A stretch of DNA of 45,920 nucleotides. Origin: a virus. Of this stretch, positions 1-45,920 are shown in pieces. Numbering within the stretch: position 1 is the first letter of the stretch; each line of letters opens with the position of its first letter. A program made the translations under genes and the position numbers. The notes under the pieces are model-generated. The model was given only the letters and a program-made list of their open reading frames with translations. It did no database searches and was not told the DNA's origin. The DNA lies in IMG/VR virus record IMGVR_UViG_3300048117_000532, positions 1 to 45,920 of that record; one strand, 5' to 3'.

Positions 1-924
1 AAAGAAAAACCTAAGTTTAGTGGTAATAGAACAATACTAACTAATTCAGAAGTTGATACGGTAAAGGGTATGGACTTAGCATCTTCAGTACAATATATTT
101 TTGAAAAAATAGTTCTGATGTTTGTTGATGAATTATACGAATTAACAAAAGGTTATAATGGTGGTAATTTATGTTTGGCGGGTGGTTCATTTTTAAACTG
201 TAATGTTAATTATAAAATACTTAAAGAAAGTAAATTTAAAAACATTTACATATATCCCGCTTCAGGTGATGATGGGTTATCTGTTGGTTCTACACTTTAT
301 TCTTATCATCATATTTTAGGTAATGATAATAAAGAGTATAGTAATTCAGAAATTGTTTATACGGGTAAAAAATATACTAATGAAACTATTGGTGAGAAAT
401 ATGATGTGAAGGTAATCTCTAAAATGATTAGTGAATCTAAAATTATTGCGTGGTTTCAAGGAGGTTCAGAATTTGGACCAAGAGCGTTAGGTAATCGTTC
501 ATTTATAGCTAATCCTGTTGACCCTAATATGAAAGATATCTTAAACGCTAGAATTAAATTTAGAGAATGGTTTAGACCATTTGCACCATCGGTTACTGAA
601 GAAAACTGTCAGGAGTATTTTGATATTGATGTTCCATCACCTTTTATGTTATATACATGTCCTGTTAAAAAACCTGACTTAGTACCATCCATTACTCATG
701 TTGACGGTACTGCTAGAGTTCAAACAGTTAATCAAAAAGATAATCCAACTTATTATGAGTTGATAAGAGAAGTTGAAAAATATACCAATATTCCTATGGT
801 ACTTAACACTTCTTTAAATATAAACGGTCAACCAATAGTTGAAACAATAGAGGACGCTATTGATTTATTTAATAATAGTGATGTTGACGCAATAGTTATT
901 AATAATAGAATGATATTAAAATGA
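1..924 (+). CDS. Carbamoyltransferase, NodU/CmcH type (5'-truncated by window edge)
   Basis: The reading frame is open from base 1, so only the C-terminal part of the gene is present; the first in-frame ATG at 70 is internal. The visible part carries the signatures of the O-carbamoyltransferase family (NodU, CmcH, TobZ): GGSFLNCNVNYKI, PASGDDGLSVG and, in the C-terminal domain, FGPRALGNRS followed by WFRPFAPSV. Family members transfer carbamoyl from carbamoyl phosphate (via carbamoyl-AMP) to a sugar or antibiotic hydroxyl. The N-terminal half, with its metal-binding residues, must lie upstream. The stop overlaps the next start (ATGA). In a phage the likely substrate is a nucleotide sugar, a surface glycan or a modified base, but this is inference. 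Confidence 0.88.
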   Translation, partial: KEKPKFSGNRTILTNSEVDTVKGMDLASSVQYIFEKIVLMFVDELYELTKGYNGGNLCLAGGSFLNCNVNYKILKESKFKNIYIYPASGDDGLSVGSTLYSYHHILGNDNKEYSNSEIVYTGKKYTNETIGEKYDVKVISKMISESKIIAWFQGGSEFGPRALGNRSFIANPVDPNMKDILNARIKFREWFRPFAPSVTEENCQEYFDIDVPSPFMLYTCPVKKPDLVPSITHVDGTARVQTVNQKDNPTYYELIREVEKYTNIPMVLNTSLNINGQPIVETIEDAIDLFNNSDVDAIVINNRMILK

Positions 925-1205
925 AAAAAGTTATAGTTTACACCATGAAAGGTTGTCGTCACTGTGATGATATGAAAAAAATGTTAAAGGACTCTAAAAT
1001 TGAGTTTACACCAAGAGATATAGATGTCTTTAAAAATGAATACGACTTATTTGTTCAGGCTACGGATAGTGAGTTTATTCCTGCGTTTATGTTATTGACT
1101 GTTGAAAAAGGTGACAAAACATCTAACATAAAATTACTGGTACCTGATGATGACTTTGAAGATTTAGACGAAGCTTTGGTTAAGGTGAAACGATATTTAA
1201 AATAA
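921..1205 (+). CDS. Glutaredoxin-like protein
   Basis: A 94-residue thioredoxin-fold protein of glutaredoxin size. It opens with a beta strand (KKVIVYT) followed by the redox motif C12-R-H-C15, and FIPAF near residue 53 supplies the expected cis-proline position. Phage glutaredoxins usually donate electrons to ribonucleotide reductase or other reductases; no RNR gene is present in this window. The start overlaps the carbamoyltransferase stop by four bases (ATGA), which suggests translational coupling. The 3' end overlaps the converging reverse-strand gene by nine bases. Confidence 0.85.
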   Translation: MKKVIVYTMKGCRHCDDMKKMLKDSKIEFTPRDIDVFKNEYDLFVQATDSEFIPAFMLLTVEKGDKTSNIKLLVPDDDFEDLDEALVKVKRYLK

Positions 1206-2063
1206 TATCATTTCACCTACTTTATCTTTTACTTTCCATATATTAAAATGACTTATGATTTCTTCTGAGAAATCATACTCATTCAAATCCCACCTCTTAA
1301 TTATTTCATCAGGTTTAAATGTAAATAAATCTAAAATTAAAGATTCTAACCACTCATTACTTGTCATTAAACTGTCTGAGGTAACTTTAAGTGATATATT
1401 CTCCCAATTAATTGTGTCAAACTTAGCGTCTGTAAAAAATTCAACGGTTAAGTCACGACATAATCCTCTCTCAAATATATTATAAACAATGTAGTTAAAG
1501 TACGACTCAAAAAGTTTAGATGTTTTTAAGTTTTTACCGTAATGTTGTGATGATTTAAAAGTTTCAACAGAAGAATTATTTTTTAAAATTTTATAATCCT
1601 CAAAATTATTTAACACATCACTTATGATATCTTCATTAAAATCATTTGCAGTAAATACAATGTTTAAATCAGTACAAGCGGTAAACCTGTAGTGCTTATT
1701 ATTTAACGTATCTAAATAGGTTTGTTTTTTTATTGAATCGGATAACTCATCTTTAGTATATGTTTTTTTAAAATAAATCGATTCTTCCTCAACAGGTGTG
1801 TCATATTCGATAAGGTCAACAACATTTAAATTTATATCACTACTAAAGAGTGTTTTATAATATGATATAAATAATTTAGATAAGTTAATTGGTGTTTTAT
1901 GTGTGGTATTTCCTCTCACCACTATAAAGTTACTGTTGTTTATTACTTGTATGTTTGTTTTATGATTTTTAGTTTCTTTTTCTATCTCAAGAATTACCTT
2001 ATTAACTAATAGATTAGTTAAGTCTTCACCTCTTGAATAAGTTTGTACTATGTAGTTCGGCAT
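1197..2063 (-). CDS. Unknown protein, 288 aa (faint AdoMet-synthetase-like N-terminus)
   Basis: No confident family. The first 75 residues have a layout loosely recalling the N-terminal domain of S-adenosylmethionine synthetase: an acidic 'GEDL..LLVNKVILEI' helix, then 'FIVVRGNTTHKTPINL' where that enzyme has a VxGExTT strand and turn. The nucleotide- and metal-binding residues of the enzyme are not evident, so the resemblance may be chance or reflect a degenerate relative. The protein is acidic and Asn-rich with no membrane segment. It converges on the glutaredoxin gene. Its upstream side has an AATAAATATTTAAAAG-like stretch on the coding strand, but no clean promoter. Confidence 0.6.
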   Translation of the reverse strand: MPNYIVQTYSRGEDLTNLLVNKVILEIEKETKNHKTNIQVINNSNFIVVRGNTTHKTPINLSKLFISYYKTLFSSDINLNVVDLIEYDTPVEEESIYFKKTYTKDELSDSIKKQTYLDTLNNKHYRFTACTDLNIVFTANDFNEDIISDVLNNFEDYKILKNNSSVETFKSSQHYGKNLKTSKLFESYFNYIVYNIFERGLCRDLTVEFFTDAKFDTINWENISLKVTSDSLMTSNEWLESLILDLFTFKPDEIIKRWDLNEYDFSEEIISHFNIWKVKDKVGEMILF

Positions 2064-2165
2064 ATTAAATGACTTTTAAATATTTATTAAATGTATTATA
2101 TAAAAAAAAACTTGAATGATAAATACAAATCGGTATTTAAAATGAATAATAAACTTTTTTGTGAG

Positions 2166-2173
2166 TATTTATA
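2166..2173 (+). promoter_or_regulatory. Putative late-type promoter (TATTTATA) of the fibre genes
   Basis: TATTTATA lies 30 bases before the start of the first fibre gene. The same AT-only box, in the same orientation to the gene, precedes many genes in the window on both strands, and no TTTG element sits about 20 bases upstream. That fits a phage-specific class lacking a -33 box. The box is short and AT-rich, so any single instance could be chance. Confidence 0.5.
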
Positions 2174-2202
2174 AAATAAGATAAACCCTTTGAATTGCAC
2201 CA

Positions 2203-5200
2203 ATGGCTAAAAACATTATAATAGTACCACAACCAACAGGTACGACACTTCCTTATATTATTTTTGAGAACACTAATGGTGATACTATTTCATTAAATGT
2301 TCACAATGACGGTCGTCTAACTTTTTCAGGTGCAACACATGGTGATGCTTTAGTTGTTATTGATGAAGATAGGTTAAATGTTAAAGGTTCTATTATCTTA
2401 GGTAATGACGTAGCATTTAATAGTGTTGGTTCTATTACGGACACTGGTGGTTGGAAAGGTAGTACTCAAGGACTAAAAGGTAATCATGGTGTTGACGGTG
2501 ATAAAGGTTTAAAAGGTGTACAGGGACCTGTAGGGCCAACAGCTAATAGAGGTACAAGTGTTGATGGACCACAAGGTGATAAAGGTAGAAAAGGGTTAAA
2601 AGGTCTCAAAGGTAGATTTGGTACTATAGGTACTAGTTGGGCGTTCCAAAATGATGGTGATAAAGGTTTAAAAGGACCACAAGGTCCAACATCCACTGAA
2701 GTGGGTCCGAAAGGTGAAAAAGGTAATCGTGGAGTTCAGGGTGAAGAGGGTATTAAAGGTGCTATTGGAGATAAAGCCAGTCAAGGACCTGTAGGTTTAC
2801 AAGGTTCAAATTCAGATAAAGGTATTGTTGGTGATAAAGGTAATAAGGGTTTAAAAGGACCACAAGGACCTAAAGGTGTCAAAGGTATTGAAGGTGAAAA
2901 AGGTAAAAAAGGTTCTTTAGGACCACAAGGACCAGTTTCACAATCGGGTTCATCTGCGGATAAAGGACTTAAAGGACTTAAAGGTCTTCAAGGAACAAAA
3001 GGTCCGAAAGGTATTCAAGGTACTCAGGGATTACAAGGACCAATAGCAAGTGTTGGTTCACAAGGACCCATAGGACCTAAAGGTCCAACAGGAGAAAAAG
3101 GTATAAAAGGGCTGATAGGTGTTAAAGGTCTTAAGGGTGTGAAAGGTCTTAAGGGTGTGAAGGGACATAAAGGACTTATTGCTGTAAGTGGTGATAATGG
3201 TCAACAAGGTCCAACGGGGGCTCAAGGACCAATAGGTTATAAAGGGGACAAGGGACTTAAAGGTCTTCAAGGAACAAAAGGTCCGAAAGGTATTAAAGGA
3301 CCACAAGCCAGTACAACTACACAAGGACCACAAGGACCACAAGGATTACAAGGAATCACTTCAACAGATAAGGGTATTAAGGGTCAAAAAGGGTTAAAAG
3401 GTGTAAAGGGTTTAAAAGGTTTAAAACCTAATAGAGGTACTCAAGGAGGTATCGGTACACAAGCATCACAAGGACCTACTGGACCAACAGGACCTAAAGG
3501 TGATGATAAAGGTCAGAAAGGTCTAAAAGGTATTAAAGGTCTAAAAGGTAATAGAGGACCACAAGGACCTCAAGGTGCGATTGGTAATCAAGGTAGTATA
3601 GCCTCGACAGGTGACAAAGGTATAAAGGGTGTAGTTGGACCAACACCATTCAAAGGACTTAAAGGTCTTAAGGGTAATAAAGGTTTAAAAGGACCTAAAA
3701 ATTCACAAGGTCCACAAGGTCCAACAGGTAATCAGGCGTCTATAGGTGATAAAGGTAATCGAGGTGCTACTTCAACCGATAAGGGTCTTAAGGGACCTAA
3801 AGGTTTAAAGGGTATTGAAGGACCTAAAGGACCTATTGGGTTACAAGGTCCACAATCAAGTACAGGAACTGTAGGGGAACAGGGACCACAGGGTGACCAA
3901 GGACCACAAGGTCCAACTTCAACTGATAAAGGTATAAAAGGACAAAAAGGTTTAAAGGGTTTAACTGGTGGACGTGGACCACAAGGAAGTGATGGTGTAA
4001 GAGGAGGTAAAGGACCGCAAGGGCCAACAGGTAACAGAGGTAATATTGGTGTATCATCCGACAAAGGTAATAGAGGTCCACAGTCTGAGGAAAAAGGACT
4101 TAAGGGTCCTCAAGGCGATAGAGGTTCACAATCTACTGATAAGGGTCAAAAAGGTCCACAAGGAAGTAGAGGGAGTCAAGCCGCACAAGGACCAACAGGA
4201 CCGGCAAGTACCGATAGAGGTCCGGTTGGTAATAGAGGACAACAAGGAAAACAATCTACTGATAAAGGTCAAAAAGGTCCACAGGGACCACAGGGGGACC
4301 AAGCCGCTGCAGGACCAACGGGTCCACAAGGTCCAACCAATGACACTAAAGGTCATAAAGGGTTAAAGGGTTTAAAAGGAGTTAAAGGTAATAGAGGTAG
4401 TCAAGGTCCAAGAGGACCACAAGGAGCAACATCAACCGTAAAGGGGTATAAAGGTATAACCAGTACTACTAAAGGTATTAAAGGACAGAAAGGTTATAAA
4501 GGACCTAAAGGGCCAAGAGGTTCTGTTGGTAATAGAGGGGCACAAGGTGCGACATCAATAGTAAAAGGGGCGAAAGGACCAAATAATTCTGAAAAAGGGC
4601 TAAAAGGACTAAAAGGTTTAAAAGGGCCAAAGGGTAATAGAGGTAACCAAGGACCACAAGGTGTTAGAGGAGCCAATTCAACGGTTAAAGGGTTTAAAGG
4701 GATAGATAATACAACTAAAGGTCCAAAAGGTTTAAAAGGAGTTAAAGGTAATCGAGGAAATCAGGGGTCGCAAGGACCGCAAGGACCAAGAGGTTCAGCT
4801 TCAACTACACAAGGACCAAAAGGTCCAACTAATAATACTAAAGGTCAAAAAGGTGCAGTTGGTGATTCAGGAATAAAAGGTGATAAAGGTATACGAGGAC
4901 CGCAAGGACCAAGAGGAAATGATTCAACAGTAAAAGGATTAAAAGGACAGCCAAGTACTGAAAAAGGTTTAAAGGGACTTAAAGGGCCAAAAGGGCCGAA
5001 GGGTAATAGAGGTAATCAAGGACCTCAAGGGTCAAGAGGAAATGATTCAACAGTAAAAGGACCAATAGGACCGTCAAGTTCAGAAAGGGGTCTACAGGGT
5101 GTTAAAGGATTAAAAGGGCGAAAAGGGCCAAAGGGACGTAAAGGTATTAAGGGACCACAAGGTTCTCAATCTACAGATAAAGGTCAAAAAGGTTTTATAG

Positions 5201-6180
5201 GTACAGATAAAGGTCTTAAAGGTCTACAAGGTAGTAAAGGACCTAAAGGAAATAGAGGACCACAAGGCTCACAAGGACCAAGAGGTCTACAATCTACAGA
5301 TAAAGGTATAAAAGGTTATAAAGGACCAAGAGGTTCAAATGGACCAACAGGTCCAGGTGGGTCAAATGGGTCAGGTGGTCCAACAGGGCCAACAGGTGGT
5401 GGAGGTTCAAATGGACCAACGGGACCACAAGGACCAGCAGGTACTGAAAAAGGGTTAAAGGGTCTTAAAGGACTAAAAGGCCCTATTGAAAAACAAGGTA
5501 GTCAAGGACCAATAGGTCCGCAAGGTAATACTTCAACAGTAAAAGGACCAACAGGGCCAATTGGTAATGACCTTGGACCAACAGGTCCAACAGGACCACA
5601 AGGTCCGGCAAGTACGGATAAAGGTCCGATAGGACCAAAAGGACCAACATCAACAGTAAAGGGGGTAAAAGGACTAAGAGGGCCAATTGGTAGTACGGGA
5701 CCAAGAGGAGGACAAGGAACAAGTGGACCACAGGGACCGACAGGACCACAAGGACCGGCTGGTAGTGGTGGTGCGACAGGGCCAACTGGTGGACAAGGAC
5801 CTAAAGGTCCAAAAGGACCAAGAGGTTTACAAGGACCACAGGGACTACAAGGTCCAGCATCAGATAAAAGATTAAAAAATAATATTAAATCTTTAAAAGG
5901 TAATCTAAGTAAGTTAAAATTAATTGACGGTGTAAAGTTTACATGGAAAGGTGGGTCAACTAAATTTGAAAATAATTATGGTGAAGATTTTGGATTTATC
6001 GCTCAAGATATTGAAAAAGTTATACCTGAAGTTGTATTTAATAGTGAGAGTGGTTATCTAAAACTTGAGTACGGTAAATTAGTTGCGATTGGTATAGGTT
6101 CTATACAAGAACAAAACACACGTATTGAAAATATAACAGATAGAATTAACATATTAAAATCAAAAATTTTAAATGGGTAG
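2203..6180 (+). CDS. Collagen-like tail fibre 1 with C-terminal S74 chaperone
   Basis: A 1325-residue virion fibre candidate. Residues 1-88 form a beta-rich head ([12 protein letters not shown], then [13 protein letters not shown]) ending in [12 protein letters not shown]. Residues about 90-1219 are Gly-X-Y repeats, mostly GLKG, GPQG, GPKG and GPTG, with regular breaks such as STDKG. From S1220 the sequence SDKRLKNNI begins an intramolecular chaperone of the endosialidase/peptidase S74 family, which folds the trimer and is then usually released by self-cleavage at the Ser-Asp bond. The remaining domain has [13 protein letters not shown] and [15 protein letters not shown], both typical of the family. 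The stop overlaps the next fibre start by eight bases. Lysine dominates the Y position and proline is almost always at X, so the rod should be strongly basic. Confidence 0.93.
2470..5859 (+). repeat. Collagen Gly-X-Y repeat tract of fibre 1
   Basis: Nine-base units built from ggt/gga plus ctaaaa, ccacaa, ccaaca and similar codons recur for about 3.4 kb. At protein level they give Gly every third residue. The phase is broken regularly by four-residue inserts ending in DKG, EKG or VKG. DNA similarity between distant units and with the tracts of fibres 2 and 3 should allow length change by recombination. Confidence 0.95.
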
Positions 6181-9100
6181 AGACATTAAAATAAATCCAA
6201 CGGGTGGGACAATCAGTTTTTCAGGTACTAATAGTACTATGATTAATATTGACTATAATAGTGGTGAATTAAATTTCAACACCCACTTAGGTAATGATTT
6301 TAAAATTACTTCAAACTTAGAGTTAGATAATATAAAGTTTATGCCGTCTGTTTCAGTAAAGAAAGAGAATAGTAACGAACTAATTGATGACTTAGGTAAG
6401 TGGAAGGGTTACCCTATGAATATGATTGGACCGACTGGTACACAAGGTCCAAATGGACCTACAGGTCTTAAGGGTAGTAGAGCGGTTGATGGAGAAAAAG
6501 GTTTAAAAGGTAAAAAAGGTTTAAAAGGTATAACTTCTACTGAACAAGGTCCACAGGGTGACCAAGGTACTAAGGGGTTAAAAGGTATCAAAGGAGAAAA
6601 GGCTAACCAAGGACCTATAGGGCCAACAGGTGTCAAAGGTCAAATAGGTCCTCAGGGTAATACAGGACCAATAGGTCCGACATCTTTAAAAGGTCCAGTA
6701 GGACCACAAGGGTTTAAAGGTTTCAAAGGTAATAAAGGTATAAAGGGATTAATTGGTGACTCACTGAAAGGTCCTACAGGATTATCGGCGAGTAAAGGTA
6801 ACCAAGGACCCACAGGTACTAATAAAGGACCAATTGGTCCAAAAGGTGAGGTAGGTGTAAAAGGACCTCAAGGACCAATTGGGATTACTGCAAATGTAGA
6901 TGTTTATGTTTTCTATGACGCGACATCAATGCCAAGTGATAAAGCTAAAGAAGCTTCGCAGAGTGTTAGAGATTGGTTCCAAACGGTAAATGGTGATGGT
7001 GATATTAATAAACTATACGAGGGGGTAATTGGTAAAAATTCTCATAATGGTGAAAACTGGTTATGGTGGGCATCTTACCCATATCTTGGTTCACTATCCG
7101 GAGGTACCTTATCTGATAACACACAAATTAATGAATTTAATAGTGCTGTACCTAATGCAACTTATCAATCTGATTATTGTAAGTCTAACTCAGGTGGTAA
7201 TTGTGTACCAAGAAACTCACAATTTAATGATGGTGAAACGATATATAGAAGAATTAACAGAGGTGTTAATTTAGATACAGGTGCCGCTGAAACAATATCT
7301 CAGGGTGTACCTTTTGACCATAGTGATTTAAATAATACGGAAACATCGGGACAAGGTTCATTTGGTGGTGATAATACTAACTATTTGGTAATTATTGTTG
7401 CTGATGAGTCAGATGGTCTTGTTGGTTTATATCATGGACAGGTAGGTGGGACTAATAGTAATCCAACTAAGAGTGATTTGTATAATAAACCATTTGAATT
7501 AAATGGTAATTATTGGAATAATAATGCGGGTGATGAATATACGAATAGGTATTTACACGATTACTGTTCTTATGTTCAAGTATATGAAGATATTATATCC
7601 AATAGAGGGGGTAATGCTCAAGGTTTAGTTTATCCAGTTGTAAACCCACTTAGAGGTACTTCAACTTATGCGTTTGTTCAACATGCAGTAGCAGCAATTG
7701 AGGGTAGTACCATCACTAGTAATGAGTTTTTAAACAGATATGGTGATAACATAACTTCAGTTGGTCCTGAAAACTTAAATTTAAGTGCATTAACAAGAAC
7801 AAATGTATATTCAGGTTTAACGTCTGAAACTTGTTATACAAATTTAGAAAGTAGTTTTAAAAATGGTTCAGGACTAAAACATTTTGGATTTGATGTTGAC
7901 CCTACTGTTAGTAATTTTACGGAATCCGTTGTTACAAACGCTTTAACGTCTTTTCTAAGACAACAAGGTGAAACTGGTGACGAAGGTAATAAAGGAATCG
8001 CTGGTGACGATAAAGGAACTAAAGGATTAAAAGGATTAAAAGGATTAAAAGGTTTAAAAGGGGCTAAAGGACCTGATACCGATAGTGGAACAAAAGGTGT
8101 GGTAGGTGAAAAGGGACCTATCGGTGTTGATGGACCTGTTGGTGATTTAAAAGGTCCAAAAGGTGAAGTTGGAGTTGTTGGACCAAAAGGTATTAAAGGA
8201 CCTGATGGTTCCATAGGTGTTTCACCCAAAGGTCAAATAGGTCCTGATGGTGACCAAGGACCTACAGGTGGTAGAGGTGAAACTTCTACCGATAAAGGTG
8301 AAAAAGGTATTAAAGGTAGAAGAGGTAATAAAGGTCTTAAAGGTATTAAAGGTGTCAAAGGTCTAATAGCTAGCCAAGGAGATACGGGACCAACAGGTCC
8401 TCAATCCGATAAAGGTCTGACCGGTAATAAAGGTGATAAAGGTCTCAAAGGTTTAAAAGGTCGAAAAGGATTACTTGGTCCACAAGGACCACAAGGAGCA
8501 ATTGCTGACCAAGGAGCTCAAGGTCCAGTTTCACAAGATGGTGAGGGAGCGGATAAAGGTCTTAAAGGACTTAAAGGATTAAAAGGGTTAAAAGGTAAAA
8601 AGGGTATTGATGGGACAAAAGGACCTCAAGGGCCAACAAGCCAAGGTAATGAGTTAGGACCTACAGGGGAAAAGGGTCAAAGAGGACCACAGGGAGATAA
8701 AGGTAATAAAGGTTATAAAGGATTAAAAGGTAAGAAAGGTGTTAAGGGACCTAAAGGACCTAAAGGTTTAATCGCGAGTCAAGGTGATGGAGGACCACAA
8801 GGACCAACGGGACCAGTGGCGGACCAAGGTAATAAAGGACTTAAAGGATTAAAAGGTAATAAAGGTTTTAAAGGGTTAAAAGGTTTAATAGGGCCTCAAG
8901 GAAATAAAGGACTTAAAGCCAGTCAAGGTGATGCGGGCCCACAAGGTCCTGAAAGTATCAAAGGGCAAAAGGGTTATAAAGGTATCAAAGGTCAAAAAGG
9001 TTATAAAGGACCACAAGGTAATAAAGGACCTAAAGGTTTAAAAGGGTTAAAAGGTGTTACTGGTGATAAAGGTTTAATAAGTGTATCTGCAGGTGACAAA

Positions 9101-11494
9101 GGAATTAAAGGTCAAAAAGGTTTTAGAGCCACTGATGGTGATAAAGGTATAAAAGGTCAAAAAGGTTATAAAGGTCCAGATGGTAGTAGAGGTACTACTT
9201 CAACAGTTAAAGGTCTTAAGGGTCAAAAAGGTCTCAAAGGATTAAGAGCAACTGATGGAGTAAAAGGTAGTAAAGGATTAATAGGTATTAAGGGACCAAG
9301 AGGACCACAGGGTGGAAGAGGAACAACAACAGGTACTGGTGGAGAACAAGGACCACAAGGTCCAACAGGTCCGGCAGCATTTAAAGGACTAAAAGGAATA
9401 AAAGGTTATAAAGGACCTAAAGGACCTAAAGGGCCGAAAGGAACACAAAGTACATCTCAAGGACCTACAGGACCTGGAGGAGATAATGGACCAACAGCCT
9501 ATAAAGGACTTAAAGGTCAAAAAGGTATTAAAGGGGCTTATGGACCAAAAGGTCCAATAGGTTCAGCGACAGGAGATGGTGGACCTCAAGGTCCAACAGG
9601 GGATAATGGACCGACAGCATTCAAAGGGTTAAAAGGGTTAAAAGGACATAAAGGGTATAAAGGACCTAAGGGACCACAAGGACCATCAACTGCCGATGGA
9701 GGACCACAAGGTCCAACAGGTCCGGCAGCATTTAAAGGTATTAAAGGTAAAAAAGGGACTAAAGGACCTAAAGGATATAAGGGACCTTTAGGACCACAAG
9801 GAGCGACAACAGGTGTTGCTGGTGATAAAGGACCACGAGGTCCTCAAGGACAGACAGGACCGACAGCATTCAAAGGATTAAAAGGTACAAAAGGTTTAAT
9901 AGGACCTAAAGGACCGACAGGAAATCAAGGAACACAAAGTGGTCCAACAGGTCCAACAGGTGCAGGTGGACCCGCAGCATTCAAAGGGTTAAAAGGGTTA
10001 AAAGGACATAAAGGGTATAAAGGACCTTTAGGACCACAAGGAACTGGTAGTTCAGTTAAAGGTTATAAAGGAGAAAGAGGGCCAAATGGACCGACCGCTC
10101 AAAATGGTGATACAGGTCCAACAGGACTAAAAGGACCAAAAGGTCCACAAGGACCGACAGGTCCTCAAAGTACTTCAAAAGGACCAAAAGGTGCTGTAGG
10201 TATTGGAGGTCCAGCCGCTTTCAAAGGACTAAAAGGTATTACAGGTGAGAAAGGTTTAAAGGGTCAGTTAGGACCTACAGGGCCAGCAAATAGTGATAAA
10301 GGTACTCGTGGTCCACAAGGAACAACTAATACAACTAAAGGACCAAAAGGACCAAAAGGTCCACAAGGTGGTAGAGGTCCACAAGGTGGTAGAGGACTAA
10401 TAGGTACCCAAAGCACATCTCAAGGACCGACAGGACCAATAGGACCATTAGGACCAAAAGGTTTAAAAGGACATAAAGGAATTAAAGGTTACAAGGGCCC
10501 AAGAGGACCTCAAGGGTCGAAAGGGTCACAATCATCTAAAACAGGACCAAGAGGACCACAAGGTCCGAGAGGTAATGCTTCTACAGATAAGGGTCAAACA
10601 GGTATCGCTGGAAATCCCGGACCACAAGGACCAACAGGACCAAAAGGTTATAAAGGTTATAAAGGACCTAAAGGGTATAAAGGTCGACAAGGTGGTAGTG
10701 GTCCACAAGGTCTTCAAGGTCCACAAGGACCAAGAGGCCCACAAGGGTCAGATGGACCAGCAGCGTTATCTGGACCAACAGGACCAAAAGGTTTAAAAGG
10801 TAATAAAGGTATAAAAGGACCCACAGGTGGTGCGTTTTGTTTCGCTCATGACATTGCGGTAAGAGCAGGTGAAGATTGTGCGTATTGTAATGGTAGAAGT
10901 AGCCCATGTGGAGATAAGGTAAATTTGACTGTATATAAAGGTGATATACAACCATTAGCTCAGGGTGATATCCTCTATACTGACCCAGATTGTAAAGATT
11001 GTAGAGAATTTGAGGGATTACCATGTATGAGAAATCTATCTACAGATTTTATAACTATATGGGACGCGGTCAACTTAGGTGGAGTTTTATTTTCATGGGT
11101 AATTACACCACCACCTAAATCAGTAGTAAATGCTTGTGAAATATATGCTTGTGCCGATTGTAGGGCTTCTGATAGTAGACTTAAACATGGTACTAAAACA
11201 TTAAGTGACTCTTTGAATAAGTTACTAAAAATTAATGTTACGGAATATGATTGGAATGAAAATTATACAGGATATGACTTCTTAAAGGAAAGACAAAAAT
11301 TACATTCAATTGGTATGATAGCACAAGAAATAAACTTATTATATCCTGAAGTAGTTTATAGAAGGGATGATGGTTATTTAGCTATTAAGTATTATAAATT
11401 AAATGCATTAATTATTGAAGCGATTAAAAGTCAACAAGTATTTATTGAAGACATAGAGGAACAAATAAACTGGTTAAGAACACAAATAGATTAA
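6173..11494 (+). CDS. Collagen-like tail fibre 2 with globular insert, Cys-rich region and S74 chaperone
   Basis: The largest fibre, 1773 residues. Residues 1-85 are a head like that of fibre 1. A short collagen tract (86-238) leads into a unique globular domain (about 240-598) that opens with [17 protein letters not shown] and later has [13 protein letters not shown], an alternation suggestive of a von Willebrand A-like fold with a degenerate metal site. A long collagen tract follows (599-1553), then a Cys-rich segment of about 110 residues with ten cysteines (1554-1665). The S74 chaperone starts at S1666 (SDSRLKHG) with [15 protein letters not shown]. It starts inside the end of fibre 1 and its stop overlaps fibre 3, so all three should be co-translated. 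The globular insert is the best candidate for a receptor-binding or enzymatic module. Confidence 0.92.
6428..6882 (+). repeat. Collagen Gly-X-Y tract, first block of fibre 2
   Basis: About 50 Gly-X-Y triplets ([11 protein letters not shown] onward) between the N-terminal head and the globular insert, made of the same codon units as fibre 1. Confidence 0.92.
7967..10831 (+). repeat. Collagen Gly-X-Y tract, second block of fibre 2
   Basis: A 2.9-kb run of Gly-X-Y codons. In the 3' half a unit of the form GPx[11 protein letters not shown] recurs, with AFK or AYK occupying a triplet where Gly becomes Ala (GPA-AFK-G). This interruption keeps the three-residue register, unlike the four-residue STDK breaks elsewhere. 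Confidence 0.93.
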
Positions 11495-14400
11495 TGGCTA
11501 ATATTATAATATATCCTACGGGAAGTACATTAAACACCAATCCACATATAATTTTTAGTGGTACAGGTGTTGATTATACTATTGAAATAGATACTACAGG
11601 TGATTTAGTATTTAAGTCTTCTACAAATATTTTTAAAATATCTGATAGTGCTACTCCATTATCATTACCAGGTGAGGTTAATGTTATTAATAGTGAACTT
11701 TATGTTGGTAGTATGATGGTAGTTGACTCTGGAGGTCATTGGGTTGGGCAGACAGAAGGTCTTAAAGGTCAAAAAGGTCTCAAAGGACTACAAGGTGTTG
11801 ACGGTGATAAAGGTTTAAAAGGTAATAAAGGTATTCAGGGAATCGTTGGACCTACAGGTGATAAAGGTGACTTCGGTATCAAAGGTGGTATTGGTTCTGA
11901 CGGAGAAAAAGGAATCAAAGGTGAGCTTTCAGTCAAAGGGGATAAAGGTAACCGAGGACCACAAGGTGAGAAAGGTATTGTTGGACCTAAAGGGTTAAAA
12001 GGGTTAAAGCCGTCAGACTCAACAAAAGGTCTTAAAGGACCAACAGGTCTAAAAGGGTTAACATCTTCAGATAAAGGAACTAAAGGTCCGACAGGTCTTA
12101 AAGGTGTTAAAGGAAATAAGGGTCTAAAACCTGAACAAGGACCAAAAGGTAGTATAGGTGGTGATTCACCTCAAGGGCCAACAGGTTTAAAAGGGCCGAC
12201 ATCATCAGATAAAGGTCAAAAAGGACCAAAAGGTATAAAAGGTGTAAAGGGACAAAAAGGTATTCTTGGAAATCAAGGTCCACAAGGTGATAAAGGTGTT
12301 AGGTCGACAGATGGGGATAATGGACCACAAGGACCAACAGGACCTACCGCTGATAAAGGACCTATTGGTAACAAAGGTATAAAAGGTCTTACAGGACCAC
12401 AAGGTCCGCAAGGTCCTGATGGTATTGTAGGTGTACAAGGACCTGATGGTGATTTAGGACCAAGAGGTCCACAATCTACAGACAAAGGTGATAAAGGTAT
12501 CAAGGGTATTAAAGGTATCAAGGGTATTAAAGGACCTAAACAAGGTAGAGGTGTAATAGGTACACAAGGTGAAAAAGGATTTATCGGACCACAAGGTCCA
12601 ACAGGTCCAGGTGGACCAGCAGCCGTTAAAGGACCAATAGGTCCACAAGGACCGACAGGACCAAAAGGATTTGATGGAGATAGAGGGTTGCAGGGTGATT
12701 CACTAAAAGGACCTACAGGTTCTGGTGGAGATAACGGACCTCAAGGACCGGCAAGTACTGATAAAGGTACGAAAGGGTTAAAGGGATTAATTGGTATCAA
12801 AGGTATTAAAGGATTAATCGGACCACAATCATCAACTAGTTCAGGGTCACAAGGACCTACAGGTCCACAAGGACCAATTGGACCTGCAAGTTCTGACAAA
12901 GGTTTAAAAGGACCAGAAGGTACTAAAGGGTTAAGAGGACCACAAGGGCCTCAGGGACCTCAAGGTAATAATGAAAAGGGACTTATAGGTGATGTTGCCG
13001 TTGGTGGAGATATTGGACCAACAAATACAGATAAAGGACTACAAGGACCTACAGGTGATAAGGGACCTAAAGGTTTTCAAGGACCGAGAGGTACAATTGG
13101 TACTTCACCTAAAGGGGCGAGAGGAACACAAGGACCAACAGGTCCAACAGCTGAAAAAGGTCCGAGTGGTACGTCCACAAATAAAGGTAATAAAGGTATC
13201 AAAGGTATCAAAGGACCGAAAGGTACAGATGGACCGAGAGGAACTATTGGAAATAGTATAACGGGACCAACAGGACCCAACGGACCAACAGGACCTAATA
13301 ATGCCGATAAAGGACTTAAAGGTCCACAAGGACCAACAGGTCCAACTAATACTGATAAAGGAACACAAGGACCAAAAGGTCCTAGAGGTAATCAAGGTGG
13401 ACAAGGACCTCAAGGTCCGACAGGACCAAAGGGAACTACCGGTGGACAAGGACCGACAGGTCCATCAAGTACTGATAAAGGTATTAAAGGGCAAAAAGGT
13501 TATAAAGGTACTAAAGGACCAAATGGCCCCACCGGTCCTACAGGACCAAAAGGTACTAAAAATACCACACAAGGTGATAAGGGACCATCTTCAACAGATA
13601 AAGGTTTAAAAGGTTATAAAGGACCAAAAGGTTTACAGACAGGGAGAGGTACACAAGGGTCACAAGGACCTAAAGCATCTAATGGGGCAACAGGTCCTAC
13701 AGGACCAAAAGGACCTGCAAGTACTGATAGAGGTCCAATAGGACCAAAAGGACCACAAGGTAATGATGGTAACCGAGGTCCCCAAGGTAGTGCGTCAGGT
13801 ACAGGTATTCAAGGACCAACAGGACCCAAAGGACCGGCAGGTAATACTGCAGGACCAAAAGGAGCTATAGGTCCACGACAAAGCCAAGGCTCGCAAGGAC
13901 CACAAGGTTCTAAAGCTAGTCAAGGTACTAATGGACCTACAGGACCACAAGGTCCGGCAAGTACAGATAGAGGTCCACAAGGTAATAAAGGTATTAAAGG
14001 TGATTTAGGACCACAAGGGCCTAAGGCAACACAAGGTTCTGGTGGTGATACAGGTCCACAAGGACCGACAGGTCCATCAAGTACTGATAAAGGTAATAAA
14101 GGTTTAAAAGGTGGTCTTAAATCACAAACATCAGATAAAGGTATTAAGGGTTACAAAGGGCCGAGAGCGGCAACGGGTCAACAAGGTCCACAAGGACCGG
14201 CAAGTTCTGTTAGGGGACCAGAAGGTAATAAGGGTCCAAGAGGGCCTCAGGGTTCACAAGGACCACAAGGACCTAAAGCTAGTCAAGGTCTTAATGGACC
14301 TACAGGACCACAAGGTCCGGCAAGTACGGATAAAGGTAATAAAGGTATTAAAGGTCCGAGAGGTGGACAAGGTCCACAAGGACCTACAGGTTATCAACCT

Positions 14401-15465
14401 GGACAAGGTCCACAAGGACCTAAAGGGGCTGTAGGTGCTGATGGTAATGAGCCAGGACCACGAGGACCCCAAGGACCACGAGGACCGCAAGGGCCTACAG
14501 GTCCACAAGGACCCAAAGCCTCTGGAGGGGCGACAGGTCCGACAGGTAAAGAAGGTCCGGCAAGTTCAGAAAAGGGACCAAGAGGAAATGTAGGTAGTCA
14601 AGGACCAAAAGGACCTAAAGGGTTCAAAGGTGGACAAGGACCCAAAGGACCTAAAGGTCATAAGGGGAATACAGGGGAAAAAGGATTTAAAGGTCCAAAA
14701 GGTTACAAAGGTCCTAGAGGACCGCAAGGACCCCAAGGTTTAAAAGGACCAAGATTATCTCAAGGGTCAGGAGACGTAGGTGATACAGGACCACAAGGAC
14801 CGGCAAGTACTGAAAAAGGTCTTAAAGGACCTAAAGGTCCTAAAGGAGCTAAAGGACCAAAAGGCCTAAAAGGACATAAAGGTTATAAAGGACCTAAAGG
14901 TCCAAAAGGTGTACTTGGTAAAGATGGACCACAAGGTCCGCAAGGTCCAAAAGGACCTACAGGTTCTGGCGGACCAACAGGGCCAGCAGGACAAAAAGGA
15001 CCAAAAGGACTTAAAGGGATTAAAGGTAGAACCGGAGAAAAAGGTTTAAAAGGACGAACTTCAAGTCAAGGCTCACAAGGTATTCAAGGAACTCAAGGAC
15101 CGGCAGGAGCCCAAGGTCCGGCGGGTTCTTTTTCCGATAAAAGATTAAAGGAAAATATTAAAAAAATTGATACACCTTTACAGAAAGTTTTAAATCTACG
15201 TGGTGTTGAATTTATATGGAAAGAAGAAAATCTCGATGGTACCGTTTTACTTGATGGTGGTAGAAAAGATATTGGAGTTATTGCTCAAGAGGTAAAAGAA
15301 GTTTTACCTGAATTAATTGGTGGTTCAGAAGAAAGAGGTTATAAAGTTAGTTATGAACAATTAATCTCAGTATTATTTGAAGCAATTAAGGAACAAGAAT
15401 TAATCTTAAAGGATAAAGATGGTGAACTAACTGAGTTAGAGGGAAAGTTTAAACGTAATCAATAA
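11494..15465 (+). CDS. Collagen-like tail fibre 3 with C-terminal S74 chaperone
   Basis: A 1323-residue paralogue of fibre 1. The head (1-88) contains [19 protein letters not shown] and ends in a [13 protein letters not shown] linker matching that of fibre 1. Residues 89-1210 are Gly-X-Y repeats with frequent ASTDKG and SSDKG breaks. The S74 chaperone begins at S1214 ([11 protein letters not shown]) and includes [14 protein letters not shown] and a C-terminal helix. The Ser-Asp junction used for self-release is intact, as in the other two fibres. The ATG overlaps the stop of fibre 2 by one base (TAATG). The last 17 bases overlap the converging gene at 15449. Three tandem paralogues suggest a bundle of different fibres or alternative receptor specificities. 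Confidence 0.93.
11758..15123 (+). repeat. Collagen Gly-X-Y repeat tract of fibre 3
   Basis: About 3.4 kb of ggt/gga-led nine-base units. [14 protein letters not shown]-like blocks recur many times nearly unchanged at DNA level, giving long direct repeats within the gene. Confidence 0.94.
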
Positions 15466-16504
15466 TCATATCATTTAAATACTTTTTAACTAAAGTATGG
15501 TCGGCATAATCATAATAACTTCTACTCATTGATGCACCTTCAATTACTTCCTCAGTAATCATTTCTTTAGTGAGGTCTTCAAAGTCACCATAATAGTCAA
15601 ATGCATTTCTATAATCATCTAATTGATAGTCATCATTAAAAATTGAACTAAATAAAAAAGGTATGAATTTGGTAACTTCAATGATGTAGTTATATATAGT
15701 TTTCTCCTCACCTTTACTATTCTTTATGGTCTTAGATTCCCAATCACCACTATTATCTATCTCCAATAAACTTCTAACTTCACTCATTATTTCATTATAC
15801 TTTTCATCGGTATATGCTGTATTATATGAGTTATGGTGAAGTGAATATAAATTACTTGAAACTTCAGAAGCTTCATCTAATAAAACTTTAGTAGATGTTT
15901 CATCTTCTTCTAAAATATCCATTACTAACATAGGGTCTTTAACATCAACATAATCGGGGTGACCTTGGTCTTTAGCCATATTTTCTAATAACTCAGTTTC
16001 GGGTGAAATTTGAGTTCCTGATAATTCTTCAGATATTGATTTGGCAAGTAAGAATTTATTTTTTTCATTTAACTCTTCAATAACATCGGTATACAAATTT
16101 TGAGTAACATCGCTAAATGGTTCGAACCAATCATCTTCACCTAAAATATTTTTAACCATTTCCGATGATGACATTTCACGATTACCGTCATCTGATTTAA
16201 AAAAAATACTTAAGTCTGACCTTTCACCAAGAGTTAAAAAATATTTATCACCTTTCTTAGTTATATCACTATAAGTGGAAACAATGTTATCGATAGTTTT
16301 TTTACGGTCATCAATATAACTCTTTCTTAGATAAGTCATTGGAAACATTTCAATAACACTTTCGTATGTGTCGGAGTTTTGAAGTAACCCAAACCTTTCT
16401 AACAAATCAAAAAAACTATCCTTATCTCCATTGAGATAACGGTTGATAAAGTCTTCAACCTCACCTGAACCTCCCGATAGTATATTGATAATTTTTTCTT
16501 TCAT
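15449..16504 (-). CDS. Unknown acidic protein, 351 aa
   Basis: Not recognised. It is strongly acidic (many Asp and Glu), has no membrane segment or signal peptide, and is predicted largely helical. The start is supported by a TATATTTATA box 16 bases upstream on the coding strand. It converges on fibre 3 and overlaps its last 17 bases. A role tied to the fibres (assembly factor or baseplate partner) is possible only from position. Confidence 0.6.
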   Translation of the reverse strand: MKEKIINILSGGSGEVEDFINRYLNGDKDSFFDLLERFGLLQNSDTYESVIEMFPMTYLRKSYIDDRKKTIDNIVSTYSDITKKGDKYFLTLGERSDLSIFFKSDDGNREMSSSEMVKNILGEDDWFEPFSDVTQNLYTDVIEELNEKNKFLLAKSISEELSGTQISPETELLENMAKDQGHPDYVDVKDPMLVMDILEEDETSTKVLLDEASEVSSNLYSLHHNSYNTAYTDEKYNEIMSEVRSLLEIDNSGDWESKTIKNSKGEEKTIYNYIIEVTKFIPFLFSSIFNDDYQLDDYRNAFDYYGDFEDLTKEMITEEVIEGASMSRSYYDYADHTLVKKYLNDMIIDYV

Positions 16505-16519
16505 AACACGTTATTTACA

Positions 16520-16529
16520 TATAAATATA
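16520..16529 (-). promoter_or_regulatory. Putative late-type promoter (TATATTTATA)
   Basis: The coding-strand sequence is an exact TATATTTATA ending 16 bases before the start of the 351-aa gene. Its 5' edge overlaps the T-run of the upstream terminator. It differs by one base from the host-type TATATTTGTA box. Confidence 0.55.
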
Positions 16530-16553
16530 AAAAAAGGTGAGTTTTACCTCACC
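16529..16553 (-). terminator. Intrinsic terminator of the 43-aa gene
   Basis: Read on the reverse strand: GGTGAG, six-base loop, CTCACC, then seven T. It follows the 43-aa gene and sits directly before the next reverse-strand promoter. Confidence 0.75.
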
Positions 16554-16582
16554 TATTTACCCCAATCCCTTATTTTGTTTAA

Positions 16583-16714
16583 TTACTTCTTATCGTAATA
16601 CTTTTCAACCGTCTTTTTGATGGCTTCTTTAACAGTTTGAGTGTTTGTACTTTTAACAGTTTGTGAACTTTGTTTTGTTTGGTTTTTGTTTTTGTTTTTA
16701 CATCCGCATCCCAT
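16583..16714 (-). CDS. Small basic protein, 43 aa, starting MGCGC
   Basis: A short gene on the reverse strand with a clean start, stop, promoter and terminator. The protein begins MGCGCKNKNKNQTKQ and ends in a Lys/Tyr-rich tail (VEKYYDKK). The two N-terminal cysteines in GCGC could bind a metal or be lipidated or cross-linked, but no function is known to me. A TATATTTAT box lies 32 bases upstream and an intrinsic terminator 30 bases downstream, so it appears to be a stand-alone transcription unit, which argues that it is real despite its size. Confidence 0.7.
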   Translation of the reverse strand: MGCGCKNKNKNQTKQSSQTVKSTNTQTVKEAIKKTVEKYYDKK

Positions 16715-16745
16715 AGTTGATATTTTTTTAGTAAAGTTTATAATA

Positions 16746-16754
16746 ATAAATATA
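16746..16754 (-). promoter_or_regulatory. Putative late-type promoter for the 43-aa gene
   Basis: The coding-strand TATATTTAT lies 32 bases upstream of the MGCGC gene. It sits back to back with the forward-strand box at 16791, so two divergent units are served by the same motif within 55 bases. Confidence 0.5.
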
Positions 16755-16790
16755 AGTAACCATGAATTAGTGTAATAATCGGTTTTTATT

Positions 16791-16799
16791 TATATTTAT
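16791..16799 (+). promoter_or_regulatory. Putative late-type promoter for the GTKWCT gene pair
   Basis: TATATTTAT followed by GATAAAAG, 18 bases before the ATG at 16817. There is no TTTG about 20 bases upstream. Confidence 0.5.
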
Positions 16800-16816
16800 G
16801 ATAAAAGTACAATATT

Positions 16817-18436
16817 ATGAATCTTAGTCAAGTTTTATTAGAAAGTAGGAAGGATGATTTTTTAAGAATGTTTAGAGACAAGTTTTCTGACGAACAACTT
16901 AAAAAAGTTTTTACCCTATCTAGACAATTAGCCCCTAATCAAAAATTCCTTACATTTTTAGGTAAAGTTATACCTACAGAAAATTTTGATGAGAATTTAA
17001 GTAAAGCTGAAAAAGTAGTTGAGAAATTTATTAAGTACCAACAAGCTCTACAACAAAAAGATATTAATCAATTTAAAACTTTAGATGAGATAATAACTGC
17101 TATTAATAATCATGAGAATAAAGTTAGACGTACAGTTAAATCTGTTGATGGTGCTGATGTTGTTTATGAAGATGACCGATTTACGGTTGTAACTCCTCAA
17201 ACACATAAGGCGAGTTGTTATTATGGTGCTGGTACTAAGTGGTGTACTGCCTCTATGAATGGTTCTTCACATTTCGATAACTACAATGTAGATGGTAAAC
17301 TTTTCTATATCTTAGATAAAAAAGCAAAAAGTAATGACAAATATTATAAAGTGGCTTTATTACAAAAATATGATGGAGATAAAACATTCTATGATGCACC
17401 TGATAAATCTTTTAAAGATGGGTGGATATTAGGTACTCCAGAATATGATGAAATTCAAAACGCGATTGATAAATACATTAATACTAACTACCAAAGAGAG
17501 ATTAATATCTTTAAAGATAAAGAGGCGGCTAGACTTGAAAGAGAAAGATTAAGAAGAGTGGCTGAAAGACGTAGAATTGCTCAGTTAAGGGCTGATGCGG
17601 ATGAAAGAAAAGAAGAGGATTCATGGAATTTAGAAAACGAACCTGACCAACAAGCGCTGGAGGCTAATGCGGTATTTGAAGTTATGGTTGATGAGTACGG
17701 CGTATCTGTTTTAGAAGAAGAAGGTGAGTCTATATATGATTTAATCCCGTCACAGTATAATCATTATGATTTACCAACATTTGAATGGGTAGGTGATGAT
17801 GATACTGGAATAACCTTTGCTGTTGGTACGTGGGATGAAGTATGGCAAGCGGCTAAAGAATATATGGAAGGACTATGGGATGACCAAGGGGCTGACGGAT
17901 GGAGTAGCTCGTTTATTGAAAGTCATATTGATGAGCAGGAAGTTAGAGATTATTTTTATGATATGTTTGAAGATGATGTAAATAATAATTATGAATCATA
18001 TTTTGATACAGACGAATTACCACTATCAGACGAACAAGAATCTCAAGTAGCCAAATTAAAAGAAGAGGCAGAAGAGTTAGATGAGATAACTAGAAATGTA
18101 GATGACGTATATAATGAAGATGAGGTAGAATTAGCTGAAGATAGATGGAATGAAATAGATGATGAAATAACATATATTGAATCTGACCCTGAAGGTGAAC
18201 CGACAGAGGAACAAATTGAAGATATGGTAAATAGTAGAGTTAATGATGTCATGTATGATATGATGGCTAGTATGACCGATTATGGTTTAGATATAAGTGA
18301 CTATGTCGATAAAGATGCGTTATTTGAGTCAGCAATTGATAGCGATGGTGTGGGTAATTCTCTTAGTAGTTACGATGGGTTAGATAATGAAGTAATGATA
18401 GGTGATACTTGGTTTCACGTTTTTAGAACAGAATAA
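16817..18436 (+). CDS. GTKWCT-motif protein A, 539 aa, possible head-packaged protein
   Basis: Function unknown. The N-terminus MNLSQVLLES matches the pattern of T4-type capsid-targeting peptides, with L-L-E|S as a possible prohead-protease site. Residues about 30-215 form a module shared with the next gene: LQQKDINQFKTL, then SCYYGAGTKWCTAS near residue 133, then YKVALL. Residues about 230-280 are charged and helical (RLERERLRRVAERRR). The C-terminal half is very acidic with many Tyr and Trp. The Cys-Tyr-Tyr / Trp-Cys pattern looks like a conserved active or metal site. The stop overlaps the next ATG by one base. Confidence 0.65.
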   Translation: MNLSQVLLESRKDDFLRMFRDKFSDEQLKKVFTLSRQLAPNQKFLTFLGKVIPTENFDENLSKAEKVVEKFIKYQQALQQKDINQFKTLDEIITAINNHENKVRRTVKSVDGADVVYEDDRFTVVTPQTHKASCYYGAGTKWCTASMNGSSHFDNYNVDGKLFYILDKKAKSNDKYYKVALLQKYDGDKTFYDAPDKSFKDGWILGTPEYDEIQNAIDKYINTNYQREINIFKDKEAARLERERLRRVAERRRIAQLRADADERKEEDSWNLENEPDQQALEANAVFEVMVDEYGVSVLEEEGESIYDLIPSQYNHYDLPTFEWVGDDDTGITFAVGTWDEVWQAAKEYMEGLWDDQGADGWSSSFIESHIDEQEVRDYFYDMFEDDVNNNYESYFDTDELPLSDEQESQVAKLKEEAEELDEITRNVDDVYNEDEVELAEDRWNEIDDEITYIESDPEGEPTEEQIEDMVNSRVNDVMYDMMASMTDYGLDISDYVDKDALFESAIDSDGVGNSLSSYDGLDNEVMIGDTWFHVFRTE

Positions 18437-19866
18437 TGAAGTTATTAAATTTAATAGAAGGTAGAAGAGAAGATATACTCAATCGTTTTGATGAGAACCC
18501 TGAGTTACGCAAAACAATAGAGGAGTTCTTAGACCATGAATTCAATAAGAAAACAAATTATAAATATGTAAATTGGGTACTTAAAAGAAATTTTGATGAC
18601 TTTGGTAATACAATTATTTCTTTAGATAGTGTAATTAATTGGATTGAAAAATTTGATAGAGTAAGGAAAAACTTACAATACAAAGATATTAATCAATATA
18701 AAAACCTTCATGACCTTATCGATGCGTTAGAAGTTTACGGTGACACAAAAAGTGAAGAAAAAACTAAAGTAGAATCGGGCACCTCAAAGATATATGAGGA
18801 CTCTGAAGTTTTAATAGTTAAACCACTTACTCAAAAATCATCATGTTATTATGGTCAGGGTACCAAATGGTGTACGTCAGCCACATCTGGTGGTAACGCA
18901 TTTAGAGCCTATAATGATAGAGGTCCTTTGTATTATTTTATATTTAAAAATTTAAATAAAGATAATGATTATTATAAAATCGCCATTCATTATAATGTAG
19001 CTGAGGATAGGTACTCACTTTTTGATGCTAAAGATAATTTTAATTCTAATCTGTTAGGTTTTTTAAAAACAAATTCAGCTTTCAATTCGATTGAAAAAGA
19101 TATTGAAGAAAATCATAAAGTTGATGAATCTAAAAGTTTAGAGATTATGTTAATTAAACTTATTAGAGAAAATAAGTTTAATTTTAGTAAAATTAGAAAA
19201 TATGTTTTATACGATAAGTTAGTTAATATAATTGGTGATGATAAAGGTACGAGACCACTTGTAGTCGGTTGGTATGGTGAAAAACGTATTATGATTAAAG
19301 TAAGTGATAACGATGAGGAAATAGAATTTAGGGAATTAAGAAACAGTACTCCAAATTATGTTTATGATAGGAGACCTCTATATGAAATGGTAGAATATCT
19401 TGAGTCTAAATCGGACCCATATGATTTAGCACATTTATTAAGTCAAAATACTATACATACTAATTATAAAGTTATTAGAGATATATTTAATTTCTTTATT
19501 GAAGAATTACATGAAGAGTTAAGTGTGGGTAATCAAGAAGGTTTTAAGTTTTGGAACCCTGTAAACTCACATTCAAATTACCGTTTTGAAAGTAGAAATC
19601 CTGATAATGCTTACATTAAATTTTTAAATTATATAACTCAAAAAACAAATGAAGGGGAACCAGCCAGTAAGAGAGATTTCTTAATTAATGTCTTAGAAAA
19701 AGACCCTGAAGACGTAGTATTTTCAGGATATCTCTCAACAATGTTCAGTTCAATGAAAGATGCTGGACTCGTTAGTCTTTACAGAGCCAATACTTCGCCT
19801 TATTTTAGGTACAGGCTTGGGCCCAACCACAGTGTTTGGGAAAAAGGAAGACTAAAGAGAATATGA
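18436..19866 (+). CDS. GTKWCT-motif protein B, 476 aa, possible head-packaged protein
   Basis: A paralogue of the preceding gene in its N-terminal 220 residues: MKLLNLIEGRRED (possible L-I-E|G processing site), LQYKDINQYKNL and SCYYGQGTKWCTSAT near residue 137. The C-terminal half differs: it is less acidic and ends in a basic tail (HSVWEKGRLKRI), with a region around residues 405-465 that could be a winged-helix domain. A shared N-terminal module with different C-termini suggests a common enzymatic or targeting unit joined to different effectors. It is coupled by TAATG to the gene before and by ATGA to the gene after. Confidence 0.63.
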   Translation: MKLLNLIEGRREDILNRFDENPELRKTIEEFLDHEFNKKTNYKYVNWVLKRNFDDFGNTIISLDSVINWIEKFDRVRKNLQYKDINQYKNLHDLIDALEVYGDTKSEEKTKVESGTSKIYEDSEVLIVKPLTQKSSCYYGQGTKWCTSATSGGNAFRAYNDRGPLYYFIFKNLNKDNDYYKIAIHYNVAEDRYSLFDAKDNFNSNLLGFLKTNSAFNSIEKDIEENHKVDESKSLEIMLIKLIRENKFNFSKIRKYVLYDKLVNIIGDDKGTRPLVVGWYGEKRIMIKVSDNDEEIEFRELRNSTPNYVYDRRPLYEMVEYLESKSDPYDLAHLLSQNTIHTNYKVIRDIFNFFIEELHEELSVGNQEGFKFWNPVNSHSNYRFESRNPDNAYIKFLNYITQKTNEGEPASKRDFLINVLEKDPEDVVFSGYLSTMFSSMKDAGLVSLYRANTSPYFRYRLGPNHSVWEKGRLKRI

Positions 19867-20639
19867 GATTAGATACCAATTGGATTTTACAAGAACCTAT
19901 AGATTTAGAGCATAAACAATATGTTCTAATGGACTATATTACCAAAGTTGATAAGGACTTTGATGAATTTAAGTTATACCCATCCTTCCAAGAATTGTCG
20001 TTACATTTAGCTAACGTTGGTTCAATTAAGGACCGTTCTAGATATATTACACTTAATAGGGAACCAGACGATATTGATGATGAAATATTATTAGACGACT
20101 TGGTGTATAATAATTTAAGACATAGTAAAGAAACTAAAGAAGAAATATCAAAGATTATAAAGTTTTCTCAGAGTAGATTAACGGATTTATTTTTAATAGG
20201 TAAGTCTATATGGACATTACTATATGATAATGTTTCAATACGAATTGTCTTTAATGACCTTAAAAAAACAAATACTAAACCAGGTATAGGGTTTTTTTAT
20301 ATTGTGTATGATGAGTTATTACATGTTTATCAATATAGAATTAATACCTACACTAAAACAACTAATGAAAATAAATGTAAAGTAGATTTAATTTATAAAG
20401 GTGACGTGATAGACGTAACCGATAAAAAAAGTCTAATTAATTTAATTAGAAGTAAAGCTATTATTTTCAATGAAAAAAAATCAGAAAAGTTTTTAAAACA
20501 GATAGAAGATTCATATCCTATTTTTAGGGTTAGGTATGAAGAAAAATTTCCGTTAGAAGGTTCTATTTTATCTATAGCTAAGAGAAAGGTTATGAACTAT
20601 ATTTTTCAAACAATTAAAATTCAAGAATTAAAGTCCTAA
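19863..20639 (+). CDS. Unknown protein, 258 aa
   Basis: Not recognised. The start at 19863 is chosen because ATG overlaps the previous stop as ATGA; an in-frame ATG at 19836 would add nine basic residues and overlap by 31 bases. The protein is mixed alpha/beta, soluble, with an acidic first half and a basic C-terminal helix (SIAKRKVMNYIFQTIK). The following gene begins two bases after the stop. It is part of the continuous forward operon from 16817 to at least 21995. Confidence 0.6.
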   Translation: MRLDTNWILQEPIDLEHKQYVLMDYITKVDKDFDEFKLYPSFQELSLHLANVGSIKDRSRYITLNREPDDIDDEILLDDLVYNNLRHSKETKEEISKIIKFSQSRLTDLFLIGKSIWTLLYDNVSIRIVFNDLKKTNTKPGIGFFYIVYDELLHVYQYRINTYTKTTNENKCKVDLIYKGDVIDVTDKKSLINLIRSKAIIFNEKKSEKFLKQIEDSYPIFRVRYEEKFPLEGSILSIAKRKVMNYIFQTIKIQELKS

Positions 20640-20640
20640 G

Positions 20641-21063
20641 ATGAGTAACATTAAACTTAAAAAACCTGACCATATTGTATGGGACGAAGAAACTCAAAAA
20701 TATAACGCAAATATATTACCTTATGGGAGTAGCGTATCGGCGCCCGTTATTAAAATAGAAGATATTTCATCCTACAAACAAAGGAATGTACAAAAGATAC
20801 AGAAAAAATTCAATAAAAAATACCAAGAATTAGTAGATGAATATAATAATTTAGTTGATGAAGTTAAATTAAATCAAATAGTGTATGAGTCTAAATTTTC
20901 TTTTGAGCCGATAATAGGTCATATTTATTATCTTTATTATGGAGATGATGGAAAATATTTCTTATCATTAATAGAACCTGAAATGTGGAATCAAGAATTT
21001 GTTCTAAGTGTTGAACTAAATTCTGAACATAAATGGGTCTTAATAAAAAAACCTCAAAACTAA
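20641..21063 (+). CDS. DUF2452 family protein
   Basis: A 140-residue protein with the features I associate with DUF2452: a disordered start leading to NILPYGSSVSAPVIKIED, a central coiled coil (about 45-85), and the signature EPIIGHIYYLYYGDDGK followed by FLSLIEPEMW. The biochemical role of the family is unknown. Its stop overlaps the next start by one base (TAATG), so it is coupled to the glycosyltransferase. Confidence 0.75.
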   Translation: MSNIKLKKPDHIVWDEETQKYNANILPYGSSVSAPVIKIEDISSYKQRNVQKIQKKFNKKYQELVDEYNNLVDEVKLNQIVYESKFSFEPIIGHIYYLYYGDDGKYFLSLIEPEMWNQEFVLSVELNSEHKWVLIKKPQN

Positions 21064-21995
21064 TGAAACTTCAAAACCCTATAGACGTTAATATTACAGA
21101 TAAAACTGTATCAGTTCTTTTAGCGGGTGGTTTGGGTAATATGATGTTTCAGACAGCAACCTTAATGGTCTACGCTAAAGAAATGGGTTATGACCCAATT
21201 GTTGGTTATTGGACTACACATCAATCAGAGAGTTCTAAATTTAATAAACATCTTAATCGAAATGGTAGAAATATACATTTTGACCCATGGGGTGGACACA
21301 TATTAAAAGACCCACATATATCATTTGGTGATGTTTACCCTAAATTACCGTGGTTCGATAGTAGACCTAATGCCTTTGAATGGTGGTTTGACCAAAGTTT
21401 AGGGTGGGATATAGATACTGGTGAAGGTGGAGTGTACTACGATTTAAAACAAAAAGTAAAACCACCTTACCTATTTCAGGGTTACTTTTTTAATAAATTG
21501 TATTGGCATCACGAGAGGGATTATATTTTAGAAATATTCGAACCTGATGAAAATATAACAAATTATATTGAATACAATTATGGTAGTTTATTTAAAAATA
21601 GTATATCCTTACATCTAAGAATGGGTGGAGGTAGACAAGATAATTTTTTTGATATAAAATTAATACCTGAAGAATGGGTTATTAAAATTTTAAATAATGA
21701 GAGTGAGGGACATAAAGTACTTGTGTTTTCAGATAATTTAGAATCTGCCAAAAATTTCGTAAACAAATTAGGGTTTCCTAAGGAAAAGTTTGTTTATATT
21801 GATGAAGACCCGTATATTGCGGTTCATATGATGAGTATGTGTGATAAACACATATTATCAAATTCAACGTTATCATTTTGGGGTGCGTATCTTGATAAAA
21901 AACAAGAAAATGAGTATACTTTTATTCATGAAAGTTTTTTTGAAAGACATCCTTATAGTATGATACCTTACAATAAATGGAAAATTAATAATTAA
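21063..21995 (+). CDS. GT11-like glycosyltransferase (alpha-1,2-fucosyltransferase family)
   Basis: A 310-residue protein with three motifs of the GT11 family in order: LLAGGLGNMMFQTA near the N-terminus, SLHLRMGG in the centre, and HILSNSTLSFWGAYL near the C-terminus. The family transfers fucose or a similar sugar from a GDP-sugar; the second motif normally reads HxRRGD, and the altered form here leaves donor and acceptor open. The start at 21063 is preferred because it overlaps the previous stop as TAATG; an in-frame ATG at 21033 lies inside the previous gene. Likely targets are host surface glycans or phage components. Confidence 0.82.
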   Translation: MKLQNPIDVNITDKTVSVLLAGGLGNMMFQTATLMVYAKEMGYDPIVGYWTTHQSESSKFNKHLNRNGRNIHFDPWGGHILKDPHISFGDVYPKLPWFDSRPNAFEWWFDQSLGWDIDTGEGGVYYDLKQKVKPPYLFQGYFFNKLYWHHERDYILEIFEPDENITNYIEYNYGSLFKNSISLHLRMGGGRQDNFFDIKLIPEEWVIKILNNESEGHKVLVFSDNLESAKNFVNKLGFPKEKFVYIDEDPYIAVHMMSMCDKHILSNSTLSFWGAYLDKKQENEYTFIHESFFERHPYSMIPYNKWKINN

Positions 21996-22006
21996 ATGAT
22001 AATACT

Positions 22007-22222
22007 ATGAGTGAAAAATTTGAAATACCAACAGAACGTATGAATATGTTAACAGGTAAACTTAGGGTACCTATTCATATCAATTACATATCGGATTATA
22101 TTTTATGTGAGTCTACAGAAAAAACTAGAATAATTTTAAAACAATTAATTAATAGAGACTTAATAGAGGTTAGTAAACACGCTGATGACTATTATGTTTT
22201 AAAAGCTAAAGGTAATGAGTAA
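22007..22222 (+). CDS. Small unknown protein, 71 aa
   Basis: Short helical protein; residues 25-65 (ISDYILCESTEKTRI, then LKQLINRDLIEVS, then YYVLKAK) have the helix-helix-hairpin order of a winged-helix DNA-binding domain, so a small regulator is possible. Its last eight bases overlap the DUF3310 gene, indicating coupling with that gene and the methyltransferase behind it. Confidence 0.6.
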   Translation: MSEKFEIPTERMNMLTGKLRVPIHINYISDYILCESTEKTRIILKQLINRDLIEVSKHADDYYVLKAKGNE

Positions 22223-22451
22223 AGAATTAGTATCACACCCTGACCATTATGGTGGTGAAGATAACCCATATGAGGTTATAAAAATAGCAGAAGCTACAGG
22301 GTTAGATGAAGATGCATATCTATTTAACGTATTAAAGTATATAGTTAGAAGTGGAAAAAAAGATGACAACCCACCTGTACAAGATTTAAAAAAAGCGTTA
22401 TTTTATTTAGATAGAAGAATTAAAACAATTGAACAAAATGGAGAAGAATAA
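22215..22451 (+). CDS. DUF3310 family protein
   Basis: A 78-residue protein matching the phage-typical DUF3310 pattern: HPDHYGGEDNPYEVIKIAEA, then FNVLKYIVRSGKKD, then DLKKALFYLDRRI. The family is common in tailed phages, stand-alone or fused to nucleotide-metabolism proteins. It overlaps the preceding gene by eight bases and the methyltransferase by fourteen. Confidence 0.88.
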   Translation: MSKELVSHPDHYGGEDNPYEVIKIAEATGLDEDAYLFNVLKYIVRSGKKDDNPPVQDLKKALFYLDRRIKTIEQNGEE

Positions 22452-23307
22452 AATTTATTGCGGTGATGGCCGTAAACTTATGTCGGAGATGTCCGAAAAA
22501 ACTGTAGACTTAGTTGTTACTAGTCCACCTTATGGTGTTGGTATTGATTATGATAGTTGGGATGATGATAAAGAAATAGCCGAGTACTGGAAATTTACAA
22601 GAGAATGGTTAAGAGAGACTTATCGAGTACTTAAAGACGATGGTCGTATAGCACTAAACATTCCTTACGAAATTAACAGACAAAAAAAAGGTGGTAGAAT
22701 ATATTTTTCTGCTGAATTTTGGATGATAATGAAAGAGATTGGGTTTGGTTTCTTTGGTATTGTAGATTTAGAAGAAGATTCCCCACATCGTTCAAAAACA
22801 ACTGCTTGGGGTAGTTGGATGAGCCCGTCTTCACCATATATCTATAATCCTAAGGAGTGTGTGATTCTTGCTTATAAGAAAAAACATAAGAAAGATATTA
22901 AAGGAACCCCTCAATGGAAAGGTGAGTTTCAAATGGTTCCTAATGAAAAAATTGAAGGTGAGTTTAGAAAGAAGTTAGTCTATGAGGATAAAGATAAAAA
23001 AGATTTTATGTCTTTAGTCTTTGGTCAGTGGAATTATTTTGCGGATACAAGACAAAAAACAAAGGCGACATTTTCATTGGATATACCATATAGGGCGATT
23101 AAAATTCTTTCATATAAAGAAGATGTAGTTATGGACCCATTCAACGGAAGTGGGACTACTTGTTTAGCTGCGGAAATGTTAGGTAGACCTTGGATTGGTA
23201 TGGATATCAGTAAAAATTACTGTGAAGTTGCCAGAGAAAGACTAAAAGAGTATCAAACTGAACAAAAACAGTTGAAGTTAGTTTTAGATGAACATACGAG
23301 AAATTAG
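22438..23307 (+). CDS. DNA methyltransferase, SPPY type (beta class)
   Basis: A 289-residue AdoMet-dependent DNA methyltransferase. The catalytic motif TSPPYGVG comes first and the AdoMet-binding motif DPFNGSGTTCLAAE near the C-terminus, the order of beta-class amino-methyltransferases. SPPY is most often linked with N4-cytosine methylation, but adenine modification cannot be excluded. It starts at the ATG at 22438; an upstream in-frame TTG at 22429 is less likely. No restriction enzyme gene is next to it, so it probably protects phage DNA from host restriction or marks it for regulation. Confidence 0.92.
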   Translation: MEKNKIYCGDGRKLMSEMSEKTVDLVVTSPPYGVGIDYDSWDDDKEIAEYWKFTREWLRETYRVLKDDGRIALNIPYEINRQKKGGRIYFSAEFWMIMKEIGFGFFGIVDLEEDSPHRSKTTAWGSWMSPSSPYIYNPKECVILAYKKKHKKDIKGTPQWKGEFQMVPNEKIEGEFRKKLVYEDKDKKDFMSLVFGQWNYFADTRQKTKATFSLDIPYRAIKILSYKEDVVMDPFNGSGTTCLAAEMLGRPWIGMDISKNYCEVARERLKEYQTEQKQLKLVLDEHTRN

Positions 23308-23458
23308 TATTAAGAACCACGACTCAATCACTATAGTAACAACTGATGGTCATGTAAAAACATTTAAAAAAGGAAGTCTAAGTAACCCTAAAAAAGTGTG
23401 GTTTGATAATATCATCGCATGTTCAATATCATTAATGAGTGAAACCCCTACAAAGTGA
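23288..23458 (+). CDS. Small unknown protein, 56 aa
   Basis: The ATG lies 20 bases inside the methyltransferase end, in another frame. The protein begins MNIREISIKNHDSITIVT and has alternating beta segments (ITIVTTDGHVKTF) and a C-terminal helix. The stop codon lies within the intrinsic terminator of the operon, as is common for the last gene. No family recognised. Confidence 0.6.
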   Translation: MNIREISIKNHDSITIVTTDGHVKTFKKGSLSNPKKVWFDNIIACSISLMSETPTK

Positions 23459-23468
23459 GGGGTTTTTT
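23445..23468 (+). terminator. Intrinsic terminator after the methyltransferase operon
   Basis: CCCCT, an eight-base loop containing the tga stop, AGGGG, then six T. It ends the 22007-23458 gene group before the lysozyme promoter. Confidence 0.85.
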
Positions 23469-23478
23469 GTTATTATAG

Positions 23479-23486
23479 ATATTTAT
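23479..23486 (+). promoter_or_regulatory. Putative late-type promoter for the lysozyme gene
   Basis: ATATTTAT followed by TAATAAAAG, directly after the terminator and 15 bases before the lysozyme ATG. Confidence 0.45.
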
Positions 23487-23500
23487 TAATAAAAGTTTTT

Positions 23501-24070
23501 ATGTCAAAGTTATTTATAAATGAATCGGAAGAGTCTCAAATACGTAAAATGTATTTAATTGAAAGTGACTCTGACAAAAAAGATGGTACGATAATGAAGG
23601 CCAGTCAAAACTTTTGGGACCATATTAAATTTGAAGAAGGTGACCCCAAAAAACCAATTGGTAACATAAAGGCGCCAGTATTAAAGGCTTATAAAGACAC
23701 AAGTGGAGTTTTAACTATCGGTTATGGACACACTGGTAGTGATGTAAAACGTGGTTTAGTGATAGATAAAAAAACTGCGTTAGAGTTACTTTATAAAGAT
23801 GCTTCGGAGGCTGCCGACTGCGTTAGAAGATTTTTAGGGGAATGGAAAGATAAAGGATTAAAAACGTATATGTTAACTCAAGGACAATTTGATTCGTTAA
23901 TATCATTAGTTTTTAATACTGGATGTGATTCAGTTAGAATGTCAAGATTTATACAATATGTTAAATCTGGTCAAAATAAAAAAGCGGCAGAAAGTATTTT
24001 ATCATATAAGTCCTCGAATGATGGTCTTAAGAATAGAAGAACAAAAGAAAAAAATATGTTTATATCATGA
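23501..24070 (+). CDS. Phage lysozyme, GH24 (T4 gpe type)
   Basis: A 189-residue muramidase cutting the MurNAc-GlcNAc bond. The Glu-Asp-Thr triad is visible as E45 or E46 (KFEEG), D66 (AYKDTSG) and T72 (LTIGYGH), with the Asp-Thr spacing of T4 lysozyme. The Glu-Asp spacing is longer because of an insert around residues 47-59. LTQGQFDSLISLVFNTG and KNRRTKEKNMF match the C-terminal lobe. About 33 extra N-terminal residues precede the domain; MSKLFINESEES contains I-N-E|S, a possible prohead-protease site. There is no signal peptide. The stop overlaps the next start by four bases. Confidence 0.92.
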   Translation: MSKLFINESEESQIRKMYLIESDSDKKDGTIMKASQNFWDHIKFEEGDPKKPIGNIKAPVLKAYKDTSGVLTIGYGHTGSDVKRGLVIDKKTALELLYKDASEAADCVRRFLGEWKDKGLKTYMLTQGQFDSLISLVFNTGCDSVRMSRFIQYVKSGQNKKAAESILSYKSSNDGLKNRRTKEKNMFIS

Positions 24071-26445
24071 AAAAATTAATTAAAGAATCAGGATTAAGAA
24101 ATATCAACGATTTATCTAAGAGATATGAGAAAGCTAAAATATATTTTCATCAAGATTTAGACGGTGTTACGACTGCCTTAGCTATGAAAAATTATTTAGA
24201 GAATAATGGAATTAAAGTTGTTGATTCTGAAATAATACAATACGGTGATAAGGAATTTGCGGTAAAGAAACAAGATGCTAAAGGTGATACGATGCCGGTT
24301 TTAGTTGATTTCGCACATGGAAAGCCGATGTTTGTTGTACATACAGACCATCATGATAGTCAAACAGGTGTGGAAGGCGACACATCAACATCATTCAGGT
24401 CGTCACGTTCAAATGTTGAGACTTTATCTCAAATAATGTCACCAAGTGATATCTTTACTGCCGATGATATTAGATTAATATCTACAGTCGATTCTGCAGA
24501 TTTTGCTAAGTATGGGTTAGAACCACAAGATATAATGAATTTTGTATTTAAATTACAAAAAGATAAGTCATTACAGAAAAATAAAATGGCCTTAGGTTTA
24601 GCAACTAACAAACTTATGTTAGCTTATAAGAATAAACCAGGTTTTATGGAAGATTTAGTAATGACATCTCAACCATCACTATTAAACATATTTCAAAACA
24701 TTAATAGATTAGCTGCTGAAAAGGGGTATGCGTTACCTGAAGAGATGGCTTTAAATCAAAAAGATTATGTACAGAAACAAAAAGATAGTGATAAAGTTTA
24801 TGTTGATGACGGAATTATAGTACAATACGGAGGAGGTTCAATGTTTAAACCAGGTTCTTATGACCGTTATACTCCATTTAAAAATAATCCTGAAGCTGAC
24901 TTTATAGTAATCGCTTGGCCAATGGGGTTAGTACAAGCGTCATGTAACCCATTTAAAGGTGAGAGAGAATTGAAAGGTGTTAACTTAGGTGATATAGCTC
25001 AAGAAGTATTAAGTAAATGGGAGAGTCAATTAAGAGAAAAGATAATTCCTTTATCTACTATCAAATGGATATCAGAAGGTAATAAACAATTTGGAGATGA
25101 GTCAGTTGGTTTCACTAATGCGGATTTAGAAGCCTTTTATGGTGATAAGGTTCGTTCAATGGATGGGGGTGATGACTATATGGAAAAATTAAAAGATATT
25201 ATGGACAAACCATCTACTAAGTTAACTGAAGATGAGTGGGCTATATTAGATAAGTTAGGTGTACCGGCATGGGAAATGATTCAAGCTAACTCAGGTGGAC
25301 ACAAATGTATTACAAACATATCTGCGTTAAATTACTTCGGAAGAGGTAAGAGAAAACCTGAAGGTAAGTACAAGTATAGTAAAGATAGAGGTGATTCACC
25401 ATATGTTAAGTTTGTTAAGATGATTCAAAAAGAGTTCGTAAGAAAACTTAAAGAAAAAATAAATGAATCAAAAGGATTAAATGAACAAGCAGACAAGGCT
25501 GAATTAGTCGATGCTGATAGTAATCAATTATTAGTTAATATTAACAATATTGAAGGTGACATCGAAAGAAGTGACCGTAAAAATATGAGATTTAAACAAG
25601 ATGTTGAGTCATTTCAGATTGGATTATCTTTATTAGGTTATGAATTACCGGTGTATGGTGTCGATGGGTTATTCGGACCCGAAACAGAAAGAGCGTTAAA
25701 TAAATTTAAGAGAGACAACAAATTAGAGGAAAACGGGATTTTTTCTACAGGAACTAAAGATTTAATGTATAATAAATTAAAAAATGAAAATATAGAAGAT
25801 AAGGATATAGAAAAATATACATATTCAAGTAAGGAGTTTACTACATTAGATGGTAAGATAACTCATACGTACTCAGGTAAAGCATCTAAAGGAATACAAA
25901 GATTAATTGATACTATGATTGAGAACGGTATTACAGACCCAGTCGCACAAATTGGTATGTTAGCGGTAATAGGTAAAGAAACTCATTTTATTAATAAAAA
26001 AGAAAGAGGTTATCATAATACATCTAATCGTAGAATTAATAAAATATTTTCAAAAACTAGAAAGATGTCTGATTCAGAATTAAATGATTTAAAGAGAGAC
26101 TATGATAAGTTTTTTAATTTAGTATATAATGGTAGAATTGGTAATAATAATAAAAATGATGGTTCAAAATACGTTGGTAGAGGTTATAACCAATTAACGG
26201 GTAAAGCTAATTATCAAAAATATGGAAATAAAGTTGGTATTGATATCGTTAGTGACCCTGATAAGATGTTAGATGATAAAACAGCTGCCGAAGTTGCTGT
26301 AAAATTCTTAATTAGTAAAGGTGTACCTGAGTTTAGTAACCCTAAAGAGTCTACATTATATTTTGCTGATGTTAATTCAGGAAGTCCTAAGAGAAGAGCT
26401 AGAGAACACTCAATTGAAGAATTACAAAAATTTGATATAGCTTAA
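24067..26445 (+). CDS. DHH phosphoesterase fused to peptidoglycan-binding and GH19-like hydrolase domains
   Basis: An unusual 792-residue fusion. Residues about 20-460 are a DHH/DHHA1 phosphoesterase: FHQD30-L-D32-G, then VHTD94-H-H-D97, then the late GGH (410-412). Family members hydrolyse nanoRNA, cyclic dinucleotides, single-stranded DNA or pyrophosphate. Residues about 500-575 match a peptidoglycan-binding domain (YGVDGLFGPETERALNKF). Residues about 605-792 resemble GH19 chitinase/endolysin, with IGKETHF and the signature GRGYNQLTGKANY. The linker contains I465-N-E467|S and L471-N-E473|Q, matching the prohead-protease pattern, and MKKLIKESG has I-K-E|S. Release of the hydrolase during head maturation is therefore possible. 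It overlaps the lysozyme stop and ends before a strong terminator. Confidence 0.87.
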   Translation: MKKLIKESGLRNINDLSKRYEKAKIYFHQDLDGVTTALAMKNYLENNGIKVVDSEIIQYGDKEFAVKKQDAKGDTMPVLVDFAHGKPMFVVHTDHHDSQTGVEGDTSTSFRSSRSNVETLSQIMSPSDIFTADDIRLISTVDSADFAKYGLEPQDIMNFVFKLQKDKSLQKNKMALGLATNKLMLAYKNKPGFMEDLVMTSQPSLLNIFQNINRLAAEKGYALPEEMALNQKDYVQKQKDSDKVYVDDGIIVQYGGGSMFKPGSYDRYTPFKNNPEADFIVIAWPMGLVQASCNPFKGERELKGVNLGDIAQEVLSKWESQLREKIIPLSTIKWISEGNKQFGDESVGFTNADLEAFYGDKVRSMDGGDDYMEKLKDIMDKPSTKLTEDEWAILDKLGVPAWEMIQANSGGHKCITNISALNYFGRGKRKPEGKYKYSKDRGDSPYVKFVKMIQKEFVRKLKEKINESKGLNEQADKAELVDADSNQLLVNINNIEGDIERSDRKNMRFKQDVESFQIGLSLLGYELPVYGVDGLFGPETERALNKFKRDNKLEENGIFSTGTKDLMYNKLKNENIEDKDIEKYTYSSKEFTTLDGKITHTYSGKASKGIQRLIDTMIENGITDPVAQIGMLAVIGKETHFINKKERGYHNTSNRRINKIFSKTRKMSDSELNDLKRDYDKFFNLVYNGRIGNNNKNDGSKYVGRGYNQLTGKANYQKYGNKVGIDIVSDPDKMLDDKTAAEVAVKFLISKGVPEFSNPKESTLYFADVNSGSPKRRAREHSIEELQKFDIA

Positions 26446-26461
26446 AACAATTAAGACAACT

Positions 26462-26818
26462 TTAAAATAAAGATAAGGAGACGATGTCTCCTTTTTTTAT
26501 GCCTTGTTCTTCACAAAAACCACCAAAGACCTCTAAAACTGTATCACCAAATCCTTGATATGATTCACAATTTTTCTTATCATTACATGGTTGACAGTTA
26601 GAATGAATTTTAGTTATTGTTGTTCCATCTATGAAAATAATGTCTAATGGTATAATACAATTATACATCCAAAAACTTTGTTCGGTACGTTCAGGCATAA
26701 AAAATAACATACCATCAAAGGACTCATCAAATCTTTTTCCCATCATTCCATCAGTTATGGATTTTTTAGTGGAAGAAACTTTGACTTTTAAAATATTATT
26801 TTCTATGATTACTTTCAT
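26462..26818 (-). CDS. DUF192 family protein
   Basis: A 118-residue protein matching the DUF192 (COG1430) pattern: GMLFFMPE, then SFWMYNCIIPLDIIFID, and near the C-terminus TVLEVFGGFCEEQGIKKGD. Many cellular members are exported; this one lacks a signal peptide. The insert HSNCQPCNDKKNCESY adds three cysteines not usual for the family and could bind a metal. The family's function is unknown. It stands alone on the reverse strand between a terminator and the divergent Nudix gene. Confidence 0.85.
   Translation of the reverse strand: MKVIIENNILKVKVSSTKKSITDGMMGKRFDESFDGMLFFMPERTEQSFWMYNCIIPLDIIFIDGTTITKIHSNCQPCNDKKNCESYQGFGDTVLEVFGGFCEEQGIKKGDIVSLSLF
26475..26498 (+). terminator. Intrinsic terminator after the DHH-hydrolase gene
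   Basis: AAGGAGAC, GAT, GTCTCCTT, then T-run: a perfect eight-base-pair stem. It lies inside the 3' end of the converging DUF192 gene and, because A-runs flank the other side, could stop transcription from both directions. Confidence 0.88.
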
Positions 26819-26820
26819 AC

Positions 26821-26830
26821 TAATAAATAT
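26821..26830 (-). promoter_or_regulatory. Possible late-type box next to the DUF192 start
   Basis: The coding strand reads ATATTTATTA directly before the DUF192 ATG. Such close spacing would give a leaderless or nearly leaderless message, so this instance is weaker than the others. Confidence 0.3.
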
Positions 26831-26845
26831 CCAATAAAACTAATA

Positions 26846-27253
26846 ATGAAAAAATACGCAGGAATAATCGTAAGATGTGATAATAAGGTGTTACTTTGTA
26901 AAAGAAACTCACAAACAACTCTACCAGGTTTTTGGTCATGTCCCGCAGGTAGTGTGGAAGAAGATGAGCCAACTAAAGACGCTGCGATTAGAGAGTTTAT
27001 AGAAGAGACTGATTTACCTGTGTTAGGAGACATAGAGTTTGCCGCGGTAATAAAAAGGTATAACAGAGACGGAAGTAAAGTTAAAGGTATGTTTTATACC
27101 TACCTTATGGATGTTGAAGAAGAGATGTTTCCTGATTTAGAAAACGCTTATGATGGGGACGAACACACGGAATGTGGGTATTTTGGTAAAGATGAATTAC
27201 CCGAACCAATGACAAAACAATTTAATAAACTTATAAAAATAATTTTAAAATGA
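26846..27253 (+). CDS. Nudix hydrolase
   Basis: A 135-residue protein with a nearly perfect Nudix box from G35 to L57: G-x5-E-x7-R49-E50-F-I-E53-E54-x-D-L, with Asp in place of the usual Gly near the end. The box binds Mg2+ and cleaves a nucleoside diphosphate linked to another group. The motif alone does not identify the substrate (oxidised dNTP, dinucleotide polyphosphate, NDP-sugar or NAD-like). Lack of extra domains fits a small MutT-like house-cleaning or signalling enzyme. Its end overlaps the next gene by four bases. Confidence 0.9.
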   Translation: MKKYAGIIVRCDNKVLLCKRNSQTTLPGFWSCPAGSVEEDEPTKDAAIREFIEETDLPVLGDIEFAAVIKRYNRDGSKVKGMFYTYLMDVEEEMFPDLENAYDGDEHTECGYFGKDELPEPMTKQFNKLIKIILK

Positions 27254-27474
27254 ACAAATTAGTAAATATGTTAAAAACATCTGCACAGGCAGATAAAGCA
27301 AAGGCATTATTATCACTTGAACTACTTGGTAGTAAAGCAGTAGGAATCGGAGACCACTCAACAGGGGACTTCTATAAAAACGCTGAAGAGGCGTTAGTAA
27401 TGTTAGTAGACGCGGACGATAGATTAAGTGCTTTAGATAAGTATTTTGATTCTAATGGAGTAATTATAGGGTAA
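27250..27474 (+). CDS. Small helical protein, 74 aa
   Basis: The sequence DKAKALLSLELLGSKAVGI, then GDHSTGDFYKNAEEALVML, then DADDRLSALDKYF predicts three helices. I recall similar short proteins in T4-like marine phages but cannot name a family. It is coupled to the Nudix gene (ATGA) and is the last gene before the large non-coding region. Confidence 0.68.
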   Translation: MNKLVNMLKTSAQADKAKALLSLELLGSKAVGIGDHSTGDFYKNAEEALVMLVDADDRLSALDKYFDSNGVIIG

Positions 27475-27520
27475 ATATCCAATAATTTTAATACAAAACA
27501 CAAAAAAACCCTTAAAGGGC

Positions 27521-27550
27521 TTGTCTGAGAGTAATTTTTTTGTATATTTG
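27521..27550 (+). promoter_or_regulatory. Bacteroidota-type promoter P1 upstream of the large RNA
   Basis: TTG at 27521-27523, 19 bases, then TATATTTG at 27543-27550. This fits the Bacteroidota sigma-A consensus. Transcription would start near 27556 and run into the structured RNA. Confidence 0.65.
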
Positions 27551-27621
27551 TATAACTTTTGAGATTTATTGGAGTATTTATATCTTACCCAACAGAAAAT
27601 CAGAAAGTTTTTAAAAAAAAG

Positions 27622-27653
27622 TTTGACAGATTAAAAAATTTGTTGTAGTTTTG
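27622..27653 (+). promoter_or_regulatory. Bacteroidota-type promoter P2 of the large RNA
   Basis: TTTG at 27622-27625 (within GTTTGACA), exactly 20 bases, then TAGTTTTG at 27646-27653: a full match to TTTG-N20-TAnnTTTG. Expected start near 27658-27660, just before the first hairpin of the RNA. It is among the strongest promoters in the window. Confidence 0.75.
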
Positions 27654-27657
27654 TAAA

Positions 27658-28572
27658 ACAATTCAGTAAGAGTACTGAAGACGTTCTTTGAAAATATTAG
27701 TAAGTGTCACCTTAACCATCACAGTTTGTGAAAGGAATACAAAAGATTAACCCCTTTTTCTTAAACGGTTAAGTATGACATTTGACGGCGGTTTAGCGTC
27801 GTTAGATAACCCCAGCAATGGGACTAAAGGGATTGAAACGAGAATAGTACATCGTGAATATTCGCAGAGTTTACTCTGACAACTAAACAAAGTGGCTACG
27901 GTCAAGACCCTAAGGGCAACTGCTAAAGGGACGAGACCACTCTGAGTCCGTGGAATATCAGAGTTGAGATAGTGATATCAATAGGAAAAGCTACAGGTGA
28001 CGGTTCGACACACCCTGTCAGGTGTTGTAGGGCTGAGTACCAGTACAAAGGAATTCCGATACGATAAGTTAACGTATTCCTGAAGTACCGTAAGTTGACA
28101 GACTTACAGAGAGGTGTGAAGCATTTTGTTTTCAAAAGAAACGAAACTTCTCCCGAAGCACATCTTTCTCATTTCCATCGTTACTTTTACTAAAACTAAA
28201 AGAGAGCAAAAGTTCTTCGGGCGTTGACAACGAAAGGTGTCTAACACTTCGAGTCAATAGACTAACGAAGTCATCGGTAGACCGCAAGTCTCCTGATGTC
28301 AATTATCAAATACCTGGTGGGATGGCCGTCCCTTAGTGAACTCGCAAGGTTTGACAGAGTAAAGTAGTAGTTGAGTAGTTGTTAACGAAAAGAGTGGTTC
28401 ACTCAAATAACCGACACTGACTTGATACTTTCGGCAACGAGAGTGGATACATGAGCAACCGATATAGGGTAATCTCACTAAAGACAAGTCACCATAAACG
28501 TGTAATCTCAGCGTTCTATACTCTATTATATATCTTCCTTAACCTCAGTTCTAACCGACTGAGGTTTTTTTT
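27658..28572 (+). ncRNA. Large structured non-coding RNA, about 0.9 kb (GOLLD/ROOL-like candidate)
   Basis: No forward protein frame crosses this stretch. It is bounded by a consensus promoter and an intrinsic terminator, and is less AT-rich than its surroundings. Many local helices can be read: 27662-27667/27674-27679; 27865-27869/27874-27878 (loop TTTA); 27939-27945/27958-27964; 27991-27995/28026-28030 enclosing 27996-27999/28011-28014; 28059-28063/28073-28077; 28090-28094/28103-28107; 28152-28158/28215-28221; 28319-28322/28329-28332; 28392-28396/28400-28404; and 28426-28433/28438-28445 capped by a GCAA tetraloop. Nested long helices, a GNRA loop and A-rich joints are typical of the giant ornate RNAs (GOLLD, ROOL) of phages and prophages. 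Family membership is not proven; it may be a new class. Confidence 0.82.
28543..28572 (+). terminator. Intrinsic terminator of the large RNA
   Basis: CCTCAGT, eight-base loop, ACTGAGG, then eight T. A perfect seven-base-pair stem that defines the 3' end of the RNA. Confidence 0.9.
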
Positions 28573-28583
28573 ATGCTCAATAA

Positions 28584-28615
28584 TTTGTGTAAGTGAATAT
28601 TATTCACTATATTTG
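28584..28615 (+). promoter_or_regulatory. Bacteroidota-type promoter for the small-gene cluster
   Basis: TTTG at 28584-28587, 20 bases, TATATTTG at 28608-28615, followed by the ATG at 28637. A consensus host-type promoter, probably active early in infection. Confidence 0.75.
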
Positions 28616-28636
28616 TATAAATAAAAAAATAAAATT

Positions 28637-28867
28637 ATGGAAGGAATTATCACATTAGTCATTATCGGTTTCGTTTTAACATTTGGTTCACAATTACTAA
28701 AAGGTATTGGAAATATCTTTGCCGCGTCAGGTAGGGTTGGCGGTTGGATAGTTGGAATTATCTTAGTTGTGTTCTTATTAAAAACATTAGTTTTTAGTTC
28801 AACACCCGAATCTGTAACTCCACCAAATAATACGGAAATGAAAACATTAACTAACGAAGACTTTTAA
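28637..28867 (+). CDS. Small membrane protein, 76 aa
   Basis: Two hydrophobic segments are clear, residues 3-22 (GIITLVIIGFVLTFGSQLL) and about 38-53 (GWIVGIILVVFLLKTLV), with a Gly/Ala-rich turn between them and a polar acidic tail of about 20 residues. The role is unknown. Early-type expression from its own host-like promoter and location in the inner membrane would suit superinfection exclusion, a defence-related function or lysis control, but none is shown by sequence. Confidence 0.68.
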   Translation: MEGIITLVIIGFVLTFGSQLLKGIGNIFAASGRVGGWIVGIILVVFLLKTLVFSSTPESVTPPNNTEMKTLTNEDF

Positions 28868-28899
28868 ACATAATATTAGTTTAAATCAAAAAATTTAAT

Positions 28900-28907
28900 T
28901 ATATTTG
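28900..28907 (+). promoter_or_regulatory. Host-type -7 box (TATATTTG)
   Basis: TATATTTG directly before the ATG at 28912. The position 20 bases upstream reads TTAG rather than TTTG, so the -33 element is imperfect. Transcripts would be leaderless or nearly so. Confidence 0.5.
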
Positions 28908-28911
28908 TAAT

Positions 28912-29172
28912 ATGAAAAAAGGAGATAAAATAAAAGATAATAAAATCGGTTCAACACACATTATTGAATCTATTGAATCATTTGGTGAAGACACTGTAAT
29001 TTTTACTGAGGACAGTAAATGTTTACCTATGGAACAAGTTTCTGTCATGAATATAGTAGAATCATATAGTGATTTATGTGTAAACGGAATCAATGAAGGT
29101 TTGAAAAAAGTTAGTGAAGACTTTAGAAAAACTATGAATGAAAAATATGGTATTAATTTTAATGAAGACTAA
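28912..29172 (+). CDS. Unknown protein, 86 aa
   Basis: Starts MKKGDKIKDNKIGSTHIIES, a small beta-barrel-like opening similar in style to the protein at 29785, then EDTVIFTEDSKCLPMEQV, and ends in an acidic helix (KKVSEDFRKTMNEKYG). Soluble, no known family. It is the first gene of a tightly packed small-gene run that extends to 30615. Confidence 0.6.
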   Translation: MKKGDKIKDNKIGSTHIIESIESFGEDTVIFTEDSKCLPMEQVSVMNIVESYSDLCVNGINEGLKKVSEDFRKTMNEKYGINFNED

Positions 29173-29178
29173 AGGTAT

Positions 29179-29436
29179 ATGATGAAGACAATTAAAATAG
29201 AACACCCAAAGTTTGGAATCCTTCAAGAAAAAAGTTTTGATGATGATATACAGTTTAAAATATATCTTAAAATGGTTCATTCTTGTTTGGAACTTAAAGA
29301 GGATTTAACCACATCAAACGGTAATGATTTTCTTCTTCACATACCATATGATTTATTAAGGTCTTCAATGGTAATTGGTAACGTTCAAAAAATTAGTTTA
29401 GCCGAGTACGCAATTCAAAAATCTAAAACACAATAA
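29179..29436 (+). CDS. Unknown protein, 85 aa
   Basis: No family recognised. The N-terminus MMKTIKIEHPKFGILQEKSF is beta-rich, followed by a helix with HSCLELKEDL and a C-terminal helix ending in Lys-Gln. Two adjacent ATG codons (29179 and 29182) could start it. It follows the 86-aa gene after six bases and precedes the membrane-protein gene by two. Confidence 0.58.
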   Translation: MMKTIKIEHPKFGILQEKSFDDDIQFKIYLKMVHSCLELKEDLTTSNGNDFLLHIPYDLLRSSMVIGNVQKISLAEYAIQKSKTQ

Positions 29437-29438
29437 AA

Positions 29439-29792
29439 ATGGTAAAAATAATTAATAATTTATGGAGTATGATTAAAATGGTTATTATTTTAATCTTTAT
29501 GTTAGTAGGTGTTCATTTTGTAGGGACAGAAAAACTAGTAGAAACAGGTCTTATTTGTCTTGGATTCTACTTCTCATATAAACTCATAGAATTATTATCT
29601 GTGTACCTTAAAAACAAGATAAACGGGGTTAAAATGGATAAGACCGTTAAGGTTGTTGAGGAAATTAATCCTGAGATTAAATATATTGAAGGTTTAATCA
29701 ACGAGATTAAGAAAAAAGCTAAAAAAACTGTTAAGGATAAGAATACTTTAGACCTATTAGGTATTAAACTAAAACAACTTAAAAATGTTTAA
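29439..29792 (+). CDS. Membrane protein with C-terminal helical tail, 117 aa
   Basis: Two hydrophobic stretches (about residues 12-28, IKMVIILIFMLVGVHFV, and about 35-58, TGLICLGFYFSYKLIELLSVYL) are followed by a charged region of about 55 residues rich in Lys and Glu, likely a cytoplasmic coiled coil (EGLINEIKKKAKKTVKDK). Small phage membrane proteins of this form occur in early clusters and are often host-takeover factors; here that is inference. Its end overlaps the next gene by eight bases. Confidence 0.62.
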   Translation: MVKIINNLWSMIKMVIILIFMLVGVHFVGTEKLVETGLICLGFYFSYKLIELLSVYLKNKINGVKMDKTVKVVEEINPEIKYIEGLINEIKKKAKKTVKDKNTLDLLGIKLKQLKNV

Positions 29793-29976
29793 GGTAGGTG
29801 ATTATGTAATACCACGAGATAGTAAAACTATAAAGGTAATTAATGAGATAGAAGAAATTGAAAACCAATTTATTATTTACATGACAGATAATAGTTCTTA
29901 TCATATTTCACAACTACTAACTTTAAATGAAGTGGTAAAAAAAGATAAACATTATAAAGAAAGTTTTAAATTATGA
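29785..29976 (+). CDS. Unknown small beta-rich protein, 63 aa
   Basis: MFKVGDYVIPRDSKTIKVIN followed by QFIIYMTDNSSYHIS looks like a small SH3-like or Tudor-like barrel, with a polar Lys-rich end. No family assigned. It overlaps the previous gene by eight bases and the next by four, so it is translationally linked to the cytidylyltransferase-like gene. Confidence 0.58.
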   Translation: MFKVGDYVIPRDSKTIKVINEIEEIENQFIIYMTDNSSYHISQLLTLNEVVKKDKHYKESFKL

Positions 29977-30452
29977 GTGAAAAAAAAGAAATTGTAGGGT
30001 TCACAGCAGGTAATTTTGATTTAATGCATCCGGGTTACATTTACACATTTGAAGACGCAAGAAAACATTGTGATAAATTCATTGTGTTTTTACAAAGAGA
30101 CCCATCGTTACATAGAAAATCCAAGTACAAACCAGTGGTTCCATTATATGAAAGATATAGAACCTTAATGGCAATTCAATATATTGATGAGGTTTATGTG
30201 TATCAAACTGAAGAAGAATTGTATGATTTAATTAAATTCTTTGAACCTGATATTAGAATTCTTGGTGAAGATTATATTGGTAAATCATTTACGGGTGATG
30301 ACTTACCACCAAAGGTAATCTACACGAGTAGAGCACATGGATGGTCAACAACAAGAATGAAAGATATGATTGCGATGCAAACTATTAAACAGAACCCTGA
30401 GGTTATTGAAGATGCAAATTATTTTGAACGTAAATTAGGTATGGATGATTGA
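29973..30452 (+). CDS. Cytidylyltransferase-like nucleotidyltransferase
   Basis: A 159-residue protein of the HIGH-superfamily nucleotidyltransferases (TagD, glycerol-3-phosphate cytidylyltransferase and relatives). GFTAGNFDLMHPGY carries the ATP/CTP-binding HxGH motif with the last His replaced by Tyr, and SRAHGWSTTRMKDM carries the C-terminal STT-x-h-K motif. ILGEDYIG matches the central ILGxD strand. The changed HxGH may reduce or alter catalysis. Substrates in the family are phosphorylated alcohols, sugars or pantetheine. With the RmlC, RmlD and GT11 genes it may serve surface-sugar synthesis. Confidence 0.8.
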   Translation: MSEKKEIVGFTAGNFDLMHPGYIYTFEDARKHCDKFIVFLQRDPSLHRKSKYKPVVPLYERYRTLMAIQYIDEVYVYQTEEELYDLIKFFEPDIRILGEDYIGKSFTGDDLPPKVIYTSRAHGWSTTRMKDMIAMQTIKQNPEVIEDANYFERKLGMDD

Positions 30453-30615
30453 TGATATTAAACATATGCCAAATCAAAAGTGGCACAAAATTATAAGTTT
30501 TATTAAATCAGGTGTTAGAATTATTGGTTACGGTTTTATTCCTTTTAACTTGATTACCGCTTGTATTATACTTATAGTTAGTGAAGTAATAGGAATCATT
30601 GAAGAAATGGTTTAG
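30445..30615 (+). CDS. Small membrane protein, 56 aa
   Basis: The ATG lies eight bases before the end of the nucleotidyltransferase gene. The protein starts MIDDIKHMPNQKWHKIISFI and has one long hydrophobic segment (about residues 27-52, IIGYGFIPFNLITACIILIV) with a short acidic end. I recall small proteins of this form in T4-like marine phages, which supports it being real, but I cannot name a function. A structured RNA element follows its stop directly. Confidence 0.68.
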   Translation: MIDDIKHMPNQKWHKIISFIKSGVRIIGYGFIPFNLITACIILIVSEVIGIIEEMV

Positions 30616-30719
30616 AGGTGAAGGAAAGATAGATTTTCTTATTAGATTAAATGAGATGGTGGAGTAGTCCGATAGCCAAAGTCGGTCCCTAAAGGTGGAG
30701 AGAAATCTTCACCTTTTTT
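30616..30719 (+). ncRNA. Short structured RNA with competing terminator helices
   Basis: AGGTGAAG (30616-30623) can pair with CTTCACCT (30707-30714), closing a domain of about 83 bases that contains CCGA/TCGG (30669-30672/30682-30685). The same 3' strand can instead pair with AAAGGTG (30691-30697) to make an intrinsic terminator before a T-run. The two helices exclude each other, as in a riboswitch or attenuator. No known class recognised. It lies between the 56-aa gene and the promoter at 30751. Confidence 0.55.
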
Positions 30720-30750
30720 AATTAATAATCTACAATTTTACTAATATAAC

Positions 30751-30760
30751 TATATTTATA
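30751..30760 (+). promoter_or_regulatory. Putative late-type promoter (TATATTTATA)
   Basis: Exact TATATTTATA followed by ATAAAATACC, 17 bases before the ATG at 30778, with no TTTG about 20 bases upstream. One of the two exact ten-base matches to the consensus in this window. Confidence 0.55.
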
Positions 30761-30777
30761 ATAAAATACCAACGGAT

Positions 30778-31077
30778 ATGTCAAACATAATAATAACTGA
30801 ATCACAATTACGTAAATTAAAGTCAAACATTAAAGAGGGTTCTCATGATGGTTCTTATATGGCAAAACAACAATTATTTACAATAGCCACACTAGCATAT
30901 AAAATGTGGGAACAAATGGAAGAAGGTGAACAACTTGATGATTGGATGGAAAGTAAAATTGCTCAATCAGAACAGAGTGTTGTTTCAGTTGTAAAATCTT
31001 TCATGTACGATGAGGCTGAGGAAGAGCTAAAAGGTATGGAAAAACTGAATTATGACGAGTTAGTTATCGGAACTTAA
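30778..31077 (+). CDS. Conserved phage protein with SYMAKQQL / WMESKIAQSE motif, 99 aa
   Basis: Begins MSNIIITESQLRKLKSNIKE, a capsid-targeting-like peptide with I-T-E|S. The rest (SYMAKQQLFTIATLAYKMW, then GEQLDDWMESKIAQSEQSV) matches a helical domain I recall from T4-like cyanophage proteins, where a similar MxKxxLxxxAxxAxxL...W.xSKI pattern recurs. Its function is unknown. Late-type promoter upstream and intrinsic terminator downstream make it a single-gene unit, consistent with a virion component. Confidence 0.72.
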   Translation: MSNIIITESQLRKLKSNIKEGSHDGSYMAKQQLFTIATLAYKMWEQMEEGEQLDDWMESKIAQSEQSVVSVVKSFMYDEAEEELKGMEKLNYDELVIGT

Positions 31078-31102
31078 TTTAAATAATATATTGACAAATA
31101 CT

Positions 31103-31136
31103 AACCTTTCTTCTATTTTAGGAGAAAGGTTTTTTA
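31103..31136 (+). terminator. Intrinsic terminator after the 99-aa gene
   Basis: AACCTTTCT, ten-base loop region, GGAGAAAGGTT, then T-run; about nine base pairs including one possible wobble. Confidence 0.8.
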
Positions 31137-31167
31137 ATGCCTTAAAAATACTAAAAAATAATATAAG

Positions 31168-31383
31168 ATGATAAAATTAACGTTTAATACAAAAAAACAT
31201 ACTTTGGTTTATAAACCTGACATGGAAAAGACTCATGTTGTTGAATATCCAAATGTGACAACAATTAAAGATGATGGGAATAACTATTACGAAGTTAGAC
31301 AAAAACAAGAACCTGCGGGTCCGAGTGTTCCAATTATTAGAGTACCACAACAATCAACTATTATTGAATACTTACACTCATAA
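31168..31383 (+). CDS. Unknown small protein, 71 aa
   Basis: Starts MIKLTFNTKKHTLVYKPD; beta-rich first half, then a Pro/Gly stretch (QEPAGPSVPIIRVPQQ) and a short hydrophobic end. It sits five bases before thymidylate synthase and is probably co-transcribed with it. No family recognised. Confidence 0.58.
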   Translation: MIKLTFNTKKHTLVYKPDMEKTHVVEYPNVTTIKDDGNNYYEVRQKQEPAGPSVPIIRVPQQSTIIEYLHS

Positions 31384-31388
31384 GTAAA

Positions 31389-32447
31389 ATGAATAGTATT
31401 GATAAACAATATAACGAATTACTATCTACTATTTTAGAACATGGTGTAGATAAATCAGATAGGACTGGTACGGGTACTAAGTCTATTTTTGGTTATACTA
31501 TAAGACATAATATGAAAGAAGGGTTTCCTCTTCTTACCACAAAGAAGATGGCAGTCAAAACAATGATGACTGAATTGAAGTGGTTCTTAAAAGGAGATAC
31601 CAACATCAAGTACTTGGTGGACAACGGATGTAACATTTGGAATGGTGATGCTTTCAAAAACTATATTAGTAAAACTAATGAGTATAAAGGTAATTGGCCT
31701 GATACTATGGATGAGTTTATTGAACGAATCAAAACCGATGATGAATTTGCAAAGACATGGGGTGAGTTAGGTCCTGTATATGGTGCTCAGTGGAGAGGAT
31801 GGTTTCAAGAAGGTGAGCAAGTATTTGAAGGGGATACGTTACAAGTTTATAACGAAAAAAGTGTTGACCAAATTAAAAATTTACTTGAACAACTTAAAAG
31901 GAATCCAGACTCAAGAAGGTTAATGGTTAGTGCTTGGAATGTTGGGGAGTTAGATTTAATGACTTTACCTCCATGTCATTATGGGTTTCAAATATACACT
32001 AGATTATTAACTGATAAAGAGAGATATGAATACTGGTTCAAAAATAATTATGAGACAGGTATGGAAAGATATTTCGACCCTAAAAACCTACCTGATTTTG
32101 ATGATAAAAGACACGAACCAACACCAAAGAGAGCTATATCATTAATGTGGAACCAAAGGTCTGTAGACACATTCTTAGGGTTACCATTTAACATTTCTTC
32201 ATATGCTACTTTACTTATGTTAATTGCAAAAGAGGTACATATGATACCAGACCAATTAATAGGTAATTTAGGTGATGTCCATTTATATCAAAATCATTTA
32301 AATCAGGCTAAAGAACAGATTAAGAGAGAAGGTTACGATTTACCACATATTAACTTTAAAGGTGTTAATTTATTAGGTGGTGAATTCAACTATGAATTAA
32401 TAAATTATAATTATAAACCAACTATTAAAGCTCCATTAAGTAATTAA
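31389..32447 (+). CDS. thyA: Thymidylate synthase (ThyA type)
   Basis: A 352-residue enzyme that methylates dUMP to dTMP with methylene-tetrahydrofolate, releasing dihydrofolate. RTGTGTKSIFGYTIRHN gives the phosphate-binding N-terminus, PLLTTKKM follows, the catalytic Cys is C196 in LPPCHYGFQ, and FNISSYATLL with GDVHLYQNHL completes the conserved C-terminal part. It is longer than the 264-286 residues of E. coli and T4 enzymes because of inserts around residues 90-150 and 205-240. The frame is continuous, with no intron as in T4 td. DHFR and SHMT genes lie 8-10 kb downstream, together forming the dTMP cycle. Confidence 0.95.
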   Translation: MNSIDKQYNELLSTILEHGVDKSDRTGTGTKSIFGYTIRHNMKEGFPLLTTKKMAVKTMMTELKWFLKGDTNIKYLVDNGCNIWNGDAFKNYISKTNEYKGNWPDTMDEFIERIKTDDEFAKTWGELGPVYGAQWRGWFQEGEQVFEGDTLQVYNEKSVDQIKNLLEQLKRNPDSRRLMVSAWNVGELDLMTLPPCHYGFQIYTRLLTDKERYEYWFKNNYETGMERYFDPKNLPDFDDKRHEPTPKRAISLMWNQRSVDTFLGLPFNISSYATLLMLIAKEVHMIPDQLIGNLGDVHLYQNHLNQAKEQIKREGYDLPHINFKGVNLLGGEFNYELINYNYKPTIKAPLSN

Positions 32448-32450
32448 ACG

Positions 32451-32654
32451 ATGTTAAGTAAACAAATTCTTATTGATAATATTGAAAGAGATGATGTGTG
32501 GGATAGTGCTAAACACCTTTACGCGTCTACCTTACTTAAAGAATATGATTCTGATTCGGTAAGAAAGTTTTTATTTAATAAGTTTAAAGACACTGGTGAT
32601 TACTATTATTGTTCTATCTTAAAAGAGGATGTTAATGGAGAAAAACGTAATTAA
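32451..32654 (+). CDS. Unknown small protein, 67 aa
   Basis: Three bases after thymidylate synthase. Helical, beginning MLSKQILIDNIERDDVWDSA, with no membrane segment. Its last 20 bases overlap the next gene in another frame. No family recognised; membership of the thyA operon is the only context. Confidence 0.55.
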   Translation: MLSKQILIDNIERDDVWDSAKHLYASTLLKEYDSDSVRKFLFNKFKDTGDYYYCSILKEDVNGEKRN

Positions 32655-33030
32655 CTTCATCCAAAGATACTATACTTTTGAGATAAAGGGCAATAAAGAA
32701 ATATATTTAAGAGATGTGTTTGAAGATAATGTTGAAACACATACGGTGGATATAAACTCAAGGGTTAAATTTGTATGGGGTAGAGCTAAAAACGTTACGG
32801 GTGTTGATTTACGTAATAAAGAGTTTACTCATATACAAAAAATAATAAGAGAAGTTTTTAGGTCTAAACAGAGTATAGACTTTTATAATTTTATGGTTAA
32901 TGAAATACATGAACAGGAAGAATGGGAAGGTTTAGTTATACCGTTAAAGGATTTAAAACATGAGTTCCCTAATTTATATGGTGATAATATTAATGGTATA
33001 ATTTTAGAAAACATAAAAAAAGATGAGTAA
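32635..33030 (+). CDS. Unknown protein, 131 aa
   Basis: The start at 32635 is preferred because AAAAGAGG lies six bases upstream as a ribosome-binding site; the alternative ATG at 32629 would directly follow that purine run. The protein begins MEKNVINFIQRYYTFEIKG, is soluble and mixed alpha/beta, and ends in an acidic-basic helix. It overlaps the next gene by eight bases. No family recognised. Confidence 0.58.
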   Translation: MEKNVINFIQRYYTFEIKGNKEIYLRDVFEDNVETHTVDINSRVKFVWGRAKNVTGVDLRNKEFTHIQKIIREVFRSKQSIDFYNFMVNEIHEQEEWEGLVIPLKDLKHEFPNLYGDNINGIILENIKKDE

Positions 33031-33613
33031 GGAATATAAAGATTTAAAGTCAGTTATTAGTAAATACAATAAAGTTATTGTCACTGGACCTCATGGTGCG
33101 GGTAATAAGATAATGACAAAAATAATATCTAAAGATTTTAATTTACCTGAAGTTAGAGGTGAATATGCGTGGGATTTAAATGGGTATAATGAAGAAGATG
33201 GTATAAGAACATTTCATAAAAATCATATGAACGATAAGTACTCATCTTTTGGTCCTTCACAATCGGGACATTTACATAGAATAACAGATTACTTACAAGA
33301 TGTTTTAGTTGTTTTTATGTATAAAGATATGGATAGTATTGAAAGATATTCTGAAAGAAATAAATTTGTTAAAGACCAAAGTCATAAATATGAATGGGGG
33401 GTCTATAGACAGATGGTTATGGAAGATTTCCCTGAAAGTGCTCAGTATTTGAGAAAAAGTATTGAACAATTAACCTATCATATATGGGAAAACCATCAAC
33501 GAGTATTAATACCGAATTGGGTAGAAGTTAGTCATAGTTCTTTGGAAGGTCATGAATTATGGATTAGTAAAGAAGACCGAAAAGAATTTAAAGAGTGGCA
33601 AACTACATTTTAG
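33023..33613 (+). CDS. P-loop-like protein, 196 aa
   Basis: Residues 17-34 read KVIVTGPHGAGNKIMTKI, a beta strand and a diverged Walker A loop (G22-x-x-G25-x-G27-N-K29), as in nucleotide kinases and sulfotransferase-like phage proteins. VLVVFMYKDMDSIERY near residues 94-110 has the position of a Walker-B-like strand. The remainder is rich in His and Trp. A nucleotide or PAPS-binding transferase is plausible, but no specific substrate motif is visible. Confidence 0.6.
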   Translation: MSKEYKDLKSVISKYNKVIVTGPHGAGNKIMTKIISKDFNLPEVRGEYAWDLNGYNEEDGIRTFHKNHMNDKYSSFGPSQSGHLHRITDYLQDVLVVFMYKDMDSIERYSERNKFVKDQSHKYEWGVYRQMVMEDFPESAQYLRKSIEQLTYHIWENHQRVLIPNWVEVSHSSLEGHELWISKEDRKEFKEWQTTF

Positions 33614-33614
33614 A

Positions 33615-33623
33615 TATATTTAT
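33615..33623 (+). promoter_or_regulatory. Putative late-type promoter (TATATTTAT)
   Basis: TATATTTAT immediately after the stop of the P-loop-like gene and six bases before the next ATG. Spacing is tighter than at the other sites. Confidence 0.4.
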
Positions 33624-33628
33624 CTGTA

Positions 33629-34537
33629 ATGAAACTACTTAAACTCTTAGAAAATATAGTTCACGAACGATACAGTGGTGTTGACATAAAAATGTTTGCA
33701 CTATTTGCTGATATATTTAGCGACTTGATTAAAGGTCTAAAGATGGGTATGTTAGATGAGGTATATCAAGACTTATCACAAAAGTACGAAGGAACAAAAA
33801 AACAACTACCATTAGAATATTTCTACGATTTTCTTATTAAGAATAAAGATTATTTCTCAAAGGAAGAGGAATCGTTACAGGAAAACGAAAAGCAAAAAGA
33901 TTTATTATTTAAGTATTGGGACGACAAAGGTGTTGAATCTACACCTATTTACCATTACTTAGGTTTAGACAGTTCTAATAGGGAGGATAAAGCTAAAATA
34001 TTAGCTTATAAAATTGAATACTTTGGTGGGATTTATAATGTTTATGAGAAAATTAAAAAAGAGTTAAAGGTTGGTGAACCATTTAATTATACTCAAGCCG
34101 GTTATGAGATTGAGGGAATTATTAGTGAGGTGACTATGGATATTTATACGGGTCAGACCAATCATATCTTATCAGACACATCGGAATATGTTGCGTATTA
34201 TGATGTTATGGTTACAATTAATGGTGAAAACTCATCTGTAACTTTAATGAATGATGGTGAAACTTATATGTTAGGTGATTTATGGAGTAATAACGATAAT
34301 GTACCTGAGAGTGTTAAGGGTGTTTTGGATGAAATAGGTTATGAAATTGGTGATGTACTTAGAGATTATGTGGATAGTATAACACAGCCATATGGTTTAG
34401 ATTCAGATAGTATCGATTACAACATAGTTAATGAAAATAGTTTCAAATCCATTTACAACTCTAAATCGCTGTCTAACCATCCTAAATTAGGACATAGCAC
34501 TACTTTTAGTGAAAATCGAACAAAAAAGGTTGATTAA
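33629..34537 (+). CDS. Unknown protein, 302 aa, possible head-packaged protein
   Basis: The N-terminus MKLLKLLENIVHERYSG has L-L-E|N at the position where the other proteins with this type of start carry [LI]-x-E. Residues about 20-130 are helical and charged; residues about 145-250 are beta-rich with many Asp, Gly and Asn (SEYVAYYDVMVTINGENSS). The C-terminal segment (NSKSLSNHPKLGHSTTF) is basic and Ser-rich. No family recognised. It is preceded by a late-type promoter box, in line with a virion role. Confidence 0.62.
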   Translation: MKLLKLLENIVHERYSGVDIKMFALFADIFSDLIKGLKMGMLDEVYQDLSQKYEGTKKQLPLEYFYDFLIKNKDYFSKEEESLQENEKQKDLLFKYWDDKGVESTPIYHYLGLDSSNREDKAKILAYKIEYFGGIYNVYEKIKKELKVGEPFNYTQAGYEIEGIISEVTMDIYTGQTNHILSDTSEYVAYYDVMVTINGENSSVTLMNDGETYMLGDLWSNNDNVPESVKGVLDEIGYEIGDVLRDYVDSITQPYGLDSDSIDYNIVNENSFKSIYNSKSLSNHPKLGHSTTFSENRTKKVD

Positions 34538-34578
34538 TTCCATTATTTATTTTAAGTTTGTAGAAAATAAATAATCTT

Positions 34579-34983
34579 ATGCGAATTACTGAAACAATCT
34601 TCAACTACCTACAAACATGTGTTTACCCCTTTGAGACCGTAAAAGTCGGTGATGTTACCGCTTTGAACAAATATCCTGATATGGATGATGTTTTATCGTG
34701 GTTACGTAACCAACACATTTATATTACCGCCTTACCTTTTAGAGATGCGAGCGAAGGTCCTGAACTTTCTTATTATTACTCAGTTATAGACTTAAATGAT
34801 TTTGGACAGGAGGAGGATATTCTTTGTGACGAAACTAACTTAGGTGTTTCTGATTTGGATTACGATACGTTTGAAGGGGCATTAATTTCAGGTGTGGAGA
34901 GTTACCTCAGTTATAAATCCAAAGATTTAAAGTGGAAACGTGAGTTAATGTTTGGTGATAAAATTGGTGAAAAATTAACTTAA
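34579..34983 (+). CDS. Unknown acidic protein, 134 aa
   Basis: Starts MRITETIFNYLQTCVYPFET; I-T-E|T resembles the [LI]-x-E pattern but weakly. The rest is acidic and Tyr-rich with a basic C-terminal tail (KDLKWKRELMFGDK). An imperfect TTATTTAT box lies about 30 bases upstream. It converges on and overlaps the following reverse-strand gene by four bases. No family recognised. Confidence 0.58.
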   Translation: MRITETIFNYLQTCVYPFETVKVGDVTALNKYPDMDDVLSWLRNQHIYITALPFRDASEGPELSYYYSVIDLNDFGQEEDILCDETNLGVSDLDYDTFEGALISGVESYLSYKSKDLKWKRELMFGDKIGEKLT

Positions 34984-35651
34984 AACTTTTCAGAAGACAC
35001 TAATTCTCTTGCCTGTTCTTCAGTATTGTAAGCGAATTCCCATATCAAAATACGTCTATGTGGGTCAAATGTAAACTTAGCGTAAGAACCTTCATTAATT
35101 TCCCATCCAGGATGTTGGTTTAATAGTCTATAACATACTTCTTCCATTTGGTCTGAAGTTTGTATAGTATTACCATTAACGTCATCGTTTGTGTCGTGAA
35201 TCCAACCACTATCTCCACCAGCGTCTACATTAACTTCTAATATGTCGGACCCTTCATCGTTTAAGTAATCAAAGATAGGTTTAAATTCTTCTGGTTCTTC
35301 TTCCTCATCTATTACTACTTCATTAATGGGTTCGGTACCGTAAACTGTGTAGGTTCCGAATATTTCAACACTTCTATATTCAGAGTTAATTTCAACTTCA
35401 TAAGTGTAGTATTCACTACCTGTCTCTTCGTGCCAAGTATTATCACCGACAGCCTCTTCAACATACTCACTAAGTTCACGTTCAATAGGAATTAAGAAAC
35501 TTTTTGGACTACCACTATTTTGATAACCACAATAATACCCATCTTGATAGATTGAGAAGGCTTCATCAAACTCCATAACGGCTTTTTTACACCCTGATTT
35601 TAAGAATGCCGGATTAATTAAATTAAATAGTACTTTGTATTTCTGTTCCAT
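34980..35651 (-). CDS. Unknown protein, 223 aa, DUF6878-like C-terminus
   Basis: The C-terminal half reads VDAGGDSGWIHD, then a region ending in LLNQHPGWEINEGSYAKFTF, a pattern I associate with the DUF6878 type of small acidic proteins (GDSG, then WExNxGxxGxFxFD). The N-terminal half is Tyr-rich and beta-like with no recognised family. It is strongly acidic. A TAATATTTATA box lies 14 bases upstream on the coding strand, so it is probably its own unit. Confidence 0.62.
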   Translation of the reverse strand: MEQKYKVLFNLINPAFLKSGCKKAVMEFDEAFSIYQDGYYCGYQNSGSPKSFLIPIERELSEYVEEAVGDNTWHEETGSEYYTYEVEINSEYRSVEIFGTYTVYGTEPINEVVIDEEEEPEEFKPIFDYLNDEGSDILEVNVDAGGDSGWIHDTNDDVNGNTIQTSDQMEEVCYRLLNQHPGWEINEGSYAKFTFDPHRRILIWEFAYNTEEQARELVSSEKF

Positions 35652-35664
35652 GATAGTTTTTATA

Positions 35665-35675
35665 TATAAATATTA
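35665..35675 (-). promoter_or_regulatory. Putative late-type promoter
   Basis: The coding strand reads TAATATTTATA, 14 bases before the 223-aa gene. It overlaps the 3' end of the gene at 35673. Confidence 0.48.
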
Positions 35676-36026
35676 GTCAGTAAACTTTAATTTCATAGTT
35701 TTCATCATCCATAAGGGTTTTTCTTTATTATTTAAAGCATCTACCCATTCTTTTGCTGATGGAATATAGTTATTACAATCTTCTTTAACGTGTTGTTCAC
35801 CTATGTAACGAACAAAAACTTCTTTACCGTCTGAATTTAAGAATGACTCACCAAAGGTTTTCTCACATTCAAAGATACCTTCTGAATGGTGTCTAAATAT
35901 TCGATGAAAAGATGTTCCAATCCATGATTTAGTTTCATCAAACCAATTATGTATATGTAAATAATCTTCAGGTTTCCCACCAAACTTTTTAGCGGATGAT
36001 TTAGAGTGTAAAATAGGGTGTGCCAT
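35673..36026 (-). CDS. DUF6915 family protein
   Basis: A 117-residue protein with the recognisable layout of DUF6915: MAHPILHSKSSAKKFGGKPE, LHIHNWFDETKSW, HRIFRHHSEGIFECEKTFG and VRYIGEQHVKED. Clustered His residues suggest a metal site. Similar proteins are widespread in bacteria and in large phages; the function is not known to me. It has its own upstream box on the reverse strand. Confidence 0.8.
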   Translation of the reverse strand: MAHPILHSKSSAKKFGGKPEDYLHIHNWFDETKSWIGTSFHRIFRHHSEGIFECEKTFGESFLNSDGKEVFVRYIGEQHVKEDCNNYIPSAKEWVDALNNKEKPLWMMKTMKLKFTD

Positions 36027-36052
36027 ATCTTTTAATTTTAGTTAGTAATAAG

Positions 36053-36060
36053 TATAAATA
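36053..36060 (-). promoter_or_regulatory. Putative late-type promoter for the DUF6915 gene
   Basis: The coding strand reads TATTTATA 27 bases upstream of the start, the same box and a spacing like that before the first fibre gene. Confidence 0.48.
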
Positions 36061-36115
36061 AACAATTAACTATACACTAAAGTATCTTATTTAATACTTT
36101 TTAAAAAAATACATC

Positions 36116-37729
36116 ATGAAAAAACAAAACAAATTTAAAGAATTACTTGTTGATAAACCTGATATTGTAATAATAATAACAGACCAAGAGAGAGCCACTC
36201 AGTACTTTCCTGAAGGATGGGAACAAGAAAATCTACCAACACTAACTAAATTAAAAGATAATGGTTTCACATTTGATAAAGCCTTCTGTAATAGTTGTAT
36301 GTGTACACCGAGTAGAGCTACTTTATTTACTGGTACGTACCCATCACAACATCAATGTACTGAAACCTTAACAACAGGTGGTATATACTCACCTGGTGAA
36401 ATACAATTAAATAATAAAAGTAATAACATTGGTAAGATGTTAGATAGTATCGGTTACGATGTACAATACAGAGGTAAATGGCATTTAAGTAAAGGTGCTG
36501 ATGGTGGTGACCCATTAGCTAAAGAAATATCACTTTATGGGTTTAAAGGTTGGGTTGGACCTGATGCGGGTGAAGATGCGAAACCTGAAAACTTTGGTGG
36601 GGGTTATCCAAATGCTGATGCAAGGTATGTGAAAGAAGGTATAGAGTATTTAGAACAGGTAAGAATCAGTAGACAAAAGGGTGAACCAAGAAAACCTTAT
36701 TGTTTAGTATTAAGTTTAGTAAATCCTCATGATGTGTTAGGTTATCCAAAGTCAGTACAATTTGGTTATACTCCCGATGAATATACTGGTAGAACTATTA
36801 CCGACTTACCACCTACAGTTACGGAACAATTACTTAAAAATGGTAAACCTATGGCTCAATTACAAACAAACATTGCTGCTGATGGTTTATTAGGTGTCTT
36901 ACGAAATGATGATATGAAATTGAATTACTTAAATTTTTACGCATACCTACTAACTAAGATTGATGGTGAAATTGGTAAATTTATTGATGTACTTTATGAT
37001 GATACCAAAGGTAGTAGACTCGCTGATGATGCGGTGGTTATAAGATTGGCGGACCACGGAGAGATGGGGATGTCACATGGTGGTATGAGACAAAAGGCTT
37101 TTGTTGCTTATGAAGAGGCGTTAAGAATACCTATGGTGATATCAAACCCTATTGTGTTTAACAAAAAAGAATCGTCAGATGAATTAGCAACACTTATTGA
37201 TATATTCCCAACGATATCTGAGATTGTTGGTGTACCTAAAGACAGTAACTCAAGAGGTGAGAGTTTAATACCAATAATTGAGGAAGGTAAATCAGTTCAA
37301 GATTCTATATTATTTACTTTTGATGATACTAAGTCGGGTTCGAATAATTTACCATCTTCTGTTAAAGCAACTAATAGATTAAGGGCAATCCGTACACATG
37401 ATTGGAAGTACACATATTATTTCGATTCATTAGGTAGATATCAAAAAGAATATGAGTTATACGACTTAGTTAACGATATTGAGGAATCACATAATTTAGC
37501 TTATAAACCTGAATATAGAGAACAAAGGGAATACTTACATCAACAGTTGATGGAATTAGAAGAAAGAAAATTAAGAGTTAATGAGATATTTGTTAATAAA
37601 AATAACCAATATGAATATAAAACTTGGGTTGAAACAAATCCTAATTTTGAGACTTATGCTTACAATGATATAGAGGGTTATGAGAAGGAGAATTTTGATA
37701 TAAACGAAAAAAAGAATACGGAAAAATAG
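36116..37729 (+). CDS. Sulfatase (formylglycine-dependent, type I)
   Basis: A 537-residue, apparently full-length alkaline-phosphatase-superfamily sulfatase. Metal ligands D23-Q24 occur in IIITDQ; the active-site motif is C63-T-P-S-R67 followed by ATLFTGTYP; GKWHLSKG supplies catalytic Lys and His; LADHGEMGMSHGG gives the second metal pair. Cys63 must be oxidised to formylglycine by a host enzyme, because no maturase gene is visible here. The D-Q pair resembles choline-sulfatase and phosphonate-monoesterase types more than D-D enzymes. There is no signal peptide, so it would act in the cytoplasm, after lysis, or in the virion. The next genes are a membrane peptide and a GH-B-like lipoprotein. 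Confidence 0.92.
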   Translation: MKKQNKFKELLVDKPDIVIIITDQERATQYFPEGWEQENLPTLTKLKDNGFTFDKAFCNSCMCTPSRATLFTGTYPSQHQCTETLTTGGIYSPGEIQLNNKSNNIGKMLDSIGYDVQYRGKWHLSKGADGGDPLAKEISLYGFKGWVGPDAGEDAKPENFGGGYPNADARYVKEGIEYLEQVRISRQKGEPRKPYCLVLSLVNPHDVLGYPKSVQFGYTPDEYTGRTITDLPPTVTEQLLKNGKPMAQLQTNIAADGLLGVLRNDDMKLNYLNFYAYLLTKIDGEIGKFIDVLYDDTKGSRLADDAVVIRLADHGEMGMSHGGMRQKAFVAYEEALRIPMVISNPIVFNKKESSDELATLIDIFPTISEIVGVPKDSNSRGESLIPIIEEGKSVQDSILFTFDDTKSGSNNLPSSVKATNRLRAIRTHDWKYTYYFDSLGRYQKEYELYDLVNDIEESHNLAYKPEYREQREYLHQQLMELEERKLRVNEIFVNKNNQYEYKTWVETNPNFETYAYNDIEGYEKENFDINEKKNTEK

Positions 37730-37735
37730 AATAAT

Positions 37736-37867
37736 ATGTTAATCAAAATAATCATAGGTTCATTCTTAATTTCATGGATATTTATAATTTATGAAATTAT
37801 AACCGCACCTTTATGTGATGAGTACGGCAATATAATAAATAAAGATAAAACAAAAAAACAAAAATGA
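37736..37867 (+). CDS. Small membrane peptide, 43 aa
   Basis: ATG six bases after the sulfatase stop. The first 27 residues are hydrophobic (MLIKIIIGSFLISWIFIIYE), followed by a short tail ending in Lys-rich DKTKKQK. The stop overlaps the start of the lipoprotein gene (ATGA), which supports translation of the short gene. It could be a membrane anchor or lysis-related peptide. Confidence 0.62.
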   Translation: MLIKIIIGSFLISWIFIIYEIITAPLCDEYGNIINKDKTKKQK

Positions 37868-39261
37868 AAAAACTATTAACAATGATGTTGGGATTACTCT
37901 TAATTGGATGTACTCAACAAAACGATTTAACTTTCAATGAGATGGTAAATCAAACACAGGAAGCGGCAAAAAGTATTGATACTACCGCTTTATTTTATGA
38001 ATCAACTGCAACTAAAGAATTAACGGGTGTTAAATCGGTATTCGCGGGTGTTAACAACACTACTATTGAGGTGTTGTGTGATTCTAATGGGAAGACAAAA
38101 TCTAAAGTGATTAATTCTCCATTTATGGAAGATGAGGTAATAAAATTACCTGTAAAACTTACTTTAGAGGATGCTGAACAATTATTATTGGACGCGGGAT
38201 ATGGTACAGGAGTTGAAGGAGTTGCTGATTGGTCTGAAGTAGTCTTAAGAAGACCGTTAGAACCAGGATTTAACTTTGCACAGTACATTTTCACGACTAG
38301 TAAAGGTTTTGTGAGTGTTGATGCTACTACAGGTAAAGTGAGTCCTGTAGGTATAGAGGGTTGTCCATGTCCGTTTAAAGACCCATGTATATGTCCTGAG
38401 GAGACAACTCAAACAACTTTTATACCTGAATTTGATGTTGATTATCAAAAATGTGGACCTAACCCTATAGTTAGTTCTGGTGGTGTAAGTTTTGGTACAG
38501 AAGGAAATCCTGCGGCAGGTAGAGTGTGTTCAAAAAATGGATATAAAAATATCAGTAAAATTGAAGTTGACATTGACTTATCGGGGTTACAACAAAATAA
38601 AGGGTGGACCGCGGATTACTTAAACGCGGCGATGTACTTAGTTACTAGAGACGTACAACCTATTGGTGATAAATACTGTGATGCGGAATACGAACAATGT
38701 GACTTCTGTAATGAAATTGATTTATTAGAGACTAACGGTAATAAAATGTTCCAACATACGTTACATTTAGACACAATTAAAAAGGGTAAACAAAGGTGGG
38801 AAGTTTCATATACTGAAGCTGCGAATACTGATTGTTGGAATTGGGATGAAATGACATCATCAACACTTGGAGGTGTACACAGTTTAGTTGGTAAGATTGA
38901 CCCTACTAAACCATTTCATATGGTTACTGTCTTTAATGGTGATTATACTAATATGGTGATTACACTTTCTCAAGGAGATAGTAGTGTTAAAGTTTTTGAT
39001 ATGACTGACCCATCTATTGGTGATGGTTCTACTTTAGATATGTCTTTATTAAAAGATGGTATGGAAGTAGGATGGTGGTTTACACCTTCATATCACGGTG
39101 ATTGGTCACCTGGTGATGATGAACCAACTAAGTGGTACAAAGATACGGGTGGAGAATGTTCACACGGTACATTATGTAATTGGACTGAAGGTTCAGTTGA
39201 ACATAAGGGTGGTGGATGGAGTTTCTCTAATTTAGTAGTAACAGCAGAATCACAAATATAA
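37864..39261 (+). CDS. Lipoprotein with clan GH-B (GH7/GH16-like) hydrolase motif
   Basis: Residues 1-16 form a lipoprotein signal peptide (MKKLLTMMLGLLLIGC) with the acylated Cys at 16. Residues about 20-170 hold a first domain with DAEQLLLDAGY, then a Cys-rich joint (CPCPFKDPCIC). The second domain (about 190-465) appears beta-rich and contains CNE284-I-D286-L-L-E289-TNG followed by FQHTLHL: the ExDxxE catalytic motif of clan GH-B glycosidases, with the following His strand. Several Cys around the motif recall GH7. It may cut a beta-linked polysaccharide at the host surface or be a lectin-like relative. A strong terminator follows. Confidence 0.72.
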   Translation: MKKLLTMMLGLLLIGCTQQNDLTFNEMVNQTQEAAKSIDTTALFYESTATKELTGVKSVFAGVNNTTIEVLCDSNGKTKSKVINSPFMEDEVIKLPVKLTLEDAEQLLLDAGYGTGVEGVADWSEVVLRRPLEPGFNFAQYIFTTSKGFVSVDATTGKVSPVGIEGCPCPFKDPCICPEETTQTTFIPEFDVDYQKCGPNPIVSSGGVSFGTEGNPAAGRVCSKNGYKNISKIEVDIDLSGLQQNKGWTADYLNAAMYLVTRDVQPIGDKYCDAEYEQCDFCNEIDLLETNGNKMFQHTLHLDTIKKGKQRWEVSYTEAANTDCWNWDEMTSSTLGGVHSLVGKIDPTKPFHMVTVFNGDYTNMVITLSQGDSSVKVFDMTDPSIGDGSTLDMSLLKDGMEVGWWFTPSYHGDWSPGDDEPTKWYKDTGGECSHGTLCNWTEGSVEHKGGGWSFSNLVVTAESQI

Positions 39262-39286
39262 GTTCAATTGATTATGAAAATTAAGA

Positions 39287-39319
39287 CCTCTCATCAGAAA
39301 TGGTGAGGGGTTTTCTTTT
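39287..39319 (+). terminator. Intrinsic terminator after the GH-B-like lipoprotein
   Basis: CCTCTCATCA, GAAA tetraloop, TGGTGAGGGG, then TTTTCTTTT. Ten base pairs, two of them G-U, which marks the forward strand as the transcribed one. Confidence 0.88.
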
Positions 39320-39418
39320 ATAACCATATTTATGGATATGAGGTTGTAACTGACATTCAGTTATCTGTAATATTAAGATAAAAAACGGTTAATAACTCGA
39401 TTATTAAATAATAATTTA

Positions 39419-39426
39419 TATATTTG
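39419..39426 (+). promoter_or_regulatory. Host-type -7 box (TATATTTG)
   Basis: TATATTTG directly before the ATG at 39431. No TTTG is present 19-21 bases upstream, so the -33 element is missing or divergent. The 100 bases before it hold only a short hairpin and a CATATTTATGG sequence. Confidence 0.48.
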
Positions 39427-39430
39427 TAGT

Positions 39431-39715
39431 ATGAGTGAATTAATATTAAAATTATCGGATATTCAGGAGATTAACTTCACCGAAATCATCAACGAAGTAG
39501 TGGGGCCTGATTGTCGAGAAGAGGCTAGTAAAATTATTGGTCACTATATAGATGGTGACTTTTTAATGCGTTTTAAGTTACTCGAAGTATATAGTAAATA
39601 TTTAACATCTGACTATGATGCGTTTATATTAGATGTGGATAACCTAAAGATAAAATTAATTAAAGAGAACTTAATTTCCGAAAACGGATGTTTCGGCGTG
39701 AATGTTGATGTGTAG
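39431..39715 (+). CDS. Unknown protein, 94 aa
   Basis: Acidic, helical, beginning MSELILKLSDIQEINFTEII, no membrane segment. The C-terminal part (LISENGCFGVNVDV) is beta-like. It is the first gene of the DHFR-SHMT-RmlC cluster, three bases before DHFR. No family recognised. Confidence 0.57.
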   Translation: MSELILKLSDIQEINFTEIINEVVGPDCREEASKIIGHYIDGDFLMRFKLLEVYSKYLTSDYDAFILDVDNLKIKLIKENLISENGCFGVNVDV

Positions 39716-39718
39716 GTT

Positions 39719-40096
39719 ATGAAAGCAATTATAGCAGTAAACAATCTTGGTTTTATCGGTAAAGGTGATAAACTTTTATGGCACAATAAAAAAGATTTAA
39801 ATCATTTCAAACGTATGACTTATGGTGATACGTTATTAGTCGGTTATCGTACCGCTCAAGCCCTACCCTTTTTACCCAACAGAGAGTTAATGATTGTTGA
39901 TAAAAGGGACCATTCCGTTTTTCACTACTATAATTGTGATTGGTGTATCGGAGGTAAAAAAACATATGAGAGATTCTGTGATAAGTTTACGGAATTACAC
40001 ATATCTCATATTGATAATAATAAAATTGGAGATGTAACGTTTCCAAATCTTAGTAATTTAAATCCTGAATGTAAGATTTATAATTACAACTTTTAA
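39719..40096 (+). CDS. Dihydrofolate reductase, compact
   Basis: A 125-residue DHFR. The N-terminus has MKAIIAVNNLGFIGKGDKLL, W21 and the acidic substrate-binding D26 (KKDLNHFKR), then TLLVGYRTAQALPFLPNREL for the NADPH-binding region, and CIGGKKTYERF near residue 81. Usual phage and bacterial enzymes have about 160-190 residues, so the loops after the first half are short. It regenerates tetrahydrofolate from the dihydrofolate made by thymidylate synthase. The cofactor GG pair is present, so activity is likely. Confidence 0.88.
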   Translation: MKAIIAVNNLGFIGKGDKLLWHNKKDLNHFKRMTYGDTLLVGYRTAQALPFLPNRELMIVDKRDHSVFHYYNCDWCIGGKKTYERFCDKFTELHISHIDNNKIGDVTFPNLSNLNPECKIYNYNF

Positions 40097-40108
40097 ACAA
40101 TAAAAAAT

Positions 40109-40984
40109 ATGAAAAATTCATTACTATTATTAATCGTACTTCTAACGACAAGTTGTGCGACATTTACAGTATCAACATTAAACCATGACCCTATATATGA
40201 TGACGAAAATTATTATGTAGTTGGAGACAATTTAAGGGTGGATACTTTAAATGAATTTCAATTTAGAAATAAACTAAGAACAGATATAGGTTTTAGATTA
40301 GACTTTGCAAGATATGCCTTGAGTCAACCAGTATCATTTGATTGGAATAACCGATTGTTAGGGAGACAGTATGATTACCGATATAATTCTTATTATTGGA
40401 ATAGAGACCAAATGTGGAATGATTGGGCTTGGGGTTATACAGGGTGGAATTCTTGGGGTTCTCCTCATAGATGGTCACCATTTGGATATGATAGATGGGG
40501 ATATGGAATCTACTATGGTTGGAATAACCACGGATGGGGATATAATGGGTACTATGGTAATGGATGGAATAATTATTACGGGTGGAACAATTACGGTCAA
40601 AATGGTTGGTACGGAAGACGAGGTAGAAATAATGTGTCGTATATCAACGGTCGAAGAGGTAGTACTATGACTATACGAGACAGAATAGGACAATCTTCAA
40701 TGATAGAATCAACTAAACGTAGTGTTAAGGTTGATAATAAAAGAGAAAAGATTTATATTAATAATAACAGTCGACCTACCATTAACAATAATAGACCAAA
40801 TAATAATAGGTCTACCATTAATAATAATAGACCGACCATTAATAATAATACAAGACCAAGAGTTAATAATAATACAAGACCAAGAGTTAATAATAGTCGT
40901 CCTGTAATTAATCGAAGTACACCGACAAGAACGAACAATAATCCAAGTAGAAATAACACTACTAATAATCGTAGAAAAAATTAA
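40109..40984 (+). CDS. Lipoprotein, Trp/Tyr/Gly/Asn-rich, 291 aa
   Basis: The signal peptide MKNSLLLLIVLLTTSC places the lipidated Cys at about 16. The next 75 residues are ordinary (NYYVVGDNLRVDTLNEFQFR). Residues about 90-175 are low-complexity, full of WGYNNYGWNN-like repeats; residues about 210-291 are NNNRPTINNNTRP-like basic repeats. Similar lipoproteins occur in Flavobacteriia, so a gene taken from the host is plausible. Surface display from the outer membrane could block or change phage receptors, but this is inference. Confidence 0.7.
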   Translation: MKNSLLLLIVLLTTSCATFTVSTLNHDPIYDDENYYVVGDNLRVDTLNEFQFRNKLRTDIGFRLDFARYALSQPVSFDWNNRLLGRQYDYRYNSYYWNRDQMWNDWAWGYTGWNSWGSPHRWSPFGYDRWGYGIYYGWNNHGWGYNGYYGNGWNNYYGWNNYGQNGWYGRRGRNNVSYINGRRGSTMTIRDRIGQSSMIESTKRSVKVDNKREKIYINNNSRPTINNNRPNNNRSTINNNRPTINNNTRPRVNNNTRPRVNNSRPVINRSTPTRTNNNPSRNNTTNNRRKN

Positions 40985-40996
40985 GATATCTTAAAA

Positions 40997-42139
40997 ATGG
41001 ACAAAAGAATAGAAGAGATACTCGATAAAGAAAATTTTAGACAATCTAATACAATTGAATTAATAGCAAGTGAGAACTTTGCGTCTGATTCAGTAATGAA
41101 ATTGGCGGGTTCAATATTCACTAACAAATATGCTGAAGGATATCCTGGTAAAAGATATTACAATGGATGTGACCATATGGATGAGGTGGAGACACTTGCA
41201 ATAGAAGAATTAAAAAAGTTATATAATTGTAACTTTGCTAATGTTCAACCACATTGTGGTGCAAACGCTAATACTGCGGTATTTCAAGCATTCCTAAAAC
41301 CAGGTGATACAATACTTGGAATGGATTTAGCGAGTGGTGGTCACTTATCTCATGGAAGTAAACCTAATATTTCAGGTAAAGTATACGACGCTCATTCATA
41401 TGGTGTGGATGATAATGGTTATTTAAACTATGATGATATACGAACTAAAGCGTTAGAAGTTAAACCTAAAATGGTTATTGCAGGTGCGAGTGCTTACTCA
41501 AGGATAATCGATTGGAAAAAGTTTAGAGAGATTGCTGATGAAGTAGGAGCGATACTTTTGGTGGATATGGCTCACTATTCAGGTCTTATTGCTGGAGGTG
41601 AGTACCCCAATCCAATTGAATATGCGGATGTAGTAACTTCAACGACACACAAAACACTTAGAGGACCAAGAGGTGGTATTATTATTTGGAACGATTCAGA
41701 CTATACAAAGAAAATAAATGGAGCAATATTTCCTGGTACTCAGGGAGGACCATTAATGCATATAATCGCAGCAAAGGCCCAATGTTTCATAGAGGCAAAC
41801 ACAAGAGATTTTAAGGAGTATTGTATTAAAGTAAAAGAAAATGCAAAACATATGTGTGATATCTTCAGAGAAAATGATATACCGATTCTAACCGATGGTA
41901 CCGATTCACATTTAATTTTAATTGATTTATCAACTAAGAAATATAGTGGAAGAGTAATCGCTGATATGTTAGAAGAAAACGGTATTACAGTTAATAAGAA
42001 TGGAATACCTAACGACCCTAGAAGTTTTGTGGAAACAAGTGGTATTCGAATAGGTACGGCAGCTGAAACAACAAGAGGTCATAGTGTGGAGTGGTTTAAA
42101 GAATTAGCAAGAGAGATAAGTATATTAATTAATAAATAA
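40997..42139 (+). CDS. glyA: Serine hydroxymethyltransferase
   Basis: A 380-residue PLP enzyme making methylene-tetrahydrofolate and glycine from serine. IELIASENFAS, YPGKRYYNGC and CGANANTAVFQAF are present; the PLP Lys is K219 in TSTTHKTLRGPRGG; VDMAHYSGLIAGG binds the cofactor Asp and His. It is about 35 residues shorter than the E. coli enzyme, mostly from the C-terminal end. SHMT is uncommon in phages. It supplies the one-carbon unit used by the phage thymidylate synthase, with DHFR closing the cycle. Confidence 0.95.
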   Translation: MDKRIEEILDKENFRQSNTIELIASENFASDSVMKLAGSIFTNKYAEGYPGKRYYNGCDHMDEVETLAIEELKKLYNCNFANVQPHCGANANTAVFQAFLKPGDTILGMDLASGGHLSHGSKPNISGKVYDAHSYGVDDNGYLNYDDIRTKALEVKPKMVIAGASAYSRIIDWKKFREIADEVGAILLVDMAHYSGLIAGGEYPNPIEYADVVTSTTHKTLRGPRGGIIIWNDSDYTKKINGAIFPGTQGGPLMHIIAAKAQCFIEANTRDFKEYCIKVKENAKHMCDIFRENDIPILTDGTDSHLILIDLSTKKYSGRVIADMLEENGITVNKNGIPNDPRSFVETSGIRIGTAAETTRGHSVEWFKELAREISILINK

Positions 42140-42145
42140 TAAAAG

Positions 42146-42601
42146 ATGATAATAAGAGACCATAAGACATTTAAAGATAATCGAGGGAGTTATACCCCAA
42201 TGGAGTTAGATATAATGGGAAAGGAATGGACACAATGTTCCATTTCAATTAATGATGGTAGATATACCTTTAGGGGTTTACACTATCAAACAGACCCACC
42301 ACAAGAGAAATACGTTAAGGTTATTCGTGGTTCAATTATAGACATAGCTTATGATTTAGAAACACATAAAACACAACACGTAATAGTAAATGAAGGGAAT
42401 GCGGTTTACTTACATGATGAGTATGCTCATGGGTTCTTAACTTTAGAACCTGACACCATAGTTGTTTATATGGTTAAGGGTGAATACTCTCCTGAGTCAG
42501 AACATTCGATTGTGTGGAAAGATATTCCTGAAGTTAAATCTATTATAGAAGAGTTTACTGATAATCCAATAATTTCAGAAAAAGATAATTTAGGTAAGTA
42601 A
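42146..42601 (+). CDS. rmlC: dTDP-4-dehydrorhamnose 3,5-epimerase (RmlC type)
   Basis: A 151-residue cupin enzyme. FKDNRGSYTP, the active-site FRGLHYQTDPPQEKYVKV, the DIAYDLETH strand, AHGFLTLE and YSPESEHSIVWKD are the RmlC signatures in order. It is slightly shorter than the usual 175-185 residues. RmlC makes the precursor of dTDP-L-rhamnose; an RmlD-like gene is encoded on the other strand at 43301, and the GT11-like gene could use a related sugar. RmlA and RmlB are not in this window. Confidence 0.92.
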   Translation: MIIRDHKTFKDNRGSYTPMELDIMGKEWTQCSISINDGRYTFRGLHYQTDPPQEKYVKVIRGSIIDIAYDLETHKTQHVIVNEGNAVYLHDEYAHGFLTLEPDTIVVYMVKGEYSPESEHSIVWKDIPEVKSIIEEFTDNPIISEKDNLGK

Positions 42602-42602
42602 T

Positions 42603-42941
42603 ATGGGAAATATATCAAAAAATTTAGCAATAATATCGATAATACTTTCATGTTTAGTCGTAGTAAGAATTTTAATGCAAGATAGAAGTATTACTTATAC
42701 TGAAGAGATAATAAAAAGTGATGATAATATTCCTACGGTTAACAACGATGATACAATACGTTTGGTACCTAAAGAAGATAAACTTTTTAATGAGGATTCG
42801 TTAGATAATGATTCAAATATATTAGATTGGTATGTCGATGATGGTGAATTATATATCTACACTAAACAGGATTCGATTAATGATGAAATCGAAAGGTGGA
42901 ATTATATTAGAAGTTTAGATGAAGAGGGCTGGGAGGAATAA
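42603..42941 (+). CDS. Membrane-anchored acidic protein, 112 aa
   Basis: Starts with one transmembrane helix (NLAIISIILSCLVVVRIL, residues 7-24) followed by about 88 very acidic residues with alternating Asp, Asn and Glu. Likely anchored with its acidic domain on one side of the inner membrane. It follows RmlC after one base. No family recognised. Confidence 0.62.
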   Translation: MGNISKNLAIISIILSCLVVVRILMQDRSITYTEEIIKSDDNIPTVNNDDTIRLVPKEDKLFNEDSLDNDSNILDWYVDDGELYIYTKQDSINDEIERWNYIRSLDEEGWEE

Positions 42942-42982
42942 GTGCGAGCCACTAACAGAAAGATTACATTGTTATAAATAGT

Positions 42983-43297
42983 TTAAGAAGATAAAACTAA
43001 CTCAATTTTATAATGATTGTCAATTAAATCAAAAGAGCGGTTAACGGTATCAATGATATCAGACGAAAGAATCTCATAGAAATAGTCAGAAGTGAAACAA
43101 TCATATTCTTCTTCCAACATTATATAAGTTTCAAACTCAATGACATCACTCATCGTAAAATCAATTAGGTTAGTGTCTACAAATAATAAAAGAGTGTCTT
43201 CGTGTATATCCCAATCAGTAAGCTCAGGATGTTTAGGATAAATAAGTTTATCAAACAATACATCAATCACTTCATGTGGAACTGCAAATGTTGTCAT
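42983..43297 (-). CDS. Unknown acidic protein, 104 aa
   Basis: Acidic, helical, beginning MTTFAVPHEVIDVLFDKLIY and ending in a hydrophobic beta segment (HYKIELVLSS). Three bases after the RmlD-like gene, so it is the last member of the reverse-strand operon that begins with the 2OG oxygenase. No family recognised. Confidence 0.57.
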   Translation of the reverse strand: MTTFAVPHEVIDVLFDKLIYPKHPELTDWDIHEDTLLLFVDTNLIDFTMSDVIEFETYIMLEEEYDCFTSDYFYEILSSDIIDTVNRSFDLIDNHYKIELVLSS

Positions 43298-43300
43298 ACA

Positions 43301-43990
43301 TTAAGGGAGTGAGGACTTAAGTTTAGTTAGGTCCATAGAAAGATTATTAGGGACGTGTGAGGGGGTAAAAGAGGATTCAACAACATTAGTCTCATTAGCT
43401 AAGTCAAACATCGTCTTAACGTCTGTACCTACGTTATACACACCTGACAAATCTTTATTAATACAATCAATAATGAGAGTGGCGATAGTATCCACATAAT
43501 CGAAGTTACCGACATAATCAATCCAAGCGTTATCATATACAAAAGGAGTGGGTTTATGGGAACAACGTATAAGAAGATAATCCTCAGACCTTAACTGAAT
43601 AAGACCGTCAGATAATAACTTAGTATAACCGTACCAATTATTACAATGAACAGGGACATCATTCTCACTGGCGAAGGGAATGGAATTAGAATAAACATAA
43701 TCAGTAGAAATATGAATAAGTTTAATAAAGTGTTCATTACAGTAATCAATTAACTTATCCACAAACTTACAGTTAACATTCCAATGAAGTTCTCTATCTT
43801 TATCGTAAGTATCAGTATGTGAAATACAGTTAATAACAATATCATAATTAGATAATATAAACTCATCGAGGTGGTTAATATCGAAACCATCCTTACTACG
43901 GGAAACATAATCCCAATTAGTCTGATTAATCAATTCACGACCCAAGAGTCCATCACCAAGTACCAATACATTATTTTTCATACTTACCAT
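43301..43990 (-). CDS. dTDP-4-dehydrorhamnose reductase-like protein (RmlD, SDR fold)
   Basis: A 229-residue extended-SDR protein. VLVLGDGLLGREL is the NAD(P)-binding GxGxxG region, VINCISHTD follows, then STDYVYS and the catalytic Tyr-x-x-x-Lys as WYGYTKLLSDG. It is about 60 residues shorter than bacterial RmlD, mainly at the C-terminus. The start is either 43990 (MVSMKNN) or the ATG at 43981. It probably reduces a dTDP-4-keto sugar, paired with RmlC on the other strand. It is co-oriented with the oxygenase and micro-ORF upstream. Confidence 0.85.
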   Translation of the reverse strand: MVSMKNNVLVLGDGLLGRELINQTNWDYVSRSKDGFDINHLDEFILSNYDIVINCISHTDTYDKDRELHWNVNCKFVDKLIDYCNEHFIKLIHISTDYVYSNSIPFASENDVPVHCNNWYGYTKLLSDGLIQLRSEDYLLIRCSHKPTPFVYDNAWIDYVGNFDYVDTIATLIIDCINKDLSGVYNVGTDVKTMFDLANETNVVESSFTPSHVPNNLSMDLTKLKSSLP

Positions 43991-44070
43991 TTATGTCTAC
44001 CTTCAAATCTTTCTTTTATACTATAACCAATATAGACTACAGAGCAACCTACTAATCCTACTAACATCAT
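43984..44070 (-). CDS. Micro-ORF, 28-aa membrane peptide
   Basis: MMLVGLVGCSVVYIGYSIKE and a short basic tail. Its ATG overlaps the oxygenase stop (TAATG), and its end overlaps the upstream ATG of the RmlD-like gene. Such exact spacing argues for a real translated peptide, but its short length leaves doubt. One hydrophobic helix, residues 1-17, could reach the membrane. Confidence 0.48.
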   Translation of the reverse strand: MMLVGLVGCSVVYIGYSIKERFEGRHKW

Positions 44071-44699
44071 TATTTCTTAATTCTTTTACAGTTAACACAC
44101 GTAAAGAATTTCTTTACGACCCAATCAAGTATAAATCTTTCGAAGAATACATCTCTAAATAAACGCCACGGTAATATGGTTAACATAGTCCACGGGGTTA
44201 TCTTCATACTTCTAAGTACTATAACAGTTTTAGTTCCTTCTGTAACTGGCATCCCACCATGATAAGCCAAGATATGGTTAGAGTTATAATGTATGTAATG
44301 ACCTGGCTTATATTTCTGAGGTACATGTTCTAAACGAGCGAGAGGAAAGTTAGTAGAGCCACCTCTAAAGTTATTGTTTAAATAAATAAGGGTGGTAGTA
44401 TAACTCCCATCATAATGAGGTTCCATTTCGAGACGGTCACCTGTATACTTAATGATAAACCTATCTCTATTAAACTTAACACCTAAGGACTTCTCTAACT
44501 CTTTAATTCTATAATCCATGAGTCTCTTACCATCACAGTCTTCCACATCCTCATAAGGGGTTTCATAAACAGAAAGGGAGACATCACCAAAGGCATCAGT
44601 AATAGTGAACTTCTCAGATTGTCTATACAAATCCTTCAGTATTATCTGACACTCTACATTAGGTATCGCTCTACCAACTTTATAATTAAATTTAAACAT
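44070..44699 (-). CDS. Prolyl-4-hydroxylase-like Fe(II)/2-oxoglutarate oxygenase
   Basis: A 209-residue enzyme with the P4H core: H95-Y-D97 in EPHYDGSY, then LIYLNNNFRGGSTNF, then LAYH147-GGMPVTEGTK157. These are the two iron-binding His, the iron-binding Asp and the 2-oxoglutarate-binding Lys. The C-terminal 40 residues are basic, with a CVNC pair at the end. P4H enzymes hydroxylate Pro in collagen-like or other proteins; related phage enzymes act on proteins or nucleic acids, and the substrate here is unknown. The three collagen-like fibres of the same genome are natural candidates. It heads a reverse-strand operon with an RmlD-like gene. Confidence 0.9.
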   Translation of the reverse strand: MFKFNYKVGRAIPNVECQIILKDLYRQSEKFTITDAFGDVSLSVYETPYEDVEDCDGKRLMDYRIKELEKSLGVKFNRDRFIIKYTGDRLEMEPHYDGSYTTTLIYLNNNFRGGSTNFPLARLEHVPQKYKPGHYIHYNSNHILAYHGGMPVTEGTKTVIVLRSMKITPWTMLTILPWRLFRDVFFERFILDWVVKKFFTCVNCKRIKK

Positions 44700-45503
44700 A
44701 CATACAATATAAGTTATTTTATAGAGAAAGGAAATAAAGGTAATAAATTAATTCCATCCCCCTCACCCTAAAGGGACGTTCACTATCGTTCACTTTCAGT
44801 GTCTGAAATAAATCCATTCCCCTATTTCCCTGAAGAAGGTCATCTAAAGACTTATACTCATAACTTAGTAGGGTATAATAAAACAATATCATTACAGTAC
44901 CCTAAAGGGTATATACACACATATGAAAACATTATACTATAAGAGAAAGAATACTATAGTATATAAACAATAACCCATAGGGTTAATTAACAATACTTCT
45001 ACCACTTTCTCCCACTTTTGTAAGTCATTTTAAGACCTTATTCGTTGAGGTCATTTTGTCATGGTTTTAAAAAAGTAGTCCTACAGATACGTTGAGGTTT
45101 ACTTATTTAATTCCTTAAGACTACGTCTCCCCCGCTATAGGGAATTAACCTCTATTATTTGCTAGAATATATAACTAGTAAATTAATACCTTCTATTAAC
45201 CCCTAAACAGGGATTTATTGTCGATTTCATCGGTGAAATAAAGGATTTTCTTGTTTTACACTACTACAGGATGGTGGTAGAAAGTGGGGAAAGGGATTGT
45301 GCTGTCCCTAACGTCTAACTGACATTCTGACAAATCCTAATAAAATGGGATAAAGTTATTAACAAAATATCCCCTGACAGTGTGTCAGAGGTAATTTATA
45401 AAAAGTTATTAACAATTTTAATGGGGGATTAACTGTACCCCTTAATTAAAAGTTATTAACATATGGTGTTCACAACTAAGGGAAGGGTTATATATTTAAG
45501 GGT
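44700..45503. other. Hairpin-rich intergenic region, 0.8 kb, possible replication or RNA element
   Basis: No convincing protein gene. Perfect or near-perfect hairpins: 44933-44941/44955-44963; TAACCC/GGGTTA at 44971-44985; GACCT/AGGTC at 45034-45052; a nested pair 45094-45099/45147-45152 and 45109-45114/45141-45146 around AGAC/GTCT at 45118-45128; CTACTAC/GTGGTAG at 45261-45280 (one G-U on the plus strand); ATTTCA/TGAAAT at 45224-45239 with loop TCGG; CTGACA/TGTCAG at 45374-45388. The CCCTAAAGGG palindrome occurs at two places in the 44760-44920 part. No host-type promoter was found. It could be an origin, a long structured leader for the 45504 gene or a second non-coding RNA. Confidence 0.6.
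45352..45461 (+). repeat. Three 13-bp iterons AAAGTTATTAACA
   Basis: Exact copies at 45352-45364, 45402-45414 and 45449-45461, spaced 50 and 47 bases. The first lies in the loop of GGGATA/TATCCC and the third in the loop of CCCTTA/TAAGGG; hairpins stand between copies. TTATTAACA resembles DnaA-box-like sites. The arrangement fits an origin or a multi-site operator for the 45504 gene. Confidence 0.72.
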
Positions 45504-45821
45504 ATGGAAGAAATCAGAGAATTCATAGAGAGTAGTTTCACCCCAAGGGTAGCTGAGGATATGAATGGTATCAAAGTAATATTCACCTCAACGGTTGGGG
45601 ATGGGATAATATGGTTTGAACCTGCCAAGAGGGGATGGAGTAAGAAACCCCTATCTACAAATCAATATATAATTGTGGATGCTGACTTGAATCATGTACT
45701 GACATTCCTAAATAGATACTACCAATTGGATGAGTCCAACTACCACGATATAAGAAGAATGTTTATTGACATAGGGATGGACACTGTGGACAAACATACC
45801 AAGGGTGCGGATAACATTTAA
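45504..45821 (+). CDS. Unknown protein, 105 aa
   Basis: Starts MEEIREFIESSFTPRVAEDM, with I-E-S-S soon after the start but no clear processing motif. The middle is beta-rich (GIKVIFTSTVGDGIIWFEPA) and the end helical. A TATATTTA box lies at 45491-45498. The long structured region and iterons directly upstream suggest controlled expression or a link with replication. No family recognised. Confidence 0.6.
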   Translation: MEEIREFIESSFTPRVAEDMNGIKVIFTSTVGDGIIWFEPAKRGWSKKPLSTNQYIIVDADLNHVLTFLNRYYQLDESNYHDIRRMFIDIGMDTVDKHTKGADNI

Positions 45822-45839
45822 GTCTGTGCAGATAACATT
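45805..45839 (+). repeat. Short direct repeat GTGCrGATAACATT
   Basis: GTGCGGATAACATT at 45805-45818 and GTGCAGATAACATT at 45826-45839, 21 bases apart, spanning the stop of the preceding gene. The rest of the window end (to 45920) holds no recognisable gene, only a CCTTTAGGGTGG sequence that is the reverse of the CCCTAAAGG element seen upstream. Confidence 0.5.
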
Positions 45840-45920
45840 CCCTTATTTATATTGTTTCTTAACAAAAAAAGTGGTACCTTTAGGGTGGTAGTAGGGTGGG
45901 AAGTATGTATAATAAATCCC

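Follow-up and report, generated by a model that had tools for sequence, protein, structure and literature searches.

A stretch of about 0.9 kb in this viral sequence poses a simple question: is it a gene for a giant structured RNA and, if so, to which family does it belong? The window, by which we mean the whole stretch of DNA analysed, is an entire IMG/VR virus record of 45,920 bases in which endolysin and tail-fibre-like genes are present. The first-pass annotation, made from the letters, saw no forward protein frame here, and indeed no forward ORF in the interval 27474–28637 reaches 60 aa. The minus strand has two ORFs there that start with TTG, 62 and 70 aa long. A conserved protein in homologues had been named as evidence against an RNA; across 29 relatives the longest run of codons without a stop ranges, per strand, from 44 to 111, so no such protein is indicated.

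The covariance-model search that the annotation had proposed was run with Rfam release 15. RF02032 (GOLLD) matches window positions 28109–28514 over model positions 1–416 of 416, with 293.2 bits against a cut-off of 150. It is the sole Rfam family at curated score across the whole 45,920-base window. ROOL gave no match at the gathering score in the whole window, or at E values up to 10 in 27450–28700. GOLLD had been the best guess from length and style, and the full-length match to a curated model at nearly twice its cut-off, with ROOL unmatched, confirms it. Another option raised, a new family, is set aside by this match and by a 5′ half that is collinear with other GOLLDs. The RNA in the window is GOLLD. 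The gene is complete, about 900 nt long, and has its own promoters, boxA-like leader and terminator (Table 1). GOLLD is a giant non-coding RNA that builds hollow cages, and the solved env-38 structure is a 14-mer (PMC12286853; papers are cited by PMC number for the excerpts available of each).

Table 1. Features of the GOLLD gene in the window, in order of position.
Feature	Position	Strand	Remarks
Upstream tandem promoter, TTG ... TATATTTG	27521–27550	+	
Main promoter, Bacteroidota type, TTTG-N20-TAGTTTTG	27622–27653	+	
Short leader hairpin, 7 pairs	27662–27679	+	in the promoter–boxA interval; boxB-like by position only
boxA-like rRNA antitermination element, GTTCTTTGAAA	27683–27693	+	between promoter and RNA body
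Variable leader, boxA to structured body	27694–27785	+	from alignment; largely missing in some relatives
GOLLD 5′ domain (cap in the solved cage)	27786–28108	+	16 predicted helices, outside the Rfam model
GNRA-capped hairpin, 5′ domain	27811–27822	+	GCAA in the window; GTAA, GTGA, GCGA in relatives
Kissing loop, span	28015–28101	+	28015–28019 (CUGUC) with 28097–28101 (GACAG)
GOLLD 3′ domain, RF02032 model 1–416	28109–28514	+	Rfam match; 102 predicted pairs
AU-rich variable linker	28165–28205	+	approximate ends, from alignments
Self-complementary loop GGCC	28324–28327	+	mapped to bridge B8 (inter-chain kissing loop L21a)
Tertiary pairing, span	28446–28507	+	28446–28448 with 28505–28507, from covariation ranking
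Intrinsic terminator and T run	28541–28572	+	stem 28541–28566; letters differ in relatives, structure kept

Relatives were collected with sequence patterns. The core pattern found 48 stretches in IMG/VR and two further patterns added more; the resulting set of loci is a sample. The first pattern scan was too loose and its matches were mostly due to chance; only those confirmed by blastn or by a profile were kept. Forty-nine pattern matches in bacterial genomes, none of them matched by blastn or the two profiles, were dropped as GOLLD, as were two loci (L144 and L152) that matched the core pattern and no profile. GOLLD is present in at least 181 of the 386 loci examined, in at least 82 clusters at 95%. 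Loci with the 5′ (27786–28108) and 3′ profiles in register were called type A; there are at least 68, at least 67 of which have the full-length 5′ part, and they form at least 29 clusters at 97%. Type B comprises loci with only the 3′ part above threshold (at least 60, minus L151, L155 and L243, which are type A loci truncated by the DNA end). Six relatives are identical to the window across 1,041 bases, and the most distant type A 5′ domain has 61% identity.

The structure of the 3′ domain is strongly supported by these relatives. Over 28 distinct rows its 102 pairs are 97.7% paired, with 59 showing changes on both sides; none of 500 shuffles reached the real alignment by any measure, and slid controls fell far below the real pairing. 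Two helices that had been read by eye are borne out. The eight-pair hairpin with a GCAA loop (28426–28445) has both-sided changes in six of its eight pairs, and the long-range CCCGAAG/CTTCGGG helix (28152–28158 with 28215–28221) in four of seven. The linker has as its counterpart a disordered loop inside the solved GOLLD cage (PMC12286853). Two contacts of that cage, L21a and L27-J24/26, were located by our own mapping to its numbering. The GGCC loop is placed by this mapping at the L21a inter-chain contact; the core GC at the site is invariant in 29 of 29 sequences, and GC/CG switching at the symmetric inter-chain contact B8 is described in the excerpts of PMC12286853. The pairing of 28446–28448 with 28505–28507, which is 100% paired and has one pair with both-sided change, would fit the L27-J24/26 contact.

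The half of the RNA that lies outside the Rfam model is a real second domain. In the 29-cluster type A alignment it has 76 pairs in 16 helices, with 98.8% of cells paired. Both-sided changes occur in 43 of the 76 pairs and in 312 cells, against 88 in shuffles; none of 500 shuffles reached any measure, and slid partners were only 33–43% paired. These controls are lenient, since the structures were predicted from the same alignments and the shuffles ignore relatedness. In a covariation ranking of all column pairs, the consensus structure (predicted from the same alignments) accounts for 18 of the first 20 and 31 of the first 50. The kissing loop, which is outside the consensus structure, surfaced from this ranking. 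It is 97.9% paired with both-sided change in three of five pairs, and the variants in relatives are CCGCC/GGCGG, CUGCC/GGCAG and CUGCA/UGCAG. Its cell counts and score exceed all shuffles; its counts of pairs and pair types do not. A lack of covariation in homologues had also been named as evidence against an RNA, and strong covariation was found in both domains. Columns 27952 (5′ domain) and 28176 (linker region within the 3′ domain) covary as well (G-C, A-U, U-A); this could be an inter-domain contact or chance.

The type A 5′ profile also finds a match of at least 7 bits upstream of 29 of 49 type B 3′ domains, at one collinear place. A reversed set and five dinucleotide-shuffled sets gave no 5′ profile match, even at 3 bits. 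Judged from these profile matches, the 5′ half in the window is a distant homologue of the 5′ half that other phage GOLLDs carry. The matches stop near position 207 of 327, and the last third of the domain (from about 27990) therefore looks clade-specific. A less conserved 5′ half is also reported for GOLLD in PMC12286853, with which our comparison of types A and B agrees.

Both promoters called in the first pass stand. The one at 27622–27653 was typed by what we take to be the Bacteroidota promoter consensus. Taken by itself, the promoter pattern occurs in the window no more often than chance predicts (2 found, 2.28 expected). Among relatives, 26 of 29 type A clusters have a TTG-N18-24-TAnnTTTG promoter no more than 330 nt before the 5′ domain, and 14 of 29, the window included, have two in tandem. 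The terminator had been described as having seven pairs. Its stem and T run are present and kept in relatives; our scan gave ten pairs instead of seven.

Between the promoter and the RNA body, about 30 nt past the promoter, lies GTTCTTTGAAA. We take this element to be like the boxA of other bacteria; it is absent from the first-pass annotation and is new. There is one exact copy in the window, and with up to one mismatch there are three against 2.25 expected, so the window alone is no proof of a boxA. The relatives are more telling. The leader has a motif of the class G[CT]TCTTT[AG]A in 25 of the 29 type A clusters and in 44 of the 49 of type B, against an expectation per interval in the same loci of 0.012 and 0.018, respectively. 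The class is absent from four type A clusters and from five type B clusters, the latter including the 642-kb phage, and from 3-kb stretches with four Acinetobacter-phage GOLLDs, whose transcription units may start further upstream. In an unguided count GTTCTTTGA was the top shared 9-mer, present in 62 of 78 independent GOLLD leaders against 0.43 expected. Of the exact 11-mer, 116 copies lie in the 1.2 kb that precede the 3′ domain and 11 elsewhere (181 sampled loci, near-identical ones included), and none of those 11 other sites is beside another tRNA or tmRNA gene.

The same class was found in 9 of 14 Bacteroidota 16S leaders from 12 genomes. The chance value is about 0.08 per leader, from 26 matches in 136,854 bases of the same loci on both strands; leaders with at least 300 bases present were counted, and two loci with fewer than 40 bases were left out. 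The other five leaders have only forms with one or two mismatches. The motif letters stand 85–220 nt before the 16S start. In E. coli, boxA is reported to be both required and sufficient for the rrn complex, which may help folding (PMC10250234). SuhB is recruited by boxA also outside rRNA, and what Nus factors chiefly serve at rRNA is argued to be maturation and not antitermination (PMC4807359); in that light the benefit here could be either one. The leader hairpin is suggestive of a boxB. Leader stems of at least five pairs occur in 34 of 44 type B leaders (shuffled mean 14.7, maximum 21) and in 20 of 25 type A leaders (mean 14.5, maximum 19), and since the type A count is hardly above the shuffles the boxB-like reading is weak for the clade of the window.

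The window has no tRNA gene in its 45,920 bases. Across the family, a tRNA is close by (up to 900 nt ahead of the 3′ domain or up to 300 nt behind it) in 18 of at least 82 GOLLD clusters. A tRNA-Met (CAT) is present in 17 of these 18, always on the same strand, and lies 11–46 nt after the RNA or 420–615 nt before the 3′ domain. Twelve of the 17 have an initiator-like anticodon arm, GGCTCATAACC, mostly with an unpaired 1:72 (tally from the locus listing). Such an arm and an unpaired 1:72 are typical of initiator tRNAs. The remaining near genes are two non-Met tRNAs and one opposite-strand tmRNA. Farther off in the same loci, 2 of 134 tRNA or tmRNA genes are tRNA-Met with an unpaired 1:72, and 11 more are other tRNA-Met. 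The carriers of tRNA-Met include L138, L143, L029, L265, L276 and L302, the first three being relatives of the window. An association of GOLLD with tRNAs is in general already known. The env-38 GOLLD lies downstream of a Met-tRNA (PMC12286853), and a mycobacterial GOLLD lies inside a cluster of 32 tRNAs (PMC6582537). We also found unannotated GOLLD-like RNAs (L423–L426) in tRNA arrays of the Acinetobacter phages Bestia, vB_AciJM_313, YMC13/03/R2096 and AM24; in three of these phages, about 10 nt separate the 3′ end of the RNA from a tRNA-Asp gene. Given these arrays and the mycobacterial cluster, the tRNA-Met rule is not a general one.

The window is most likely a fragment of a large phage, as the kinship of its endolysin-like protein suggests. 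This protein has an identical copy in a 198.8-kb contig, and its N-terminal pieces have 47–51% identity in the huge phages LR745206.1 and LR756502.1. Each of 11 long contigs of 119–304 kb (picked as GOLLD carriers) has a single GOLLD, as do two of three huge-phage records. In LR745206.1 (634,780 bases) it lies at 420875–421280 (L333; 287 bits), with an initiator-like tRNA-Met upstream and a boxA. In LR756502.1 (642,428 bases) it lies at 434685–435091 (L334; 275 bits), without tRNA-Met and without boxA. A 735-kb phage record gave no GOLLD under stricter filters. The first-pass annotation had spoken of a Bacteroidota-phage RNA. The promoter type speaks for a Bacteroidota-type host, as does the boxA-like element known from 16S leaders of Bacteroidota; on the other side, GOLLD was found in 0 of 148 Bacteroidota genomes sampled, and likewise in 0 of 299 Bacilli genomes, counts that are not proof of absence because the filters were strict and no control was matched. 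The serine hydroxymethyltransferase was uninformative as to host (56–57% to three genomes of three phyla). Subscription papers and supplements lay outside our literature search, in which we found no paper on GOLLD together with boxA or with initiator tRNA and, among the matches listed, none on GOLLD RNA in Bacteroidota and no mention of GOLLD in those on crAss, Flavobacter and viral metagenomes or on huge, jumbo and megaphages.

Other genes of the window deserve a remark. A sulfatase at 36116–37729 (Pfam Sulfatase and SGSH C-terminal domain, CTPSR motif) is unusual phage cargo; none of its matches in phage records reaches 60% identity, and the ten listed have 21–25%. Two collagen-repeat proteins of 1,325 and 1,323 aa (2203–6180 and 11494–15465) carry a C-terminal Peptidase_S74 chaperone domain and are likely tail fibres. 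The thymidylate synthase at 31389–32447 (352 aa) carries an insertion, as 346 of its residues span a 265-position profile.

How else could the locus be read? It might represent a new giant RNA family, as the 5′ half lies beyond the Rfam model and INPHARED phages gave no blastn match to the window RNA. The full-length RF02032 match refutes this, as does the 5′ half that is collinear in 29 of 49 type B loci and in none of the controls, and we give the idea next to no credence. An ordinary protein-coding or intergenic stretch with chance helices has the two minus-strand ORFs in its favour; its probability is negligible given covariation far above the shuffled and slid controls and stop-free stretches that vary among relatives. 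The GOLLD here could also be a drift relic without a working transcript or cage. GOLLD is reported as dispensable for phage production in one Lactobacillus brevis prophage (PMC7567579), which would suit a relic. Yet down to relatives whose 5′ domains are only about 61% identical, the promoter, boxA, both domains, the kissing contacts and the terminator have been preserved through compensatory changes, and we consider a relic very improbable.

A further alternative concerns the leader, in that GTTCTTTGAAA may be a structural, processing or start-site element that merely resembles boxA. It lies near the 5′ end of the RNA, where a processing or pairing site is possible. Against this stand its conservation as an island amid a variable leader, the rank of GTTCTTTGA as the most shared 9-mer across two divergent 5′-domain groups, and the identical letters at their place before the 16S gene in Bacteroidota. 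Its fixed letters also give no sign of a covarying helix. We regard this alternative as unlikely, though worth keeping in mind.

The order of promoter, boxA-like element, RNA and terminator recurs among relatives, around a GOLLD with two covarying domains and a kissing loop. We think it likely that the locus as a whole is a GOLLD gene with host rRNA-type boxA transcription and a two-domain product that assembles itself into a cage. Host RNA polymerase would start near 27660, and the boxA-like element would be read within the first 35 nt of the transcript. By analogy with rRNA operons, we infer that this element functions as a boxA and binds NusB, so that the polymerase would acquire the host NusB/NusE(S10) antitermination complex. 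The complex would let the polymerase cross the long untranslated structured RNA without early termination, and it could help co-transcriptional folding, as proposed for rRNA. The expressed RNA would then fold into two domains, a cap (5′) and a ring (3′), and most likely form a homo-oligomeric cage. The oligomer state could be altered by the last third of the 5′ domain, which is divergent.

A role of the cage in translation is suggested by the tie to tRNA-Met in some relatives and by the ribosome binding of GOLLD cited in PMC12286853. A bolder proposal is that GOLLD is both built and used like rRNA. The promoter–boxA leader would hijack the host rRNA transcription and folding machinery and mass-produce the cage, with a same-strand initiator-like tRNA-Met as its recurrent partner, and at takeover the cage would act on translation initiation, for instance as a holder or supplier of initiator tRNA or small ribosomal subunits. 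We put this forward as a long shot.

Among the closest known systems is GOLLD env-38 (PMC12286853). It shares with the window RNA the full-length 3′ domain, the two-domain layout, the variable linker and the setting in a phage genome, as well as the self-complementary loop placed at L21a and the pairing that would fit L27-J24/26. The 5′ domain in the window is divergent, and its last third is not recognisably shared with the type B group. The window also has the boxA-like leader and tandem Bacteroidota-type promoters, and it has no tRNA; neither leader nor promoters of this kind are mentioned in the available excerpts of PMC12286853. A bacterial rRNA operon leader (promoter, boxB, boxA, boxC) is similar in that a boxA follows the promoter at about 30 nt and precedes a long RNA that is structured and untranslated, and, for some GOLLD relatives, in an accompanying tRNA. 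Here the product is a phage GOLLD RNA and the boxB-like hairpin is suggestive; the comparison covers promoter, boxB and boxA. ROOL is likewise a giant, cage-forming RNA of phages and prophages that is often near tRNAs (PMC12286853), whereas the window RNA has no Rfam ROOL match. The most abundant non-coding transcript of ICP1, of about 800 nt, is also a large orf-less phage RNA and lies beside the lysis cluster; in the available excerpt its authors liken it to GOLLD and ROOL by its length (PMC7567579).

For the half of the RNA outside the Rfam model, the alignment of 29 sequences provides a covariation-backed fold. The boxA-like leader, present in 69 of 78 independent GOLLD leaders, would tie the production of GOLLD to the rRNA transcription machinery; high output is thereby predicted, and host factors are named for testing. 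It suggests a way by which a phage could transcribe 0.9 kb of structured, untranslated RNA and avoid stopping early. In some relatives the link to tRNA-Met is a lead to translation, where the cage may have its role.
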